Of a stretch of DNA of 62,762 nt, positions 1-62,762 are shown in pieces. A program made the position numbers and the translations under genes. The stretch covers positions 1 to 62,762 of IMG/VR virus record IMGVR_UViG_3300020370_000005; one strand, written 5' to 3'. The notes under the pieces were generated by a model, which saw only the letters and a list, made by a program, of their open reading frames with translations, ran no database searches and was not told where the DNA came from. This DNA is from a virus. Position 1 is the first letter of the stretch. Each line of letters starts with the position of its first letter.

Positions 1-512
1 TACTTGTGTCTGCTCCAACAACAAGAATACTATGGAATATGCTCACACATACTGATATTAGGTCATGGTTATATTCAGAGCAATATAACATTATGCACAT
101 AACATCTAAGCATGGTGCTGTTATCAATGGTAAGAAAGTTGGTAGAGAAGAGTTCTTCAAGACACTAACATTGTGGGGTAAAGATGATACTAAGAAGGTT
201 GTAATCTTCCACTATTCGATATTATCAGAAGGGATAAATGTTCCAGGTTTAACTCATTCAGTTATGCTTAGAAACCTTCCTACTATTGAAATGGCACAAA
301 CCATAGGTAGAGTTATCAGAATACATGAGAAGGATAAAGTGTCAATGAAAGAGGGAACAATTCCTGCTGGTCAGTATAACTTATATCATAAGAAATTTGG
401 TCAAATTGTGGTTCCTATGACTGGTAAGTATGGTCAGAGAATAGCAAAGAGACTTCAGTCTGTAGTCTCATATATCTTTATAGAGGGAATACCACCGAGA
501 GCATACTGCTAG
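1..512 (+). CDS. SF2 DNA helicase, C-terminal part (cut by window edge)
   Basis: The reading frame is open from the first bases, so the gene begins upstream; the GTG at position 6 is probably an internal valine. Visible are a motif-V-like stretch (SEGINVPGL) and a motif-VI-like stretch (QTIGRVIR, with its arginine finger), which mark RecA-like domain 2 of a superfamily 2 helicase of the UvsW/type III restriction group. Such enzymes use ATP to unwind or anneal branched DNA in phage replication and recombination. The tail after motif VI is longer than I recall for T4 UvsW and is basic, so I do not call it uvsW. It is followed directly by a promoter cassette, so it ends its transcription unit. 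Confidence 0.8.
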   Translation, partial: LVSAPTTRILWNMLTHTDIRSWLYSEQYNIMHITSKHGAVINGKKVGREEFFKTLTLWGKDDTKKVVIFHYSILSEGINVPGLTHSVMLRNLPTIEMAQTIGRVIRIHEKDKVSMKEGTIPAGQYNLYHKKFGQIVVPMTGKYGQRIAKRLQSVVSYIFIEGIPPRAYC

Positions 513-550
513 TGTGACAGTATTACAAAGTGTCCACTCATTGCCCCATT
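513..550 (+). repeat. Intergenic direct repeat, copy 1 (partner 1271-1307)
   Basis: TGTGACAG, then AACAAAGTGTCCACTCATT or a close variant, then CCCCATT recurs almost unchanged 758 bp downstream, in each case just after a stop codon and just before a promoter -10 element. Both copies form the upstream half of a promoter cassette. The identity is higher than between the other cassettes, suggesting a recent duplication of this regulatory segment. Confidence 0.8.
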
Positions 551-579
551 ATCCCCAAAATCGGTTATATTAGGTACAT
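531..579 (+). promoter_or_regulatory. Composite phage promoter, copy A
   Basis: TGTCCAC at 531, CCCC at 544-547 and TATATT at 566-571 followed by AGGTACAT. The order and spacing match five other intergenic copies in 1.2-4.3 kb. There is no TTGACA-like -35; the CCCC block lies at about -34. Transcription would start near 578-580, exactly where the structured leader begins. Confidence 0.65.
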
Positions 580-713
580 GGGAACGAAAACGAGGCATTT
601 TTAAATGCTCATCCCTGAGAACTGAGTTAGTACCTGACCTTGCAGTCAGGTGAAGCACCTCTTGACCAGTTCAGACATCTGAGATTTGGATGTAAGACCT
701 CGTTTTTGTTCTC
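580..713 (+). ncRNA. Structured 5' leader or small RNA closed by a 16-bp stem
   Basis: Bases 580-595 pair with 698-713 in a continuous 16-bp helix that includes two G-U wobbles. Inside are a 7-bp hairpin (632-638 with 645-651, loop CTTGCA), CTCA-tccc-TGAG at 608-619, a short CATT/AATG hairpin at 596-607, and TCAG/CTGA at 671-682 flanked by CCA/TGG. The result is a multibranched fold beginning at the predicted +1 of promoter A. It resembles no riboswitch or tRNA known to me; I looked for glutamine-riboswitch core sequences and did not find them. It could be an independent RNA or a leader controlling the gene at 783. Confidence 0.55.
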
Positions 714-782
714 TCACCCTAAAAGAGTATTATGAGTGCAACTTGGACAGTAATTCCATGGTCAATTCTTAAAGACCTGACA

Positions 783-959
783 ATGAGTTATCGTGAGTTG
801 CGTGATGCTTTAAACAGACTGGATGATGAACACTTAAATCAGACAGTCACACTCTACTCACTTCAGGATGATGAATTCGTTCCTGCCATTATGACAGACT
901 ATACGGATGAAACCACTCTTGAACACCTTGACCCAGATCACCTCGTTATTACTTTTTGA
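783..959 (+). CDS. Small conserved phage protein of the 'YRELRDAL' type (unknown function)
   Basis: A 58-aa acidic protein. Its start MSYRELRDAL, followed by a DEHLNQTVTLY strand, a DEFVPA segment and a hydrophobic C-terminus (LVITF), resembles a family of short phage proteins that I remember as beginning at the equivalent methionine; that is why I place the start at 783. An in-frame ATG at 732, preceded by AAAGAG, would add 17 residues and is a fair alternative. It is the first gene behind promoter A and the structured leader, and the next gene begins one base after its stop. No function is known to me. Confidence 0.6.
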   Translation: MSYRELRDALNRLDDEHLNQTVTLYSLQDDEFVPAIMTDYTDETTLEHLDPDHLVITF

Positions 960-960
960 A

Positions 961-1275
961 ATGATCTATTCACAAAAAGCAAACCCAAATGCAACTGACT
1001 CTGAGTTGGATGCTAAAAGGATAGTATATCCTGATTATAGAGGGATACCCGATTGTGATCTTGCAGTATCATTAACTGAGGATCAAATCAGTACCATTCT
1101 TTATGTCCTTGAAGGATATATGCAAGGTAATGATGATGATGAACTTGTTCAAGAAATGGATGAGATCTTTGAGAAATTAGAAACAGTTGTGGACAATCAC
1201 CATGATAGGTTAGAGGATTTATGTAAGGATATAAAGGATATACCATATAATGAATTTGATGACCCATTGATGTGA
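961..1275 (+). CDS. Hypothetical acidic protein
   Basis: A 104-aa acidic, probably mostly helical protein. The ATG at 961 lies one base after the stop of the preceding gene, which suggests translational coupling. An upstream in-frame ATG at 907 would overlap the earlier gene by 53 bases and is less likely. The middle (LTEDQISTILYVLEGYM) reads as an amphipathic helix and the segment after it is rich in Asp and Glu. I recognise no domain. The stop is followed directly by the second copy of the intergenic repeat and promoter B. Confidence 0.65.
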   Translation: MIYSQKANPNATDSELDAKRIVYPDYRGIPDCDLAVSLTEDQISTILYVLEGYMQGNDDDELVQEMDEIFEKLETVVDNHHDRLEDLCKDIKDIPYNEFDDPLM

Positions 1276-1307
1276 CAGTTCAACAAAGTGTCCACTCATT
1301 CCCCATT
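1271..1307 (+). repeat. Intergenic direct repeat, copy 2 (partner 513-550)
   Basis: Matches 513-550 except for a few substitutions and one deleted base before CCCC. Like copy 1 it starts at the stop codon of the upstream gene and carries the TGTCCAC element of the following promoter. Confidence 0.8.
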
Positions 1308-1339
1308 TGGGGTATTTGAGTGGTTATAATAGGTACATA
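1289..1339 (+). promoter_or_regulatory. Composite phage promoter, copy B
   Basis: TGTCCAC at 1289, CCCC at 1301-1304, TATAAT at 1325-1330 and then AGGTACATAC. The distance from TGTC to TATAAT is 36 bases start to start, as in copies C to F. It drives the genes at 1360 and 1608 with a short, unstructured leader. Confidence 0.7.
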
Positions 1340-1359
1340 CCAAACAAATCCTTCTCACT

Positions 1360-1608
1360 ATGGACAAAACTTCAAAGATAATGCAAAGAATACTACAGGT
1401 TGAAAACTTTCAGAATGTTGCCTGTGTATGTGCTAACTGGGCAGAATTCGTTCAGGAGTTAGCAGAGTGGGGTGTTGACGGATGTGCTAAAATCGATTTT
1501 GATGATCCTGAATTAGACATCCCAACACTTGATAAGTTTATGGTATCTGAAAATGGATACGAAAGAACTGGTGACGACTGGAACCTCATTTATGGGGGTG
1601 CAGTATAA
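1360..1608 (+). CDS. Hypothetical protein
   Basis: An 82-aa acidic protein with two Cys in the N-terminal third (ACVCANW) and one further on. The start codon is preceded directly by CCTTCTCACT and lacks a Shine-Dalgarno sequence; the same motif precedes the starts at 2010 and 4320. The next gene overlaps its stop by one base (TAATG), so the two are probably co-translated. Family unknown to me. Confidence 0.65.
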   Translation: MDKTSKIMQRILQVENFQNVACVCANWAEFVQELAEWGVDGCAKIDFDDPELDIPTLDKFMVSENGYERTGDDWNLIYGGAV

Positions 1609-1871
1609 TGAACAGTCTTAAAGAGTTTGTTGACTATGTTGCTTCATTCTACCTACCTAGTCACCCTGAAGTGTTATACCCTATACAGGGATTAACAGAA
1701 AGGAGAATTTATGATGCTTTCTACGTTTATAAGCATAGACTGTTGAAAGCGGCAAATAATCCTGATAACAATTTTACATGGGGTTATGGTGACAGTTTAG
1801 ATAGAGAGCGAGTCAGAGACATCTTACTAGAGACACCATGGGAGGACGATCTATTAGAGGACAGTTTTTAA
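1608..1871 (+). CDS. Hypothetical protein
   Basis: An 87-aa protein with mixed charge, aromatic-rich in its first half (FVDYVASFYLP) and acidic at the C-terminus. It starts inside the stop of the gene at 1360 (TAATG) and its own stop is followed within five bases by the upstream element of promoter C. This gives a two-gene operon bounded by two promoter cassettes. No domain recognised. Confidence 0.65.
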   Translation: MNSLKEFVDYVASFYLPSHPEVLYPIQGLTERRIYDAFYVYKHRLLKAANNPDNNFTWGYGDSLDRERVRDILLETPWEDDLLEDSF

Positions 1872-1873
1872 AC

Positions 1874-1924
1874 TGTCACATAGATTCCCCAAATGTATCT
1901 CTGACCTCTTATAATAAGTACATA
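1874..1924 (+). promoter_or_regulatory. Composite phage promoter, copy C
   Basis: TGTCAC at 1874-1879, TTCCCCAAA around 1885-1893 and TATAAT at 1910-1915 followed by AAGTACATAC. The three blocks and their spacing are the same as in copies D and E. Confidence 0.75.
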
Positions 1925-1976
1925 CAGGGCAAGGATCTATGGTTGTCTCTGTTCAGCAGAGAAATTACGTCCTGTA
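1923..1976 (+). ncRNA. Structured 5' leader closed by TACAGG/CCTGTA
   Basis: TACAGG (1923-1928) pairs with CCTGTA (1971-1976), and inside it TCTCTG (1946-1951) pairs with CAGAGA (1957-1962) around the loop TTCAG. The closing stem starts 8 bases after the -10 of promoter C, that is at the expected transcript end. The region from 1977 to the ATG at 2010 is unstructured and ends in TTCTTCTCACC. Confidence 0.5.
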
Positions 1977-2009
1977 AGACCCACCCTATTCACTTCAATT
2001 CTTCTCACC

Positions 2010-2273
2010 ATGACACTTCCAAATTTAACTTCACTACAATGGGATGAACTCATTGAGCAGTATGTTGATCTATGTGTTGATAGCATGGATTTCAGATCTA
2101 TGGAAGAGTTTGTACGTCAGACTCTAACACAAGATTTTGAGGAAATTCAATCTAGGCATGAGTTATGTGAAGAGATCAGACTTTCATTTGATGATGAAAC
2201 ATTAAATGACTTGCTTGATAATGTCACTAACCCGACTGTCCTTGACACTAACAACACTGGAGGCAAATTCTGA
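2010..2273 (+). CDS. Hypothetical acidic protein
   Basis: An 87-aa protein, strongly acidic and probably helical throughout (for example EFVRQTLTQDFEEIQSR). The ATG follows TTCTTCTCACC with no Shine-Dalgarno sequence. The next gene starts within its stop (TGATG), so translation is probably coupled. It is the first gene of the operon behind promoter C and its structured leader. No family recognised. Confidence 0.65.
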   Translation: MTLPNLTSLQWDELIEQYVDLCVDSMDFRSMEEFVRQTLTQDFEEIQSRHELCEEIRLSFDDETLNDLLDNVTNPTVLDTNNTGGKF

Positions 2274-2461
2274 TGTCAGTTATCACTTCACAACTTGACC
2301 AACTATCAGAAGTATTGGAAGACTTCTGCACTAAGCATAACCTAGAGTTGCATAGTGCTGACGATATTCTCTACGGTGCTTATGATAATGAGTTAACCGA
2401 TTATCAGAAAGATTGGTTGAGAAATTATATCTCAATCTGGGATACCATTGCAAACCTTTAA
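2273..2461 (+). CDS. Hypothetical protein
   Basis: A 62-aa protein that begins in the TGATG overlap with the gene at 2010. The N-terminal part (LDQLSEVLEDFCTKHNLEL) looks helical, followed by a YDNELTDYQKDWLRNYI segment typical of small helix-turn-helix-sized folds, though I see no recognisable DNA-binding motif. Function unknown. Confidence 0.6.
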   Translation: MSVITSQLDQLSEVLEDFCTKHNLELHSADDILYGAYDNELTDYQKDWLRNYISIWDTIANL

Positions 2462-2474
2462 ATTCGATTTTATT

Positions 2475-2735
2475 ATGCACGATTCAACCCTAGATCTTTT
2501 CTGTAATCACGATTCTGAAATCGTTGTTGACACTTTTAGTGATGTGCTTGACGATAGTCAGCATATGATTGAGACCATGCAAGAGACTCTTTATCATGCT
2601 ATGGAAAAATGTGCTAATGATGGAAGACCTGATGATGCTGTGAGCATTTATGATGAGTGGATAGTTGATGGTATAGAACCAGAAGACGGTCACGAATTTC
2701 AATTTTTAGAAGACCTCACAGACTATGCGGAATAA
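2475..2735 (+). CDS. Hypothetical acidic protein
   Basis: An 86-aa, very acidic protein starting at the ATG 13 bases after the previous stop. The frame is open back to a TTG at 2448, but that would overlap the upstream gene and is not preferred. The body alternates helices (MIETMQETLYHAMEKC) with acidic loops; the high Asp/Glu content could suggest a DNA mimic, but this is only a guess. A GC hairpin overlaps its stop codon. Confidence 0.6.
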   Translation: MHDSTLDLFCNHDSEIVVDTFSDVLDDSQHMIETMQETLYHAMEKCANDGRPDDAVSIYDEWIVDGIEPEDGHEFQFLEDLTDYAE

Positions 2736-2750
2736 CTCCGCACTTTAATT
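2727..2750 (+). terminator. Weak terminator-like hairpin
   Basis: GCGGA (2727-2731) pairs with TCCGC (2737-2741) around ATAAC, and the region after it is T-rich but interrupted (ACTTTAATTT). The stem contains the stop codon of the preceding gene. It may slow or end transcription of the operon from promoter C; at five pairs the signal is modest. Confidence 0.35.
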
Positions 2751-2828
2751 TCTGGCATTGACCATTGTGGGGTTATCCTACTAAGAGCAGTCATGTAAGT
2801 CCAGTTTGTTCCATTCATTCTTATTATT

Positions 2829-2942
2829 ATGTCACCTAATTTTGCCGAGTTCCTTTTGGACAGTGCTGACAATGGAAACGAGATCCTAGCGGTGCTTGAT
2901 GACATTGTTGAAGTAGTAGAAACAGGAGGAACTGATTTATAA
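2829..2942 (+). CDS. Very small conserved-type phage protein
   Basis: A 37-aa protein reading FAEFLLDSADNGNEIL then VLDDIVE. It resembles short helical proteins I remember from cyanophage genomes, where a residue pattern like 'N/D-G-x-E-I/L' joins two helices. The ATG is preceded by CCATTCATTCTTATTATT without a Shine-Dalgarno sequence, a leader shared in part with the gene at 3997. The preceding bases 2736-2828 carry no other gene. Function unknown. Confidence 0.5.
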   Translation: MSPNFAEFLLDSADNGNEILAVLDDIVEVVETGGTDL

Positions 2943-2960
2943 GTTGAATTAGAACAGCAG

Positions 2961-3011
2961 TCAAGCGATCTTGTGCCAGTGTGAGAAGTGGTATAAGGTC
3001 GCTTGATTTTT
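2961..3011 (+). terminator. Long hairpin with U-tract: terminator, possibly a small RNA
   Basis: TCAAGCGATC (2961-2970) pairs with GGTCGCTTGA (2997-3006) in ten pairs with one G-U, followed by five T. This fits an intrinsic terminator for the gene at 2829. The 26-base loop is unusually long and contains GTGAGAAG (2981-2988), the exact reverse complement of the CTTCTCAC motif found immediately before three start codons in this region. The RNA could therefore be a 3'-UTR-derived small RNA. The -35 of promoter G overlaps the end of the stem. Confidence 0.6.
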
Positions 3012-3040
3012 GCCCCATTTTATGCGATACTAGGTACATA
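3003..3040 (+). promoter_or_regulatory. Promoter G (variant of the composite cassette)
   Basis: GATACT (3026-3031) followed by AGGTACATA matches the downstream half of the other cassettes. Here the upstream part differs: TTGATT at 3003-3008 gives a sigma70-like -35 with 17-base spacing, and the CCCC block (3014-3017) is closer to the -10. It would drive the gene at 3067. Confidence 0.5.
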
Positions 3041-3066
3041 ATCAAACATTATTCAATTTTTATATT

Positions 3067-3228
3067 ATGCGTTATTCAGTTCACTGCCCTTCTGCCCCTT
3101 ATGAGAATTCCTCATTTGTTAACCTTGACGATTGTTGGGGTTTATGCCTAGACCTATCCGAAGAGTACGGATATGCTGAGGTTCGCTACGGTGCTTGCTT
3201 CATGGGTTCTTACACTAATGGACAGTAA
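3067..3228 (+). CDS. Hypothetical small protein
   Basis: A 53-aa protein with four Cys spread over its length and many aromatic residues (for example DDCWGLCLDL and YGYAEVRYGACF). The start ATG follows an AT-rich leader (TTTTTATATT) without Shine-Dalgarno. It is bracketed by promoter G upstream and promoter D downstream, so it is a single-gene unit. The Cys arrangement is not a zinc-finger pattern I know. Confidence 0.55.
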   Translation: MRYSVHCPSAPYENSSFVNLDDCWGLCLDLSEEYGYAEVRYGACFMGSYTNGQ

Positions 3229-3234
3229 GCAAAC

Positions 3235-3286
3235 TGTCACTCGAATTCCCTAGAGTGACCATTTTCACTCTATAATAAGTACATAC
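3235..3286 (+). promoter_or_regulatory. Composite phage promoter, copy D
   Basis: TGTCAC at 3235-3240, TTCCCT at the CCCC position (3248-3251) and TATAATAAGTACATAC at 3271-3286. Spacing equals copies C and E. Confidence 0.75.
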
Positions 3287-3301
3287 ACAAAGAGGTTTCC
3301 C

Positions 3302-3520
3302 ATGCTCGCTTCATTACATTTTGGAAGACACTTCTGGTTAGATGAGGATCAAGAATTCTGCTCTTGCCCAACATTCAAAGATGGTACACCTGATTTAGAT
3401 CAGTGGGATTACGTTTCAGAGTGGACTGACCTTGAGGGATTAAACCTTGACAAACTGCTCTACATTCACAGAGATCTTATTGTGAGTGATGCGGTCAACT
3501 ATTATGAGGCAAGGGTGTGA
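3302..3520 (+). CDS. Hypothetical protein
   Basis: A 72-aa acidic protein with two Cys (FCSC) and a Trp-rich middle (DQWDYVSEWTDLEGL). A plausible Shine-Dalgarno (AGAGG) lies about eight bases before the ATG, unlike several neighbours. The stop overlaps the GTG start of the next gene (GTGTGA). No family recognised. Confidence 0.6.
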   Translation: MLASLHFGRHFWLDEDQEFCSCPTFKDGTPDLDQWDYVSEWTDLEGLNLDKLLYIHRDLIVSDAVNYYEARV

Positions 3521-3711
3521 GATTCGCAGATTTGAAACCAGTTGACAGATATACAAGATCTGGACACTATGGGAAATTTATCACTTGCCCATCTTGTTAC
3601 TCTGTTCAACGTGTACATCATTTTGCGTGGTCTGCTCTCGGTTGCCAGTCCTGTAAAAAGATGATAAGCAAAAATCTCTGGAGAATACATGGAAATGGGA
3701 CACCTTATTAA
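3517..3711 (+). CDS. Zinc-ribbon protein
   Basis: A 64-aa protein with C24-x2-C27 and C43-x2-C46, a four-cysteine zinc ribbon, embedded in the pattern GKFITCPSC then VHHFAWSALGCQSCKK. Similar short zinc-ribbon proteins occur in cyanophages as far as I remember; their role is unknown, though nucleic-acid or RNA-polymerase contact is common for the fold. The GTG start overlaps the preceding stop by four bases, which argues for coupled translation. Its stop is followed directly by promoter E. Confidence 0.7.
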   Translation: MRFADLKPVDRYTRSGHYGKFITCPSCYSVQRVHHFAWSALGCQSCKKMISKNLWRIHGNGTPY

Positions 3712-3712
3712 G

Positions 3713-3763
3713 TGTCACATCGAATCCCCAAACTGCCCCATCACCCATTATAATAAGTACATA
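3713..3763 (+). promoter_or_regulatory. Composite phage promoter, copy E
   Basis: TGTCAC at 3713-3718, ATCCCCAAA at 3724-3732 and TATAATAAGTACATAC at 3749-3764. This is the closest match to the consensus of all copies. Confidence 0.75.
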
Positions 3764-3777
3764 CACGAAAGGAAATT

Positions 3778-3957
3778 ATGTCAGTTCTACATCACGAAGC
3801 ACTTTACGAAACATGCCATGATGAGGCATTTGAGGAGTATATGCGTATTAGCGGTTTATCAAGTGAGAATTTAGATTCTTACATTAAGGTTAACCCATTC
3901 GTGCTAGACTGGATTGATAATCTAGCATATAAAAAGTTCCAAGATCTCTGCCAGTAG
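3778..3957 (+). CDS. Hypothetical small acidic protein
   Basis: A 59-aa protein starting MSVLHHEALYET and ending KKFQDLCQ. AAAGGAAA just before the ATG is a plausible Shine-Dalgarno sequence, and the gene sits directly behind promoter E. The composition (acidic, helical, single domain) is like the other genes of this cluster. No family recognised. Confidence 0.65.
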   Translation: MSVLHHEALYETCHDEAFEEYMRISGLSSENLDSYIKVNPFVLDWIDNLAYKKFQDLCQ

Positions 3958-3996
3958 AGATCCCCACCAGTAAACCATTCATTCATTTTTTTAATT

Positions 3997-4191
3997 ATGT
4001 CATCTTTAACTTACACCGATTTTCAATCAGTTCTAAACCAGTTACCTTCCTTTATAGAGGATACTGGTGCAGATCTTGATTTTGCATACGACTGGGTTGC
4101 CGATCAGATCGGAGATCCTAGGTTCGCATCTAATGACGCATTATACGATCAGTTCTATCTTGCTTATCAAAATGCTGTGACACTCGATTAA
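3997..4191 (+). CDS. Hypothetical acidic protein
   Basis: A 64-aa protein rich in Asp and aromatic residues (LDFAYDWVADQIGDPRF). The ATG is preceded by CCATTCATTCATTTTTTTAA, similar to the leader of the gene at 2829 and also without a Shine-Dalgarno sequence. It lies 39 bases after the gene at 3778 and is probably cotranscribed from promoter E. Its stop is followed at once by the upstream element of promoter F. Confidence 0.65.
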   Translation: MSSLTYTDFQSVLNQLPSFIEDTGADLDFAYDWVADQIGDPRFASNDALYDQFYLAYQNAVTLD

Positions 4192-4192
4192 G

Positions 4193-4243
4193 TGGCACAC
4201 TAAGCATATACAAGTGCCTCGTATGCACTATAATAAGTATATA
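4193..4243 (+). promoter_or_regulatory. Composite phage promoter, copy F
   Basis: TGGCAC at 4193-4198 and TATAATAAGTATATA at 4229-4243, 36 bases apart start to start as in copies B to E. The CCCC block is missing, so this is the most divergent upstream half. Confidence 0.65.
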
Positions 4244-4294
4244 AGGGATCAAACGGAGTCATGGGTTATGCCTCTCACGTCACCTGATCCCTTA
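4242..4294 (+). ncRNA. Structured 5' leader: long nested hairpin
   Basis: TAAGGGATCA (4242-4251) pairs perfectly over ten bases with TGATCCCTTA (4285-4294). Inside, ACGGAG (4253-4258) pairs with CTC-a-CGT (4274-4280) with one bulged base, and CAT/ATG closes the tip (4260-4270). The helix starts 8 bases after the -10 of promoter F. It is followed by an unstructured stretch ending in CTCTTCTCACT before the ATG. Confidence 0.6.
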
Positions 4295-4319
4295 ACCCAA
4301 ATCATTTACTCTTCTCACT

Positions 4320-4652
4320 ATGCGTAAAATTGAATCTCAAATGAATCGTGCTATCAGAACTCAATCTAACTGGGCGGGTTCTAATACAACTGTATTCACT
4401 GCTGATAACGGTCTACACTCTAAAGTTTTTCTACATGGAAATCATATTGCTACATACTTCCATGTTGAGAGACAGTTACAGATTTTTGACGGCGGTTGGC
4501 AGTCTAATACAACTAAGAGCAGACTGAACGCTCTTTGCTATGAATTCGCCACTGGTGTAAGACTGTTTCAAAAAAACTGGACATGGTATGTGTCACAATT
4601 CTCAGGAAGGACTGAGCAGTTTTTTAACGGTCAAATCTTAGACTGGGCATAA
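4320..4652 (+). CDS. Conserved cyanophage protein of unknown function
   Basis: A 110-aa basic protein. The start MRKIESQMNRAI, the segment DGGWQSNTTKSRLNAL and the closing FQKNWTWYV followed by an FNGQ segment match a family I remember from T4-like (and T7-like) cyanophages. The family has no assigned function. The ATG is preceded by CTTCTCACT rather than a Shine-Dalgarno and sits behind promoter F and the nested hairpin leader. The next gene starts four bases after its stop region. Confidence 0.75.
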   Translation: MRKIESQMNRAIRTQSNWAGSNTTVFTADNGLHSKVFLHGNHIATYFHVERQLQIFDGGWQSNTTKSRLNALCYEFATGVRLFQKNWTWYVSQFSGRTEQFFNGQILDWA

Positions 4653-4656
4653 GGGC

Positions 4657-4839
4657 ATGAGTAACAATTTCAAATGGGCAGCAACCCACACCTTTAACTT
4701 TGACGATTCCAAAGCAAACAAATTTGAGGAGTATCAGGAAGCATTGGACTATGCTAACGAAAATCTCCCTAATCACAATTCGATTTACATTTGGAAACTA
4801 ACTAAAGGTAAACCGCTTAAGTGGGTTGAGATCGCCTAA
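4657..4839 (+). CDS. Hypothetical small protein
   Basis: A 60-aa protein reading FKWAATHTFNFDD near the N-terminus and WKLTKGKPLKWVEI at the C-terminus, which looks like a small alpha/beta fold with one helix (EEYQEALDYANENL). AAGGG lies just before the ATG. It is probably cotranscribed with the gene at 4320. No family recognised with certainty. Confidence 0.65.
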   Translation: MSNNFKWAATHTFNFDDSKANKFEEYQEALDYANENLPNHNSIYIWKLTKGKPLKWVEIA

Positions 4840-4870
4840 ACTAAATAAAAACACTAACGACTTTTCCACA

Positions 4871-5131
4871 ATGCAAAAGTTTAAGCGAGGTCAGTTCATC
4901 ATCTATGAAGGACGCTCTGCTTATGTCAATTTCATTTCAGACCAATACATAACGGTCTGCACCCATGAAACTATGAAACCACCTGAAGAGGCGGAACACT
5001 CTATTAATCCAATTCGTCAGGTTAACGTATGTGTGAACTCTATATACTGGGATCAGATTTTCCCAGACCCTGAGAGACCATACAATAGGTTTTCCACAGA
5101 GTACACGGAAATTGTGGAAAACATTAAATAA
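4871..5131 (+). CDS. Conserved cyanophage protein (KFKRGQF-type), unknown function
   Basis: An 86-aa protein. The beta-rich opening (KFKRGQFIIYEG, AYVNFISDQYITVC) followed by HSINPIRQVNVCV resembles a short cyanophage family I remember, with the look of a small SH3-like barrel; that structural idea is inference. The ATG at 4871 is preferred over an in-frame upstream codon at 4826, which would overlap the previous gene and add a region unlike the family. No Shine-Dalgarno is visible (TTTTCCACA before ATG). Confidence 0.65.
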   Translation: MQKFKRGQFIIYEGRSAYVNFISDQYITVCTHETMKPPEEAEHSINPIRQVNVCVNSIYWDQIFPDPERPYNRFSTEYTEIVENIK

Positions 5132-5211
5132 ATCTAGGTGTGTGTTTTATGCCTCTGTAAATGTGTTCAGGTGATGCACCCTTAGCACGTCTACTAAGAA
5201 AAGTCAAGTCA

Positions 5212-5250
5212 CTCCGAACAATCTCCGAGACCCTTGACAATAACTCCGAG
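5212..5250 (+). promoter_or_regulatory. Helically phased CTCCGA(G) direct repeats over promoter P1
   Basis: CTCCGAA at 5212, CTCCGAG at 5223 and CTCCGAG at 5244 are 11 and 21 bases apart, roughly one and two turns of DNA, and they flank the -35 of P1. A related CTCCGAG lies at 5429 and TCCGAGG abuts the -10 of P2. They look like operator sites on one face of the helix; no regulator is identified here. Confidence 0.45.
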
Positions 5251-5263
5251 GTCGTGGTATAAT
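5234..5263 (+). promoter_or_regulatory. Consensus sigma70 promoter P1
   Basis: TTGACA (5234-5239), an 18-base spacer and TATAAT (5258-5263), both hexamers exact. Start of transcription would be near 5270, at the ATG of the following gene. Confidence 0.8.
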
Positions 5264-5268
5264 GAACC

Positions 5269-5529
5269 ATGAGAGGGGTTCAGAAAAATCCTATCTACCA
5301 ACAGTTGCCAATGCTTTATACAATCTATGATGACAAGGAAATTCTGAGGGGTACATTCGAATCTATCTACGATTTGGAGAGGTACATTGACGGCATCCGC
5401 ATTGAACGTGGAGAACAGTTTCCCAACACTCCGAGGAGTTCACCGTTTGACTATGTGAAGAGCATCGGATGGTACTGGGAAATTGCCGACAATCATGGGG
5501 TTGACAACCTCACGGCATCCGAGGTATAA
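5269..5529 (+). CDS. Hypothetical protein, possibly translated from a leaderless mRNA
   Basis: An 86-aa protein with a segment YTIYDDKEILRGTF then LERYIDGIRIERG, suggesting a small alpha/beta domain; family unknown to me. The ATG at 5269 lies six bases after the -10 of P1, so the mRNA would start at or next to the start codon. An alternative is the ATG at 5311 (MLYTIYDD), which gives a leader of about 40 bases but has no Shine-Dalgarno either. A second consensus promoter overlaps the 3' end of the gene. Confidence 0.55.
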   Translation: MRGVQKNPIYQQLPMLYTIYDDKEILRGTFESIYDLERYIDGIRIERGEQFPNTPRSSPFDYVKSIGWYWEIADNHGVDNLTASEV

Positions 5530-5530
5530 T
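5501..5530 (+). promoter_or_regulatory. Consensus sigma70 promoter P2
   Basis: TTGACA (5501-5506), an 18-base spacer and TATAAT (5525-5530), both exact, with TCCGAGG touching the -10. It lies inside the last codons of the upstream gene and would transcribe the oxygenase at 5758 with a leader of about 220 bases. Confidence 0.8.
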
Positions 5531-5757
5531 AGAGACATGAACGAGGTCAGCACTATGTAACAACAATTGCCTACAGATTACATGCACTAAGTTATAACAA
5601 CTGTGACAGTGCTAAGTGTTAACGAGGACAGTTAAATTGCCCCCGTTAAATATTAAAAACGGCCACTACCCTAACCTACAAAGGTTCCCCAGAGCGATTG
5701 CTATATTATTCCAATAAAGTTTTCCACAGGTATTAAAAAATTTTTAAAAATTAAAAA
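5531..5757 (+). promoter_or_regulatory. Long leader of the oxygenase gene
   Basis: 227 bases without a convincing gene; there is only a seven-codon frame at 5538. Visible are ACTG-tga-CAGT near 5600, two similar blocks (GCACTAAGTT and GTGCTAAGTG) with AAC following, and CCGTT/AACGG around an AT loop near 5643-5663. The last 30 bases are nearly pure A and T and contain no Shine-Dalgarno. It may be regulatory; no known riboswitch recognised. Confidence 0.35.
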
Positions 5758-6375
5758 ATGGCACATTTAGTTTATTGGACATTTTCTGAGATACCTTCAG
5801 AGATGGTTGAGATTTTGGTTAAGGATTTAAAGAAATATGATGAGTCGATAAAAGAATCACGAGTAAATGAACCAGAAAATGCTGAGGGTGTTCGCAAAAG
5901 TAGTAATGCGTGGATTGATGGCAGTAATTGGATAGGTGGATTCGTATGGCATTATATTATGAGAGCAAATCGTGAGAATTTCATGTATGACATAGAAGGT
6001 ATTGATACTAATGAAATACAATATACAGAATATCAAAAGGGCGAGTATTATGATTGGCATATTGATGATAATATAGGCAGATGTATGATAAATGATAGGG
6101 TATTAACTAGTGCCGATAATCATGGAGAAAGTATAGCAATACTTAACGGTGAATATATAAGAAAGTTATCATTTTCAATTCAACTTTCAGATCCAGAAGA
6201 TTATGAAGGTGGGGAATTGGAATTTAAAGTAGGTAAGGAGGAATCTTTTTTTGCCCCAAATAAAAAAGGTACTGTAATTATATTTGATTCGAGAACTTTA
6301 CATAGGGTACGTGAAGTTAAATCTGGTGTTCGGAAAAGTTTAGTTGGATGGGTTGTTGGTCCAAGGTGGAAATAG
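5758..6375 (+). CDS. 2OG-Fe(II) oxygenase (PKHD-type prolyl hydroxylase-like)
   Basis: A 205-aa protein. The iron triad is H101-x-D103 (in YYDWHIDD) and H182 (in TLHRVREV), and R192 (in GVRKSLVGW) would bind 2-oxoglutarate. The barrel segments (KLSFSIQLSDPEDYEGGEL, and GTVIIFDSRTLHRV) are typical of the PKHD hydroxylase group, and the length fits a single catalytic domain. Such enzymes hydroxylate protein or other side chains with O2; the substrate here is unknown. They are frequent in T4-like cyanophages. It is driven by P2, which lies at the end of the previous gene. Confidence 0.88.
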   Translation: MAHLVYWTFSEIPSEMVEILVKDLKKYDESIKESRVNEPENAEGVRKSSNAWIDGSNWIGGFVWHYIMRANRENFMYDIEGIDTNEIQYTEYQKGEYYDWHIDDNIGRCMINDRVLTSADNHGESIAILNGEYIRKLSFSIQLSDPEDYEGGELEFKVGKEESFFAPNKKGTVIIFDSRTLHRVREVKSGVRKSLVGWVVGPRWK

Positions 6376-6377
6376 AT

Positions 6378-6572
6378 ATGCAAGATACACGTACATGGGC
6401 AATAGAGCAATTGATAAGAAAAGAGAACTTCTTAGACCCTCGGATGTATGCCTGTGCTGATCTGTATACATCTACATTCGTCTCTCAAGTAGTAGATGAT
6501 CTATATACACTATGGATAGAGTGGAAAGCAAATAATCCCACAGACAATCCCCAAGTAATTAACCGCCTATAG
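6378..6572 (+). CDS. Hypothetical small protein
   Basis: A 64-aa protein starting two bases after the oxygenase stop. It appears mostly helical (TWAIEQLIRKENFL, then FVSQVVDDLYTLWIEWK). The frame is open further upstream to 6348, but that start would lie inside the oxygenase gene. Similar short proteins of this pattern occur in cyanophages as I recall; no function is known. Confidence 0.6.
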   Translation: MQDTRTWAIEQLIRKENFLDPRMYACADLYTSTFVSQVVDDLYTLWIEWKANNPTDNPQVINRL

Positions 6573-6576
6573 AGAT

Positions 6577-6744
6577 ATGTCCCATAGATTCACAACCAAA
6601 CTCGAAGAAGATGATTTCGGTGATTTAATTGTCACGATACCTTATGAGATTTGTGAAGAACTGGGATGGGATCTCAACCAAGAGTTAGATTACGATATTA
6701 CAGATGACGGTACTGCATTCACACTGAAGAAAACGAATGATTGA
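6577..6744 (+). CDS. AbrB/MazE-like swapped-hairpin protein
   Basis: A 55-aa acidic protein. The segment LIVTIPYEICEELGWDL then ELDYDITDDGTAFTLKK follows the beta-loop-helix-beta pattern of SpoVT/AbrB domains (strand, IP, helix ending in LGW, then an acidic strand pair). In cells that fold binds DNA as a dimer, often as an antitoxin or transition regulator. Here the domain is the whole protein, it is unusually acidic for a DNA binder, and no toxin gene is adjacent, so its role is open. Start at the ATG four bases after the preceding stop; it overlaps the next gene by eight bases. Confidence 0.6.
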   Translation: MSHRFTTKLEEDDFGDLIVTIPYEICEELGWDLNQELDYDITDDGTAFTLKKTND

Positions 6745-7003
6745 CGAAACCCCAAACATAACTGAACCAGCAGAAGAAACTGTTGAAATTTCTGCTCAAA
6801 AAATCGGAGAGACGTTAACTAATATTAATGAATGCCTCAGACTCCTCGGAAATCGTCTCAAAGAGGTGGAAACATATATTTCCGAGATACCTACCCCTGC
6901 TAAGACTTATTACAAACCAAAGGGGTATGAGGACTATATGAACCTAGCAGAGAATTTTACCGAAATTTATAGGAGGTTAGACAAGATACAAAATGGGATG
7001 TAA
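6737..7003 (+). CDS. Hypothetical coiled-coil protein
   Basis: An 88-aa acidic protein with a probable helical coiled coil in the middle (ETLTNINECLRLLGNRLKEV). It overlaps the genes on both sides (8 bases upstream, 11 downstream). An AGGAGG at 6972-6977 in its end may serve the next gene. It lies between the small-gene region and the late structural genes. Not recognised. Confidence 0.6.
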   Translation: MIDETPNITEPAEETVEISAQKIGETLTNINECLRLLGNRLKEVETYISEIPTPAKTYYKPKGYEDYMNLAENFTEIYRRLDKIQNGM

Positions 7004-9938
7004 GACTAATCAATTTACAGATATCTGTGGAAGAGTACATTGTTATAATTACACACCGCCGAATCCTCCTACGGTAGGATCATCCGTGGGCGTGACGATT
7101 GAATATACCGAGTATCCACATTCTTTTATACGTGATCCAGGGGCGATCCACAATTATAACATACCTGATAGAGATAACGATGCTATTATGCATCCATTTT
7201 ACCTAACTGAGTATAGGTCACCACATATACCATCGGCAACATGTGGAATGGCAACGAAGACCGACCCTTGTAGTGGAAGTCATAATTTTGGTAGAGAAGA
7301 ATTTGATGAGACTATAATTAACTTAGATTTTACTCCGAGTATGTTGTCATTCGACTTCCAATATTCTGATACTTGGTTTTCTTATATCTACGATACGTCT
7401 GATGAAGCAGGACATATTGGCACAGCAGCATATTGGTTAGAGGATGACGAAGGTACTGTTACAACTATAGTACTTCCTACTGGTACGCCAGGTACTCCTG
7501 GTTATGATCCAGGTAGTGAAACTAATACCTATTCTGGTACTACTGCATGTATTCCTTGTACTAACTTCACGTGTACCCCCGCCAAAACCACATTAAAGTA
7601 CGAGGGATGTGAAGATTTAACTGGCGACCCAGATTGCCCACATCCTACACTATTTGCTATTGATAGTGACTCATTGAAGATTGCATTTAGTTATGATCAG
7701 TTTGCAACTACAGTACCTAATGGTGTTTTAGATTTCGAACTTAGTTTTGATGGTGTAACCTATGCTGATGGATGGAATGCAAATACGTTAGAAGGTATTG
7801 ATTATACTTCATCTCAGAATCCATGGACATATCTAGATGCTGGAAATTCTGATTTTGAAATTTTTGATATTGATGATGGAGTAAATGCATCAAATTTTAG
7901 AGTAAAGTTTAGAATTGAGTCTTTATTTGATGATTCTGCTGCACCACCTGAATCAAATACAGTCATGCTTGGTACTAAATGGACATGTACTGAGATATTA
8001 AACAATGGAACAGGGTTTACTGTAGGTCAAGTATTCCCATTATCTACCACAGTTGCACTTCAAAGCGGTGGAACGGCAACTATGACGATTAATTTGAAGA
8101 TTACTGCTGTTGGTGCTACTTCTACTCTTTCTGGTGGTGACGTTACTGATATTATGAGATTGGGTGATAAGATCAATGGTCACACAATTACCCGCACTTT
8201 TCATACTGAAGTGGGATTATTTCCGTATCATATTGTGTATCTTGACGGATCTGGTAGTAATTTTACTAAAGATACGCAATATACCTCTGATAGGAACCAT
8301 GTTATCACCGTAAAAGCGGGTTTTGGTATTCCTGATCGTGCAATTATGATAGGTTTATACGAATTTTTGGATAAATCACTGCAATATGTTACGGGAGACG
8401 TTAATCAGAAGGCTCCAGACATCTTTAATACCGTTGATCAACCAGTTGCATGGATTTCTCTTAACGAAAATGGCGGAGTTTCTGATATAAACATCTCTGG
8501 AGGCGTGTATGAATTCAATACTGGAAATTTTGACGACTTAAATCCCGTTGCTCAGTTAACTGGATACGCTACTGATGAAAATATTGCGACTACTGGAGGT
8601 ACTGGAAGCGGATTAACAGTCGATATTGAGGTTGGTAGTATGCTTGATGATGAAAGTAACCTTTTAGTTGACCGCATTTCTAGTGTAAGAGTGAATAATC
8701 CTGGTACTGGGTATACTGAAGGTGATAAAGTCACTATTTCTGGCGGTGCTGCAGTAGTTCAAATCTCAAGAATCACTAATGGAGGAGCAAATTTAGATAA
8801 ATTGGAAGGAAATCCTATATTAGAGATTACTAGTCCCGATGATGACGGTAATTTTATACCAAATAAGTCTACAGATGACGGAAACCCAGAATTTGTTCTT
8901 ACAACTAGTCCAAGTGAACTTAAATTTGAGGTTGTTACAAAGGATGGAGGTGCTGATATTGAAGTTATTTCAGATACTGGTGGAAATACTCAATCAGCAG
9001 AAATAAAAGGTACTTTTAGTGGTGGAAAACTAACTTCTGTAGAAATTCTTAGACCAGGAAAGGGATATTCTGCAAGAACTAGACCACAATTACTCATTTC
9101 TAACATGTACCAAGAGGAAGTAGAGGTTGTTGATAATGCTGCAAAAAGAGATGATTTGATACCTGAGTTCCATAATATCCTAAAAACCCTCCCAGAGGGG
9201 GATATAAAGGCATCTTCTGATGATTTACAGGCATTTACAGACTCTTATGCTGAAGTTCCTGCTACAAGAGAGAATAGGTATAAAAATCCTCCTATGGAAA
9301 TTAAACAGGATCCTGAGAGAGATCGTATACATCAACGCAGTCAACGTAAACTACAAACATTCCAAACAGATCCATTAAAAGATCTTCTTAAACCAGAATA
9401 TGATACAGATTTTTTAAAAGATACTCCAATCGATGAAGATTATAAACAAGTTATTATAGACAATAAGAAAAAGGAACAAGAAACGGTTTCACGAGATATT
9501 GATGATATTACTCAACAAGTATATCCTGAGTATGCTACTTTTAGCGAATCTAAGGTACAAACTAATGCGGGTAGTTTTACAGAATTACCACATGCGTCAA
9601 CTTATACTAAATACCTTATGCGGCAGTACCGCCCCGATCCTCAAAAACTTCAAAAGTTGACAGTTACTTTAGGTTGTACACCTGTTAATATTGGTAAATC
9701 GCATTTTGTATGCAATCAACCAACAGCAACACCAAACACAGATACTGGTGTAATTAATAATGGAGATGGTACAACTACTCAAGAAGTACATATATTCTCT
9801 TTTGGAAATCTTGTAAGAGGACCAGGTTGCCAACCTTGGACGGCAACTGGGGAAATGTCTATTTGGCATGATCTTACTAGAGATGCTAGGACAGTGACAC
9901 GAGCAGCACAGTCATATGGTAATCCATATGATGAATAA
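6993..9938 (+). CDS. Virion structural protein upstream of the PAAR tip
   Basis: A 981-aa protein. The N-terminal quarter is Cys-rich (for example CIPCTNFTC around residues 187-195), the middle is beta-rich, and two GxGY modules appear near residues 530-590 (ATTGGTGSGLTVDI then VRVNNPGTGYTEG) and 679-704. A charged helical stretch around residues 710-850 has many Asp, Lys and Pro. It precedes the PAAR protein and gp25, the place where T4 has gene 5 and neighbours, so a baseplate or spike-associated role is likely; I see no lysozyme domain, so I do not call it gp5. AGGAGG lies 15 bases before the ATG. Confidence 0.6.
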   Translation: MGCKTNQFTDICGRVHCYNYTPPNPPTVGSSVGVTIEYTEYPHSFIRDPGAIHNYNIPDRDNDAIMHPFYLTEYRSPHIPSATCGMATKTDPCSGSHNFGREEFDETIINLDFTPSMLSFDFQYSDTWFSYIYDTSDEAGHIGTAAYWLEDDEGTVTTIVLPTGTPGTPGYDPGSETNTYSGTTACIPCTNFTCTPAKTTLKYEGCEDLTGDPDCPHPTLFAIDSDSLKIAFSYDQFATTVPNGVLDFELSFDGVTYADGWNANTLEGIDYTSSQNPWTYLDAGNSDFEIFDIDDGVNASNFRVKFRIESLFDDSAAPPESNTVMLGTKWTCTEILNNGTGFTVGQVFPLSTTVALQSGGTATMTINLKITAVGATSTLSGGDVTDIMRLGDKINGHTITRTFHTEVGLFPYHIVYLDGSGSNFTKDTQYTSDRNHVITVKAGFGIPDRAIMIGLYEFLDKSLQYVTGDVNQKAPDIFNTVDQPVAWISLNENGGVSDINISGGVYEFNTGNFDDLNPVAQLTGYATDENIATTGGTGSGLTVDIEVGSMLDDESNLLVDRISSVRVNNPGTGYTEGDKVTISGGAAVVQISRITNGGANLDKLEGNPILEITSPDDDGNFIPNKSTDDGNPEFVLTTSPSELKFEVVTKDGGADIEVISDTGGNTQSAEIKGTFSGGKLTSVEILRPGKGYSARTRPQLLISNMYQEEVEVVDNAAKRDDLIPEFHNILKTLPEGDIKASSDDLQAFTDSYAEVPATRENRYKNPPMEIKQDPERDRIHQRSQRKLQTFQTDPLKDLLKPEYDTDFLKDTPIDEDYKQVIIDNKKKEQETVSRDIDDITQQVYPEYATFSESKVQTNAGSFTELPHASTYTKYLMRQYRPDPQKLQKLTVTLGCTPVNIGKSHFVCNQPTATPNTDTGVINNGDGTTTQEVHIFSFGNLVRGPGCQPWTATGEMSIWHDLTRDARTVTRAAQSYGNPYDE

Positions 9939-9955
9939 AACAGGAGGATAATAGA

Positions 9956-10537
9956 ATGCCCTTAGCAGCAAGACCAATAAGTATGGGTGCCGCTGCACTT
10001 TTCATGGGAAGTTGCAGTGGACATGGAACAGGTTCTGGATCAACGCACCATCCAGGACTAGGAGGAGGTACTCTTCCTGGTTGTATAAAACCACCAAAGG
10101 ATCCAAAAATTAAGCAGAAGTCTGTAAAACTGATGGATGCCACGACCATGTGGCCACCTCTTGCACAGACTCCTTTATCTGCGATAACAAGAAATGTTTT
10201 AATTAATAGAATTATTCCTATTATCGATCAAGATGAATTAACTACACATCCAACACCAACTGTGCATAAAGCATGTTATACTGGAATTCCAAAAAAATGT
10301 CCGCCAGGTTGTACTCCCAATCCTGCTTATTGGTGTACAGTTGGTATTAGAGGTGGTCGTGAGGCTGCTGTAGGACATGCTCGTCAACATCAAGCTACTA
10401 TTAAGACCGTTTTTATTAACGGAAGAAGAGCAGGTGTATTTGGAGATCCATTTGGTACTAATACTGTGGCATATCCATGCAATTCAGTAGTAACTGGATG
10501 CAGCAAAAACGTTTTTTTAGGTTGTACTAGAGGTTAA
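9956..10537 (+). CDS. PAAR-like baseplate spike tip protein
   Basis: A 193-aa protein rich in Gly, Pro, Cys and His. The C-terminal part (VFINGRRAGVFGDPF, then NSVVTGCSKNVFLG) has the strand pattern of PAAR proteins, in which conserved His and Cys residues bind a metal ion at the tip of the central spike; several His and ten or more Cys are available. The T4 counterpart, gp5.4, also lies upstream of gene 6. AGGAGG at 9942-9947 is a strong Shine-Dalgarno. The first 50 residues are low in structure (GSCSGHGTGSGSTHHPG). Confidence 0.75.
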   Translation: MPLAARPISMGAAALFMGSCSGHGTGSGSTHHPGLGGGTLPGCIKPPKDPKIKQKSVKLMDATTMWPPLAQTPLSAITRNVLINRIIPIIDQDELTTHPTPTVHKACYTGIPKKCPPGCTPNPAYWCTVGIRGGREAAVGHARQHQATIKTVFINGRRAGVFGDPFGTNTVAYPCNSVVTGCSKNVFLGCTRG

Positions 10538-10539
10538 TT

Positions 10540-10686
10540 ATGGCAAAAATGAAGCAAAGTCTTTTAGGTGGCTCTTATGTGGAGGCAATTCCAAAAAAGA
10601 CTAGACAAGGAAGAGGAAAGCACTCAAAATACTCTGCTACAAGCAGAAATGGAGCAAAAAAGCGTTATCGTGGACAAGGGCGATAA
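10540..10686 (+). CDS. Small very basic conserved cyanophage protein
   Basis: A 48-aa protein, almost a quarter Lys/Arg (KKTRQGRGKHSKY, then AKKRYRGQG). A protein with nearly the same opening (MAKMKQSLLGGSYVEA) is familiar to me from cyanophages just before gene 25. AGAGGT precedes the ATG. The stop codon is embedded in a late promoter. The charge suggests contact with DNA or with acidic virion proteins; no function is known. Confidence 0.7.
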   Translation: MAKMKQSLLGGSYVEAIPKKTRQGRGKHSKYSATSRNGAKKRYRGQGR

Positions 10687-10689
10687 ATA
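10682..10689 (+). promoter_or_regulatory. Late promoter (GATAAATA) before gene 25
   Basis: Seven of eight bases match the T4 late element TATAAATA, recognised by the phage sigma gp55 in T4. It overlaps the stop of the small basic gene and lies 26 bases before the start of gene 25. Confidence 0.6.
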
Positions 10690-10715
10690 TAATTGTATAA
10701 AGTCCTGATAGGGAG

Positions 10716-11135
10716 ATGGCTTTTAAAAAAATAGGGGGTTCTGACTTAAAAAAGTCGAGAAGTTTTAAAGACTTCTCGGTCAATTTTGCTAAGAATCCTT
10801 TTACTGACGATCTTTCTGTCGTAAATAATGATAACTCCATTAAACAAGCGGTTAAAAACATAATTTTGACCTCTCCTGGAGAAAAACCGTTTCAACCGTT
10901 AGTCGGTTCGTCCGTAAACAGACTTTTATTTGAACCGCTAGATGCATTTACTGCAGATACTATTGCGGAAGAAATAAGGACGACAATCAATCAATATGAA
11001 CCAAGAGTAAAACTTACTAATGTAAACGTTACTCCAATCAATGAGGGAAATAAATTAAATGTATCACTTGAATATAAAATAGTTGGTTTACCCATTGTTG
11101 AAACAATAGAATTTGTTTTACAGAGACCAGAGTAA
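10716..11135 (+). CDS. 25: Baseplate wedge protein gp25
   Basis: A 139-aa protein of the gp25/GPW family. The opening KKSRSFKDFSVNFAKNPF, the block ILTSPGEKPFQPLVGSSV and the C-terminal strands are characteristic. In T4 gp25 forms the wedge core with gp6 and gp53 and is a nucleus for sheath polymerisation. It is directly upstream of gene 6 with a TAATG overlap, as expected for coordinated wedge assembly. A GGGAG sits directly before the ATG, closer than usual. Confidence 0.92.
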   Translation: MAFKKIGGSDLKKSRSFKDFSVNFAKNPFTDDLSVVNNDNSIKQAVKNIILTSPGEKPFQPLVGSSVNRLLFEPLDAFTADTIAEEIRTTINQYEPRVKLTNVNVTPINEGNKLNVSLEYKIVGLPIVETIEFVLQRPE

Positions 11136-13165
11136 TGCAACCAAATAACCTAACAGCATTAGATTTCGAAGATGTAAAATCTTCAATAAAATCATATTTA
11201 AGAACTCGTAATGAGTTTACTGATTATGATTTTGATGGATCATCATTGTCGTATTTAATTGATCTATTAGCATATAACACGTATTATACTGCTTTTAATG
11301 CAAATATGGCAATGAATGAGGCATTTTTGCCTTCTGCTACAGTACGGGATAATGTTGTTAATATTGCTAAGTTATTGAATTATGTGCCTAGATCTATTAG
11401 TGCATCTAAATCTTGTTTAAAACTGAATTTAACAACGGAACAAACAAATGGGTCATATCCAACGTCAGTTACTCTGAAAAAGGGTGCTGTAGCATCAGGT
11501 GGTGCATATCTTTGGAATACTTTAAATGATATTACAGTTAGTGTAAATCAAACTACAGGTGAGGCTATACTTGATAAAGTTACCGTCTATGAAGGGTCTT
11601 TGGTTACTTTCTCATATATTGTTAATACATTTGCAAAGCAAACATATAAAATTCCTTCAGAGGATGCTGATATTTCAACATTAGTTGTAAAAGTAAGACC
11701 AAATGAATCATCCACCCAGTTTGACCTCTACAACCGTGCAGAAACCGTTGCTACAGTAACACCCACAACTCGTTCATATTTCTTGTCTGAGACCGAGGAT
11801 ATGAGGTATGAGATAAGATTTGGTGATGATAGTGTTGGTAGAGCAGTAAAAGACGGAGAGGTTGTCGATCTTGAGTATTTGGTTACATCAGGACCTGATG
11901 GTAATCAAGTTGGTACTTTTAGTTTTATTGGAAAAATAGTAGATAGTACTGGTAAAGTGTATCCTACTGCTAGTGTTAACATAGTTACTAAGCAAAAATC
12001 TCAACAGGGAGATACGGCAGAGACTGTTGAATCTATTAAGTATAATGCACCAAGATATTACTCTGCTCAATATAGAGCAGTAACTGCTCAGGATTATGCA
12101 ATTATTACTAAAAACATTTATGATAATGCAGATGCTGTAGTTGCTTATGGTGGAGATGCATTGAATCCTCCTGTATATGGAAAAGTTTTTGTTGTTATTA
12201 AAACAAAAACAGGATCAAATCTTAATGATGCAACTAAGAAGCAAATTGCTGCTGATTTGAGACCATATGCAATGGCATCTATCGATCCTATTGTAACTGA
12301 TCCTGATGATGTGTATATCAATGTAAACGTATTTGCACTATATGATACTGGTTGTGGATCAAATGCTAGTGAAATTGAAACCGATATTAGTCAAGCAATT
12401 ATTGATTGGGGAATACAAACACAAATTAATAATTTTAATTCAACTTTTAGAGCACAACAACTTGAGAAGGCAATTACACTTTCTAATAAGTGTGTTACTG
12501 ATACTTCACTTCAAACAACTATTTTGAAGTATATAAAACCAGATTCAAACCAAACAAACACATATTGCGTCTCTACAGGAGGTAATTTATATGATAGTGC
12601 TCCTAGTCAAGATGAAGGTGATGGAAGTTGTAAAAAAGAACCTGTAATACTATCTGGTACATTTAGAACTGCTGATAGACCTGGTGTTGATCAACAGTTT
12701 GAGGATGATGGTTATGGAAACTTAAGAACGTTCTACAATACTGGTATTCGTAAAATTTATACCAGTGATACTGCAGGAACAGTAAATTATGAAACTGGTG
12801 AAATTTGTTTTGGTCCAGTTAATGTTATCAATGCTGGAGGAGGAGTTTTTCTTGCTGGTGCAGTAACTATTACTGATGATGTAACTGGAATTGGTGAAGT
12901 TGCTGATAGTACACTGTTACCAACAGATCTTCAAATTCCAGTTCAATTTATTCCCGCTAATAATTCAACAATTCCAGCAACAACTCCTGGAACTATTATC
13001 AATATAGTTAATCCAGCAGTTACAGTTGCTCCTGTAGGAACAGTTGTACCTCCTACAGTCCCACTAAATAGTTTGACACCAACGGATTTCAATGTAATTC
13101 CTGCTATTCTTGATATTCCTCCTATATCAAACCCTGGTTCAATCAACGATTCTAGTTGCTTCTAA
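11135..13165 (+). CDS. 6: Baseplate wedge protein gp6
   Basis: A 676-aa protein, close to the 660 residues of T4 gp6. The N-terminal part (YLRTRNEFTDYDFDGSSL, then LIDLLAYNTYYTAFNANM) and the middle are typical of cyanophage gp6; the last 100 residues are rich in Pro, Thr and Val. gp6 dimers form the ring that joins wedges and holds gp25 and gp53. The start overlaps the stop of gene 25 by one base. Confidence 0.9.
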   Translation: MQPNNLTALDFEDVKSSIKSYLRTRNEFTDYDFDGSSLSYLIDLLAYNTYYTAFNANMAMNEAFLPSATVRDNVVNIAKLLNYVPRSISASKSCLKLNLTTEQTNGSYPTSVTLKKGAVASGGAYLWNTLNDITVSVNQTTGEAILDKVTVYEGSLVTFSYIVNTFAKQTYKIPSEDADISTLVVKVRPNESSTQFDLYNRAETVATVTPTTRSYFLSETEDMRYEIRFGDDSVGRAVKDGEVVDLEYLVTSGPDGNQVGTFSFIGKIVDSTGKVYPTASVNIVTKQKSQQGDTAETVESIKYNAPRYYSAQYRAVTAQDYAIITKNIYDNADAVVAYGGDALNPPVYGKVFVVIKTKTGSNLNDATKKQIAADLRPYAMASIDPIVTDPDDVYINVNVFALYDTGCGSNASEIETDISQAIIDWGIQTQINNFNSTFRAQQLEKAITLSNKCVTDTSLQTTILKYIKPDSNQTNTYCVSTGGNLYDSAPSQDEGDGSCKKEPVILSGTFRTADRPGVDQQFEDDGYGNLRTFYNTGIRKIYTSDTAGTVNYETGEICFGPVNVINAGGGVFLAGAVTITDDVTGIGEVADSTLLPTDLQIPVQFIPANNSTIPATTPGTIINIVNPAVTVAPVGTVVPPTVPLNSLTPTDFNVIPAILDIPPISNPGSINDSSCF

Positions 13166-13171
13166 AGTTAG

Positions 13172-16100
13172 ATGAATATTAATAAAGTTTCCCAGTCGAT
13201 TGCTTCTCAGTCTCCTGAGTTTCTAAAGACAGATTACCCACTGTTTAATAAGTTTATTGAGTACTATTATAGGTCTCAAGAAAAAACTGGAATGGGTCAA
13301 AATATTATTAATAACTTTTTGCAATATCTCGATATTGACAAACTGGATATTAATATTTTGGGTGGTACTACGAAGGTAGTAGAAGCAATTACAGCAGAAA
13401 GTGATGAAATCGTTGTTGAGAGTGTTGATACTTTTTTAGATAAAAATGGTTCTATTTTAATTGGTGATGAGGTAATTTATTATGAATCAAGTACATCATC
13501 ACCAAACGTAGCTTTAAGTCCTGGTGTTTCTTATGAACAGGTAAAATTAAAGTGGATTGGTCTTGCTCAAATCATTAATTCTTTTGATGGAACTACAGTT
13601 AGATTCCCTCTTACTTCTCAATCTTCCCCAGTTTCACCACCAACAGCACAACATTTAATTGTTAGTCTATATGGCGAAGTTTTAATTCCTGGTGTTGATT
13701 ATACTGTTGATGAAGATAATATTGTCTTTACAACTGCTCCAAGAGTAAGAGAATTGGGTGATGATACTAGTCTAACATATATTACATTTTTAAACGGTTT
13801 TCTTGAGAATAATATTATTGCTATTGATGATATTTCTCCAGATTTCGGAGATTCTAAAACAAACTTCCTTATTCGTAGAAATGGAGAAAAGTACGAACCT
13901 GTTGCGGATGAGTATATTTTAGCAGTTTATGATAATAAATTACTTGAACCAAAAAAAGATTTCTTTATTGATCATGATATATTCATTTTTAATGAAGCAC
14001 CATTAAACGGAAGAATATTATCTCTTTATTCTATTGAAGCACCAATTCCTTCTTTTGGTTCTGGAGCAATTGGTTATGCACGTGTTAGTAATGATGGAAA
14101 ATTAACATCGATTGAAATTAATAAAACAGGAAGTGGATATGAATACAAATATCCACCTCAAGTATCTATTTCTAGTTCAAGTGGAGATGGAGCATCTGCT
14201 TCTGCGTTAGTAAACGGTGTTAAGGACTCTATTTTATTGGATGGTGGTAAAGGTTATAGTGATACCAATCCTCCAACTGTTGTTATTCAAGCACCAACTA
14301 GTTCTGGTTCTGTTCAGGCAGAATTAAAAGCAGTTGTTACAAATGGACAGGTATCTAGTGTAGATATTACAAATTCTGGAAGTGGATATACATTTATCCC
14401 CAGAGTTTCTTTTTTACAACCTGGTGGTGCAAAACTTGGTACTGTTACTCTTAGTAGCACTAGTGTTGCAGGAACTATTGAAGTATTAGACGGTGGACAG
14501 GGTTATACTACACCACCAGAAGTTTATATTGATGAACCATTAGGAGATAATCCTGTAAAAGCAAATTTACGTTCAGTTCTAACTGATGGTAAGGTTACTT
14601 CAATTGTTATTGATAATGGTGGTCAAGGATATCTAACTACTCCTCGAATTGCAATTATTGATCCAACATCTGCTCAAATTTTAGAAACTGTAGTTGATTC
14701 TAATGGTAGAATTACTTCTATTGAACTTTTAAGTGGTGGTTTGGGATATGATGATGTTCCATCAGTTTATATTGTAGATAGTAGAGAAGATGGTGGAACT
14801 GGAGCAGTTGCTACAGCTTCTGTATTTAATGGAAAAATTACCGATATTAATATTAGTAATTTTGGTAGTGGATATTCTTCTTCAAATCCTCCCCAAGTCA
14901 TTATTCAAAATCCTCCAGAAGCAAGATCTTCTGTTCAGATTGGATTAAATGAAGTTACTGGTTTTACAGTCTCTAAACAGGGAACTGGGTATAGTAAAGC
15001 AAAATTTGAGGGTTGTGCAAGAGCAGTTAGTGGTATTGTAGAGTATACTGCATCTGGAAATGCAGTATTTTCAAATAATACTACAGCAGCAGTTGCTGCT
15101 GAAGATGCAGAAGTTAAATGTCTTGATGCTCTTTTTGTTAAGAGACTTTTAGACAAATATACTGAACAATTCCTTCCTGATGTTCCAGAACTTGATTATA
15201 GTAAAATTGACGTTAGAAATGCTATTAAATCTGTAAAAGATTTTTATTCTACAAAGGGAACTTCTTTCAGTATTGCATATCTCTTCAAACTTCTTTATGG
15301 TGAGCAAGTAACTGTATCTTATCCAAAAGATCAGATTATTAAACCTTCTAATGCAACTTGGTCTATTGATACAATTCTTCGTGCTACATTAGTAAGTGGT
15401 GATCCTACGAATATTAAAGATGGATTATTGACTCAAGAGTTGAGTATTGCTGATGCTAATATTGGGAACGCTAGTGCTTTAATTGAAAATTATATTTCTA
15501 TTAAAACATCAGATGTTGAACTTTTTGAACTTGTTCTTTCTGAAGAAACTATTGATGGAACATTTATAGTTCCTTACAAAACAAAACTTGCAGAACCTCT
15601 TGATACAACTGATAGTATTATCACTGTAGACTCAACTATTGGTTGGCCAGAAAGAAATGGTGAATTTTTAATTGGAGATTCAGAATTAATTCAATATAAA
15701 GAAAAGTCTCTTAACCAGTTTATCGAATGTACTCGTTCTGTTAATAACATTGTAGAAGATTGGGATTCTGCAACTGAAGTCACATCTAATCTTCTTGTTT
15801 ATGTAAATAAGGGAACTGCACAAGAAGTAGTTTTAAGTATTGTTGGTATTGTTGATGCCCAACAAACTAGTTTAACAGATACTGGTTCATACTATCTAAA
15901 GGGTGATAAACTTACTGTATCTAAACTAGGTGGTACTTCCGTTGCTCCAGAATTAACAACTTGGTTGTATAATGTTAAAAAACTTATTGAAGTAGAAAGT
16001 ATTACTTACGGTGGTGTTAATAATCAATTTGCTACGGTTACTTGTAAGAATAATCATGGACTTTTAGTTGGAGATCAGGTAACACTTTATGGTGCAAATC

Positions 16101-19100
16101 CAATTTTGTTTAATGGAACATTTTTAGTAAGATCTAGAGATAATGCTCTTGTTTTCCAATATCAACTTCCTCAACCAGCAGAAGTTGTTCCTCAAGGAAA
16201 CATTTTGGTTTCAGTCGACCTTAACAAAGGTAAATCTGATAATACTGCTGTTTTAAATTCTATTGGTCCATATACAACAAATATTCAAAACTCGTTCTTT
16301 AGTAACGATTATGTTTATGTTGCATCTACTGGTATTCCTAATTATTCAATTGGTCCTTTTCCAGGATCAGCACTTTTACCAGGAAACCAACGTAAACTTA
16401 ATAGATTTCCATTAAATCCTGAGACTATTTCTGTTAAAAATGACATTACTCCTGGTGCTATTGGTACTTGGATTAATGGAACATCTGTTTGGTCATATAA
16501 GTCAGATGTTACAAAAACTTTTGGACCAGTTACCTCTATTGATATTACAAATGCTGGTTCCGATTATGATGCTTCAAACCCTCCAAATATTGAGATTACT
16601 GGTGGATCAGGCACTGGTGCCACTGCTGCTGTAACTGTTAATGGTTCTATCACAGAAATTGTTGTTACTGATGGTGGTAGTGGTTATACCTCTTCACCTC
16701 TTGTTTCAATTGTTGGTGGTGGCGGATCTGGTGCTGCAGCAACTGCTATTGTTACTAAAGGTGTTGTCTCCAGTATTCTTATGAATACAAATGGAACTGG
16801 ATATACTTCTCAACCATCTATTACAATTGTTGGTGGTGGTGGAAATGGTGCTACTGCTACTGCTTCGGTAAGAGGTCCAGTTAAATCTGTTGCTATAACC
16901 AGTGGTGGTGAATCATATACATCTAATCCTACAGTTAGTCTTAATTCAGGTTCTGGTGCTGTTGCACAAGCTATTGTAAATAATGGTAGAATTATTTCTA
17001 TTGCAATTATTTCTGCAGGTAGTGGGTATACAACTGCACCAGAAGTAACTATTCAGGGTGATGGATTTGGTGCAGTTGCTCGTGCTAATATCGATCTTGA
17101 CGGAGAAAATGCTGGTAGAGTAACAAGTGTTGAGATTATTAATAGAGGTATTAATTATATTCAAGGAACAACAGTTATTAATCTGACCTCTGTTGGATCT
17201 AATGCAACCTTTACTCCTAATGTATTTAAGTGGACTTATAATCTTCAAGAAACTACAACAGTAGATGCTGCTAAAGGTTCTGTATTTGCTGGATATAATA
17301 ATCAATATGGTGGTGAATATGCACATATTTCAAATCCACAAAGATTGAGATATATCCTTGGTGATAATCTTTTTGAGCAAGTTGGCACAGGAAATATTCT
17401 TGAGCAAGAGGATCAATTAGAACACTCTCCTATTATTGGTTGGGCATTTGATGGAAATCCTATCTATGGTCCATATGGGTATTCAGATCCTACAGATCAG
17501 TCATCTACAATTGCAAAATTAAATACGTCTTTTAAACTTAAAACAAATTTAGTTTTTGATGCAAGTACTAATCCAATACCAGTTAGAACTGCTGGTCCTT
17601 TACTTTCTGAAGAACCTGCAGGAAAATTTATTGAAGATTATGAATATTCTTTTGGACTTGGAGATTTAGATCAATATAATGGTCGTTTTTGTAAAACTCC
17701 AGATTTTCCAAGTGGAAGATATTGTTATTTCATTACTATTGATAATAGTGATGCAGGATTAGCAGAATTTCCTTATGTTTTAGGACCAACCTTCAATTCT
17801 ATTGTAGATTCTTGGAATTTGAATAAGGATGCTATTCAACAAAATATTCCTACTGGAGTTGTGAGATATCGTGATCCATATGAAAACGTTGATATTGATG
17901 TTGAGAGAGCTCCTAATCAATCTACAAATGCAATAACAACGGAAGATGGTGATATTTTACTTTTTGATGTCGAAGATGAAAATAAAGATGGTGTAATATC
18001 TCAAGAAGAAACTGATGATCCTGATCAACTATTTGAAGAATCTCCTCTTCAGTTATTTGATTATTTCCCTAAAGTTAAATTTGATTCAAAGGTTGATATT
18101 GAAGTTGAAACTACAACAAAGTTTGAAGATGCTTCAGTAACTGGATTTACTATTGAAGATTCTGGTACGAGTTATCAGGTTGATGATATTCTTGTCTTTG
18201 ATAATACTGACACTGATGGTAGTGGTGTATCTGCTAGGATTTCTAAAATTACAGGTGAACCTGTAAGTGCGTATACTTTTGAAACGGTTGAAGATAAATT
18301 TTATGGTGTCCTAACAACATCTAATCCTCATAACATAGTTCCTGGAGATTCTGTTTTTATTGATTACACTCCTGTAATGGATGCAACCAATAAAACATTT
18401 GTTGTTAGACAATTTAAAGGTATTGAACAAATTACGATTGATCAAGCAGGATCTGGATATGATTCTGAAATTCCTCCCACTATTGTTATTGATGGTGATG
18501 GACAATCTGGTGAATTGAGAGCAAATGTAACTCCTACTGGTGCAATTAACGTTGTTGATATTATAAACTCTGGTTCTGGATATACTAAGAACCCTCGTGT
18601 TATTCTTTCTCATCCACAGGTGTTTAAGAGAGCTGATTATTATGTTTCTTTAGTTCGTCATGAAAATTATGTTAAGATTAATGATGTAGTTGTAAACGAT
18701 CTAAAAGAAGTATTCTTCTGTGGAAAAACTCTTGATGCAGGTGGTCTTGAAGTTGCATTTGTTGCTAAGTTCTCTGAACTTGGTGTTAAAGAATGGGAAA
18801 AAACTATTGAAAGTACTGCTGGAGTTAATTATACTGAATTTATAAAATTAGATGTTAGTGGTAATAATGTTTGGGTAGTTGGTCAAAATAAACCAAATAT
18901 AATTTCACTTAATGCATATAATCCAGATATTATACTTTGTAAGTATGTTCAAGCAGCTGATGGATTAAGTGCAACGCTTAGTTTCCAAAAGGGGTATGCA
19001 GGTATTTCTGGTTCAACTAGATCTGATAATATCACGACGATTAAGAAATATTCTGATACTCGATATATTATTGGTGGTTATACTAATACCAACTCTTCTA

Positions 19101-22100
19101 ATCCTCAAGATGCATTTATAGCATCTATTGATTCTGCAGGAAGTTTTGCTGCAAAAAGAAAACTAGCATCTGCTTCTGGATCGGAAAAAATTACTGATCT
19201 GATTGTTCTTAGTGATGCAGTGTATTTCATTATGGAAACTTCTGCTACTGACGGTGCAGCAGATTCAAAACTTGCTTTTGGTAAGGCACTTATTGGTACT
19301 TCTGAAATTACAATTGAGTGGATTAAAGAAATTGATAATGCTGCATATTCCTTTAGAGATACCAGTTTAGTTGTTGATGAATTTGATGAGTTTTATATCA
19401 CATCAACTCTTGCTCTAAAAAGTGATAATACTATTAGAGATGGTTTCTGGGTTGGTAAAATTGATACCTCTGGTGATTTGATTTGGAATTATCGTTATTC
19501 AGTTCCCGCAGGTGATAGTATTGAACTTGCTTCTAGAAGCACCATTGATATTTTCGGTGATTTAAATATTGCCTTTACTAAAACCAATACTACGACTAAT
19601 TTAAAGACAGTTGATACTGTAAAAATTAGTTATGATGGTAAACTTAAAAAGCATACTAATACTGCGTTTAATCAAAAGAATATTGAAGGTATTACTGCTA
19701 ATGCAATCACTGTAGACAATTCTGGAGATCCTTACATATTTGGTCAAACACAATGGAACAGAAATGAATTCCTGTTTGATTTTACTACAGGTGGTAATCA
19801 AACTACAGATATTACTGGTCATTATACTCCAACTATTCTCCAAGCAGGTGATTCGGTAAGATTCCTTGCAGATTATGCATTTATTCAAGGATATCAAACT
19901 GCATCTCCTAGTACTTGGGAAAATGCTGCTATTAAGATCCCTGCAGCAAATTTAGGAACAATATTAAATGATAGTTGGACTCTTGAGTTCATGCTTTATA
20001 AAAATGGATCTGAATATCAGTCACATAGTCAAACTCAATATACTTTATTGAATATTGGTGATGCAACAGATCCTACTGGTGGTCTTTGGTTGTATTATGA
20101 TGATTCGAGTGGTAAATTAGAATTAGTAGTTACAAATAGTGCAACAGCAATTAATTCTGCTGGTGGTGCTCTTCAATCTACACTTACAACAATGTATGCC
20201 GATAATTCTTGGCAGTTCATTGCAGTTAAAAAAGATGCTAATGTCTTTACTGTATATGTAAATGGTATTTCTGTTTTAACTGGTAGTATTGCAAACACAT
20301 CACTTGGTAGTAAAGATATTCATATTGGTAATATTCCTGGTAAAGGTGGTACTGGTGCTCAATTCCGTAAGAATGAGCAGTTCCAAGGATATATTGATAA
20401 TCTTCGTTTAAGGAACCGTGCAGTAACTCCTACAGTTCCTTCTGATGTAACTACTCTTCCACCTATAGCATCTTATGCGTTAGCATATGATTGGACAGAT
20501 GATGCTTGGTTTACGAATTATCTTGAGAGATATGATTATATTGATTATGTTGGTTTTGGATTAAAATCTGATAAAGATTCCGATTCTGATAGACTTGGGG
20601 ATAAAGGTTTACAAACTAATACCCAAATTGGATTTGTTAGAACTGCAATTACACCAGTTACAGGAGCAACTTTAACCGTAACTAATACAACATTCGCTCT
20701 TGGAAGTACTGGTCTTCAAGGTCTTGATTTTGAAGATGCTACAATTAATATGACAGAGAATACTGAATCTCTTGCATATACCAATGATGAATGGAGTTCT
20801 AGAACAGCAACAGTACCTTCTCCTGGATCTAAGAAACTTAAGATTTCTGCAGAGATTAATAATCGTTATTACATGAAAACGACGAATACTCTGAAAATTG
20901 ATAATATCCAAGAACTTACACTCAATCAAGACTTTAATATTACTATTGGATCGAAACTTGTTTTAAACAATACTAATGGTTCGTTTGTTAATAGTGGTTA
21001 TGTTTTAAGAGAAGATACTACTAATAATAAAGTTTATCTAGCTGTAAATAATAATGCTTGGTCAAATGATTTAAATACAGGTCGTTTGTCTACAGCACAA
21101 TTTGATGAATCTAGTAGTTATGGAATTGTAGGACCAATTCCTTATGATGTTAATGTTATTACAGATTATAATTTTATTGATAAAATTAATACTACACCTG
21201 GAACATTTGATTTTGATCTTGCTGATTACAATTTAGATACAACTGCTGCTACTACTGGTAATGGAAACCTTGATGAATTTGCTACATTTAAACCATTTTC
21301 TACTGAACATTATAAAGTAAAAATTGTTGAAATATCTGGTACTTCCTCTTTTATTCCTGGATCTGTAGTTGATATTACTGATAGTGATATTTCTTTCAAT
21401 ACTGCTAAATCAACAGCACAAATTACTAATTTAACTGGTGTAACTAAGATAACACTGATCTCTACACTTGATAAAATTCTTCAAGTAACTGCAGTATCAA
21501 ATACAGATGAAGTTTATGTAATTACTTCAGATAGACATTATTTCTCTGTTGGTGATAATATTAATATTGATGGTAATCCTACTCAAGAATTTGGTGGATC
21601 GGCATATGATGAATATGATGGATCTTTTGTTATTAACACTGTTGTAAGTAATAAAGAATTTACATATAAATTAGATGCTGTAGCTCAAACAGATCCAGCT
21701 ATTACTGCTGGAAATGTTAATATTTTTGCTAAGTCTCCAGTTCTGAAGATGTACTATGGGCATCAATATTTGTTTGATGTTTCTCACTCTTCTATGGTAG
21801 GAACAAATTTATCTTTCTCTAGAGATAATTTGTATAAATTGGAATATTCATTCAACTCTATTGAAAGAGTTGGAACTCCTGGTGTTACTGGTCAAGGACA
21901 ACCAAATCCAACTATTAAGTTAAAGGTTGATAAAGGTATTGTTACAAATATTTCCTATTATTTTGATCCATCTAGAACAGGGACTGATTCACCTATCGAT
22001 AGTAATAGTTATTTGGATATTGTTGATTCTCCATATTTGGGAACATTTAATATTACATCAGTTGCTGGTGGTACTATTACTCAAGGACCAAACATCTTCA

Positions 22101-25100
22101 AATTCCTCTTATCTAATGAACCTGAGGGTAATGCAAATATTATAACAACTACCTATACAACAAGTTCCAAGAAAGCTGTTGGTGCAATCGGTGATATTAG
22201 ATTAATTAATTCAGGTGGATTCTATTCTAAATTACCTATTGTAACAGGAATTCAATCTTCTAGAAAAATTGAAAGAATTGAAATTGAAGAACCAGGAACT
22301 GAGTATGCTCCAGGTGTATATAATTCTGTTCCTATTTCTGGAGATGGTGAAGGTGGATTTGTTCAAATTACTGTTGCTGATGGGCAAGATGAAGAAGGTA
22401 CGACTATTCCTGGTCAAATTCAAGTTGTAGACATCACATCTCCAGGTAAAGGATATACTACTGCATCTATTGATATTGAAGCTATTGAGGGTATTCTTGG
22501 ATCTGGTTTAACTGGATCTGGAGCAGTTATTAACGTAGTCATTCCTGCATTTGGTACTGGTGCGGTAATTTTCGCAAAAGGAACAAATGTTGGTAAGATT
22601 AAGAAACTTAAGAACAATAACTTTGGTTATGATTATACTCATGATTACACACTTCGTCCTGAAATTACATTCCCAATTAATGCTCAGTTAACTTCTACAA
22701 GTATTCTTGATAGTATTACCGTTACTGATCCTGGTTCTGGATATTCTCAAGCACCTACAGTTATTTTAACTGGTGGTGGTGGATCTGGTGCTATTGCGGA
22801 AGCAACTATTAGAAATGGAAGAATTGAAAGTATTATCATTAAAGATCCTGGTGCTGGATATTCTTCTTCACCTACAGTCGAACTTAGATCTTCATTTAAC
22901 TATGTTGTTAACCTTGACTTGGGTCTTCTACAATTTGCATTCCCTCATGGAATCGTAAATGGTTCTGAGGTCAATTTAAATGTAGTTGATACTGGAGAGG
23001 GTATAGAATTCCCATTATCTTCAGGTGCTACTGGTAGATTGAATGGAAATACAACGTATTATGCTATTACTGGTACTGCTAACTCTCTAGAACCTGATCA
23101 AATGAAGTTGGCGATTACTGCAGCAAATGCTGAGTTGGGTGATGGTCTTGCCTTTGTAAACGCTGGTACTGGTAGACAGCAAGTATTAACCAAAGCTTTT
23201 GGTGCTACAGCAGATGCGAATGTTATTACATCAACTTTCTTAGAGGGTGAACTTGTATATCAAGGTAGTTCTTTAGATACAGCAACTGCTACTGGATATG
23301 TGTCTACTAATGAAGGATGGCAGATTGGTCCTAGAATTCTTAAAATTGTAAATTATGATAATACGTTTACTAAAGGTGAAAGTATAACTGGTGTTATTTC
23401 TAAGTCTTCTGGTGTTATTAGTGATCTTAATATCGCTAAAGGTGTTCTTGAAATTGGACCTATCACCAAAACTACAGGACAATTTATTGATGATGTTGGT
23501 AAACCTTCCGAAATTATTCAAAAGATTCAAGACTCTTACTACTATCAGGACTTCTCTTATGCTGTTAAGTCTTCTGTATCAATCGGTGATTGGAAAGATA
23601 TTCTTATTAAGAACGTTCACCCTGCATCATTTAAGGTATTTGGTGAACTGAATCTAGAAGATTATGGTTATATTGCAAATAAAGAAATTGATTTTGAACT
23701 TACTAAGTCAGTTGAACTTACTAGAGAAGCAGTTGTACCAAATATTCAAAACTTTGCTTTAGCAGAACCCATTTATTCTGAATTTAATAATACTGAAGTA
23801 TTATTCCGTCAAAAGAGACTTACATCATCTGAGAATATCTTAACTTCTGTTGTTCAAAGGTTAGATGATATTTCTGGTCAATTTGACGGTGTTAAGACTC
23901 AATTCCCACTTACTGTTAATAATGGTGAGAATGTTATTGCTAGTGGAGATCAACTTCTAATTGTTCTTAATGGTGTAGCACAAACTCCAAATACTTCTTT
24001 TGAAGTTCAGGGTGATTCTATTGTATTTGCAGAACCACCTAAACCACCCGCAAGTGTGAAATATGTAAGTGTCACTATAGCTGCACAGGCAACTAAGGAT
24101 TTCGAACTTTCATTTACTAGTGGTATTTTCCCTAATATTGGTAATAGTCTTGTTGGTGTTGTTTCTACTGCTAGACTTACAGTAACTAGTGTTAGTGGTA
24201 ATATAATCAGCGGATTTGTTACTCAGGGTACCTTTATTATTGGAGAGCAATGTCAAGTAGGTGCGACAGGATTTTCTGGTACTCTTAGTTCGGTTTCAAA
24301 CGTAGCCAGCAATGGTTTATTCTTATTCAATGAGAAAGTTACTAATTTAGGTGGAGATACAGCAAAAGTAGAAACATCGAACCTTGAAACTGGACAAGAA
24401 ACACCTGTAGCAAAACTTCGTTATAGTATCGGTGCTGCAACAACTGATATTGAGTTAGTAGCAAACACTTATGAAGGTGGTGTAGTTCCTGCTGGAACAT
24501 TTACACTTAATGAGGATTATCAGATTGGTTCTGAAATTGTTACTGTTACTGAAGTTGTAAATGGTTCTGATTCAACAATTATTACTGTGATCAGAGGAGT
24601 TTCTGGTACTGCTCAAGTTTCTCAACAAGAAAATACTCCAATTTATTCAACAGAAATTTCTGTTACCGATACTCTTACTTTAAGTAAGACTACAGGTACA
24701 TATCAGTCAACTCCAGGATTATATGATATTCAACTAGATGATTATATTATTGGTGCTAAGTCTGGAGTAGTTGCTAAGATTACTGCAACTAGTGCATATC
24801 AAGATCCAATAACTAATGAATTTATTGAACAAGTTAATATATCTGAAGGATCTTCCTTCTTTGGACTACTATTCAATAGATTGGCTTCTATTAGTTATCC
24901 AAATAAAGTTCTTGATAATATTTCCGAATCTCAAGTAAGTATTGTTGATTTTACTGATAATTTAACTGCCTTTGATTCTTCATTCCCACCTAGTGAAGGA
25001 ATTAGTAATAATATTCTAATTTATGATAATGAAAGTGGTAATTTTACTGACGAAGAATTTATTAGAAACTATAAAGTTGATTATGGTGGAAATTCTGGTG

Positions 25101-28100
25101 GTGAATTTGGAAATAGTGATAAGATTAATGTTAATAAATTAACCTTTAAAGATTCTGTTGGAAGTGGATTCTTATCTCGTGGTCAAGTTATCAGAACAAC
25201 TGATACTAAGGCAGAGATTGTTGGATATAATGCATCACAAAAAACTGCGTTTCTTGGTAAGATCGGTAGATCTTCATATGATGGAAACGATTACCATACA
25301 GCTACATTTGTTGGAAGTTCTCAACTTAACACTAATAATAAAAAATATGGTACTGCATGTCTAGCACTATCTCCTGGTGCATCAGCACATACTTTTGTAA
25401 GTGGTGTTACTGATGCGATTATTGCTAGTAACGGTGCTACAGGATCATTTACTGCTGCTACAGGAACTACATATGACCCATTTACAGGTGATATGGTTAT
25501 TGAGATTGGTACTCATACTCTCACTACATCAAATAAAGTAACTATCACTGATGGTGGTGTTGTATTTACTTGTGCTCAAGATGGTAACACTGCAAATAAA
25601 GCATATCCTAGAGCAACTGATCCTTCATCTGGTCTTGCTCTCACAATTACAGCAGAGACAGATACTACAATTACAGTTAATGTTGGTGCAGTTGCTATCG
25701 ATGGATATCTAACTGTCCCAACTTCTACCGAATTTGGATTTGGTACAGGAGCATTTACTATTGAATGTTGGATTAAATTGAATACTATTGCTGCTGGCAG
25801 TAAGACTATTTTTGACATGAGATCTGGTGCAACTGAACTTGCTCCTTATCTGTATGTTGATGGTGCGAATATTAAGTATTTCAATAATGGTAGTGTTACT
25901 ATTACTGGTGCAACAAACCTTGTAGTTGGTACTTGGTATCATGTTGCTCTTAGTAGAAGTGGTACTGATACCAAGTTGTTCTTAAATGGTACCCAAGAGG
26001 GTAGTTCATATTCTGATAGTAGTGACTATGGTTCTACAAAACCAATTAGAATTGGTGGAGATTATGCTGGTTCTGCAATTACTACTGGATATGTTGATGA
26101 TCTTAGAGTTTCTAATACTGCTCGCTATACTACAACGTTTACTGCTCCTGTAGGAGTTTTACAAGGTGATGCAGATGCAAAATTACTTATTCACTTTGAT
26201 GGTACTGATGGACAAACTTATACTGAAGATTGGTCTGGTGGAGAATCTCTGACTACTGGAGAAGAATTTAATAACGATTCTATCTTAGAAACTACTCGTG
26301 CTATTGGTAGACACACTTATGATGGCGGTACTTCATCTAATGCCATTACAATTACTGCTGGTAGTGTTAATAAGGACGTAACTGACGCAACCTATGATTA
26401 TGAAACAGGAGAGTTAGTATTAACAATTGGGTCTCATAGTTTTACAACAAGTGATACTCTTACTATTGGTGCTAATAAGTTATCCTTTACTTGTACTCTC
26501 GATAATAATGCTACATCACATACTTATCCAAGAACTACTGACCCTGCATATGGAACTGCTTTAGCAATCAGTGCTGTAACTGGTACAACTGTAACTGTTA
26601 ACGTTGGTATTGCTTCTAAGGGATTTGCTAAGAAGACTCACAGATACTTAGATGCTGCTGATCTAATCCTTAAGAATAGTGATTTCATTAAGAAAGAAGT
26701 TGTCTATTCAATGAGACAAAGATATCCTGAGTTAGTAATCTTAGGAACTCGTTATACACCTACTGCTGCAACATACGATGCTGCCACTGGTTTATTATCA
26801 ATGACAGTAGATGGTAACAGTTTAACAAATGGTGGAACAGTAACCCCAACAGGTGCAACTTATACTGCCACCACTGGTGTTATGACACTTACAAAATTGA
26901 ACCATGGTCTTAAGAATGGTCAAAGGGTCAATATTAAAGTTGGTGGTGTTACATTTACATGTACAATGGATACTGGTGCTACTAACCATTCATATCCTCG
27001 TGCAACTGATCCTGTAGCTGGCGAATGGATACCAATTTCTAACGTAACTGATCACACATTCGATGTAAACATAGGTGCATCACCTCAGGTTACATATACA
27101 CCAGTATCAGGAACAACATATGATCCTAATACAGGATTGATGGTTCTTGAAATTGGTGCTCATAATTTGACTGCTGGCACAAGTGTTAAATTAGCACCCA
27201 ACTCACTAACATTTAGTTGTGGGTTTGGTGGTGCTTCTGGTCCTGCTGCAGAGAAAACATATCCTAGATCTAATGGTAATGATCCATTCTATAATACTTC
27301 AATCAATATTGAGTCAGTAACTGCGACTACAATTACACTCCAAGTATTAACAACTATTCCTTCCACAAATACTGATGCACATACATTTGTATCTGCAACA
27401 TCTGGAGCAGTTATAACTGGTGGTAATTACACACATACATTTGTTTCTGCTCTTACTGATGGTGTTACTGTTGAGGGAGATAGAGTTAAGATTAATGATG
27501 GTGCATTATCATTTACTTGCTCAATGGATAACAACCAGTCTACTAAGACATATCCTAGAGCAACTGATCCTGCATCTAAACAGGTTGCCCTTCCAATTAT
27601 ATCTTCTAGCACTACTAATTTAACTGTTAATGTTGGAACTTCTCCATTAGTTAACTTTAAACCAACTGCAGCAAGTTATACTCCTGCAACTGGTGTTTTT
27701 GTAATGACGATTCCAAATCATACGATTAATGTTGGAACACAACTTAGATTAACTCCAAATTCATTTACATTTACATGTAACTATAATGGTGATGGTAACT
27801 CAACTCAAAAAACATACCCAAGAGCAAGTGGTGAGAATGGTACTGCTGGTGGGGCATCTAACAACACTGGAGTTGCTGATGCTGCATATAATACATCTCT
27901 TGATGTACTTGCAGTTGGAACAACAACTCAGGATGTCAGCACTGCGTCTTATGATCCTGCAACTGGTATTTTAACAATTAATACTGCTAGTGCTCATAAC
28001 CTAGCAAGTGGTAATAGAGTTCAAATTGCTGATAATTCACTTACATTCTCTTGTGCTTTTGGTGGTGCAGGTGTTCACACTTATGTTGGTGGAACTGTTG

Positions 28101-31100
28101 CTGGTGCAATTTCTGTAACTGGTGCTGGTAATAAAGATGTAACGGGTGCAACTTATGATCCTGGAACTGGTGTATTGGTATTAACTAGTGTTGGTCATGG
28201 ATTAACAACATCTAATACAATTAAAATTGCTGCTAATTCTCTTGACTTTACTTGTGATAAGGATCAACATAGTTCTACTCATTCATATCCTAGAGCAACA
28301 GACCCAATATACAATCTTGCTCAAGCAATAACTGCTGTAACTACTGATACTATTTCAATTAATGTTGGTGTTGCAACTGCTGGTAAGTCTTATCCTAGAC
28401 AAACTGATCCTATTAGAGGTAAGTGGGTTGAAGTAACTATCGTTGATTCTGATACATTTACACTCGATATTGGAAAATCTATTAATGCATCTACACATGC
28501 ATTTGTATCTGCAACTGCTGGTGCAATAATCAAGCAAACTGGAACAGTTACAATTAACGTAGGAACATCATCAGATACTTCTACACATAACTTCGTATCT
28601 GCTGCTGATAATGCAGTTGTTACTGGTGGTAACTATACTCATAAATTTGTTTCTGCTGTAACTGGTGGTGTTATTGCTGATGCAGGTGTTAATTGTGAAG
28701 ATGATATTCGTGACTCATTGAATGCAATCGTTCAAGATCTTCGTAATGGATCTAACAGTCATATTTGGGATGCTGCATCTTATTACGTTGATAGAACTAC
28801 AACTCCAGTACAAATTGCACAAATTGAACCAGCAGTTAAAGAAACTTTATTTGCTTATGAGAAAGTTGATGATATGCTTGAGTACATCATCACAAATACT
28901 CTTTGGCCAGTTCAGGGTGATCATGGATTGACACAGAAGACTGATACTACAATTACAGATTCTACTTATCCTTCAGGTGTTCATTCCTTTGTAAGTGGTG
29001 TTACTAATGCAATTACTGCTGGCGGTGGAGCATCTGGAACCTTTACTGCAGCAACAGGAACAACATATAATCCTGTAACAGGTATTATGGTTATTGAGAT
29101 TGGATCACATAGTTTAACAACTGACAATACAGTTACTATCGCTAATGGTGGTGTGACCTTCACTTGTGATGCTGATAATTATACACTAGAAACTGCTTAT
29201 CCTCGTGCTTCTGACCCTGCATCTGGAACAGCTCTTCCTATTATTGCAGAAACTGCTACCACAATTACAGTTAATGTTGGTGCAGCAGTAAAAACATATA
29301 CTCCTACTAGTGCAACTTATAATGCAGGAACAGGTGATATGGTTCTTACTATTGGATCTCATCAATTAACAACTTCATCTAGAGTTGATATTGCACTCGG
29401 TGGCATTACATTCAAGTGTCAGATGGATGGAAATGAAGCTAATAAATCATATCCTAGAGCAACTGATCCTGCTGCCAATGCTGTTCTTCCAGTTACTGCT
29501 GTAGGAGAAACTAGACATACAATTACTGATGGTGCTTACAACCCAACTACAGGTGTGATGACACTTACAATTTCTAATCATGGATTTGAAGCTGGTGATC
29601 GCATTAAGATGGATGATAATTCTATTACATTCAGTTGTGCATTTGGCGGTGCTTCTGGTCCTGCTGCACAGAAGTCATATCCAAGATCATCTGATCCAAT
29701 TAGCGGTAAGTATGTACCTATTTCTAACGTTACTACTAATACCTTCGATATTCAAGTATTAGATGTAGTTCCTTCCACAAATACTGATACACATTCATTT
29801 GTATCTGCAGTTGCTGATGGATTAGCACATCAAGACGGAACTATTACAGTTAATGTTGGTGCTTCTGCTGCTAAAGATCAATATATTCATACATTCTCTA
29901 GTGCTATCCATGGTGCTGTTAGAGTTCTAAACTTCAATACAGGTGATTGTGCTGATGTATACTCTACTATCGGTAACTTGATAGATGTCCTCACAGATAC
30001 AATTACTAACGCATCTGCAGCAACACCTGTAGATCATCTTGCAACTATTAGCAAACTTCAACCTATAGTAGAATTCCAAGGTGGAATAATTGATGCATTG
30101 AATAAAGTAGAGCTTGATATTTCATATCACGATAGTGCAACTAATGTTCTTTATACACCTCGCATCGATCCACCTTCACAAGATAGGTTCCGTGATGCTG
30201 CGAACTTACTACGTGAAAATAACTCTGTTATTGTTGATAAAGCAGCATTTGATATGCTTGATAGATATCCTGATCTATCAAATGATATGCCTAGAAATGC
30301 TGATGGAAGTGGTAATGGTACTCTAAGATGTAAGACTGATTTGGGACTTGTTGTTGAAGGTATTGCTAAAGATATTGAATATGGTGGTAATAAAAATACT
30401 TTAAGAGCTGCTAAATTCTATGTTGACAATAAGAACGAAATTCAACATATTAGATTACAACTTCCACAGTCAATTTATGCTCATGAGAGACTTGCACATT
30501 ATATGAAGCAAGCGGTAAGTGGTGATTTAAATTATGATAATACTGATAATATTATTACTGGTGACTGGGGAATTACTAATGATACTCCAGGAGCACAGTT
30601 TAATGTTTCTGCTGCAACCTATGATGTTGCATCTGGCGATTTAACCATGAATATTGGAACACATCAACTTCCTGCTGGAAGGATGATCCAATTAGCAACC
30701 AATTCATTATCATTCAGTTGTACATATGGTAGTGGAGTTCATACTTATGTTGGTGGAATAGTTAAGTATGCTAATACTGGAGATCATACATTTGTATCTG
30801 GTGTTACTGATGCAATTTCAGCAGATATTGGTGGACCATTTACTGCTGCTGCTGGAACAAATTATGATCCAACCACAGGTAAGATGGAGGTCTTTATTGG
30901 TACTCACAGTCTTACCACTACAAATACAGTTGTTATTGCTGATAATGGCATAACATTTACTTGTACTAAGGATGGTAATACATCTAACCATGCATATCCA
31001 AGATCAACTGATCCTGCATCTGGCAAAAACCTTGTTATTACTGCAGTTACAGCGACTTCATTTACAGTTAATGTTGGTATTGCTAATGCACTTATGGTGA

Positions 31101-34100
31101 CTGGAGCAGACACCGTTCACACTTATAATGGTGGTACTTCATCCAATGCTATTACTGTAACTGGTGGATCTCAGTTTGATGTTACTAATGCAGTTTACGA
31201 TCCTCTTAGTGGTCAGTTAGACTTGAATATTGGAACTCATACTTTACCAGCTCCTACTACACATACTGCAGAATCTGGTAGTACATATAATCCAACTACA
31301 GGTGTTATGACCTTGGAGGTTAGTGGTCATAACTTCTCTAATGGTGATCTAGTTTATCTCGATGATGGTGCTATAACCTTTAGTTGTACATATGGTGCTG
31401 GCAATCATAATTATACTGGTGGACCTGCAGTTGGTGCTGTAACTGGTGGTGGTAACGTATTTAACGTTACTGATGCTGATTACAACCCAACAACAGGTGT
31501 AATGGTATTAACCATTGGTGCTCATAGTTTAACAACTTCTGATGTAGTAATAATTACTGCTGGTTCTTTAGACTTCCAGTGTGATTTGGATAATTATGGA
31601 TCAACTCATTCATATCCAAGAACAACTGATCCTTCGTATAATACTGAAATTGCTATTACTGCTGTTGGTGCTGATACTATTACAGTTAATGTTGGTGCTA
31701 GCTCTGCAGGAACTGCTTATCCTCGTGCTAATGATCCTATTAGTAATAAGTGGATTCCTATCTCTGGTGTTACCACAGATACTTTTGATATTCAAGTATT
31801 AGATGTCATACCTTCCACAAATACAGATCCACATACATTTGTAAGTGGAGCAACAGGTGCTATTAAGAGAGCAGCAACTACTATAACTATTGGTCAAGAT
31901 AAGTTATCATTCACATGTGGAATGGATAGCAATACTGCTACTAAGACTTATCCAAGAGCAACTGACCCTGTATTTAATACAGCAATTGCAGTTAGTGCAG
32001 TTACAGCAACTAATATTACAGTTAATGTTGGTCAATCTTCAGGATTTGTAATCAGTGATGTTGATTATAATCCTACTACTGGTGACATGGAAATGACTAT
32101 TGGAAACCATGCACTAACAACCAGCAATACGGTAACTATTGCTCCTGATGTATTGGCATTTACTTGTGATGCTGATAATCATCAAACAGTACACACTTAT
32201 CCAAGAACAACAGATCCTTCATACAATACTGCAATTGCTATTACTGGCGTTACAGCAACTTCAATTACAGTTAATGTTGGTGCTGCATCTGGTGGTCAGA
32301 CTAAGACATATCCTCGTTCAACTGGTGCAGATTATGCATATCAGAGAGATCTTAAAATATTATCATCTACAGCAAATACTATTACAGTAAATGTAACTGA
32401 TGGCAAACCAACTTCTATTGATTCTCCACATACATTTGTTTCAGCAATTGCTAATTGTGTAACAGTTCCTGGTAATTGTGCTAATGTTAAGGATGCAATT
32501 GATACTCTGATCACAACTGTTAATGACATCATTGCTCCTACTGGAAGTGATTATGATATTGGTGGTAATAGACTTTACTTTAATAGAGATTACATCACTC
32601 AGGAAATTGCTGGTAAGCAATCTGCCCTTGGGTTACTTGGAACAGAACTTCAATACACAATTGATAGCGGAACTTTCTCTGCATTAACTTATGACATTTC
32701 AGATTATAGAACTTATATCGAAGAGTTTATAATTGCTGCAATTTCAGATCTTCAAACAGGTGGTAATAATAGTGTTATCACTCAAATGGAAAAATTCTTG
32801 GATGCAACTAAGAAAATTGATTCTGGACTAGGTGATGAACTATATGCATTCTTCTTTGCTCATGAATTAATAAAAACATTATCTGAAAAAGCAATTAAGA
32901 ATTTACTTTACGATAATGGAGATATTGTATCTGGTGATCAATATGCAGCAACACATACAACTATTGCTGCAGTTAGAGATACAGAAACTCCTACCAATAT
33001 TGATAAAGTTTGGTATAGAATGAGAGATCTCATTGACTTTGGTTTAGATACTCTATTCCCAGGAGATATTGAAGCACGTAGCGTAGTTAAAAATGTTCTT
33101 TATAATAAAAATTACTATAAAGCAGAAATCCAATCTTTAGTTACCAGTCAATTTGGTTCTAATACTTGGTTATATAACTCATTTATTGACGATATTGTTA
33201 ATAACATTCAATATGATTATATTACTTCTGATACAGTTGACACACAGACAGCGTATACTCTTGACTTTAGTGCAGTATCTGGTAGTTTTGTTGTTGGAGA
33301 AACCATTACCGACAATTCCACAACTGCTATTGTTTTATATTCTTCTGGATCTAGAATGATTATTGGAAGTGTTATTGGAACATTATATACAGCAGGATCT
33401 AATTTAACTGCACCTGGTTCTGGTTCTACTGCTACAATTGCTACTGGTGGTATTACTGCAGCACATGAATGGTATAACAATTACAGTAATGTAAAGACTA
33501 TTGAAAATGCTAAAAATAGCGTATCTTCTTTAATTCAAGGTTCTATTAATAATACTAATCTTTGGGTCAATCCTGAAGTGTTTGATCAAAATTGGGCAAC
33601 ATCTCTTGTAACAGTTACTGCTAATGATGCAATTAGTCCAGATTCTACACTAACATCTGAAAAAGTTGTAGTTGCTGCAAGTGCTGGTGAGCATAAGATT
33701 GAAAGAACTTACAATTTAACATCATTTGACACCTTTGATGTTGATACAATTAAATGGGATTCTGATACAGAAACATTTGATACTGGTGCTAATAATGCAA
33801 CACAAAGATTCACATCTTCATTCTTTGTGAAACAAGGAGAAAATAATCGAGTTAGATTTACAGTATTCTTAGATTCTGGAACTGAAAATGCACAGTTTAG
33901 TGTAAATCTAAACACAGGTGAAGTTGGTAGTCTCTTTGCTACTAGTGGTATAAATGTTTCTGCACATGGATCTATTCCTCTTGGTGATGGATGGTATAGA
34001 TTATACATGACGGTAGATGTTGGATATGGATTTAGTACTCTGAAAAATAGAATTAGTGTTCTTAGCAATACTGGTTTATTAGATTGGACTGGTGATGGTA

Positions 34101-36430
34101 CAACTGGTTTATATCTTTGGGGTGCTAAACTTACTACAAAATCACTGGGAACATATGTTTCTGTTCTTGGAACTGAATTCTATACAAATGCAGAGTATAA
34201 TATCAAAACATTTGCATTAGATCTTTTGAGAGTGTATATGAAACAAGCACTCAACAATACTTTGGTAAGTCCATCACCATCTGCAGGTTTCTATCCATTC
34301 TATGATAGTGCTAGTGCTGCATATTATAATACAGATACAGCGATGGCATTAATTGGATCTAGTTTGGATATAATTTCTGGACAATTGAAAGATAATGAAC
34401 ATTACACTACAATTACTGGAAATAATGCATTACCTACATTAACTAAATTCTATGGTGATATTGTTGTTCCTGTTGGAATTAGTGGTGAAATAGTTCAATC
34501 TGATTATGCTTACTCTGTTACATCTGATGTCTCTGCAGAAATTCAACAACTTACTTTAAATGAAGCAAAGGTTGCTAAAGTTTATCAGAGATTTACAATT
34601 GATGGAAATATTACAGATGGTCCATTCACAATGAATGAATCTGTACAGAAGCAAGGTGATTCTGGAATTACTGGTGTTGTATATGGTTTCCATGAAGATG
34701 ATAATTATAAGTATCTCGATGTTGCTGTAACCGCAGGAACATGGCAAGTTACGGATGTAATTCAAGGTATAGCAAATACAACACTTGCACAAATTAGTGC
34801 AATTGAAAATAGAATGCATCTCATTGATGTTAAAGGTAACTTTGCTGAAAATGTTGCATTCCAAGGATTTACAAGCAACAAATCTGCAGAACCTGTTTCT
34901 TATACTGTTAATTTTGCAGCAGTTCTTGATAATACTGGAGGAAAACTAACTGTTGATACAGCATCTCTTCTTGGATCTCTTGAAACAACATCTGTTGTTT
35001 ATCCTAATTCTTCTAAAATATACTTAGATGTTAAGAAAACTAGTGGTCTTGATGTTAAAGTAGGAGACAAAGTTGCATCTATTGGTCATGTGAGATTGAC
35101 TGTAACTGTAGATTCTAATTTAACTACTTTCACTGTTGGTAATAGACTTTATCGTATCGTTAATGGCGGTCAGGATACTGATAATTATGGTATTATAACT
35201 GAATATGATTCAGTCAATAATTACATCTATTATGTTCCTGTTGAAGGAACAATAGGATCTAGTGATACTGTTGGTGATTATTCAACTAGTAATGTAACCT
35301 TAGTTGGAAAAGCCGATGTTATTGGAGATTTGACTGTTGCTGGTGCAGCTTCTGGTCGTATTCAGGAAATTCGTGATATTTCTATTAATAAGAGATTATA
35401 TCTCACTAACGTTAATGGAACCTTTAGTGGAAGAGATGGTCTCCGAGGAGGAGATAATTATAGATCTGCATCTATTGGTAAAAAAGTTCTTAAAGCAAGG
35501 ACTAAGAGATTCTTTAAGGGATTTGATGGAACTCAAACCATATTCAATTTAACTACTGCTAATGGTCAGCAATACCTTCCTGATCCTGATGGTCATATGA
35601 TGATTTTTGTGAATGGTATTTTACAACCTCCTGGTGCAGGAAATGCATATACAGCATTCTCTGATAAAATTCAGTTTAGTGAGGCACCTGAACTTGGTGC
35701 ATCGTTTACAGGATTCTATCTTGGTAAATTGAGACAATTGGATGATATTGGATTTGAATTTGATTCTTTACGTCAATCATTCAACCTTAAGCGTGATGAT
35801 ATTTTCTACTCGCTTACACTTACTGATGGTGTTCAATCGTCTACTATTCGACCAGAAAATAATATTATTATTTCTGTTAATGGTGTTCTTCAGGAACCTG
35901 GTGTTGGTTTTGAACTTGTTGGTTCTAGAATTATATTCTCTGAAGTTCCTCGTTTTGGATCAACATTTGTAGGATTCTCTTATGTGGGTTCTGAGGCAGA
36001 CGTTGATGCTGATGTAGTTGTACCACCAGTTGAAGCAGGAGACTTTATTGATATTGAAGGTGAGGTAAGTGACCGTGAAGTTGCTGTTATTGAATCTTCA
36101 AACTCATTGATCACATTTGATTATCTTGGATCTGTCTTTGGACAAAATGCAAATGCAACGGCAGTCTTAACTAGTGGATATATTGAAAGGGTTAGTGTAA
36201 CATCTGGTGGATCTGGATATACATCTAGACCCGTTGTAAGATTAGATTCTATCTCTGGATTTGAAGGTCAGGTGAAGGCACTTGTTGGTATTGCAGGAGT
36301 TACGGTTACTAATGTTGGTTCTGGATATCAAGATCCTGGAGTCGATGTTGAAACAACAGTTCCTTCAGATTGGACTCCACCAGATCTTTCACTATATGGT
36401 GAAGAACTAGTAGATCCAGAGATCCTATAA
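13172..36430 (+). CDS. Giant modular virion protein (7,752 aa)
   Basis: One uninterrupted frame of 23.3 kb, over a third of the window. Residues 1-60 (SQSPEFLKTDYPLFNKFIEY) resemble cyanophage structural proteins encoded after gene 6, the place of T4 gene 7 (1,032 aa). Going downstream I see GxGY beta repeats (about 290-615 and 1120-1330), a YHYH domain (1417-1543, DGNPIYGPYGY), a propeller-like region (1823-2206), a LamG-like domain (2267-2420), more GxGY (3010-3240), a second LamG-like domain (4180-4343), a repeat array with F-x-C and YPRxTDP motifs (about 4070-6430) broken by helical segments, a carbohydrate-binding-like domain (6794-6987), and VNG-type modules (7443-7610). I infer a baseplate-attached fibre or adhesin. 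A sequencing artefact is unlikely because the frame is intact throughout. Confidence 0.85.
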   Translation: MNINKVSQSIASQSPEFLKTDYPLFNKFIEYYYRSQEKTGMGQNIINNFLQYLDIDKLDINILGGTTKVVEAITAESDEIVVESVDTFLDKNGSILIGDEVIYYESSTSSPNVALSPGVSYEQVKLKWIGLAQIINSFDGTTVRFPLTSQSSPVSPPTAQHLIVSLYGEVLIPGVDYTVDEDNIVFTTAPRVRELGDDTSLTYITFLNGFLENNIIAIDDISPDFGDSKTNFLIRRNGEKYEPVADEYILAVYDNKLLEPKKDFFIDHDIFIFNEAPLNGRILSLYSIEAPIPSFGSGAIGYARVSNDGKLTSIEINKTGSGYEYKYPPQVSISSSSGDGASASALVNGVKDSILLDGGKGYSDTNPPTVVIQAPTSSGSVQAELKAVVTNGQVSSVDITNSGSGYTFIPRVSFLQPGGAKLGTVTLSSTSVAGTIEVLDGGQGYTTPPEVYIDEPLGDNPVKANLRSVLTDGKVTSIVIDNGGQGYLTTPRIAIIDPTSAQILETVVDSNGRITSIELLSGGLGYDDVPSVYIVDSREDGGTGAVATASVFNGKITDINISNFGSGYSSSNPPQVIIQNPPEARSSVQIGLNEVTGFTVSKQGTGYSKAKFEGCARAVSGIVEYTASGNAVFSNNTTAAVAAEDAEVKCLDALFVKRLLDKYTEQFLPDVPELDYSKIDVRNAIKSVKDFYSTKGTSFSIAYLFKLLYGEQVTVSYPKDQIIKPSNATWSIDTILRATLVSGDPTNIKDGLLTQELSIADANIGNASALIENYISIKTSDVELFELVLSEETIDGTFIVPYKTKLAEPLDTTDSIITVDSTIGWPERNGEFLIGDSELIQYKEKSLNQFIECTRSVNNIVEDWDSATEVTSNLLVYVNKGTAQEVVLSIVGIVDAQQTSLTDTGSYYLKGDKLTVSKLGGTSVAPELTTWLYNVKKLIEVESITYGGVNNQFATVTCKNNHGLLVGDQVTLYGANPILFNGTFLVRSRDNALVFQYQLPQPAEVVPQGNILVSVDLNKGKSDNTAVLNSIGPYTTNIQNSFFSNDYVYVASTGIPNYSIGPFPGSALLPGNQRKLNRFPLNPETISVKNDITPGAIGTWINGTSVWSYKSDVTKTFGPVTSIDITNAGSDYDASNPPNIEITGGSGTGATAAVTVNGSITEIVVTDGGSGYTSSPLVSIVGGGGSGAAATAIVTKGVVSSILMNTNGTGYTSQPSITIVGGGGNGATATASVRGPVKSVAITSGGESYTSNPTVSLNSGSGAVAQAIVNNGRIISIAIISAGSGYTTAPEVTIQGDGFGAVARANIDLDGENAGRVTSVEIINRGINYIQGTTVINLTSVGSNATFTPNVFKWTYNLQETTTVDAAKGSVFAGYNNQYGGEYAHISNPQRLRYILGDNLFEQVGTGNILEQEDQLEHSPIIGWAFDGNPIYGPYGYSDPTDQSSTIAKLNTSFKLKTNLVFDASTNPIPVRTAGPLLSEEPAGKFIEDYEYSFGLGDLDQYNGRFCKTPDFPSGRYCYFITIDNSDAGLAEFPYVLGPTFNSIVDSWNLNKDAIQQNIPTGVVRYRDPYENVDIDVERAPNQSTNAITTEDGDILLFDVEDENKDGVISQEETDDPDQLFEESPLQLFDYFPKVKFDSKVDIEVETTTKFEDASVTGFTIEDSGTSYQVDDILVFDNTDTDGSGVSARISKITGEPVSAYTFETVEDKFYGVLTTSNPHNIVPGDSVFIDYTPVMDATNKTFVVRQFKGIEQITIDQAGSGYDSEIPPTIVIDGDGQSGELRANVTPTGAINVVDIINSGSGYTKNPRVILSHPQVFKRADYYVSLVRHENYVKINDVVVNDLKEVFFCGKTLDAGGLEVAFVAKFSELGVKEWEKTIESTAGVNYTEFIKLDVSGNNVWVVGQNKPNIISLNAYNPDIILCKYVQAADGLSATLSFQKGYAGISGSTRSDNITTIKKYSDTRYIIGGYTNTNSSNPQDAFIASIDSAGSFAAKRKLASASGSEKITDLIVLSDAVYFIMETSATDGAADSKLAFGKALIGTSEITIEWIKEIDNAAYSFRDTSLVVDEFDEFYITSTLALKSDNTIRDGFWVGKIDTSGDLIWNYRYSVPAGDSIELASRSTIDIFGDLNIAFTKTNTTTNLKTVDTVKISYDGKLKKHTNTAFNQKNIEGITANAITVDNSGDPYIFGQTQWNRNEFLFDFTTGGNQTTDITGHYTPTILQAGDSVRFLADYAFIQGYQTASPSTWENAAIKIPAANLGTILNDSWTLEFMLYKNGSEYQSHSQTQYTLLNIGDATDPTGGLWLYYDDSSGKLELVVTNSATAINSAGGALQSTLTTMYADNSWQFIAVKKDANVFTVYVNGISVLTGSIANTSLGSKDIHIGNIPGKGGTGAQFRKNEQFQGYIDNLRLRNRAVTPTVPSDVTTLPPIASYALAYDWTDDAWFTNYLERYDYIDYVGFGLKSDKDSDSDRLGDKGLQTNTQIGFVRTAITPVTGATLTVTNTTFALGSTGLQGLDFEDATINMTENTESLAYTNDEWSSRTATVPSPGSKKLKISAEINNRYYMKTTNTLKIDNIQELTLNQDFNITIGSKLVLNNTNGSFVNSGYVLREDTTNNKVYLAVNNNAWSNDLNTGRLSTAQFDESSSYGIVGPIPYDVNVITDYNFIDKINTTPGTFDFDLADYNLDTTAATTGNGNLDEFATFKPFSTEHYKVKIVEISGTSSFIPGSVVDITDSDISFNTAKSTAQITNLTGVTKITLISTLDKILQVTAVSNTDEVYVITSDRHYFSVGDNINIDGNPTQEFGGSAYDEYDGSFVINTVVSNKEFTYKLDAVAQTDPAITAGNVNIFAKSPVLKMYYGHQYLFDVSHSSMVGTNLSFSRDNLYKLEYSFNSIERVGTPGVTGQGQPNPTIKLKVDKGIVTNISYYFDPSRTGTDSPIDSNSYLDIVDSPYLGTFNITSVAGGTITQGPNIFKFLLSNEPEGNANIITTTYTTSSKKAVGAIGDIRLINSGGFYSKLPIVTGIQSSRKIERIEIEEPGTEYAPGVYNSVPISGDGEGGFVQITVADGQDEEGTTIPGQIQVVDITSPGKGYTTASIDIEAIEGILGSGLTGSGAVINVVIPAFGTGAVIFAKGTNVGKIKKLKNNNFGYDYTHDYTLRPEITFPINAQLTSTSILDSITVTDPGSGYSQAPTVILTGGGGSGAIAEATIRNGRIESIIIKDPGAGYSSSPTVELRSSFNYVVNLDLGLLQFAFPHGIVNGSEVNLNVVDTGEGIEFPLSSGATGRLNGNTTYYAITGTANSLEPDQMKLAITAANAELGDGLAFVNAGTGRQQVLTKAFGATADANVITSTFLEGELVYQGSSLDTATATGYVSTNEGWQIGPRILKIVNYDNTFTKGESITGVISKSSGVISDLNIAKGVLEIGPITKTTGQFIDDVGKPSEIIQKIQDSYYYQDFSYAVKSSVSIGDWKDILIKNVHPASFKVFGELNLEDYGYIANKEIDFELTKSVELTREAVVPNIQNFALAEPIYSEFNNTEVLFRQKRLTSSENILTSVVQRLDDISGQFDGVKTQFPLTVNNGENVIASGDQLLIVLNGVAQTPNTSFEVQGDSIVFAEPPKPPASVKYVSVTIAAQATKDFELSFTSGIFPNIGNSLVGVVSTARLTVTSVSGNIISGFVTQGTFIIGEQCQVGATGFSGTLSSVSNVASNGLFLFNEKVTNLGGDTAKVETSNLETGQETPVAKLRYSIGAATTDIELVANTYEGGVVPAGTFTLNEDYQIGSEIVTVTEVVNGSDSTIITVIRGVSGTAQVSQQENTPIYSTEISVTDTLTLSKTTGTYQSTPGLYDIQLDDYIIGAKSGVVAKITATSAYQDPITNEFIEQVNISEGSSFFGLLFNRLASISYPNKVLDNISESQVSIVDFTDNLTAFDSSFPPSEGISNNILIYDNESGNFTDEEFIRNYKVDYGGNSGGEFGNSDKINVNKLTFKDSVGSGFLSRGQVIRTTDTKAEIVGYNASQKTAFLGKIGRSSYDGNDYHTATFVGSSQLNTNNKKYGTACLALSPGASAHTFVSGVTDAIIASNGATGSFTAATGTTYDPFTGDMVIEIGTHTLTTSNKVTITDGGVVFTCAQDGNTANKAYPRATDPSSGLALTITAETDTTITVNVGAVAIDGYLTVPTSTEFGFGTGAFTIECWIKLNTIAAGSKTIFDMRSGATELAPYLYVDGANIKYFNNGSVTITGATNLVVGTWYHVALSRSGTDTKLFLNGTQEGSSYSDSSDYGSTKPIRIGGDYAGSAITTGYVDDLRVSNTARYTTTFTAPVGVLQGDADAKLLIHFDGTDGQTYTEDWSGGESLTTGEEFNNDSILETTRAIGRHTYDGGTSSNAITITAGSVNKDVTDATYDYETGELVLTIGSHSFTTSDTLTIGANKLSFTCTLDNNATSHTYPRTTDPAYGTALAISAVTGTTVTVNVGIASKGFAKKTHRYLDAADLILKNSDFIKKEVVYSMRQRYPELVILGTRYTPTAATYDAATGLLSMTVDGNSLTNGGTVTPTGATYTATTGVMTLTKLNHGLKNGQRVNIKVGGVTFTCTMDTGATNHSYPRATDPVAGEWIPISNVTDHTFDVNIGASPQVTYTPVSGTTYDPNTGLMVLEIGAHNLTAGTSVKLAPNSLTFSCGFGGASGPAAEKTYPRSNGNDPFYNTSINIESVTATTITLQVLTTIPSTNTDAHTFVSATSGAVITGGNYTHTFVSALTDGVTVEGDRVKINDGALSFTCSMDNNQSTKTYPRATDPASKQVALPIISSSTTNLTVNVGTSPLVNFKPTAASYTPATGVFVMTIPNHTINVGTQLRLTPNSFTFTCNYNGDGNSTQKTYPRASGENGTAGGASNNTGVADAAYNTSLDVLAVGTTTQDVSTASYDPATGILTINTASAHNLASGNRVQIADNSLTFSCAFGGAGVHTYVGGTVAGAISVTGAGNKDVTGATYDPGTGVLVLTSVGHGLTTSNTIKIAANSLDFTCDKDQHSSTHSYPRATDPIYNLAQAITAVTTDTISINVGVATAGKSYPRQTDPIRGKWVEVTIVDSDTFTLDIGKSINASTHAFVSATAGAIIKQTGTVTINVGTSSDTSTHNFVSAADNAVVTGGNYTHKFVSAVTGGVIADAGVNCEDDIRDSLNAIVQDLRNGSNSHIWDAASYYVDRTTTPVQIAQIEPAVKETLFAYEKVDDMLEYIITNTLWPVQGDHGLTQKTDTTITDSTYPSGVHSFVSGVTNAITAGGGASGTFTAATGTTYNPVTGIMVIEIGSHSLTTDNTVTIANGGVTFTCDADNYTLETAYPRASDPASGTALPIIAETATTITVNVGAAVKTYTPTSATYNAGTGDMVLTIGSHQLTTSSRVDIALGGITFKCQMDGNEANKSYPRATDPAANAVLPVTAVGETRHTITDGAYNPTTGVMTLTISNHGFEAGDRIKMDDNSITFSCAFGGASGPAAQKSYPRSSDPISGKYVPISNVTTNTFDIQVLDVVPSTNTDTHSFVSAVADGLAHQDGTITVNVGASAAKDQYIHTFSSAIHGAVRVLNFNTGDCADVYSTIGNLIDVLTDTITNASAATPVDHLATISKLQPIVEFQGGIIDALNKVELDISYHDSATNVLYTPRIDPPSQDRFRDAANLLRENNSVIVDKAAFDMLDRYPDLSNDMPRNADGSGNGTLRCKTDLGLVVEGIAKDIEYGGNKNTLRAAKFYVDNKNEIQHIRLQLPQSIYAHERLAHYMKQAVSGDLNYDNTDNIITGDWGITNDTPGAQFNVSAATYDVASGDLTMNIGTHQLPAGRMIQLATNSLSFSCTYGSGVHTYVGGIVKYANTGDHTFVSGVTDAISADIGGPFTAAAGTNYDPTTGKMEVFIGTHSLTTTNTVVIADNGITFTCTKDGNTSNHAYPRSTDPASGKNLVITAVTATSFTVNVGIANALMVTGADTVHTYNGGTSSNAITVTGGSQFDVTNAVYDPLSGQLDLNIGTHTLPAPTTHTAESGSTYNPTTGVMTLEVSGHNFSNGDLVYLDDGAITFSCTYGAGNHNYTGGPAVGAVTGGGNVFNVTDADYNPTTGVMVLTIGAHSLTTSDVVIITAGSLDFQCDLDNYGSTHSYPRTTDPSYNTEIAITAVGADTITVNVGASSAGTAYPRANDPISNKWIPISGVTTDTFDIQVLDVIPSTNTDPHTFVSGATGAIKRAATTITIGQDKLSFTCGMDSNTATKTYPRATDPVFNTAIAVSAVTATNITVNVGQSSGFVISDVDYNPTTGDMEMTIGNHALTTSNTVTIAPDVLAFTCDADNHQTVHTYPRTTDPSYNTAIAITGVTATSITVNVGAASGGQTKTYPRSTGADYAYQRDLKILSSTANTITVNVTDGKPTSIDSPHTFVSAIANCVTVPGNCANVKDAIDTLITTVNDIIAPTGSDYDIGGNRLYFNRDYITQEIAGKQSALGLLGTELQYTIDSGTFSALTYDISDYRTYIEEFIIAAISDLQTGGNNSVITQMEKFLDATKKIDSGLGDELYAFFFAHELIKTLSEKAIKNLLYDNGDIVSGDQYAATHTTIAAVRDTETPTNIDKVWYRMRDLIDFGLDTLFPGDIEARSVVKNVLYNKNYYKAEIQSLVTSQFGSNTWLYNSFIDDIVNNIQYDYITSDTVDTQTAYTLDFSAVSGSFVVGETITDNSTTAIVLYSSGSRMIIGSVIGTLYTAGSNLTAPGSGSTATIATGGITAAHEWYNNYSNVKTIENAKNSVSSLIQGSINNTNLWVNPEVFDQNWATSLVTVTANDAISPDSTLTSEKVVVAASAGEHKIERTYNLTSFDTFDVDTIKWDSDTETFDTGANNATQRFTSSFFVKQGENNRVRFTVFLDSGTENAQFSVNLNTGEVGSLFATSGINVSAHGSIPLGDGWYRLYMTVDVGYGFSTLKNRISVLSNTGLLDWTGDGTTGLYLWGAKLTTKSLGTYVSVLGTEFYTNAEYNIKTFALDLLRVYMKQALNNTLVSPSPSAGFYPFYDSASAAYYNTDTAMALIGSSLDIISGQLKDNEHYTTITGNNALPTLTKFYGDIVVPVGISGEIVQSDYAYSVTSDVSAEIQQLTLNEAKVAKVYQRFTIDGNITDGPFTMNESVQKQGDSGITGVVYGFHEDDNYKYLDVAVTAGTWQVTDVIQGIANTTLAQISAIENRMHLIDVKGNFAENVAFQGFTSNKSAEPVSYTVNFAAVLDNTGGKLTVDTASLLGSLETTSVVYPNSSKIYLDVKKTSGLDVKVGDKVASIGHVRLTVTVDSNLTTFTVGNRLYRIVNGGQDTDNYGIITEYDSVNNYIYYVPVEGTIGSSDTVGDYSTSNVTLVGKADVIGDLTVAGAASGRIQEIRDISINKRLYLTNVNGTFSGRDGLRGGDNYRSASIGKKVLKARTKRFFKGFDGTQTIFNLTTANGQQYLPDPDGHMMIFVNGILQPPGAGNAYTAFSDKIQFSEAPELGASFTGFYLGKLRQLDDIGFEFDSLRQSFNLKRDDIFYSLTLTDGVQSSTIRPENNIIISVNGVLQEPGVGFELVGSRIIFSEVPRFGSTFVGFSYVGSEADVDADVVVPPVEAGDFIDIEGEVSDREVAVIESSNSLITFDYLGSVFGQNANATAVLTSGYIERVSVTSGGSGYTSRPVVRLDSISGFEGQVKALVGIAGVTVTNVGSGYQDPGVDVETTVPSDWTPPDLSLYGEELVDPEIL
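25380..32450 (+). repeat. Protein-coding repeat array in the giant gene
   Basis: About 17 copies of an F-x-C core and about 20 YPR motifs, in units of roughly 60-90 codons. The consensus is Y-x-P-x-T-G, then IG-x-H-x-L-T-T, then F-T-C, then YPR-x-TDP, then ITVNVG. Parts are nearly identical as DNA: 29695-29810 aligns with 31735-31850 at an offset of 2,040 bases, and CCTTCCACAAATAC recurs near 27359, 29770 and 31810. Helical blocks near 26640, 28690, 29940 and 32470 interrupt the array. Confidence 0.8.
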
Positions 36431-36433
36431 ATA
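36426..36433 (+). promoter_or_regulatory. Late promoter TATAAATA (exact)
   Basis: An exact match to the T4 late -10 element; the TAA stop of the giant gene (36428-36430) lies inside it. It restarts transcription for the fibre-like gene at 36454 after 23 kb of upstream gene. Confidence 0.75.
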
Positions 36434-36453
36434 ACTAAAAAAAGTAGTGAGTA

Positions 36454-37677
36454 ATGGCTAAACAATCCCTAAACATTGGTACTACAGCTAATGATAATAC
36501 AGGTGATACGCTAAGAAGTGGCGGTGATAAAATTAATGATAATTTTAATGAAATATATACCGCCCTTGGAAACAATGCTTCATTAAGCATAGATCTTTCC
36601 AATCCAGCTACTGGCCAAGTATTGAAATTTAATGGTACTAATTTTGTTGCTGGTAATTATAATGCGTTAACTTCTGCATTAGATGTTGCTGGAAATAGTA
36701 TTATTTCTTCTTCAAATGGAAATATTACTATTGCTCCTAATGGAAATGGAGATGTTCTTATCACTGCTGGAAGTCAAACTGCTACCTTTGACGGTGCCAC
36801 TGGAGGTGTTAGTGTAGGATCAACTATTTCCTATAAAAACGAGTATAGTGCTCTTGGTAATGCACCTGCAGCTACTAATACTGGTTATTTCTTTACGGTT
36901 GATGGTGATGATAATCCTTATGTGAATATTAACATCACTGCTGGTGGTGCTGGTGATGTAAGAGCAAAACTTATTACTGAGTATTCTAGTGTTGATCTTT
37001 TAACTGATATCGATATTACATCCACTCCAATTGCAGATGGACAAGTTTTAAAGTGGAGTTCTAGTGGAAGTAAGTTTATTCCTGGTGATGATGCTGCTGG
37101 TGCTAGTTTACAAAATTTATTTGCCTCGGTTGCTGGTGATACTGGATCTACAACTGCCAATTCCGTCACAGACACACTTACTATAGCTGGTGGAAATGAT
37201 ATTGTAACTTCTATTTCTGGTGATACAGTTACAGTTGCGTTTAATGGAACTTTAACTTCAACTTTTGCTGCATTAACTGATACTGATGTACCTGCTATTA
37301 CTCAGGGAGATTCTTTATATTGGAATGGAACTGACTGGGTTGTAACTCGCAGTCCTATGACTTGGTGGGAATTGGGTGCTAGTGGTGCTAGTCACTTCAC
37401 ATTTAACGGTCCTGGATTTGCTGCAGCTACAGAAGATCCAACATTGTATGTTATGCGAGGCATGACATATGCATTTGATAATGGTGCAAATGGTACTAAC
37501 CACCCATTTAGAATTCAAAGTAGTCAAGGATTGAGTGGTACTCCGTATACAGATGGTCAATCTGGTAGTGGAACTAGTATTCTTTATTGGACTGTTCCTA
37601 TGAATTCTCCAAACGTTCTTTATTATCAATGCACTGTTCATTCTCTTATGAATGGCACTATCAATATATTAAATTAA
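36454..37677 (+). CDS. Fibre-like protein with C-terminal cupredoxin-like domain
   Basis: A 407-aa protein. The N-terminus (NIGTTANDNTGDTLRSGG then DNFNEIYTAL) is the short attachment module seen in many phage fibre proteins. A Thr/Gly-rich middle follows. Residues 315-407 read as a cupredoxin-like beta barrel with a His (H350, in NHPFRIQ) and the cluster C393-x2-H396-x2-M399 (YYQCTVHSLM), the ligand types of a type 1 copper site. Metal binding is inference. It lies between the giant gene and the YHYH protein, which carries the same domain. Confidence 0.65.
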   Translation: MAKQSLNIGTTANDNTGDTLRSGGDKINDNFNEIYTALGNNASLSIDLSNPATGQVLKFNGTNFVAGNYNALTSALDVAGNSIISSSNGNITIAPNGNGDVLITAGSQTATFDGATGGVSVGSTISYKNEYSALGNAPAATNTGYFFTVDGDDNPYVNINITAGGAGDVRAKLITEYSSVDLLTDIDITSTPIADGQVLKWSSSGSKFIPGDDAAGASLQNLFASVAGDTGSTTANSVTDTLTIAGGNDIVTSISGDTVTVAFNGTLTSTFAALTDTDVPAITQGDSLYWNGTDWVVTRSPMTWWELGASGASHFTFNGPGFAAATEDPTLYVMRGMTYAFDNGANGTNHPFRIQSSQGLSGTPYTDGQSGSGTSILYWTVPMNSPNVLYYQCTVHSLMNGTINILN

Positions 37678-37682
37678 TATAA

Positions 37683-40600
37683 ATGACTAGAACTGTTCCA
37701 GGTACAGGTGCCTCCATCAAACCAATTTTTGATGAGAATTTTGGTGTACGTGCAGTACGAGTATTAGATGGTGGATCTGGATATGACTTAGCAAATCCAC
37801 CACGATTAACTATAACTGGTTGTGGCACTCCAGATCAGGAAGCATTACTGTATCCTATTATTGATACAGATTCTGGACAAATTATTCATGTAAGAGTTCT
37901 TGAAAGAGGTCGAGGTTATGATCCTCTAAGATTGCAGTTTTTCCCAGAACAAGAAACACCAAATGTTATAAATTCTTTTGATGTTAATAGAATTTGGCAA
38001 GATCATCCAAACTCTTTAATTTCAGGAACTTTTAGTGCAGATACAGATAGACTTCGTATACAATCTGATAATCACCCTAAACCCACTTATATTCAAGAAG
38101 AAGCAGTACCTGGTGGTGGACCATTAATTGATAGAAGTTTTGATCAAACATTTATCTATAGAGGAGGTAAAGATGTACCTCATCCTACTGTTAGGACAGA
38201 ACAAGATAATAAAGTACTCGGTATTTTTGCTAATGGTGGTCTTTTACATACACCAGAATGGGGATCTACAGGAAATGCACCAACTAACTTTGCCATTGAT
38301 TCAGTAAAATATGATTATGTTAAAAGTAATAGTGTTTATGATACTGTAACTGAAGGAAATGTAAGATATTATCATTCAAATAAAACTCTTGATGAATTTA
38401 AACTTGGAAATGGTGTTTTTGAATGGGGAAAACTAAAACAATTTACATGGAACGTAAAGGTTGAAACTGGTAATGTTGCTTTAGATGTTACAAATGTTGA
38501 TGAAACACTAGGAACAGTTGCTGTAGGTAGAACTATTGATGAAATTGGTGGTAATGCCTCTGGAGAAGTTTCTAAGGTAGTAAGAGATGGTAGTAATGTT
38601 GTAACTAGAATTTATTTGAGACAACTTACTGGGTCTTCTTTCTCTAAGAATGATTTATGTTTAGGTTCTACAGGATTTTCATTTAAAATTTCAGAGGATC
38701 CATATACTTTTAATGCATATTATATCGACTTTGGTGCAGATGCAGCAAAGTTTGGTACTTTTACACCAGGAACATATTATTTTGCTCCAGAAAATATTAC
38801 AGTAAAAAGGAATTATTTGATTAAATTTAATCAATCAGATTCTACTAATAATAATCATCCAATTAGGTTCAGTACAACTGCTGACGGTACACATAACGAT
38901 ACTCCAGGAACTCTTTATTATACAAGTACTGGAGCGTCATCGAATCCAGCAGCAGATTATGAAAATGAATATGCTCCTATATTCATAATGAATGCGGATG
39001 AAACGAATAAAATTTACTACTACTGTAAGAATCATCCAAATATGGCTGGTTCTTCTGGTGATGAAGGATATATGATTCTCAGTACAGATACTAGTGCTGA
39101 GACACTAACCAATAATTATTATGTTGAAGATTATTATGGATCTGGTGGAACTTTAGATTATAGTCGTCGTAGTGATGGACACTCTAAAATTCTTGGTATG
39201 TCCTATGATGGATATCCCATTTATGGTCCTTGGGGATATAATTCCAGTGGTACTGCTGTAAGACAAGTATCTTCACATCGATTAAGAACTACTGCAGAAC
39301 TTCCTGGTGCAAGACCTGCTGTAAATACGACTGGTACAACCACTTATAATGTAACAGTTTCTAATGGAGAATTTTTATTTGGTGGTTCTAGACCTAATTT
39401 CTTATCTTTAGGTAGAGGAAAAACTTTCATTTTCAATCAGGATGATGCTTCTAATAATGATGAGTTTTTACTATTTTCAGAAACTGATGGTGGATGGCAT
39501 CCTTCTAGTAGTATTGGAACCACTTCATATTTGTATGAATTAGGTGTCACATATACATTAGATGGTTCTACAGTAACTTATGCTGCATATATTGCAGGAT
39601 TTAACGCAGCAACTCAAAGAAGAATTCAAATTGTTGTTCCAGCAACAGCACCTGATGCTTTATATATTTTTGGATATCAAACTAGTGGTCTGGGATTAAG
39701 AACTGTTCAAAGTGGTTATATTTTAGGTGATTTAGTACAAGATTATATTCACGATTCTAGTGTTGGAACTCTTGATGAATTTAATGGAAAGTTTGCAGTA
39801 ACTCCAGACTATCCAAATGGTACATATGCATATTTTATGACAGAGGATAGCAGTGGAAATCCTGTTTATCCATATGTTATTGGACGTAAATTTTACGGTA
39901 CACCACTATTTGAGGGAGATTCTGTTCCAGAAGTTCTATCAGATTTTCCTGATGGTGCTGCTGGAGATGTTGTGCTTGATGATAGTGGATCAATAGCTTA
40001 TGTTAAGATGACCAAGAATGGTGATAATTATTATAATACTACAAAGGCAAGAATATTAGGTGGTGAAGGATCTGGTGCTACTGGAACATCTACAGTGCAG
40101 ACAGTTACAGGTTTAACATTATTAAATTCTGGTAGAAGTTATAGTAGTGCTCCCACTATGGTTTTTGAAGGAGGAGGAGGTCAGGATGCTCAAGGATCTG
40201 CAAAAATCGATACTACTGGAAAGGTTACTTCAATTGCTATTGCAGATCCTGGAGAATTCTATCAGGAACCTCCATATGTTCTTTTGACTGGTGGAAGTGG
40301 TATTGGGGCAAAAGCAGTTGCTACAATTGATCAGGGTCAGATTACAGGCATTACTGTAACTGATCAAGGTGGGGGTTATAATACTCCACCAAATGTAATA
40401 TTTACGAGATTGGTAAATCTTAAACGTAAGACTAGAGCTCGTCAGGCATATAATGCTAAAAATATTTACTTGACTGGTCTTACTAAAAATGTAACTACAT
40501 CTGCTAGTGAAATTTATGTATCAAATACTGGTGCTTTTCCTGGATCTGGTGAATTTATTTTAGACTATGAAACTATTGCATATACTAGTAAAACAGATGA

Positions 40601-41807
40601 AAAATTTGCTGGTATTACTAGAGGTGTAAACTTTAATTATGACCAGAGGGTTATTCTTGATGATGGTCAAAATGATGATAGTGGTATTTCTACATATAAA
40701 TTCAATATTGGTGATCGAGTAATTCGTAGAGTTGAAAGTGCTAGTAATAAAGTTGCTAAAGTTTATGATTGGAATGCCAGCACTAGAGAACTATTATTAA
40801 CATTTGAAATTGACGAATTAGCATTTATTGATGGTGGTATTCCATCTAGTGAAGAAGCTACAGTTCAATTTGATGCTGGTGTTGCTGGTTCTTCTGGTGC
40901 TATTGATTCTCCACATGTTGTTCTTACTGTATTAGGATCTACAATTATAACTCTTACAAACCCAATTTCAACTCTTCAGGATAAAGAATTACAAGATATT
41001 CTAGAAAATGAGGGTGCTGGTGATGGTATACCTGATCTAGTTAATACATCAACTGAGTATGAGAACCAAATTAGTTTGGATGGTGGTATTTACAGTTCTC
41101 TTTATGGTATTGAAGAAACGCAAGGTGGAACAAATACTACATTATTACAAGTTGGTGATAGCGTCAAAGATGCTAATGTACCATTTAGATATGCAAACAT
41201 TGCCATAGCAGGTGGACTTAGTGAAGGAAGAGAGCACAATGCTCTTGTTAATATAACTTTGGATGCTTATGATGGTAATGGTCAAAACTTTAGTGTTAAT
41301 GAAATTGTTACTGGAGATACATCTGGTGTTAGAGGAACAGTAGTTTCTTGGGATGCATCAAATAAAGTTCTTCAGTTAAAGGATGTCACTGCATTCAACA
41401 CTGGTGATGTTAATGTTGGAGAAGCTGGATATCTATATAAATTTGCTGAGAATAGCACGATTGTTGATGTCGTAATTCAAAATGCAGGAACAAACTATTC
41501 CGCAATACCAACAGTGGCATTTGAATCTATCGGTGATATACAGGCAACAGGAACAGTTACTATGACAGTTGCTGGCGACCAAGTTGCAGGAATTACCATT
41601 ACAAATGGTGGATATGGTTATGTGCAGAGTGTAGACAACTCATATAATATACACCCAACAATTACATTCACTAATGCTGGTGGAGATACCACAGGTTCTG
41701 GTGCTGTTGGATATGCAATTATGGGTGGTGAAAAGGTCTCTGGAAATAACGGAGCACAGTATAGAATTAAGAGCATTGAGTATTTATCAACCGTTCGTTC
41801 CAAATAG
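37683..41807 (+). CDS. YHYH-domain structural protein with cupredoxin-like domains
   Basis: A 1,374-aa protein. The start has GxGY repeats (VRVLDGGSGYDLANPP). Residues about 360-470 form a cupredoxin-like domain with H392 (NNHPIRFS) and C448-x2-H451-x2-M454. A YHYH domain follows in two halves (500-537, DGYPIYGPWGY, and 698-739, DEFNGKFAVTPDYPNGTYAYF) separated by a segment that resembles a second, ligand-less cupredoxin copy. GxGY repeats return around 800-900 and near the C-terminus, and a TSG/WD module near 1205-1250. The role in the virion is probably tail or fibre structure. Confidence 0.65.
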   Translation: MTRTVPGTGASIKPIFDENFGVRAVRVLDGGSGYDLANPPRLTITGCGTPDQEALLYPIIDTDSGQIIHVRVLERGRGYDPLRLQFFPEQETPNVINSFDVNRIWQDHPNSLISGTFSADTDRLRIQSDNHPKPTYIQEEAVPGGGPLIDRSFDQTFIYRGGKDVPHPTVRTEQDNKVLGIFANGGLLHTPEWGSTGNAPTNFAIDSVKYDYVKSNSVYDTVTEGNVRYYHSNKTLDEFKLGNGVFEWGKLKQFTWNVKVETGNVALDVTNVDETLGTVAVGRTIDEIGGNASGEVSKVVRDGSNVVTRIYLRQLTGSSFSKNDLCLGSTGFSFKISEDPYTFNAYYIDFGADAAKFGTFTPGTYYFAPENITVKRNYLIKFNQSDSTNNNHPIRFSTTADGTHNDTPGTLYYTSTGASSNPAADYENEYAPIFIMNADETNKIYYYCKNHPNMAGSSGDEGYMILSTDTSAETLTNNYYVEDYYGSGGTLDYSRRSDGHSKILGMSYDGYPIYGPWGYNSSGTAVRQVSSHRLRTTAELPGARPAVNTTGTTTYNVTVSNGEFLFGGSRPNFLSLGRGKTFIFNQDDASNNDEFLLFSETDGGWHPSSSIGTTSYLYELGVTYTLDGSTVTYAAYIAGFNAATQRRIQIVVPATAPDALYIFGYQTSGLGLRTVQSGYILGDLVQDYIHDSSVGTLDEFNGKFAVTPDYPNGTYAYFMTEDSSGNPVYPYVIGRKFYGTPLFEGDSVPEVLSDFPDGAAGDVVLDDSGSIAYVKMTKNGDNYYNTTKARILGGEGSGATGTSTVQTVTGLTLLNSGRSYSSAPTMVFEGGGGQDAQGSAKIDTTGKVTSIAIADPGEFYQEPPYVLLTGGSGIGAKAVATIDQGQITGITVTDQGGGYNTPPNVIFTRLVNLKRKTRARQAYNAKNIYLTGLTKNVTTSASEIYVSNTGAFPGSGEFILDYETIAYTSKTDEKFAGITRGVNFNYDQRVILDDGQNDDSGISTYKFNIGDRVIRRVESASNKVAKVYDWNASTRELLLTFEIDELAFIDGGIPSSEEATVQFDAGVAGSSGAIDSPHVVLTVLGSTIITLTNPISTLQDKELQDILENEGAGDGIPDLVNTSTEYENQISLDGGIYSSLYGIEETQGGTNTTLLQVGDSVKDANVPFRYANIAIAGGLSEGREHNALVNITLDAYDGNGQNFSVNEIVTGDTSGVRGTVVSWDASNKVLQLKDVTAFNTGDVNVGEAGYLYKFAENSTIVDVVIQNAGTNYSAIPTVAFESIGDIQATGTVTMTVAGDQVAGITITNGGYGYVQSVDNSYNIHPTITFTNAGGDTTGSGAVGYAIMGGEKVSGNNGAQYRIKSIEYLSTVRSK

Positions 41808-41808
41808 G

Positions 41809-41816
41809 CATAAATA
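41809..41816 (+). promoter_or_regulatory. Late promoter (CATAAATA) before gene 8
   Basis: Seven of eight bases match TATAAATA. It lies two bases after the TAG stop of the YHYH gene and 27 bases before the start of gene 8. Confidence 0.65.
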
Positions 41817-41842
41817 AACAAGAGGACAATAGTACCTAGGAC

Positions 41843-43375
41843 ATGGCAGCCCTATTAACTGATCAATTTAGAATTTTTTCAGCGAGGAAATTCATCAAAG
41901 CACTTGAAGGACCAGATGCAACTCAGAGCGATTCTGCAGCTGGTGCCAATCGAGATAGACTTTATGTTTTTATTGGAAGATCCCAACCTTGGGATAATGA
42001 AAACGCACCCCCACAAGCAGTAGATTCATTTTCAGAGTTTTCTAACTCATATGATGACATGATCTCTCTTAAGAGAGTTCTTGCTGCAGATACGGTTCAG
42101 GTTGTTCGTAGAATTGATTGGGTTTCTCCCGAAGAAACTACGGGTGGTTTGGGTTTTACTTATGACATGTATCGTCATAATTATTCTCCAACTAAAACTG
42201 CTTCCTCTGGTGCTACCAAATTATATGATGCAGACTTTTTTGTTGTGAATTCACAATATCAAGTATATAAATGCATTTATAATGGTACCTCACCCTCTGA
42301 TCCTAATGGTAAACCTTCTACAGTTGAGCCTACTGGTACTAGTACCTCTATTATTACTACTGGCGATGGATATCGTTGGAAGTATATGTACACCATCCCT
42401 GTCGCTTCAGTCCTTAAATTCTTCTCTAATGACTACATGCCAGTCTTTACCAATACTGCGGTAAAAACTAATGCTGTTTCTGGAGAGATTGATACTGTTG
42501 TTATAAACGCTGCTGGTTCTGGATATAATAACGGAACTTATGATAACGTTGCTATTAATGGTGACGGTACTGGAGGTCGTGTTTCTATCGTTGTTGACGG
42601 TGGTAAGGTTACATCTGCTACTGTAACATCTGGTGGTACAGGATATACATTTGGTCAAATTAGTATTACTTCTATTACTGGTATTGGTACAGGTACTAGT
42701 GGAGAAGTTGATGTTGTTATTCCACCTCCAGATGGACATGGATTTGATTCCAGTATCGAACTAGGTGGTTTCCGTGTAATGATTAATGCTAAACTCTCAT
42801 ATGATGAGGGTGCAGGTGACTTCCCTATTGATAACGATTATCGTCGTATTGGATTGGTAACAAATCCATTAAAGTTTGGTACATCAGAACTTCTTGCAGA
42901 TTTGACAGTTTCTGCTACAAAAGCAGTTATTTTCTCTCCAACTTTCCAAGGAAACTATGTTCCTGACGAGATTATTACGCAAACACGAGTTGTTGGAGGA
43001 ACCAACGTTACTGCTCGTGCAAGAGTTATTTCATGGAATGCAACAACTAAAGTTTTGAAATATTATCAGAACTCAGTTGATGGTATCTTCCCTGAAGTTA
43101 CTGGTACACAGAATGAGTTTGATGGATCTAACGTTATAAGTGGAGCAACTTCAGGTGCATCTGGTCAACCAGACGTAAACTTTCCTGCTGTTCCTAATTC
43201 TTCTTCAAGAACTATTAACAACACAGAGTATGATTTGGGTATGAGATTTACTAGTGGATATGCAAAAGCAGAAATTGAACCAAATAGCGGTCAGGTTGTT
43301 TATATAGATAATAGGAGAGCAATCAGTCGTGCAAACGACCAAGTAGAAGACATTAAAATCGTAATCGAGTTCTAA
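41843..43375 (+). CDS. 8: Baseplate wedge protein gp8
   Basis: A 510-aa protein; the N-terminal 200 residues (LTDQFRIFSARKFIKALEG, then DRLYVFIGRSQPW and YDDMISLKRVLAADTVQVV) match cyanophage gp8. T4 gp8 has 334 residues. The extra length comes from a GxGY double module (about 216-296) and a TSG/WN module (about 363-443), both also found in other virion proteins here. gp8 dimers bind gp7 and gp10 in the T4 wedge. AGAGGA lies about 20 bases upstream, too far to be a good Shine-Dalgarno. Confidence 0.85.
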   Translation: MAALLTDQFRIFSARKFIKALEGPDATQSDSAAGANRDRLYVFIGRSQPWDNENAPPQAVDSFSEFSNSYDDMISLKRVLAADTVQVVRRIDWVSPEETTGGLGFTYDMYRHNYSPTKTASSGATKLYDADFFVVNSQYQVYKCIYNGTSPSDPNGKPSTVEPTGTSTSIITTGDGYRWKYMYTIPVASVLKFFSNDYMPVFTNTAVKTNAVSGEIDTVVINAAGSGYNNGTYDNVAINGDGTGGRVSIVVDGGKVTSATVTSGGTGYTFGQISITSITGIGTGTSGEVDVVIPPPDGHGFDSSIELGGFRVMINAKLSYDEGAGDFPIDNDYRRIGLVTNPLKFGTSELLADLTVSATKAVIFSPTFQGNYVPDEIITQTRVVGGTNVTARARVISWNATTKVLKYYQNSVDGIFPEVTGTQNEFDGSNVISGATSGASGQPDVNFPAVPNSSSRTINNTEYDLGMRFTSGYAKAEIEPNSGQVVYIDNRRAISRANDQVEDIKIVIEF

Positions 43376-43380
43376 CTCTA

Positions 43381-46300
43381 ATGGCACAAAATACTAATCT
43401 AAACGTAACACCGTATTACGACGACTTTGATAAAGATAAGAATTTTTATCGGGTGCTGTTCCGTCCTGGATTCCCTATTCAGGCAAGAGAACTCAGTACA
43501 ATGCAGAGTGTTCTGCAAAATCAGGTAGAGTCTGTTGGTACTCATCTATTTAAAGATGGTGCAATGGTTATTCCAGGTCAAGTAGGTTATGACTTGGATG
43601 TACAGGCAGTTCTTGTCCAAGAATCTTTCTTGGGTAGTGATGTTGAAACTTATAGAACTCAAATAACTGGAACTATTATTGAGGGTCTAACTACAGGTGT
43701 TAAAGCAAAGGTTTTATATAGTATTTCTGCCTCAGAATCAGAAAGAGGGTACATTACATTATATGTTAAGTACATCGATTCTGGTGATACTACATCTGAT
43801 ACTGGTTTAAAAACATTCCAAATTAATGAGCAGTTAATTACAGATAAAGAAATTACATTTGGTTCTACTCTGATTGAAATTGGAACTCCTTTTGCACAAC
43901 TTCTTCCTGTTAACGCTACTGCTGTAGGTTCTACTGCATATATTAGTGAAGGTGTTTATTATATTAGAGGTCATTTTGTAAATGTCTCAGACAAGTATTT
44001 GATTCTTGATCAATATGGTAGTAATCCTTCTTACAGAGTAGGTCTTGAGGTTTTAGAATCTATTGTTACTCCTGAAGATGACGAATCTCTGAATGATAAT
44101 GCCGCAGGAACTTCAAATTATTCTGCACCTGGTGCTCATAGATTTAAGATTCAAACACAGTTTGTAAAACGATTAATTGATGATGAAGCGGATAAAGACT
44201 TCATTGAACTTTTAAGAATTAATAATAGTAGAGTAGAAAATTTTGTAGAGAGAACTGAATATAGTGAGTTAGAAAAATCATTGGCTCGTAGAACTTATGA
44301 AGAGTCTGGTGATTATGTAATTGATACATTTAACGTTACGATGCGAGAGCATCTTAATGATGGATTTAATAATGGTGTTTATGTTAAAGGACAAGACTCT
44401 GATCAAGGTAATCCCGCAGATGACGCTAAATTAGCAATTGAGGTTTCTCCTGGTAAAGCATATATTAGAGGATATAGAACTAACTTTATCAGTCCACGAT
44501 ATGTTGATGTGGATAAACCAAGAGATTTTGAAACTCGTGAAAATGGTATTATCAATTTTAATCTTGGTAATTTTGTAAAAGTCTATGATGTCCATGGTTG
44601 GCCAGAAATATCTGGAGATGGTGTTAGTGATGCATATCAAACTCTGAATCTTTATGATGATTGGGCACCAAATGCAACGTCTTCTGTAAAGTCAGGTGCT
44701 AATAGAATTGGTAGATGTAGAGTAGTTCAGTTACAAAAATCTAGCAGTGCTTTAGCTGCAACATCACCATTTGGAATCGAACCATCTATTAATGGTGGTG
44801 TTTACGATCTTTGGTTCTTTGATGTTCAGATGTTTACAGTTCTGAATATTTCAAATGCAGTAACTTATACTGCAGGTACTAAAATTATTGGTAAAACTTC
44901 TGGTGCAACAGGTTATATTGCAGATACTGGAAATAATACACATTACATCTATATTGAGCATGTAAGTGGTGAATTCACCAATGGTGAAATTTTGTCTGTT
45001 AATAATAGAGATTCTGGAACCTTAGAGGCAGCACATACTTATCAATTAAGTGATGTTAGATCTTCTTTCGGTCTTGATGGTTCTAGTGCTGTTAGGTTTG
45101 GTGCAAACTGGATTCTTAACGATTCTCGTCCTATTGAATCTTCCACAGTAAATATTGATGAAACAACTGGTGATGTTCTTACTGTAGATACTATCGTTGG
45201 TGGTAGTGGATATTCAAATGCTACAGGTGTTGCCACTACTGGTGGTAATGGTAGCAGCCTAACAGTTGATATTACTGTCTCAGCAGGTGCAGTTACAGGG
45301 GTGACGGTTAACAATGCTGGATCTGGTTACGATATTAACGAAACCATTACGATTAGCGGTGGTGGTGGTAATGCAACTTTTGATGTTGCTAGTGTTGGTC
45401 GTGAAGATATTACTGGTTTCCGTACAAGATTTGAAAAGGATTTGAGACCAGGTGATGTAGTCACACCAACACTTTCTGATTTGGAAGGTACAAATACTCT
45501 TCGTGTTAAGAGAGTTGATCCTACTGCTATTGCAACAACTTCTGCAAATAGAAAGTCTACAGTTTTAGCGGGAGATGCAGTCTTCGATTATAGTGATCAA
45601 ACTACTAGAATTGATAATACTTTGAAGGTTGGTACAGTTGCTGCTGGTCAATATAGCGAATTAGTTAGATTACGTCCGTTCATCTTCCAGAAAGATTACC
45701 AGAATGGAGAACTTTCTTTTGACCTTCCAGAAGATACGATGAAGTCTTTGAGTGATGAATCATTCTTTGTCTTTAGAAACTTTGCATCCAAGACTGTAAC
45801 TTCAGGTTCTATTACACTTACTCTTCCTGAGACTGAAGCATTTGGTGCATTATCTGGTGATAATTATATTCTTACAATTATTGATAAGGGAACTTCTTCA
45901 GTATTTACTGATGGAGAGAATGTAGATATTGATGCACAAGTAGATGCTGGTGTACTATCAACATCTTTTGGTTCTGACAATCAGTCTTTCTCAATTAGTG
46001 GTCTTACTGGTATTGCTACAGTAACTCTTACAGCATTAGTTTCTAAGAATACTGTTGCTAAAAAGATCAAGACTGCTGCTAAGATGAGGACACTGAAAGT
46101 CATTAAAACTGACATAGATGTAGATACACAACCAACAGGTCTTACTTACAGTACTCTTTATGGAACTAGAGTTGAAGATTTAGATATTTCGTTTGGTGTT
46201 AATGATGTTTATAATATTCATGCAATATACGAATCATATGATGATAATGATGCATCTGCACCATATGTTGTTCTTACTGAATCAGTATTCTTTGCTGCAA

Positions 46301-49300
46301 GTACATTAATAATTGGTAAAACTTCTGGTGCTAGAGGTCGAGTTATTTCATTCTCTAACGCAGATTTAAAACTATATTATGTTGGTCTTAATGAAATTCC
46401 ATTCATTACAGGAGAATCTATTACTGGTGAAAATACTGCTGGAGATGCTATCACAGGTATTATTGATGATACTGAGGGTTCTATTTTTGCAGGAAGTAAA
46501 GTTATTACTGATCAGTTTTCTCTTGAAGCGGGACAGAAAACAAACTTCTATGATGTATCAAAACTAATTCGTCTTCCTTCTACTGTAGCACCTACAAGAA
46601 GGTTACTTGTAATTTTTGACTTCTTCGCCCATGAAGCATCTGGTGATTATTTCTCAGCACAATCTTATAGTGGTATTCTTTATAAAGAGATTCCTAACTT
46701 CAAGATGGATGGTTCTATTAAGTATATTAGAGATCAGATTGACTTCCGTCCTGCTGTTAAAGAATTGAGAAATGGTTCTGGAACTGTAAGTGATCCTTAT
46801 TATGTCAATTGTAGTACTTTTGACTTTGTTTCTAGAGTATTTGATACTACTGGTGGTACTAATGGTTCAACCATCTTTGATATTATGCAGGTTAACTCTT
46901 CGTTTAGAGCAGACTATGCATGGTATCTTCCAAGAATTGATAAATTATATCTCTCACATGATGGTCGATTAATTATAAGCAAAGGTGTATCTGGTTATTA
47001 TCTCATCCCACCACCAAGGGTTGAAAATGCCATGCTTTTGGCAACTATTGAGTACAAACCATATGTATTTGATCCAGAAAGAGACATTCTGATTACTACA
47101 GAAGTAATTAGAAGATATACGATGAAAGATATTGGTGATCTTGAGCAAAGACTTACTCATGTTGAATACTATACTTCACTTTCAATGCTTGAATCTCAAG
47201 CAGAAAACACCAAGACTTATGACGAGAATGGATTTGATCGTTTGAAGAATGGTTATGTTGTAGATGATTTTACAGATCATACAACTGGTGATGTTCTACA
47301 TCCAGATTACAAATGTTCTCTTGACTTTAGAGAGGGTCAACTACGTCCACAGCATTACACAACAAACATAGGACTTCAGTATAATGCAGCAGATTCCACA
47401 AATATTGTGAAGACTGCTGGTAATGTATTGATGTTACCTTATGAAGATGTTGCACTTATTACTCAACCATATGCATCTAGGACAGAAAATGTAAACCCAT
47501 TTAACGTGTTTACTTTCATTGGTCGTATTGACTTAACACCTGCATCTGACGATTGGATTGATATCGAACGTGTTCCTGCTCGTGTTGAAAATATTGAAGG
47601 TGACTTCTCAAGTGTTTCTCAAGATATGGGTGTTGATCAAAATGGTTTTGCACCTGTTCAATGGGGTTCTTGGCAGACTAACTGGACTGGTGAAACATTA
47701 CAATCAACTTCTCAAAATAGATCTTCTTCAGGTACATTTGGTGTTGGTCGTCAGTTAGGTTCTCTTGGTCATGGTCAGCGTCGTCAAGGTCTATTCTATC
47801 TACATGAACGTCGTACATTCCGTGTTGTAAACAATCAAGCACGTCAAGGTATTCGTTCTAGGGTTGTTCCTAAGATTGAGCGTAGATCTTTAGGAGATAG
47901 TGTTCTTTCTAGAAGTGCTATTCCTTGGATTAGATCTCGTAATATTGGTTTTAATGTTGATAGATTGAAACCACGCACAAGAATGTATGCATTCTTTGAT
48001 GGTGTTGATGTAACTAATTATCTTACTCCTAAAGTAATTGAACTTATTAAAAACTCTGCAATTGATTCTCGTACTAATGAGACTCCATTTGTTGTTGGTG
48101 AAACTGTACTTGGAGAAACTTCAGGTTGTCAATTGAAAGTTATTGCTCCTGATGATGGATATAAAACTAATCCTTATGGTAAAGGTACAGAAGTTCTTCC
48201 TACATCATATGCTTCTCAAACAGCACTTTTAAACCATGATATAACTGCTATATCTGAAACTGTATCACCAGATTATTTTGGTAATATGCAAGTTGGAGAA
48301 ATTTTAGTTGGTCAGACTTCTGGTGCTAGAGCAGTTGTTCAAGATCGTCGTCTTCTAACTGATAATGTTGGTAACCTACAAGGTACATTCTTTGTTCCTT
48401 CTCCTAAGAACGATGCTAACCCACGTTGGGCAACAGGTACTCGTGCATTTAGATTTACAACATCCGATTCAAATAGTAAGTCAATTGGTGCAGTAGATTC
48501 ATCTGCTGATACTACATATGCAGCAACTGGTACATTACAAACTGTTCAGGAAAATGTTTTGGCAATTCGTAATGCTGAAATTGTTAGAGATACTGTTTCT
48601 GAAGATAGAGTTGTAGAAACAACTAGAACTGAAACACGTCAGATTGGTTGGTATGACCCTCTTGCTCAATCATTTATTGTTGAAGAAGAAGGTGGTACAT
48701 TCCTTTCAGGTGTTGAAATCTTCTTTAACACAAAGGATGATAATATTCCTATCTCGATGCAGATAAGGACAATGGAAAATGGTTATCCTACAAAGACAAT
48801 TCTTCCTTTCTCTGATGTTACTATAACACCTGATCAGGTAGAAATTTCAGAAAGTGCTGCCGTTGCTACTAAGTTCTCATTCCAAGCACCTGTATACATT
48901 AAGTCCTCTGTTGAATATTGTTTTGTTCTTCTGTCAGACTCTAATGAATATAAGGTCTGGATTTCTAGAATGGGTGATGTTGATGTAAGTGGTAATAGAA
49001 CAATTTCTGAACAACCTTATGCTGGTGTTCTATTCAAATCACAGAACGCATCTACGTGGACTGCTGATCAATATGAAGATTTGAAGTTCACTGTATATCG
49101 TGCAAACTTTACTGAAACATCTGGAACTGTTGCTCTTAACAACACACCACAAGGTAAAGGTAATGGTGGTATACACAGGTTAATTGATAATCCAATTCAG
49201 ACTATCAAACCAAAACTTGTCCTTACTACTGGTCCATCTGCTTCTCAATACACATTTAGTATTGGTGCTCGTATACTTCAACTTACTTCAAATGCTGCAG

Positions 49301-50949
49301 CAACTGTAGTTTCTTCTACAACATCCAACTCTGCTGCAGATACTATTACAGTAACTGATGCATCTGGTAATTGGTTACAAGGAACGTCTACTACTTTCCT
49401 TCTAAGATCTTCTGAAGCAATTGCAACTCAGGTTGTTGGTAGTGCATCTGGAACTTTGGAAGTTGGTGATGTTGTTACTGGTGCGACATCTGGATCCGTT
49501 GGTATTGTTAAGACTTGGAATGGATCTAATGCATTGGTACTTCATTATATTACTGGAGCATTTACTAATACCGAAACTATAAATGAGGCTGGTGGTTGGT
49601 CTGCAACTGTAACCTCTTCTACTGAAAGTGGTGATTCTTTCGGTTCATATCTTTCTGCTGCACCTACCTATGCAAGTGATGAGAAAGAAATTCTTGTATA
49701 TCATAGAAATCATGGTATGCATCAACGTACAAATAATGTTAAAGTTGAAGGTGCGATTTCTGAAATTGCTAATACATCCTTAACAAGTGCATTAGCAGCA
49801 GCGGCAACATCAATCACTGTGGAGAACGCAAGTTTATTCCATCAAGTTGTAAATGGTGCTGCGATTAGTAATGCAAATCCAGGATACGTTAAGATTAATG
49901 ATGAGATTATAACATACAATGCTATTTCTAGTGATGGTAAAACCATTACTGTTTCTACCTCTGGTAGGGGTACTAATGGAACTACTGATACAACACATGC
50001 ATCTGGAGCAATTGTTGAATGTTATAGTCTTGATGGTATTCCTCTAATCGATATTAATAAGACTCATACAAGTATATCTTGTCCTTGGTTGGATACTTAT
50101 ATGCTTCATCTTAATGGTGTAGCAAACAATGGTATTCGTGCTGGTGGAAATATGATTTATGCTTCTCAGAATACACAGTTTGAGACTCTAACTCCTACTA
50201 TTTCTGTAATGAATTTGCCTGAAACAGATATTACTGCTAGAATTAATACAACTACAGCAACATCTATTGGTAATGGAAGTGCTGTTGTTGATCAATCATC
50301 CTTTGTTAATGATGGTACTTATGAAGCAGTAACATTGAACGATCTAAACTTCTTCCCAGATCCTAAGATGATTTGTTCTGAAGTTAATGAGAATGCTAAA
50401 TTAGATGGTCAAAAATCATTGACTATGCTCATTGATTTGTCTACCACAAAATCAACACTTTCTCCTGTTGTTGACTTAGATAGATGTTCGTTGATTACAA
50501 CATCTAATAGAATCAATGCTTGGCCAGGTGGTTCTTCTCCATACGGTCAGCAAAGTGCAATTGATACATCACAAGATGTTTCTCTTCTACCATTAGGCGA
50601 TCAAAATGATTGTGTATATATTACAAGACTTGCTCGTTTAATTAGAGAGTCTAGATCAATTAGAGTTGATTTCCAAATGTCTCGTCCACCAGAGGCAGAT
50701 GTTAGAATTTACTACAGAGCATTTAGCACTGGAACTGGTGATGATATCGATTCTATCGGTTGGACACAAATGGATAAACCTCTTCAGTATGATGATTCTC
50801 CTAGTGAAGAAATTCTTTGGAAGGATTATTACTACGAAGTAAGTGGTTTAAACTTTAATGCATTCCAACTTAAGATAGTTCTAAGATCTGCTAATCAAGC
50901 AAGGGTTCCGTTAATCGCTGACCTTCGTGCTATTGCACTTGCAACATAA
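43381..50949 (+). CDS. DUF4815-type virion protein (2,522 aa)
   Basis: The N-terminus (NVTPYYDDFDKDKNFYRVLF, then PIQARELSTMQSVLQNQVES) is typical of the DUF4815 family of phage structural proteins. Further on there are TSGA modules (for example near residues 500-550), GxGY repeats (587-673), a segment YDPLAQSFIVEEEGGTF near 1758 that recurs in cyanophage homologues, and a long beta-rich C-terminal half. It occupies the gene 9-10 position of T4, so it is probably a baseplate or fibre-anchoring protein. It starts five bases after gene 8 and its TAA overlaps the next ATG. Confidence 0.75.
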   Translation: MAQNTNLNVTPYYDDFDKDKNFYRVLFRPGFPIQARELSTMQSVLQNQVESVGTHLFKDGAMVIPGQVGYDLDVQAVLVQESFLGSDVETYRTQITGTIIEGLTTGVKAKVLYSISASESERGYITLYVKYIDSGDTTSDTGLKTFQINEQLITDKEITFGSTLIEIGTPFAQLLPVNATAVGSTAYISEGVYYIRGHFVNVSDKYLILDQYGSNPSYRVGLEVLESIVTPEDDESLNDNAAGTSNYSAPGAHRFKIQTQFVKRLIDDEADKDFIELLRINNSRVENFVERTEYSELEKSLARRTYEESGDYVIDTFNVTMREHLNDGFNNGVYVKGQDSDQGNPADDAKLAIEVSPGKAYIRGYRTNFISPRYVDVDKPRDFETRENGIINFNLGNFVKVYDVHGWPEISGDGVSDAYQTLNLYDDWAPNATSSVKSGANRIGRCRVVQLQKSSSALAATSPFGIEPSINGGVYDLWFFDVQMFTVLNISNAVTYTAGTKIIGKTSGATGYIADTGNNTHYIYIEHVSGEFTNGEILSVNNRDSGTLEAAHTYQLSDVRSSFGLDGSSAVRFGANWILNDSRPIESSTVNIDETTGDVLTVDTIVGGSGYSNATGVATTGGNGSSLTVDITVSAGAVTGVTVNNAGSGYDINETITISGGGGNATFDVASVGREDITGFRTRFEKDLRPGDVVTPTLSDLEGTNTLRVKRVDPTAIATTSANRKSTVLAGDAVFDYSDQTTRIDNTLKVGTVAAGQYSELVRLRPFIFQKDYQNGELSFDLPEDTMKSLSDESFFVFRNFASKTVTSGSITLTLPETEAFGALSGDNYILTIIDKGTSSVFTDGENVDIDAQVDAGVLSTSFGSDNQSFSISGLTGIATVTLTALVSKNTVAKKIKTAAKMRTLKVIKTDIDVDTQPTGLTYSTLYGTRVEDLDISFGVNDVYNIHAIYESYDDNDASAPYVVLTESVFFAASTLIIGKTSGARGRVISFSNADLKLYYVGLNEIPFITGESITGENTAGDAITGIIDDTEGSIFAGSKVITDQFSLEAGQKTNFYDVSKLIRLPSTVAPTRRLLVIFDFFAHEASGDYFSAQSYSGILYKEIPNFKMDGSIKYIRDQIDFRPAVKELRNGSGTVSDPYYVNCSTFDFVSRVFDTTGGTNGSTIFDIMQVNSSFRADYAWYLPRIDKLYLSHDGRLIISKGVSGYYLIPPPRVENAMLLATIEYKPYVFDPERDILITTEVIRRYTMKDIGDLEQRLTHVEYYTSLSMLESQAENTKTYDENGFDRLKNGYVVDDFTDHTTGDVLHPDYKCSLDFREGQLRPQHYTTNIGLQYNAADSTNIVKTAGNVLMLPYEDVALITQPYASRTENVNPFNVFTFIGRIDLTPASDDWIDIERVPARVENIEGDFSSVSQDMGVDQNGFAPVQWGSWQTNWTGETLQSTSQNRSSSGTFGVGRQLGSLGHGQRRQGLFYLHERRTFRVVNNQARQGIRSRVVPKIERRSLGDSVLSRSAIPWIRSRNIGFNVDRLKPRTRMYAFFDGVDVTNYLTPKVIELIKNSAIDSRTNETPFVVGETVLGETSGCQLKVIAPDDGYKTNPYGKGTEVLPTSYASQTALLNHDITAISETVSPDYFGNMQVGEILVGQTSGARAVVQDRRLLTDNVGNLQGTFFVPSPKNDANPRWATGTRAFRFTTSDSNSKSIGAVDSSADTTYAATGTLQTVQENVLAIRNAEIVRDTVSEDRVVETTRTETRQIGWYDPLAQSFIVEEEGGTFLSGVEIFFNTKDDNIPISMQIRTMENGYPTKTILPFSDVTITPDQVEISESAAVATKFSFQAPVYIKSSVEYCFVLLSDSNEYKVWISRMGDVDVSGNRTISEQPYAGVLFKSQNASTWTADQYEDLKFTVYRANFTETSGTVALNNTPQGKGNGGIHRLIDNPIQTIKPKLVLTTGPSASQYTFSIGARILQLTSNAAATVVSSTTSNSAADTITVTDASGNWLQGTSTTFLLRSSEAIATQVVGSASGTLEVGDVVTGATSGSVGIVKTWNGSNALVLHYITGAFTNTETINEAGGWSATVTSSTESGDSFGSYLSAAPTYASDEKEILVYHRNHGMHQRTNNVKVEGAISEIANTSLTSALAAAATSITVENASLFHQVVNGAAISNANPGYVKINDEIITYNAISSDGKTITVSTSGRGTNGTTDTTHASGAIVECYSLDGIPLIDINKTHTSISCPWLDTYMLHLNGVANNGIRAGGNMIYASQNTQFETLTPTISVMNLPETDITARINTTTATSIGNGSAVVDQSSFVNDGTYEAVTLNDLNFFPDPKMICSEVNENAKLDGQKSLTMLIDLSTTKSTLSPVVDLDRCSLITTSNRINAWPGGSSPYGQQSAIDTSQDVSLLPLGDQNDCVYITRLARLIRESRSIRVDFQMSRPPEADVRIYYRAFSTGTGDDIDSIGWTQMDKPLQYDDSPSEEILWKDYYYEVSGLNFNAFQLKIVLRSANQARVPLIADLRAIALAT

Positions 50950-51245
50950 TGATAGAGGATAATAAACCACATCCCCATGATAGTATGCCAATAGCAAATG
51001 GCACCAATAGATATGCACCCCCTGAAAAAATGATTGAATTAGAAGAAAACCCAAGACCTGAAGAAGAAATAGCAGATGACTGGTTTGAGAATGATACCTA
51101 TGCTTCTCGCCATCAATCAACACCTGAGCACGAGAAAAGTGCTGAAGAAATAGTAACTATGCATGAGAAGATGTATAGAATGGCAAGATCAAAGTACAAT
51201 CCATTTTCTGTAGGTGGATCGGAGAATATTCATGACTTCGATTAA
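50949..51245 (+). CDS. Hypothetical acidic protein
   Basis: A 98-aa acidic, Pro-rich protein (ENPRPEEEIADDWFEN) with little predicted order and a helical segment EKSAEEIVTMHEKMYRMAR. It starts in the TAATG overlap with the previous gene and overlaps the next. A member of a three-gene block of small proteins between the DUF4815 gene and the oxygenase; family not recognised. Confidence 0.6.
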   Translation: MIEDNKPHPHDSMPIANGTNRYAPPEKMIELEENPRPEEEIADDWFENDTYASRHQSTPEHEKSAEEIVTMHEKMYRMARSKYNPFSVGGSENIHDFD

Positions 51246-51483
51246 AGATGATTTGCCAGAGTTGATTCCCGTGGAGGGAAAGGATGGTCTTTACAGGGAT
51301 GTATCCTCTACTGCTATCGTAAAAGATAACCAAGATGAATATGATAAATATATGGCATCTTATAATAAGAGGCAAAAAGAAGCAGCTGATAAGCGAGCTT
51401 TACAAAATGAAGTTTCTGAGTTAAAATCAGAGATGAGTGAAATCAAATCACTTTTACTAACGTTAGTCCAAGACAAAAAATGA
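51232..51483 (+). CDS. Small virion-cluster protein with C-terminal coiled coil
   Basis: An 83-aa protein. The opening SIKDDLPELIPVEGKDGLYR and the C-terminal coiled coil (ALQNEVSELKSEMSEIKSLL) match a small protein I remember in cyanophage structural clusters. The ATG at 51232 lies 14 bases inside the preceding gene; a GTG at 51214 is further upstream but gives an unfamiliar N-terminus. The stop overlaps the next ATG (ATGA). Probably a minor structural or chaperone-type protein. Confidence 0.7.
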   Translation: MTSIKDDLPELIPVEGKDGLYRDVSSTAIVKDNQDEYDKYMASYNKRQKEAADKRALQNEVSELKSEMSEIKSLLLTLVQDKK

Positions 51484-51737
51484 CAGATGATGCAACCGCA
51501 CCTGTAGAAAAGGTGTCTCAAGAAACGATGCTCCAACAGTTTAGAGATCGTTTTAATGCGGCAATTGAAGAAAATAAGCAGTTGTCAGAAAAAATTAAAC
51601 AAAATGAAGTAGTTGCTTTGAAACTACAAGGTGCTATTGAGGCATTAGAATATTATCAGGACAACCCTCCAACTCCAGATATTCCTGCTGATAATGTAGA
51701 AAGTGAATCCACAGAGATTGATAACCTTACAACATAA
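51480..51737 (+). CDS. Small coiled-coil protein
   Basis: An 85-aa protein with a coiled coil in residues about 15-60 (LQQFRDRFNAAIEENKQL, then QNEVVALKLQGAIEALEYY) and a Pro/Asp-rich tail. It overlaps the previous gene by four bases. Two neighbouring coiled-coil proteins of similar size suggest a partnership, for example as fibre-assembly helpers; this is inference. Confidence 0.65.
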   Translation: MTDDATAPVEKVSQETMLQQFRDRFNAAIEENKQLSEKIKQNEVVALKLQGAIEALEYYQDNPPTPDIPADNVESESTEIDNLTT

Positions 51738-51742
51738 AAGGA

Positions 51743-52291
51743 ATGGATCGTAATTTTATTATAGTAGATAAATTTTTAGATGATCCAGACAGAGTAAGGC
51801 GTGAGGCATTATCCTTAGATTTTGATTTAATTCAAGAATCTGTGCCAGGTGTCAGAACATCTTCAGCTTTGGTTGGTGATCATCAGACAGAGGTAGAGAC
51901 CAAACTAAAGACTATTTTCGGAGGAGAGATAGTATGGGATTGGACACAGGCTAGTTTTAAGTTTCAATCATGCCAAGACGGAACACAAACTTGGGTTCAC
52001 AAAGATAGTCCAGAAGAACATCAAGGAGAGTGGGCAGGAGTATTGTTTCTGACTCCAGATCCTTTGCATGATGGTGGAACTGCTTGCTATTTGTCTCCTG
52101 ATTATGAACCAAGGATGTCACGTATCGATCAGTCACATAGTCCAATTATAGATATGGGTGCAGGAAATGTTTACAACAGACTGGTTCTATATCGTGGCAA
52201 AGTGTTATATCATAGTAGTATTCTACCTGGTTTTGGCCACACGCTAGAAACAAGTAGACTCACACAAACATTCTGGTTCAATGTCAAATAA
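51743..52291 (+). CDS. 2OG-Fe(II) oxygenase-like protein (DUF6445-like)
   Basis: A 182-aa protein. The pattern WVHKDS (H86-x-D88), GVLFLTPD, GGTACY, YRGKVLYHSS (H157) and SRLTQTFWF (R172) reproduces the iron triad and the 2-oxoglutarate arginine of the double-stranded beta-helix oxygenases; the overall layout resembles the DUF6445 group. It differs clearly from the oxygenase at 5758. Its location among tail genes suggests it could modify a virion protein, but the substrate cannot be read from the sequence. It is followed by an intrinsic terminator. Confidence 0.75.
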   Translation: MDRNFIIVDKFLDDPDRVRREALSLDFDLIQESVPGVRTSSALVGDHQTEVETKLKTIFGGEIVWDWTQASFKFQSCQDGTQTWVHKDSPEEHQGEWAGVLFLTPDPLHDGGTACYLSPDYEPRMSRIDQSHSPIIDMGAGNVYNRLVLYRGKVLYHSSILPGFGHTLETSRLTQTFWFNVK

Positions 52292-52320
52292 AAAAGGGGA
52301 GACATCAGTCTCCTTTTTTA
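52291..52320 (+). terminator. Intrinsic terminator after the tail cluster
   Basis: GGAGAC (52298-52303) pairs with GTCTCC (52308-52313) around ATCA, preceded by an A-run and followed by six T. A late promoter starts five bases later, so this is the boundary between two late transcription units. Confidence 0.88.
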
Positions 52321-52324
52321 ATGG

Positions 52325-52332
52325 CATAAATA
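52325..52332 (+). promoter_or_regulatory. Late promoter (CATAAATA) before the tail fibre gene
   Basis: Seven of eight bases match TATAAATA and it sits between the terminator and the fibre start at 52369. Confidence 0.65.
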
Positions 52333-52368
52333 ACTTGGAAGCATGTTCTCATAGAGTTGTCGTAAAAA

Positions 52369-55300
52369 ATGGCAAATAGAATTCAATTAAGACGTGGTAA
52401 TGGGCAAGAATGGCAAAACTCTAACCCTATCCTCGCTCAAGGCGAACTTGGTATCGAACTTGATACAGGTCGTTTTAAGATAGGTGATGGTGTCACCCCA
52501 TGGAATACCCTTAGATATGAACGCCCAATCGAGTCAACCTCAAACACGGCAAACACTCTAGTACAAAGAGATAATGACGGTAATTTTTCTGCTGCAACTA
52601 TTACTGCTACAATCATTGGTAATGCTTCAACAGCATCTAGATTAGCAAGTTCTAGACAGATACAGTTAATTGGTGATGTTGGTGGTTCTCAAATTTTTGA
52701 TGGATCTGAAAATATTTCTATTTCAGCAGCTTTAGATCTATTATCTAGTTTACCTCACCACGATAATACGGAAACTAGTAATGGAACATATACAAAAGTT
52801 ACTGTTGACGCTAAAGGTAGAGTTACAAATGCTTCAAACCCAACAACTCTTGCTGATTATAATTTAAATGGAACTGTAGAAGGTTCATCTGCACAAGCAT
52901 ATGATTTAGATTTAGTTGCTTTAGCAGGTCTTACTACTACAGGTTTTATTTCTAGAACTGCTTCAAACACAATGGCAACCCGTACAATTACGGGAACTGC
53001 TGGTAAAATTAATGTAAACAATGGTGGTGGTCTCGCTGGTAATCCCACTTTAGATCTTGCAACTACTACAGTAGTTGATGGTGATTATAACACTGAATCA
53101 TTAACATCAGTATCTGGTGTTGGTAGTAATAGCGAACCTTTTGGAACTGAAACTGTAAACGCAGTTAAGTTCTCAGTTGATGATAGGGGTCGTTTAACAT
53201 CTGCGACAAATGTACCTATTGCTACTGCTACACAAGGTACAACAGCAGCAGCATATAATGCAGGAACGACTTATGTTCGTGGTGATCAAATCACTAACGC
53301 AACAAAACTTTATCAAGCAATAGCAGGAATTGCTGCTGGTGCTGGTGCTCCTACTCATTCAGATACAAGTGATGCTGGATCATGGAGACATCTTGGTGCT
53401 GCAGCATCACCACAAAAAGGACTTGCTTCATTCGATCAAGAAGATTTTGATGTAACTGCAGGTGGTCATGTTACAATGGCTCTTGGTTCTATTGATAATG
53501 ATCAATTACAAAATAGTAGAGTATCCTTTGCTGATGGTAATACAAAAGAAGACTTTGATCTTGATCAAGAACTAACTGCTACTACAGGATATCGTGGATT
53601 CAATTATCTCAACTATGTCAAGGTTAATGATACAAGCGGTAATCTACTGTTTGGTGCGAATAATACTGGTGATAGTGGTGCTGGAGAAGTTGATATTAAT
53701 GCAAGACTTTATTTTAGTGATGCAGACATTACCTTCGATGGAACGGCTGCACAAACTTTAGACAAGACTGGAGATGGTAATTTAACGTTCCAGACTACAC
53801 AGGACTCATCTTCTGCTAGAACATTAAGTATTTTAGCAACCAATGCTGGTACTGGTACTAGTGGTGTTGTTGTAACTGCAGAAGATTCTGTTGCTATTAC
53901 AGCATCTGATGCTGCTGGTAAAGTACAAGTAGAAGCAATGTACTTCCAAGGAGACTATATTGCTTCCTCTGCTGCTACCATGATCTTGGATCCTGGTGAT
54001 GATAGAGCAGTGGCTGGTAAAGTTCAGATAATGGGGGATTTACAGGTAGATGGAACGACTACAACAATTAATTCAACGATTACTACGTTGGATGATCCTA
54101 TTATCACTCTTGGTGGTGATACTGCTCCAGGTTCAGATGACAACAAGGACAGAGGAGTTGAATTCAGATATTACGATGCTTCGGCAAAGGTTGGATTCTT
54201 TGGTTACGACGATTCAGCCGCAGATCTTGGAGGGCATACAGGAGCGTTTACATTCCTCTACGATGCCACAAATACCTCCGAAGTATTCTCTGGAACAGAT
54301 GCAGGGATCGTCGCTGGTAATTTAAAACTTACAACTAATACTAACTCAACATCAAATACTACTGGAGACTTAGTAGTTGCTGGTGGTGTTGGTATTGGAG
54401 ATGATGTTAATATTGGTGGACTATTAGATGTAGACGGTACATTCCGTGCTAATTCTACAAGTAGATTTGATGATAATATTGTATTCCAAGGTGCTTCTAA
54501 GACTTTAGAACTTAAGAATGGTTCAGGAACTACTAAGACTACACTTCATACTACAACAGGTAATGTTGATATTGGTGGCGTATTAAATCAAACTGGCAAT
54601 ATTGATGCTGCTGCTAATTTAAATGTAGCTGGTCTGGTCTATCTTGAATCTACAGATAATCCTGATATTGTATCAGGTGCTCCACACACAATTCAGAATT
54701 CTGATTATGGTGCATTAAGAGTAGATGGTGGTGGATATTTTGAAAAGGATGTATTGTTTAATGGTGACATCTATCTGAATGGTGACTTTAACCAGCAAGA
54801 AGACGCAACTGAGAACTACGGTTTAAGGAACTACCTATCTGTCCGATATAAACTACGTGCTGGTTCTGTTGGTGTATACACTCCAAGTTATTCAAACCAT
54901 AACACTTCTAACTTAAGAGTCTTTGGTGGTGCTGGTGTTAACACAACACTACACGTTGGTGCTACTGGAGCAGGACAAGGTTTATTTGTTGGTAAGAAAA
55001 ACTCTGGAGATACAGTTAAGTTTAGTGTTGATGGACCTTCTGGTAACGTTGATACTTCAGGTACTTTAGTTGTTGCAGGTCAAACAACTATTAATGATTC
55101 ACTTATTATTAATGCTGCTAACGAAGAGTTTGCAATTCAGAATGGATCTGGTACTGATAAATTTACAGTTGACACAGACAATGGTAATACAGTAATTCAA
55201 GGTACTGTTAATATTGAGGGTGTAACTGATATTGATAATGACTTTGCAGTTAGAAATAGTACAACAGATAAGTTTAAAGTTACTGCTTCAAATGGTAATA

Positions 55301-58300
55301 CTAATATTGAAGGAACTCTAACTGCTGATGGACATACTGAGTTAAATTCAACTCTTAACGTTGACAGTAATACAACTATTGGTGGAACATTAGAAGTTAC
55401 AAATAATTCAGAGTTCAATGGAACTGTAGATGTAGATAATGACTTTGCAGTTAGATCTGGAACTACTGATAAATTTACAGTCGCATCTTCATCTGGTAAT
55501 ACAGCAACTGATGGTACTTTAGTTGTTGCAGGTCAAACAACTATTAATGATTCTCTAATCGTTCAAAGTGATAATGAAGTAGTTAATATTAACAATGGTT
55601 CTGGCACAACTAAGTTTAGTATCGATACTGATAACGGTAATACTAACATCATTGGTACATTGACCGTTGGTGATGCCACACAGATTAATGACACATTAGG
55701 TGTTTCCAATGTTGTTACATTTACAAGAAACACTCAGCAAACTCTAACTGGTTCTTATGCTGCTGATGGTGCATTCCAATTAACTGGTGGTGCTGCTATT
55801 GGTAAGAATGTTGCTATTGGTGAAGGATTAAGAGTTTATGGTGGAACTGAATTAACTGGTGCTTTAGATCTTAATAATAGTGCTGATATATCTGGTGCTT
55901 TAGTAACTCATGATAATGTTACTATCACTGCTGATAATAAAGAATTTGCTATTCAAAATGGATCTGCTGCTGATAAATTTACAGTTGATACCGACAATGG
56001 TAATACTGATATTCGTGGAACATTAGATGTTGGTGGTGATGTAACTGCCGAATCTAATCTCACAATTACGGGGAATCTTACTGTCAATGGAACAACAACT
56101 ACTGTCAATTCTACGGTTACAACTCTCGATGACCCTATCATTACTGTGGGTGGTGACACAGCACCAGCGTCTAACGACGGTAAGGATCGTGGTGTTGAGT
56201 TCCGTTATTACGACGGCTCTGCGAAAATTGGGTTCTTCGGATATGACAGATCCTCCTCACAATTCGCATTCTTAACAGATTCAACAAACACATCAGAAGT
56301 TCATGCTGGAACAGATGGTTCTCTTCGTGCTGGTAGTTTAAATCTTACTGCTGCTGGCACTGCACTTGATGTTGATAACGACGCTAACATCGATGGTGCT
56401 TTAACAGTTGATGGTCAAATTGTTTCTAATAAATCAACTGGTGCTCCATTCTCTATTGCTTCAACTACTAAAGTTAATAATCTAAACGTTGACTTGTTGG
56501 ATGGCATGACAACTGCAAGTGCTAATACAGCATCTACAGTTGTTAATCGTGATGGATCTGGAGACTTTGCTGCTAATCAAATCACTGCTGCTAGTGCTGC
56601 TGGTGCTGGTGCTGGATTCTTAGGTAACGCAACTACTGCTGATGCATGGAAGACTGCTAGAACTTTAACTGTAGATGGTGTTGTAAATGGTAGTGTATCT
56701 ATAGATGGTAGTGCTGCTGTCACTCTTACAACTACTTACGATGATGCAGACATAACTGCTTTGGCAGCGATGAGTGGCACAGGATACGTTGTAAGGACTG
56801 CCGCAAATACATACGCACAAAGAACATTTGCTGTTACAGCATCCTCTGGTATTACACTTACCAATGCTGATGGTGTATCAGGTAACACAACTATTAACGT
56901 TGCTTCTGCAAGTACAAACGCTGCAAACAACTTAGTATTACGTGATGCATCTGGAGACTTTGCTGCTAATATAATTACTGCTGCTCTTGTGGGTAACGTA
57001 ACTGGTACAGTATCTAGTATTGCTAACCATGACACTGCTGACCTTGCTGAAGGTACTAACCTTTACTATACAGATGAGCGTGTTGATGATAGAGTTAATG
57101 CTCTTGTAGTTGCTGGCACAGGTATCACTAAGGTATATGATGATGCTGCAGGAACTTACACACTTACAGTCACACAGGCAGATGTAAATACTGATAATGT
57201 AACAGAGGGTTCAACAAATCTCTTTACAACTGCTGCAAGAACTAGAACACACTTTACTTATGGAACTGGCATTACTCACTCTAGTGGCACTCTTTCTGTT
57301 ACTCAGTCTGATATCAATACTGATAACGTTACTGAAGGTTCTACTAACCTCTTTACTACTGCTGCTAGGACACGTACTCACTTCACCTATGGTACAGGTA
57401 TTACTCATAGTTCTGGTACTCTATCTGTTACTCAAGCGGATATAAACACAGATAATATTACTGAAGGATCTACTAATTTATTCTTTACTGACGCTAGAGC
57501 AGATGCACGTATTGCTGCTGCTGATACTGATGACTTATCTGAAGGTTCAACAAATCTTTATTACACAGACGCAAGAGCAAATGCAAGAGTTGCTGCTGCA
57601 ACTGGTGCAAACCTTGATCTATCCAGTAAGTCTACAACTAACCTTTCTGAGGGAACTAATCAATATTATACAGAGGCAAGAGTACAAACAAAACTCGATA
57701 ATGCTTTTGAGCAATTGAGTGCAATGCTTAATAACCTTGCAACTTCAACTACACTTACACTAGCACTTAGTGGAGACCCAACACCAGGTGCAGTTGTTAC
57801 AACAGGAGTTAGTGTTGGTGGTGGCGGTGGATTTACTGCTGGAACTGGTGTAGCAACCACTGGTGGTACAGGTTCTTCCTTGACAGTTAATACTACTGTT
57901 GTTGGTGGTGCTATTACTGCTGCTGTAGTAAACGCAGGTGGTTCTGGATATTTAATTTCAGATACTGTCACAGTAACCAACCCTAATGCAGGTAAAGTGT
58001 TAACACTTAACCTTGCATCACTTACAGGTGGATCTGGTTATACTACTGGAACTGCTCTTGCTACAACAGGTGGTTCTGGATCTGCATCTCTTACTGTGGA
58101 CATCACCGCTTCTGCTGGTGCAATCACCAACGTTACTATTAACAATGGTGGTACTGGTTATGCTGCTGCTGAAACAATTACTATTGTTCAGGCAGGTGGT
58201 GCAGGTGGTACAGTTGCCACCGCTACTGTTGCTACAAATGCAACATTAACTCTTACTGACATCACAACGATGGAAGTTGGAGCAACTGTAACAGGTGCTA

Positions 58301-58437
58301 CTTCTGGCACCACAGGTGTTGTTACTGCTCTGGGAACTAACCAGATAACTGTTGATAATGTTGACGGATTCTTTAAGAAAGGAGAAGTCGTCAGTGCAAA
58401 TGATGTTACTACACTCACTATATCTTCATTCTCCTGA
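52369..58437 (+). CDS. Long tail fibre protein with Mtd-like N-terminus
   Basis: A 2,022-aa protein. Residues 1-50 (IQLRRGNGQEWQNSNPILA, then GRFKIGDGVTPWNTL) match the N-terminal attachment module of Mtd and many fibres. The shaft is made of repeats: two copies of a block with TLDDPIIT and KDRGVEFRYYD (near 558-654 and 1236-1324), several TINDSL/DKFTVDTDNGNT units (about 898-1224), and three TEGSTNLF units from residue 1612. GxGY modules (1821-1951) and a TSG module (1963-2022) close the chain. Its place just before gene 13 corresponds to the T4 gene 12/wac region. The receptor-binding tip is not obvious. Confidence 0.8.
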   Translation: MANRIQLRRGNGQEWQNSNPILAQGELGIELDTGRFKIGDGVTPWNTLRYERPIESTSNTANTLVQRDNDGNFSAATITATIIGNASTASRLASSRQIQLIGDVGGSQIFDGSENISISAALDLLSSLPHHDNTETSNGTYTKVTVDAKGRVTNASNPTTLADYNLNGTVEGSSAQAYDLDLVALAGLTTTGFISRTASNTMATRTITGTAGKINVNNGGGLAGNPTLDLATTTVVDGDYNTESLTSVSGVGSNSEPFGTETVNAVKFSVDDRGRLTSATNVPIATATQGTTAAAYNAGTTYVRGDQITNATKLYQAIAGIAAGAGAPTHSDTSDAGSWRHLGAAASPQKGLASFDQEDFDVTAGGHVTMALGSIDNDQLQNSRVSFADGNTKEDFDLDQELTATTGYRGFNYLNYVKVNDTSGNLLFGANNTGDSGAGEVDINARLYFSDADITFDGTAAQTLDKTGDGNLTFQTTQDSSSARTLSILATNAGTGTSGVVVTAEDSVAITASDAAGKVQVEAMYFQGDYIASSAATMILDPGDDRAVAGKVQIMGDLQVDGTTTTINSTITTLDDPIITLGGDTAPGSDDNKDRGVEFRYYDASAKVGFFGYDDSAADLGGHTGAFTFLYDATNTSEVFSGTDAGIVAGNLKLTTNTNSTSNTTGDLVVAGGVGIGDDVNIGGLLDVDGTFRANSTSRFDDNIVFQGASKTLELKNGSGTTKTTLHTTTGNVDIGGVLNQTGNIDAAANLNVAGLVYLESTDNPDIVSGAPHTIQNSDYGALRVDGGGYFEKDVLFNGDIYLNGDFNQQEDATENYGLRNYLSVRYKLRAGSVGVYTPSYSNHNTSNLRVFGGAGVNTTLHVGATGAGQGLFVGKKNSGDTVKFSVDGPSGNVDTSGTLVVAGQTTINDSLIINAANEEFAIQNGSGTDKFTVDTDNGNTVIQGTVNIEGVTDIDNDFAVRNSTTDKFKVTASNGNTNIEGTLTADGHTELNSTLNVDSNTTIGGTLEVTNNSEFNGTVDVDNDFAVRSGTTDKFTVASSSGNTATDGTLVVAGQTTINDSLIVQSDNEVVNINNGSGTTKFSIDTDNGNTNIIGTLTVGDATQINDTLGVSNVVTFTRNTQQTLTGSYAADGAFQLTGGAAIGKNVAIGEGLRVYGGTELTGALDLNNSADISGALVTHDNVTITADNKEFAIQNGSAADKFTVDTDNGNTDIRGTLDVGGDVTAESNLTITGNLTVNGTTTTVNSTVTTLDDPIITVGGDTAPASNDGKDRGVEFRYYDGSAKIGFFGYDRSSSQFAFLTDSTNTSEVHAGTDGSLRAGSLNLTAAGTALDVDNDANIDGALTVDGQIVSNKSTGAPFSIASTTKVNNLNVDLLDGMTTASANTASTVVNRDGSGDFAANQITAASAAGAGAGFLGNATTADAWKTARTLTVDGVVNGSVSIDGSAAVTLTTTYDDADITALAAMSGTGYVVRTAANTYAQRTFAVTASSGITLTNADGVSGNTTINVASASTNAANNLVLRDASGDFAANIITAALVGNVTGTVSSIANHDTADLAEGTNLYYTDERVDDRVNALVVAGTGITKVYDDAAGTYTLTVTQADVNTDNVTEGSTNLFTTAARTRTHFTYGTGITHSSGTLSVTQSDINTDNVTEGSTNLFTTAARTRTHFTYGTGITHSSGTLSVTQADINTDNITEGSTNLFFTDARADARIAAADTDDLSEGSTNLYYTDARANARVAAATGANLDLSSKSTTNLSEGTNQYYTEARVQTKLDNAFEQLSAMLNNLATSTTLTLALSGDPTPGAVVTTGVSVGGGGGFTAGTGVATTGGTGSSLTVNTTVVGGAITAAVVNAGGSGYLISDTVTVTNPNAGKVLTLNLASLTGGSGYTTGTALATTGGSGSASLTVDITASAGAITNVTINNGGTGYAAAETITIVQAGGAGGTVATATVATNATLTLTDITTMEVGATVTGATSGTTGVVTALGTNQITVDNVDGFFKKGEVVSANDVTTLTISSFS
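57202..57462 (+). repeat. Codon-diverged tandem repeat in the fibre gene (43-codon period)
   Basis: Units start at 57202, 57331 and 57460. Over the first 35 codons units 1 and 2 encode the same peptide (beginning TEGSTNLFTTAARTRTHF) but by hand alignment differ in about 22 codons, all silently. Unit 3 continues the pattern with a changed second half. Confidence 0.85.
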
Positions 58438-58443
58438 TAACCA

Positions 58444-59250
58444 ATGTCAGCAACTAAACCCGCAACTAAAACAGAACTAAGAGATTATGCTCTTCGTCGT
58501 TTGGGATATCCAACGATTGACATCAACGTTGCCACAGCACAACTTGATGATCTTATTGAAGAGGCAATTGACTTCTATCAAGAGTATCACTATAACGGTA
58601 GTTACAAATCTTGGATTAAGATTGAAGTAACTGATGCCATTATTACTGCTGCGAAAGCAACTAGTCAACTTGGTTCTACTGCTTGGTACGAAGGTCAGGA
58701 ATTTGTTTCTCTTCCTCCTGGTGTAATGAGTGTTAATAGAGTGTTTACTCAGATTGGTGCTTCTAGTATTATTCCTGGAAATATTTTCAATATTAAATAT
58801 CAAATTTTCTTGAATGATATTTACTCAATGACTCATGGTCAGATCCTTCATTATTATATGACTTCTCAATATCTTGAGACTTTGGATTGGGTTACAAATA
58901 ACAATGGTGCTCGTAGGATTAGATTCAATGAACATCAAGCAAGACTGTATGTCGATTTTGATTGGGATGAATTACAAGCAGGGGATTTTCTTTTAGTTGA
59001 AACATTAATGCGTCAAGATCCTGAAACTTATACAGCAATGTATAATGACAACTGGTTGAAGGATTATGTGGAAGCATTATTCCAACAACAGTGGGGTCGT
59101 AACTTAAGCAAATATGATGGTATTCAAATGTTGGGTGGTGTAACACTTAATGGTCGTCAGATCCTTGAGGATGCATCTACTTTTAAAACAGATCTTGAAA
59201 AAACAGTTCGTGAAACATACGAAATTCCACCTCTTGACTTAATAGGATAA
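58444..59250 (+). CDS. 13: Neck protein gp13
   Basis: A 268-aa protein (T4 gp13: 309). The opening TKTELRDYALRRLGYPTIDI, the block EEAIDFYQEYHYNG and the segment SVNRVFTQIGASS are typical of cyanophage gp13. In T4 gp13 and gp14 form the neck that closes the filled head and accepts the tail. It starts seven bases after the fibre stop and is followed by gene 14 after one base. No Shine-Dalgarno visible. Confidence 0.92.
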   Translation: MSATKPATKTELRDYALRRLGYPTIDINVATAQLDDLIEEAIDFYQEYHYNGSYKSWIKIEVTDAIITAAKATSQLGSTAWYEGQEFVSLPPGVMSVNRVFTQIGASSIIPGNIFNIKYQIFLNDIYSMTHGQILHYYMTSQYLETLDWVTNNNGARRIRFNEHQARLYVDFDWDELQAGDFLLVETLMRQDPETYTAMYNDNWLKDYVEALFQQQWGRNLSKYDGIQMLGGVTLNGRQILEDASTFKTDLEKTVRETYEIPPLDLIG

Positions 59251-59251
59251 T

Positions 59252-60178
59252 ATGGCATTTACTAATACTCCAGCTTCAGATTTTGTTTTTAGAGATCATA
59301 CAGGTCTTCTAAAAGCAAATGGTTCTGCTCAGGAACAAACTTTTATAGAAAATTTAATTGTAGAGAGTATTGAAATATACGGTCAAGATATTTACTATAT
59401 GCCTAGAACATATGTCAATAGAGACACTATTTTAGGTGAAGTTGAGAATAGTAGATTTACACAAGCATTACAAGTTAGAGCATATGTTAATAATGTAGAA
59501 GGATGGGAAGGACAAGGAGAATTATTAAGTAAGTTTGGTGTTCGTATTGAAGACAAAACTACTTTTGTTTTCTCTAGAGAAAAATTTACATCTGCTGTAG
59601 ATGATAATGCAGTATTAAATGTTGAGGGTCGTCCTAATGAAGGTGATTTAATTTGGTTCCCTGCTACTAAGCATTTATTTGAGATTCAGTTTGTTGAGGC
59701 AGAAAGACCATTCTATCAGTTAGGAAAAGGTTTTGTTTGGGAATGTCAGTGTGAACTCTTCCAGTATGCAGACGAGGCACTCGATACTGGAGTTGCAGAG
59801 ATTGATGGTATTGAAGCAGCATTTGCTAATGCTATTACAGTCAACTTTGCTGCTGGTGGTACTGGTACATTCACAGTTGGTGAGGTAGTTGCTGGTGGTA
59901 CATCCAATGTAACTGCTGAAGTTAAGGCATGGAATGCTACTGATAGACAACTACAAGTGTACAACAGGTCTGGTATCTTTACTATTCCAGAAACTGTAAC
60001 TGGTCAAACTTCTGGTGCTGCCTGGACATCCGCATCCTATAACACACTAAATAACGTTAATACCGCTGACAGTATTGATACAAACTTTGGTTTTGAAACT
60101 GCTGATGACGATATTATCGATTTTACAGAAGGTAATCCCTTCGGTTCTGTTGGTTCCACTACTGATACTACAATCTGA
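59252..60178 (+). CDS. 14: Neck protein gp14
   Basis: A 308-aa protein (T4 gp14: 256). Residues 1-190 (EQTFIENLIVESIEIYG, then DIYYMPRTYVNRD) match gp14. The extra length is explained by an inserted TSG/WN module at about 194-263 (GTFTVGEVVAGGTSN, then VKAWNATDRQLQVYNRSG, then GQTSGAAW) that also occurs in gp8, the DUF4815 protein and the YHYH protein. gp14 binds gp13 at the neck. The stop overlaps gene 15 (TGATG). Confidence 0.92.
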   Translation: MAFTNTPASDFVFRDHTGLLKANGSAQEQTFIENLIVESIEIYGQDIYYMPRTYVNRDTILGEVENSRFTQALQVRAYVNNVEGWEGQGELLSKFGVRIEDKTTFVFSREKFTSAVDDNAVLNVEGRPNEGDLIWFPATKHLFEIQFVEAERPFYQLGKGFVWECQCELFQYADEALDTGVAEIDGIEAAFANAITVNFAAGGTGTFTVGEVVAGGTSNVTAEVKAWNATDRQLQVYNRSGIFTIPETVTGQTSGAAWTSASYNTLNNVNTADSIDTNFGFETADDDIIDFTEGNPFGSVGSTTDTTI

Positions 60179-60966
60179 TGTTAGGTACATATTCATATCA
60201 CGAAATTTTTAGAAGAACTGTTGTAGCGTTTGGTACGTTGTTCAACAACATTGAACTTCGTCGTTCAACTGAGGTACAGAAAGTTCCTCTGGCTTATGGT
60301 CCAAAGGAAAAGTTCTTAGCAAGATTGGATCAAGTACCCGATCCTACTAATAAAAGGGTGCAGATTACTTTACCAAGAATCTCTTTTGAGATTAATGGTA
60401 TTCAATATGATGCACAGAGAAAAGTTTCTCCAACTCAAAAAATTAAATTTCCTAAAGATAATGATGAGAATAGGACAGCATATATGCCTGTTCCTTATAA
60501 TCTCTCATTTGAATTAGCAATCATTTCTAAGAATCAGGAAGATGGTCTCCAGATTCTTGAACAGATTCTTCCTTTCTTTCAACCACATTTTAATCTAGCA
60601 GTTAAGTTAGTTCCTGAGGTGAGTGAAACAAAGGATGTTCCTGTTATTTTAAACAGTGTTGATTATGAAGATGATTATGAAAATAACTTTCAGACTCGTA
60701 GAGCAATCATCTACACTTTACAATTTACTGTAAAAACTTATCTATATGGTCCTGTTACCGATTCCAAGACTATCAAAAAAGTTATTACAGATTACTATAC
60801 CGATACAAATACAACTTCTGCACCAAGACAAGTTCGTTACACAGTTCAACCAGATCCTATTACAGCAGATGCTGATGATGATTTTGGATTTGGTATTGTC
60901 GATGAAGACTTTACAGATCAGAAGAAACGTAATCCTGTAAGTGGTGCTGACGAGACAATAACATGA
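60178..60966 (+). CDS. 15: Tail sheath stabilizer and completion protein gp15
   Basis: A 262-aa protein (T4 gp15: 272). The opening YSYHEIFRRTVVAFGTLFNN, the KFPKDNDENRTAYMPVPYNL segment and the QFTVKTYLYGPV strand are characteristic. gp15 caps the tail tube and sheath and joins the neck. It overlaps gene 14 by one base and gene 16 by four. Confidence 0.92.
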   Translation: MLGTYSYHEIFRRTVVAFGTLFNNIELRRSTEVQKVPLAYGPKEKFLARLDQVPDPTNKRVQITLPRISFEINGIQYDAQRKVSPTQKIKFPKDNDENRTAYMPVPYNLSFELAIISKNQEDGLQILEQILPFFQPHFNLAVKLVPEVSETKDVPVILNSVDYEDDYENNFQTRRAIIYTLQFTVKTYLYGPVTDSKTIKKVITDYYTDTNTTSAPRQVRYTVQPDPITADADDDFGFGIVDEDFTDQKKRNPVSGADETIT

Positions 60967-61394
60967 CAAATCCTTTTGATGGTCTCAATGATGCTTTTGG
61001 AGCAGAACCTTCTGAACTCCAAAAACATGTTGAGAAAGTAAAACCTTCATTGAAAAAATCTGAAGAAGGTGATGTAAAGCAAGACTATGATACTTCTCGT
61101 GCTGCGTTACATATGTTAGTGATGAAAGGACAGGAGGCAGTAGATGGAATACTTGACGTTGCGAGAGCAAGCGATCATCCTAGAGCTTATGAGGTTGCTG
61201 CGACAACAATTAAAAGTGTAGCAGATACTGCTGACAAACTCATTGACTTACAAAAGAAAATGAAGGAGTTAGATGCTGAAGATAAAAAGTCAGGACCATC
61301 AACGGTTAATAACACAATGTTTGTTGGTAGCACTGCGGATCTCCAAAAAATGTTAAAGAAACAAAAGGAGATAAATAATACTGACACGAAATAA
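60963..61394 (+). CDS. 16: Terminase small subunit gp16
   Basis: A 143-aa protein (T4 gp16: 164) with an acidic N-terminus and a helical core (ALHMLVMKGQEAVDGIL, then AYEVAATTIKSVADTADKL), followed by a TVNNTMFVGSTADL segment found in cyanophage gp16. It recognises phage DNA and stimulates the large subunit during packaging. The ATGA overlap with gene 15 fits coordinated expression. Confidence 0.9.
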   Translation: MTNPFDGLNDAFGAEPSELQKHVEKVKPSLKKSEEGDVKQDYDTSRAALHMLVMKGQEAVDGILDVARASDHPRAYEVAATTIKSVADTADKLIDLQKKMKELDAEDKKSGPSTVNNTMFVGSTADLQKMLKKQKEINNTDTK

Positions 61395-61400
61395 CAAGAC

Positions 61401-61940
61401 ATGACTGTTCTTAATGTATTAAGTACTAATTCAGTAGCCGCTGGTGCAACTGAATACCAAACAGTACAAACAGGATATTATAGAGTTGGTTCTACAGCAG
61501 GTGCTGCTACTGTTTCTTTTAATGGTGGTGCTGCAATAACTCTAGTACAGAATGAATTCATTCTTATCAAAGGTGGTAAACCTGGTCAAGCAAAAATAGT
61601 TAAAGCAATTGATGATTCAACTGCTGATTACTTTGTTGGTGAGCATCTTCAAGATTCATCTGCAAATCATCCATTCTCTGTGGGAGATTTTATTGCAATT
61701 ATAGATGACTCGACTTCTCCAGGAATTGATAGTAATTTCCTTTCTGCTGGCACTGCTGGTAAAAAGATTACTGCTATTTCAAGTATGAATAATAAATTAA
61801 CTACTGACGTAGATTCTTCTGGTGCTAGTGCTGATTATACTTGGTCATCTGGTCCTAAGGCAAGAATTTTACGTGCTGTTAAGATAACAGCTGCCACTAG
61901 TGCAGTTATTGTCGAAGAAGTACAAGTAGTAGGCGGTTAA
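61401..61940 (+). CDS. Putative virion structural protein
   Basis: A 179-aa beta-rich, Ser/Thr/Ala-rich protein (VLSTNSVAAGATEYQTVQTG, then GKPGQAKIVKAIDDSTADYF). Similar proteins lie near the terminase genes of T4-like cyanophages as I remember and have been called structural. It starts six bases after gene 16 and its stop is directly followed by the next ATG. Confidence 0.6.
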   Translation: MTVLNVLSTNSVAAGATEYQTVQTGYYRVGSTAGAATVSFNGGAAITLVQNEFILIKGGKPGQAKIVKAIDDSTADYFVGEHLQDSSANHPFSVGDFIAIIDDSTSPGIDSNFLSAGTAGKKITAISSMNNKLTTDVDSSGASADYTWSSGPKARILRAVKITAATSAVIVEEVQVVGG

Positions 61941-62627
61941 ATGGCTGAAGGTTTTAAGTCTGATATTCCACCCGCAATTAATCAAACCGCTAAGAAATAC
62001 ATTAGAGGTATGATGAAGGGTAAAAGACGTTGGTCTAAGTTATACGGCAAACGTGATAAGGAAGTCATGCATAAAACTGCTAATAAAATGGCACTTAAAG
62101 ATAATCTGAAAGTTATGTATTACAAAGATTTCATAAACTTGGTTGAAGGTAATCCTACTTCAAGGATGCTTTCAAAAGCAAAGTCTAAAACTACTGGAAA
62201 TATTTCTGCTGATCGGGGAACCGATGAAAAGAAAAATAGAGCAAGTAGGAAAAACCTTGAGAAAGATCTCAAGAAAAAGGGCATTGGTTACAAGAAGGGA
62301 GTCGGGGAATATAAATATTCATCAGGTGAAGGCACTGGACGTGAAGTCTCATACCAAACCTCTCCAGGTAAGGGAATGAGTAAGCGTCGCTTTGGTAAAG
62401 TTATGCGACGATTGGGTCGCAAACATGGACAGGAATCAGTAATCACAAAGAAAGCAGGTAAGTCTGCTAAACTGCATGATACTGAATCAAAAAAACCCTC
62501 TAAGTCTATAAGTGTAGGAAAGGCAAAACCAGGAAAGAATCCTTCTGGACAGGGAGAAACTTCTGGAACGAAAGTTAGAAAGGGAAAACTAGGTAAAACC
62601 AACAAACCATCATACCATTATGGATAA
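61941..62627 (+). CDS. Highly basic protein of unknown function
   Basis: A 228-aa protein with a strong excess of Lys and Arg (for example GMMKGKRRWSKLYGKRDKEV and KRRFGKVMRRLGRKHG). The C-terminal third is low-complexity (GKAKPGKNPSGQGETSG). The composition suggests nucleic-acid contact, such as internal head protein or packaging-associated protein, but I recognise no domain. It begins with TAAATG after the previous stop. Confidence 0.6.
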   Translation: MAEGFKSDIPPAINQTAKKYIRGMMKGKRRWSKLYGKRDKEVMHKTANKMALKDNLKVMYYKDFINLVEGNPTSRMLSKAKSKTTGNISADRGTDEKKNRASRKNLEKDLKKKGIGYKKGVGEYKYSSGEGTGREVSYQTSPGKGMSKRRFGKVMRRLGRKHGQESVITKKAGKSAKLHDTESKKPSKSISVGKAKPGKNPSGQGETSGTKVRKGKLGKTNKPSYHYG

Positions 62628-62762
62628 TATGAAATCGACTATTACAGAAAGGGGTGACTATTGGCATCCTGATCCTGAGAAGGATAAGAAGTTGGGTGGT
62701 CCTGGTGCAAATCAACGTGCTCGTGAAGACCGTGCTGCTGCATCTAAACCAAAGTCTGATCC
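62620..62762 (+). CDS. Start of a small hydrophilic protein (cut by window edge)
   Basis: Open frame from the ATG at 62620 (overlapping the previous stop) or 62629, reading TERGDYWHPDPEKDKKLGGPG then NQRAREDRAAASK. This opening resembles a short conserved cyanophage protein encoded near the terminase genes. The end lies outside the window. Confidence 0.6.
   Translation, partial: MDNMKSTITERGDYWHPDPEKDKKLGGPGANQRAREDRAAASKPKSD

Follow-up and report, generated by a model that had tools for sequence, protein, structure and literature searches.

Two early messages of a T4-like cyanophage are predicted to start within a closing RNA stem that encloses interchangeable modules

In a fragment of a marine T4-like cyanophage, three early messages had been flagged from the sequence. 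Two of them start, by our prediction of +1, within a stem of the RNA, and this stem encloses building blocks that can be exchanged for one another. Judging from sequence searches, these building blocks are common to many related phages and absent from the Rfam catalogue. The fragment (the window) is 62,762 nucleotides long, and a close relative is Prochlorococcus phage P-SSM7. The pattern is general in relatives: the structured leaders of this promoter family open with a closing helix (P1), whose sequence is variable and which begins at the predicted +1 or no more than about 2 nt from it. Throughout, we infer +1 from the position of the -10 element. All of the features that we describe are on the plus strand.

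The -10 element of promoter A (TATATT, 566-571) fits the family motif TATAATARGTACATA with two mismatches. P1 of leader A pairs 580-595 with 698-713; these 16 uninterrupted pairs include two G-U pairs, and the first base is the ninth after the -10 element. We compared the best helix that begins 5-11 nt after the -10 element to the best helices in 400 dinucleotide shuffles of each leader, and stem A is above chance (P = 0.0025). The predicted fold of the whole leader has an energy of -50.9 kcal/mol (z = -4.8). Its parts are nested in the order P1-M0-M1-M2. The strands of M0 are GGCA (594-597), inferred by comparison to 2754-2757 and to copies of another module (M3), and TGTAAGACC (691-699), identified by a pattern match. 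M1 (CATCCCTGAGA at 610-620 and TCAGACATCTG at 671-681) is found in 44 viral stretches, and its inner pairs covary. M2 (TTAGTACCTG at 627-636 and CAGGTGAAGCACCTCTTGA at 647-665) is also present in P-SSM2 and in AG-345-F15. An ATG at 578 could be read as the start of a leader peptide, which we rejected because it is not conserved in relatives. We also took a single match to M1 in prokaryote genomes (L351) to be due to chance, as its flanks lack complementarity.

Leader F is simpler (P1-M5). Its -10 element is TATAAT (4229-4234), and P1 pairs 4242-4251 with 4285-4294, with the first of the 10 pairs at the eighth base after the -10 element. This stem is above chance in the shuffle test (P = 0.0175), the whole leader folds at -20.5 kcal/mol (z = -3.2), and relatives have complementary variants of both strands. 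M5 (ACGGAGTCATGGGTTATGCCTCTCACGTCACC, 4253-4284) is found in six viral stretches and four distinct contexts.

Leader C has RNA structure where it would be expected, but not in the form of the closing stem that had been drawn for it (1923-1928 with 1971-1976, extendable to eight pairs, and starting at the eighth base after the -10 element, TATAAT at 1910-1915). That stem is at the chance level in the same test (P = 0.20). The leader holds M3, a 52-nt element with a predicted fold (1929-1980) that we found in 117 viral stretches and that has blastn matches in P-SSM2 and P-SSM5. Just 2 of the 69 distinct copies of M3 that we compared could form the six drawn pairs, since a conserved helix of M3 uses bases of their 3' strand (CCUGUA). 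The whole leader folds at -17.8 kcal/mol (z = -0.9), and the minimum-energy fold has GGG/CCC and AGGAU/GUCCU helices and lacks the drawn stem. The architecture is M3 with a very short P1: the outer stem is only GGG (1927-1929) with CCC (1980-1982). Across copies of M3, this outer P1 shows a modest excess over shuffled sequences (55.7% vs. 45.1%), and we therefore base our case for M3 on its P2 and P3 helices and on its context.

The sequence-only reading had proposed that all three stems have the same position and geometry, 8-9 bases after the -10 element, and that they leave almost no single-stranded 5' end. Our results bear this out for leaders A and F, relative to the predicted +1. In leader C, the supported stem does not begin until 1927, which leaves 4-5 unpaired nucleotides at the predicted 5' end. 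A fourth structured leader (2752-2804), which that reading did not list, has a CTGG/CCAG stem, M0 (GGCA / TGTAAGTCC), and M8 (TGTGGGGTTATCCTACTAAGA). It is 97.8% identical in P-SSM7, and its M8 and M0 lie upstream of a gene at 2829. In contrast, a motif scan found four other promoters of the family (1325, 3026, 3271, and 3749) that have no helix at +1 by the same shuffle test (P = 0.8-1.0). One of these is a sister promoter (-10 element at 1325-1330) whose leader lacks a structured insert, and in P-SSM7 promoters C and F are present but lack the inserts. Since the majority of promoters in this family have leaders without structure, any protection that the structured leaders confer is not generally required.

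An absence of covariation in related phages would have counted against the sequence-only reading, but closing helices at the predicted +1 do recur and covary in relatives. M4, which is the best-sampled family, covaries strongly: 95.9% are paired, as compared to 65.7% for shuffled sequences (score 0.825 vs. 0.230), and there are double changes at all ten closing pairs of its P1. Nearly all copies of M4 (19 of 20) start 5-7 nt after the -10 element. Among 99 promoters from loci that we retrieved through their proteins, nine strong helices start 4-11 nt after the -10 element, whereas at other distances each 4-nt bin holds about 0.7. This enrichment is visible only with the extended promoter family. 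Scans with a loose -10 pattern (519 sites; nearly all of P-SSM2) gave little or no enrichment at +1, because most such hexamers are not promoters. For M1 and M3, tests of cross-pairing between the flanks gave weak results, partly because many of the copies have an identical P1.

What stays constant in these leaders is P1, whereas the interiors of 37 distinct GGGAAAC-type leaders vary, the simplest being a bare hairpin and the longest reaching 166 nt. The modules are conserved and nested in one another, and they replace one another even in front of a single gene: depending on the phage, the gene downstream of promoter F and the gene at 2829 each have one module or another, or no module. Because the identity of the module is independent of the gene, a generic role fits better than a gene-specific one. 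Modules are likewise found at positions other than +1, either in tandem or within other RNAs, and in longer non-coding stretches. Since conserved modules are held inside the stems and are also found elsewhere, the leaders are more than the mRNA caps that the sequence-only reading had suggested.

The explanation that we favor, which has close to an even chance of being correct, is that these 5'-terminal structured leaders shield early cyanophage mRNA from decay by host enzymes of the RNase E or RNase J type. Transcription would start about 7 nt after the -10 element, and after 0-2 nt the transcript would immediately enter the 5' strand of P1. The partner strand would follow about 35-170 nt downstream, and then a linker of about 25 nt with the ribosome site. 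Interchangeable internal-loop modules would be stacked or nested inside P1; these may make the fold more compact or may recruit a protein. The buried 5' end would slow decay that initiates at the 5' end, whether by the 5'-sensing mode of RNase E, by the 5'-3' exonuclease RNase J, or by a pyrophosphohydrolase, and short early messages would persist longer in an RNase-rich host. Cyanobacteria have both RNase E and RNase J (PMC10989914), and infection by phage P-SSP7 raises host RNase E (PMC9692554). According to works cited in PMC3997798, 5'-terminal stem-loops stabilize mRNA in E. coli. In one relative (L268), a plain 36-nt hairpin stands alone at this position, and the distance from the end of P1 to the start codon (median 24.5 nt, n = 34) places the ribosome site outside of the helix; both observations fit a stem that protects the end. 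On the other hand, the outer stem of leader C is weak, and the conserved loops of M1, M3, M4, and M5 exceed what a cap would need.

Those conserved internal loops, with their covarying flanks, might instead bind a protein of the phage or of the host, perhaps RNA polymerase, with P1 at +1 serving only to present the binding site early in the nascent transcript. The put antiterminator RNAs of phage HK022 also lie at the very start of early transcripts, which is where we predict these leaders to be. The put sites are a single family that acts on terminators. In the leaders studied here, the position is occupied by several unrelated cores, which substitute for one another upstream of a given gene, and this argues against a single put-type family. 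The hairpin in L268 has no module at all, and we consider binding sites to be an unlikely explanation. The rod-like nested structures and the near identity of M3 across phage genera could also reflect leaders that are processed off and act as stable small RNAs, such as regulators or decoys for host RNases or for tRNA-cutting toxins. This would account for the modules in longer non-coding stretches, but nearly every leader lies immediately before a small ORF, at a set distance from it, which makes a small-RNA role improbable.

Covarying helices in 5' leaders that enclose compact conserved cores (M1, M3, and M4) are also what would be expected of metabolite aptamers from uncatalogued riboswitches, and several Rfam RNAs, among them wcaG, manA, and glnA, are known from cyanophages (PMC2864571; PMC9964418). 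We found no match to Rfam at the gathering threshold in the whole window, and permissive searches (E ≤ 1 on the carriers and E ≤ 5 on 500-4400) gave no relevant match, including to any riboswitch. As for an expression platform (a terminator or a sequestered ribosome site), the ribosome site is outside of P1, and a run of T's (at least 5 in 8 nt) soon after P1 is present in 13 of 39 leaders and missing from the other 26. Aptamers do not track classes of genes, as the same gene may have different modules or none. Riboswitches seem quite improbable. Finally, the leaders could be mobile or neutral hairpin insertions without a function: close relatives differ in whether an orthologous promoter has one, distant phages have them in common, and they are nested. 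Given that selection acts on the RNA fold, as the compensatory changes show, and that the insertions are phased to +1, this is very improbable.

Returning to protection of the 5' end, the nearest likenesses are the stabilizing 5' stem-loops of ompA and papA from E. coli and of the aprE leader from B. subtilis, which also have a helix at or near the 5' end (here, the predicted end) and a ribosome site outside of it. Those are single hairpins of individual genes, while the phage helix closes over exchangeable conserved modules and recurs at many promoters. The known RNAs of T4-like cyanophages (wcaG, manA, PhotoRC-II, and glnA / Downstream-peptide) are structured 5' leaders as well, but their models do not match here even permissively, and our modules nest and are swapped between genes. 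Xrn1-resistant RNAs of RNA viruses (PMC10520033) are viral folds that could similarly stop 5'-3' decay; they block a eukaryotic enzyme, are from other viruses, and usually lie in 3' regions.

More broadly, the leaders may form a combinatorial RNA system, which we view as plausible but somewhat less than an even bet. Early leaders would be assembled from a shared kit of short nesting internal-loop modules inside a variable closing helix at +1, and recombination would exchange them between promoters and between phage genera, with selection maintaining the kit instead of any one RNA family. We know of no described counterpart of such a kit, and the literature that we searched contained no description of these elements. 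Several of the RNA motifs are new to Rfam. The natural swaps of modules before the same gene are ready-made experiments. If our proposal is correct, then abundant ocean phages have a swappable set of RNA parts that decides what becomes of their first messages, and these leaders would provide a case in which protection of the 5' end, as a strategy of phages, can be tested directly.

Two of the three closing helices that the sequence-only reading placed at the predicted +1 of early transcripts are real. The helix of leader A (580-595 with 698-713, 16 bp) begins 9 bases past the -10 element, and that of leader F (4242-4251 with 4285-4294, 10 bp) begins 8 bases past it (dinucleotide shuffles, P = 0.0025 and 0.0175). 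The stem drawn for leader C (1923-1928 with 1971-1976) did no better than chance (P = 0.20), and its six pairs can form in just 2 of the 69 distinct copies of M3, the RNA element at C, among the loci compared. Its 3' strand, CCUGUA, also overlaps a conserved M3 helix, AGGA/UCCU, so we rejected it and describe leader C as M3 with an outer stem of only 3 bp. Folding z-scores were -4.8 for leader A, -3.2 for F, and -0.9 for C. The same helix shuffle test gave nothing at the other four promoters of this family in the window.

The 62.8-kb window is from an IMG/VR virus record, and its first 8 kb are 89% identical, over 57%, to Prochlorococcus phage P-SSM7 (a T4-like cyanophage, Kyanoviridae). The promoter region is a series of small ORFs, all on the + strand, with seven matches to TATAATARGTACATA at up to 2 mismatches: 566 (promoter A), 1325, 1910 (C), 3026, 3271, 3749, and 4229 (F). 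These early promoters have no -35 element, unlike two perfect sigma-70 consensus matches (TTGACA-18-TATAAT) at 5234-5263 and 5501-5530. A box with the pattern TG[TG]C[AC]C, in many cases half of a TGTGACA...TGTCACA dyad, precedes the -10 by ~35 nt (513-537, and upstream of 1325, 1910, 3271, 3749, and 4229). Among 90 distinct promoters, it occurs 56 times in the single bin from -40 to -31, while 3 promoters have one in the control stretch; it appears to serve the family as an operator or activator site. We also note that a non-coding stretch (5584-5761) immediately preceding the ORF at 5758 is ~77-86% conserved in many cyanomyovirus records.

At the P-SSM7 promoters orthologous to C and F, the structured part is absent: ...GTACATA is followed by CCAAACAAATCC or ACAAACAAATC, with TTCTCAC-ATG next. 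The inserts are thus discrete units. In relatives, many of the family's leaders are unstructured and A-rich, and a minority have structured inserts, which start at the same place. Among 99 distinct promoters from loci fetched only by protein homology, strong helices (score of at least 24) start 4-11 nt past the -10 nine times, versus ~0.7 per 4-nt bin elsewhere (range -44 to +88). With all 313 promoters, the counts were 22 versus ~3, but this set is biased because it includes loci fetched by module.

Comparing inserts revealed recurring strand pairs, or modules, separated and flanked by variable sequence: M0 (GGCA...TGTAAG[TA]CC), M1 (CATCCCTGAGA...TCAGACATCTG; 44 IMG/VR stretches), M2 (TTAGTACCTG...CAGGTGAAGCACCTCTTGA), M3 (GCAAGGATCTATGGTTGTC...GAAATTACGTCCTGTAAGTC; 117 stretches), M4 (TGCTNACATT...GCTNAGGGATACC; 81 stretches match, many being chance hits in coding sequence), M5 (ACGGAGTCATGGGTTATGCCTCTCACGTCACC; 6 stretches), and, in P-SSM2 and relatives, M6 to M15. 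No relevant match to leaders or modules was found in Rfam. Leader A is a closing helix (P1) around M0, M1, M2, and a hairpin; leader F is P1 around M5. A fourth structured leader (2752-2804, before the gene at 2829) has M0 and M8 inside a CTGG/CCAG stem, and a relative has M3 inside the same stem before this gene. M3 is also hosted by M2, by M8 within M2, by M6, and by the A-type P1 of P-SSM5. The P1 class GGGAAACAAA...TTTGTTTCTC is shared by 37 distinct leaders: the simplest is a plain 36-nt hairpin, others hold a single module, and in the largest the nested modules span 166 nt. The constant part is P1 at the predicted +1, and the cargo inside it varies.

CAGGTGATGCACC at 5168-5180 resembles the 3' strand of M2 (CAGGTGAAGCACC) and is possibly a further, diverged copy. 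P-SSM2 has a larger unannotated structured RNA region at ~56.64-56.83 kb (3640-3830 of locus L234) with M6 (GGTTCAGGTGTAAGCGATTCCC) inside a closing TTGAGAGA/TCTCTCAA stem that precedes a T-run; coverage of this region in P-SSM5 and single-cell relatives is 75-100%.

Because we scanned the collections with exact core patterns, conservation of the core letters is partly built in, and the evidence comes from positions outside the patterns and from copies fetched by blastn or protein. (Plain blastn also finds M3 in P-SSM2, P-SSM5, and several single-cell marine viruses.) Compensatory change is strong in M4: all ten pairs of its P1 have changed on both sides, with inner pair 15-31 being CG, AU, or UA. 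Across 19 distinct sequences, 95.9% of cells are paired, versus 65.7% if shuffled (sd 2.0), and the covariation score is 0.825 versus 0.230 (sd 0.026); these shuffles ignore relatedness, but slid frames, which retain it, agree (0.09-0.12). P1 starts 5-7 nt past the -10 in 19 of 20 M4 copies with a recognizable -10. The M3 apical stem is 99.4% paired versus 86.7% if shuffled (maximum 91.6% in 2000), and A-T became G-C in three copies of its P2. The first two inner pairs of M1 are standard in 23/23 variants, and M5 has three versions of P1 among four contexts.

Carriers with taxonomy shown are all Kyanoviridae. The exact M3 pattern had no match in 84,980 prokaryote genomes, and we took the single M1 match there as chance. 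The core modules of P-SSM2 form one ~1-kb cluster (55.8-56.9 kb), so the number of copies in a genome can be low. These comparisons point beyond the three stems, to a family of modular, 5'-terminal cyanophage RNAs.

P1 ends a median of 24.5 nt before the ATG, which leaves the ribosome site free. Across phages, the gene downstream of F has an M5, M1, M0-type, or unstructured leader, and the gene at 2829 has M8+M0, M3+M0, M6, M2+M6, M3+M2+M0, and others; which module is present does not track with the gene. This swapping before the same gene is why we disfavor riboswitch action. Protection of the 5' end by P1 would by itself leave the conserved loops unexplained, and the main rival is that the modules bind proteins.

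The sequence, pairings, covariation, phasing to the predicted +1, modularity, and swapping were observed here; the true transcription starts, protection from decay, and what the modules do are inferred. Protection from decay is plausible: works cited in PMC3997798 report that a 5'-end helix stabilizes mRNA in E. coli, and cyanobacterial RNase E resembles the E. coli enzyme (PMC10989914). Infection by a Prochlorococcus podovirus increases host RNase E, and antisense RNAs are thought to protect the transcripts of the phage itself (PMC9692554). With stems at the 5' end, a phage would have a further means of sparing its own messages.
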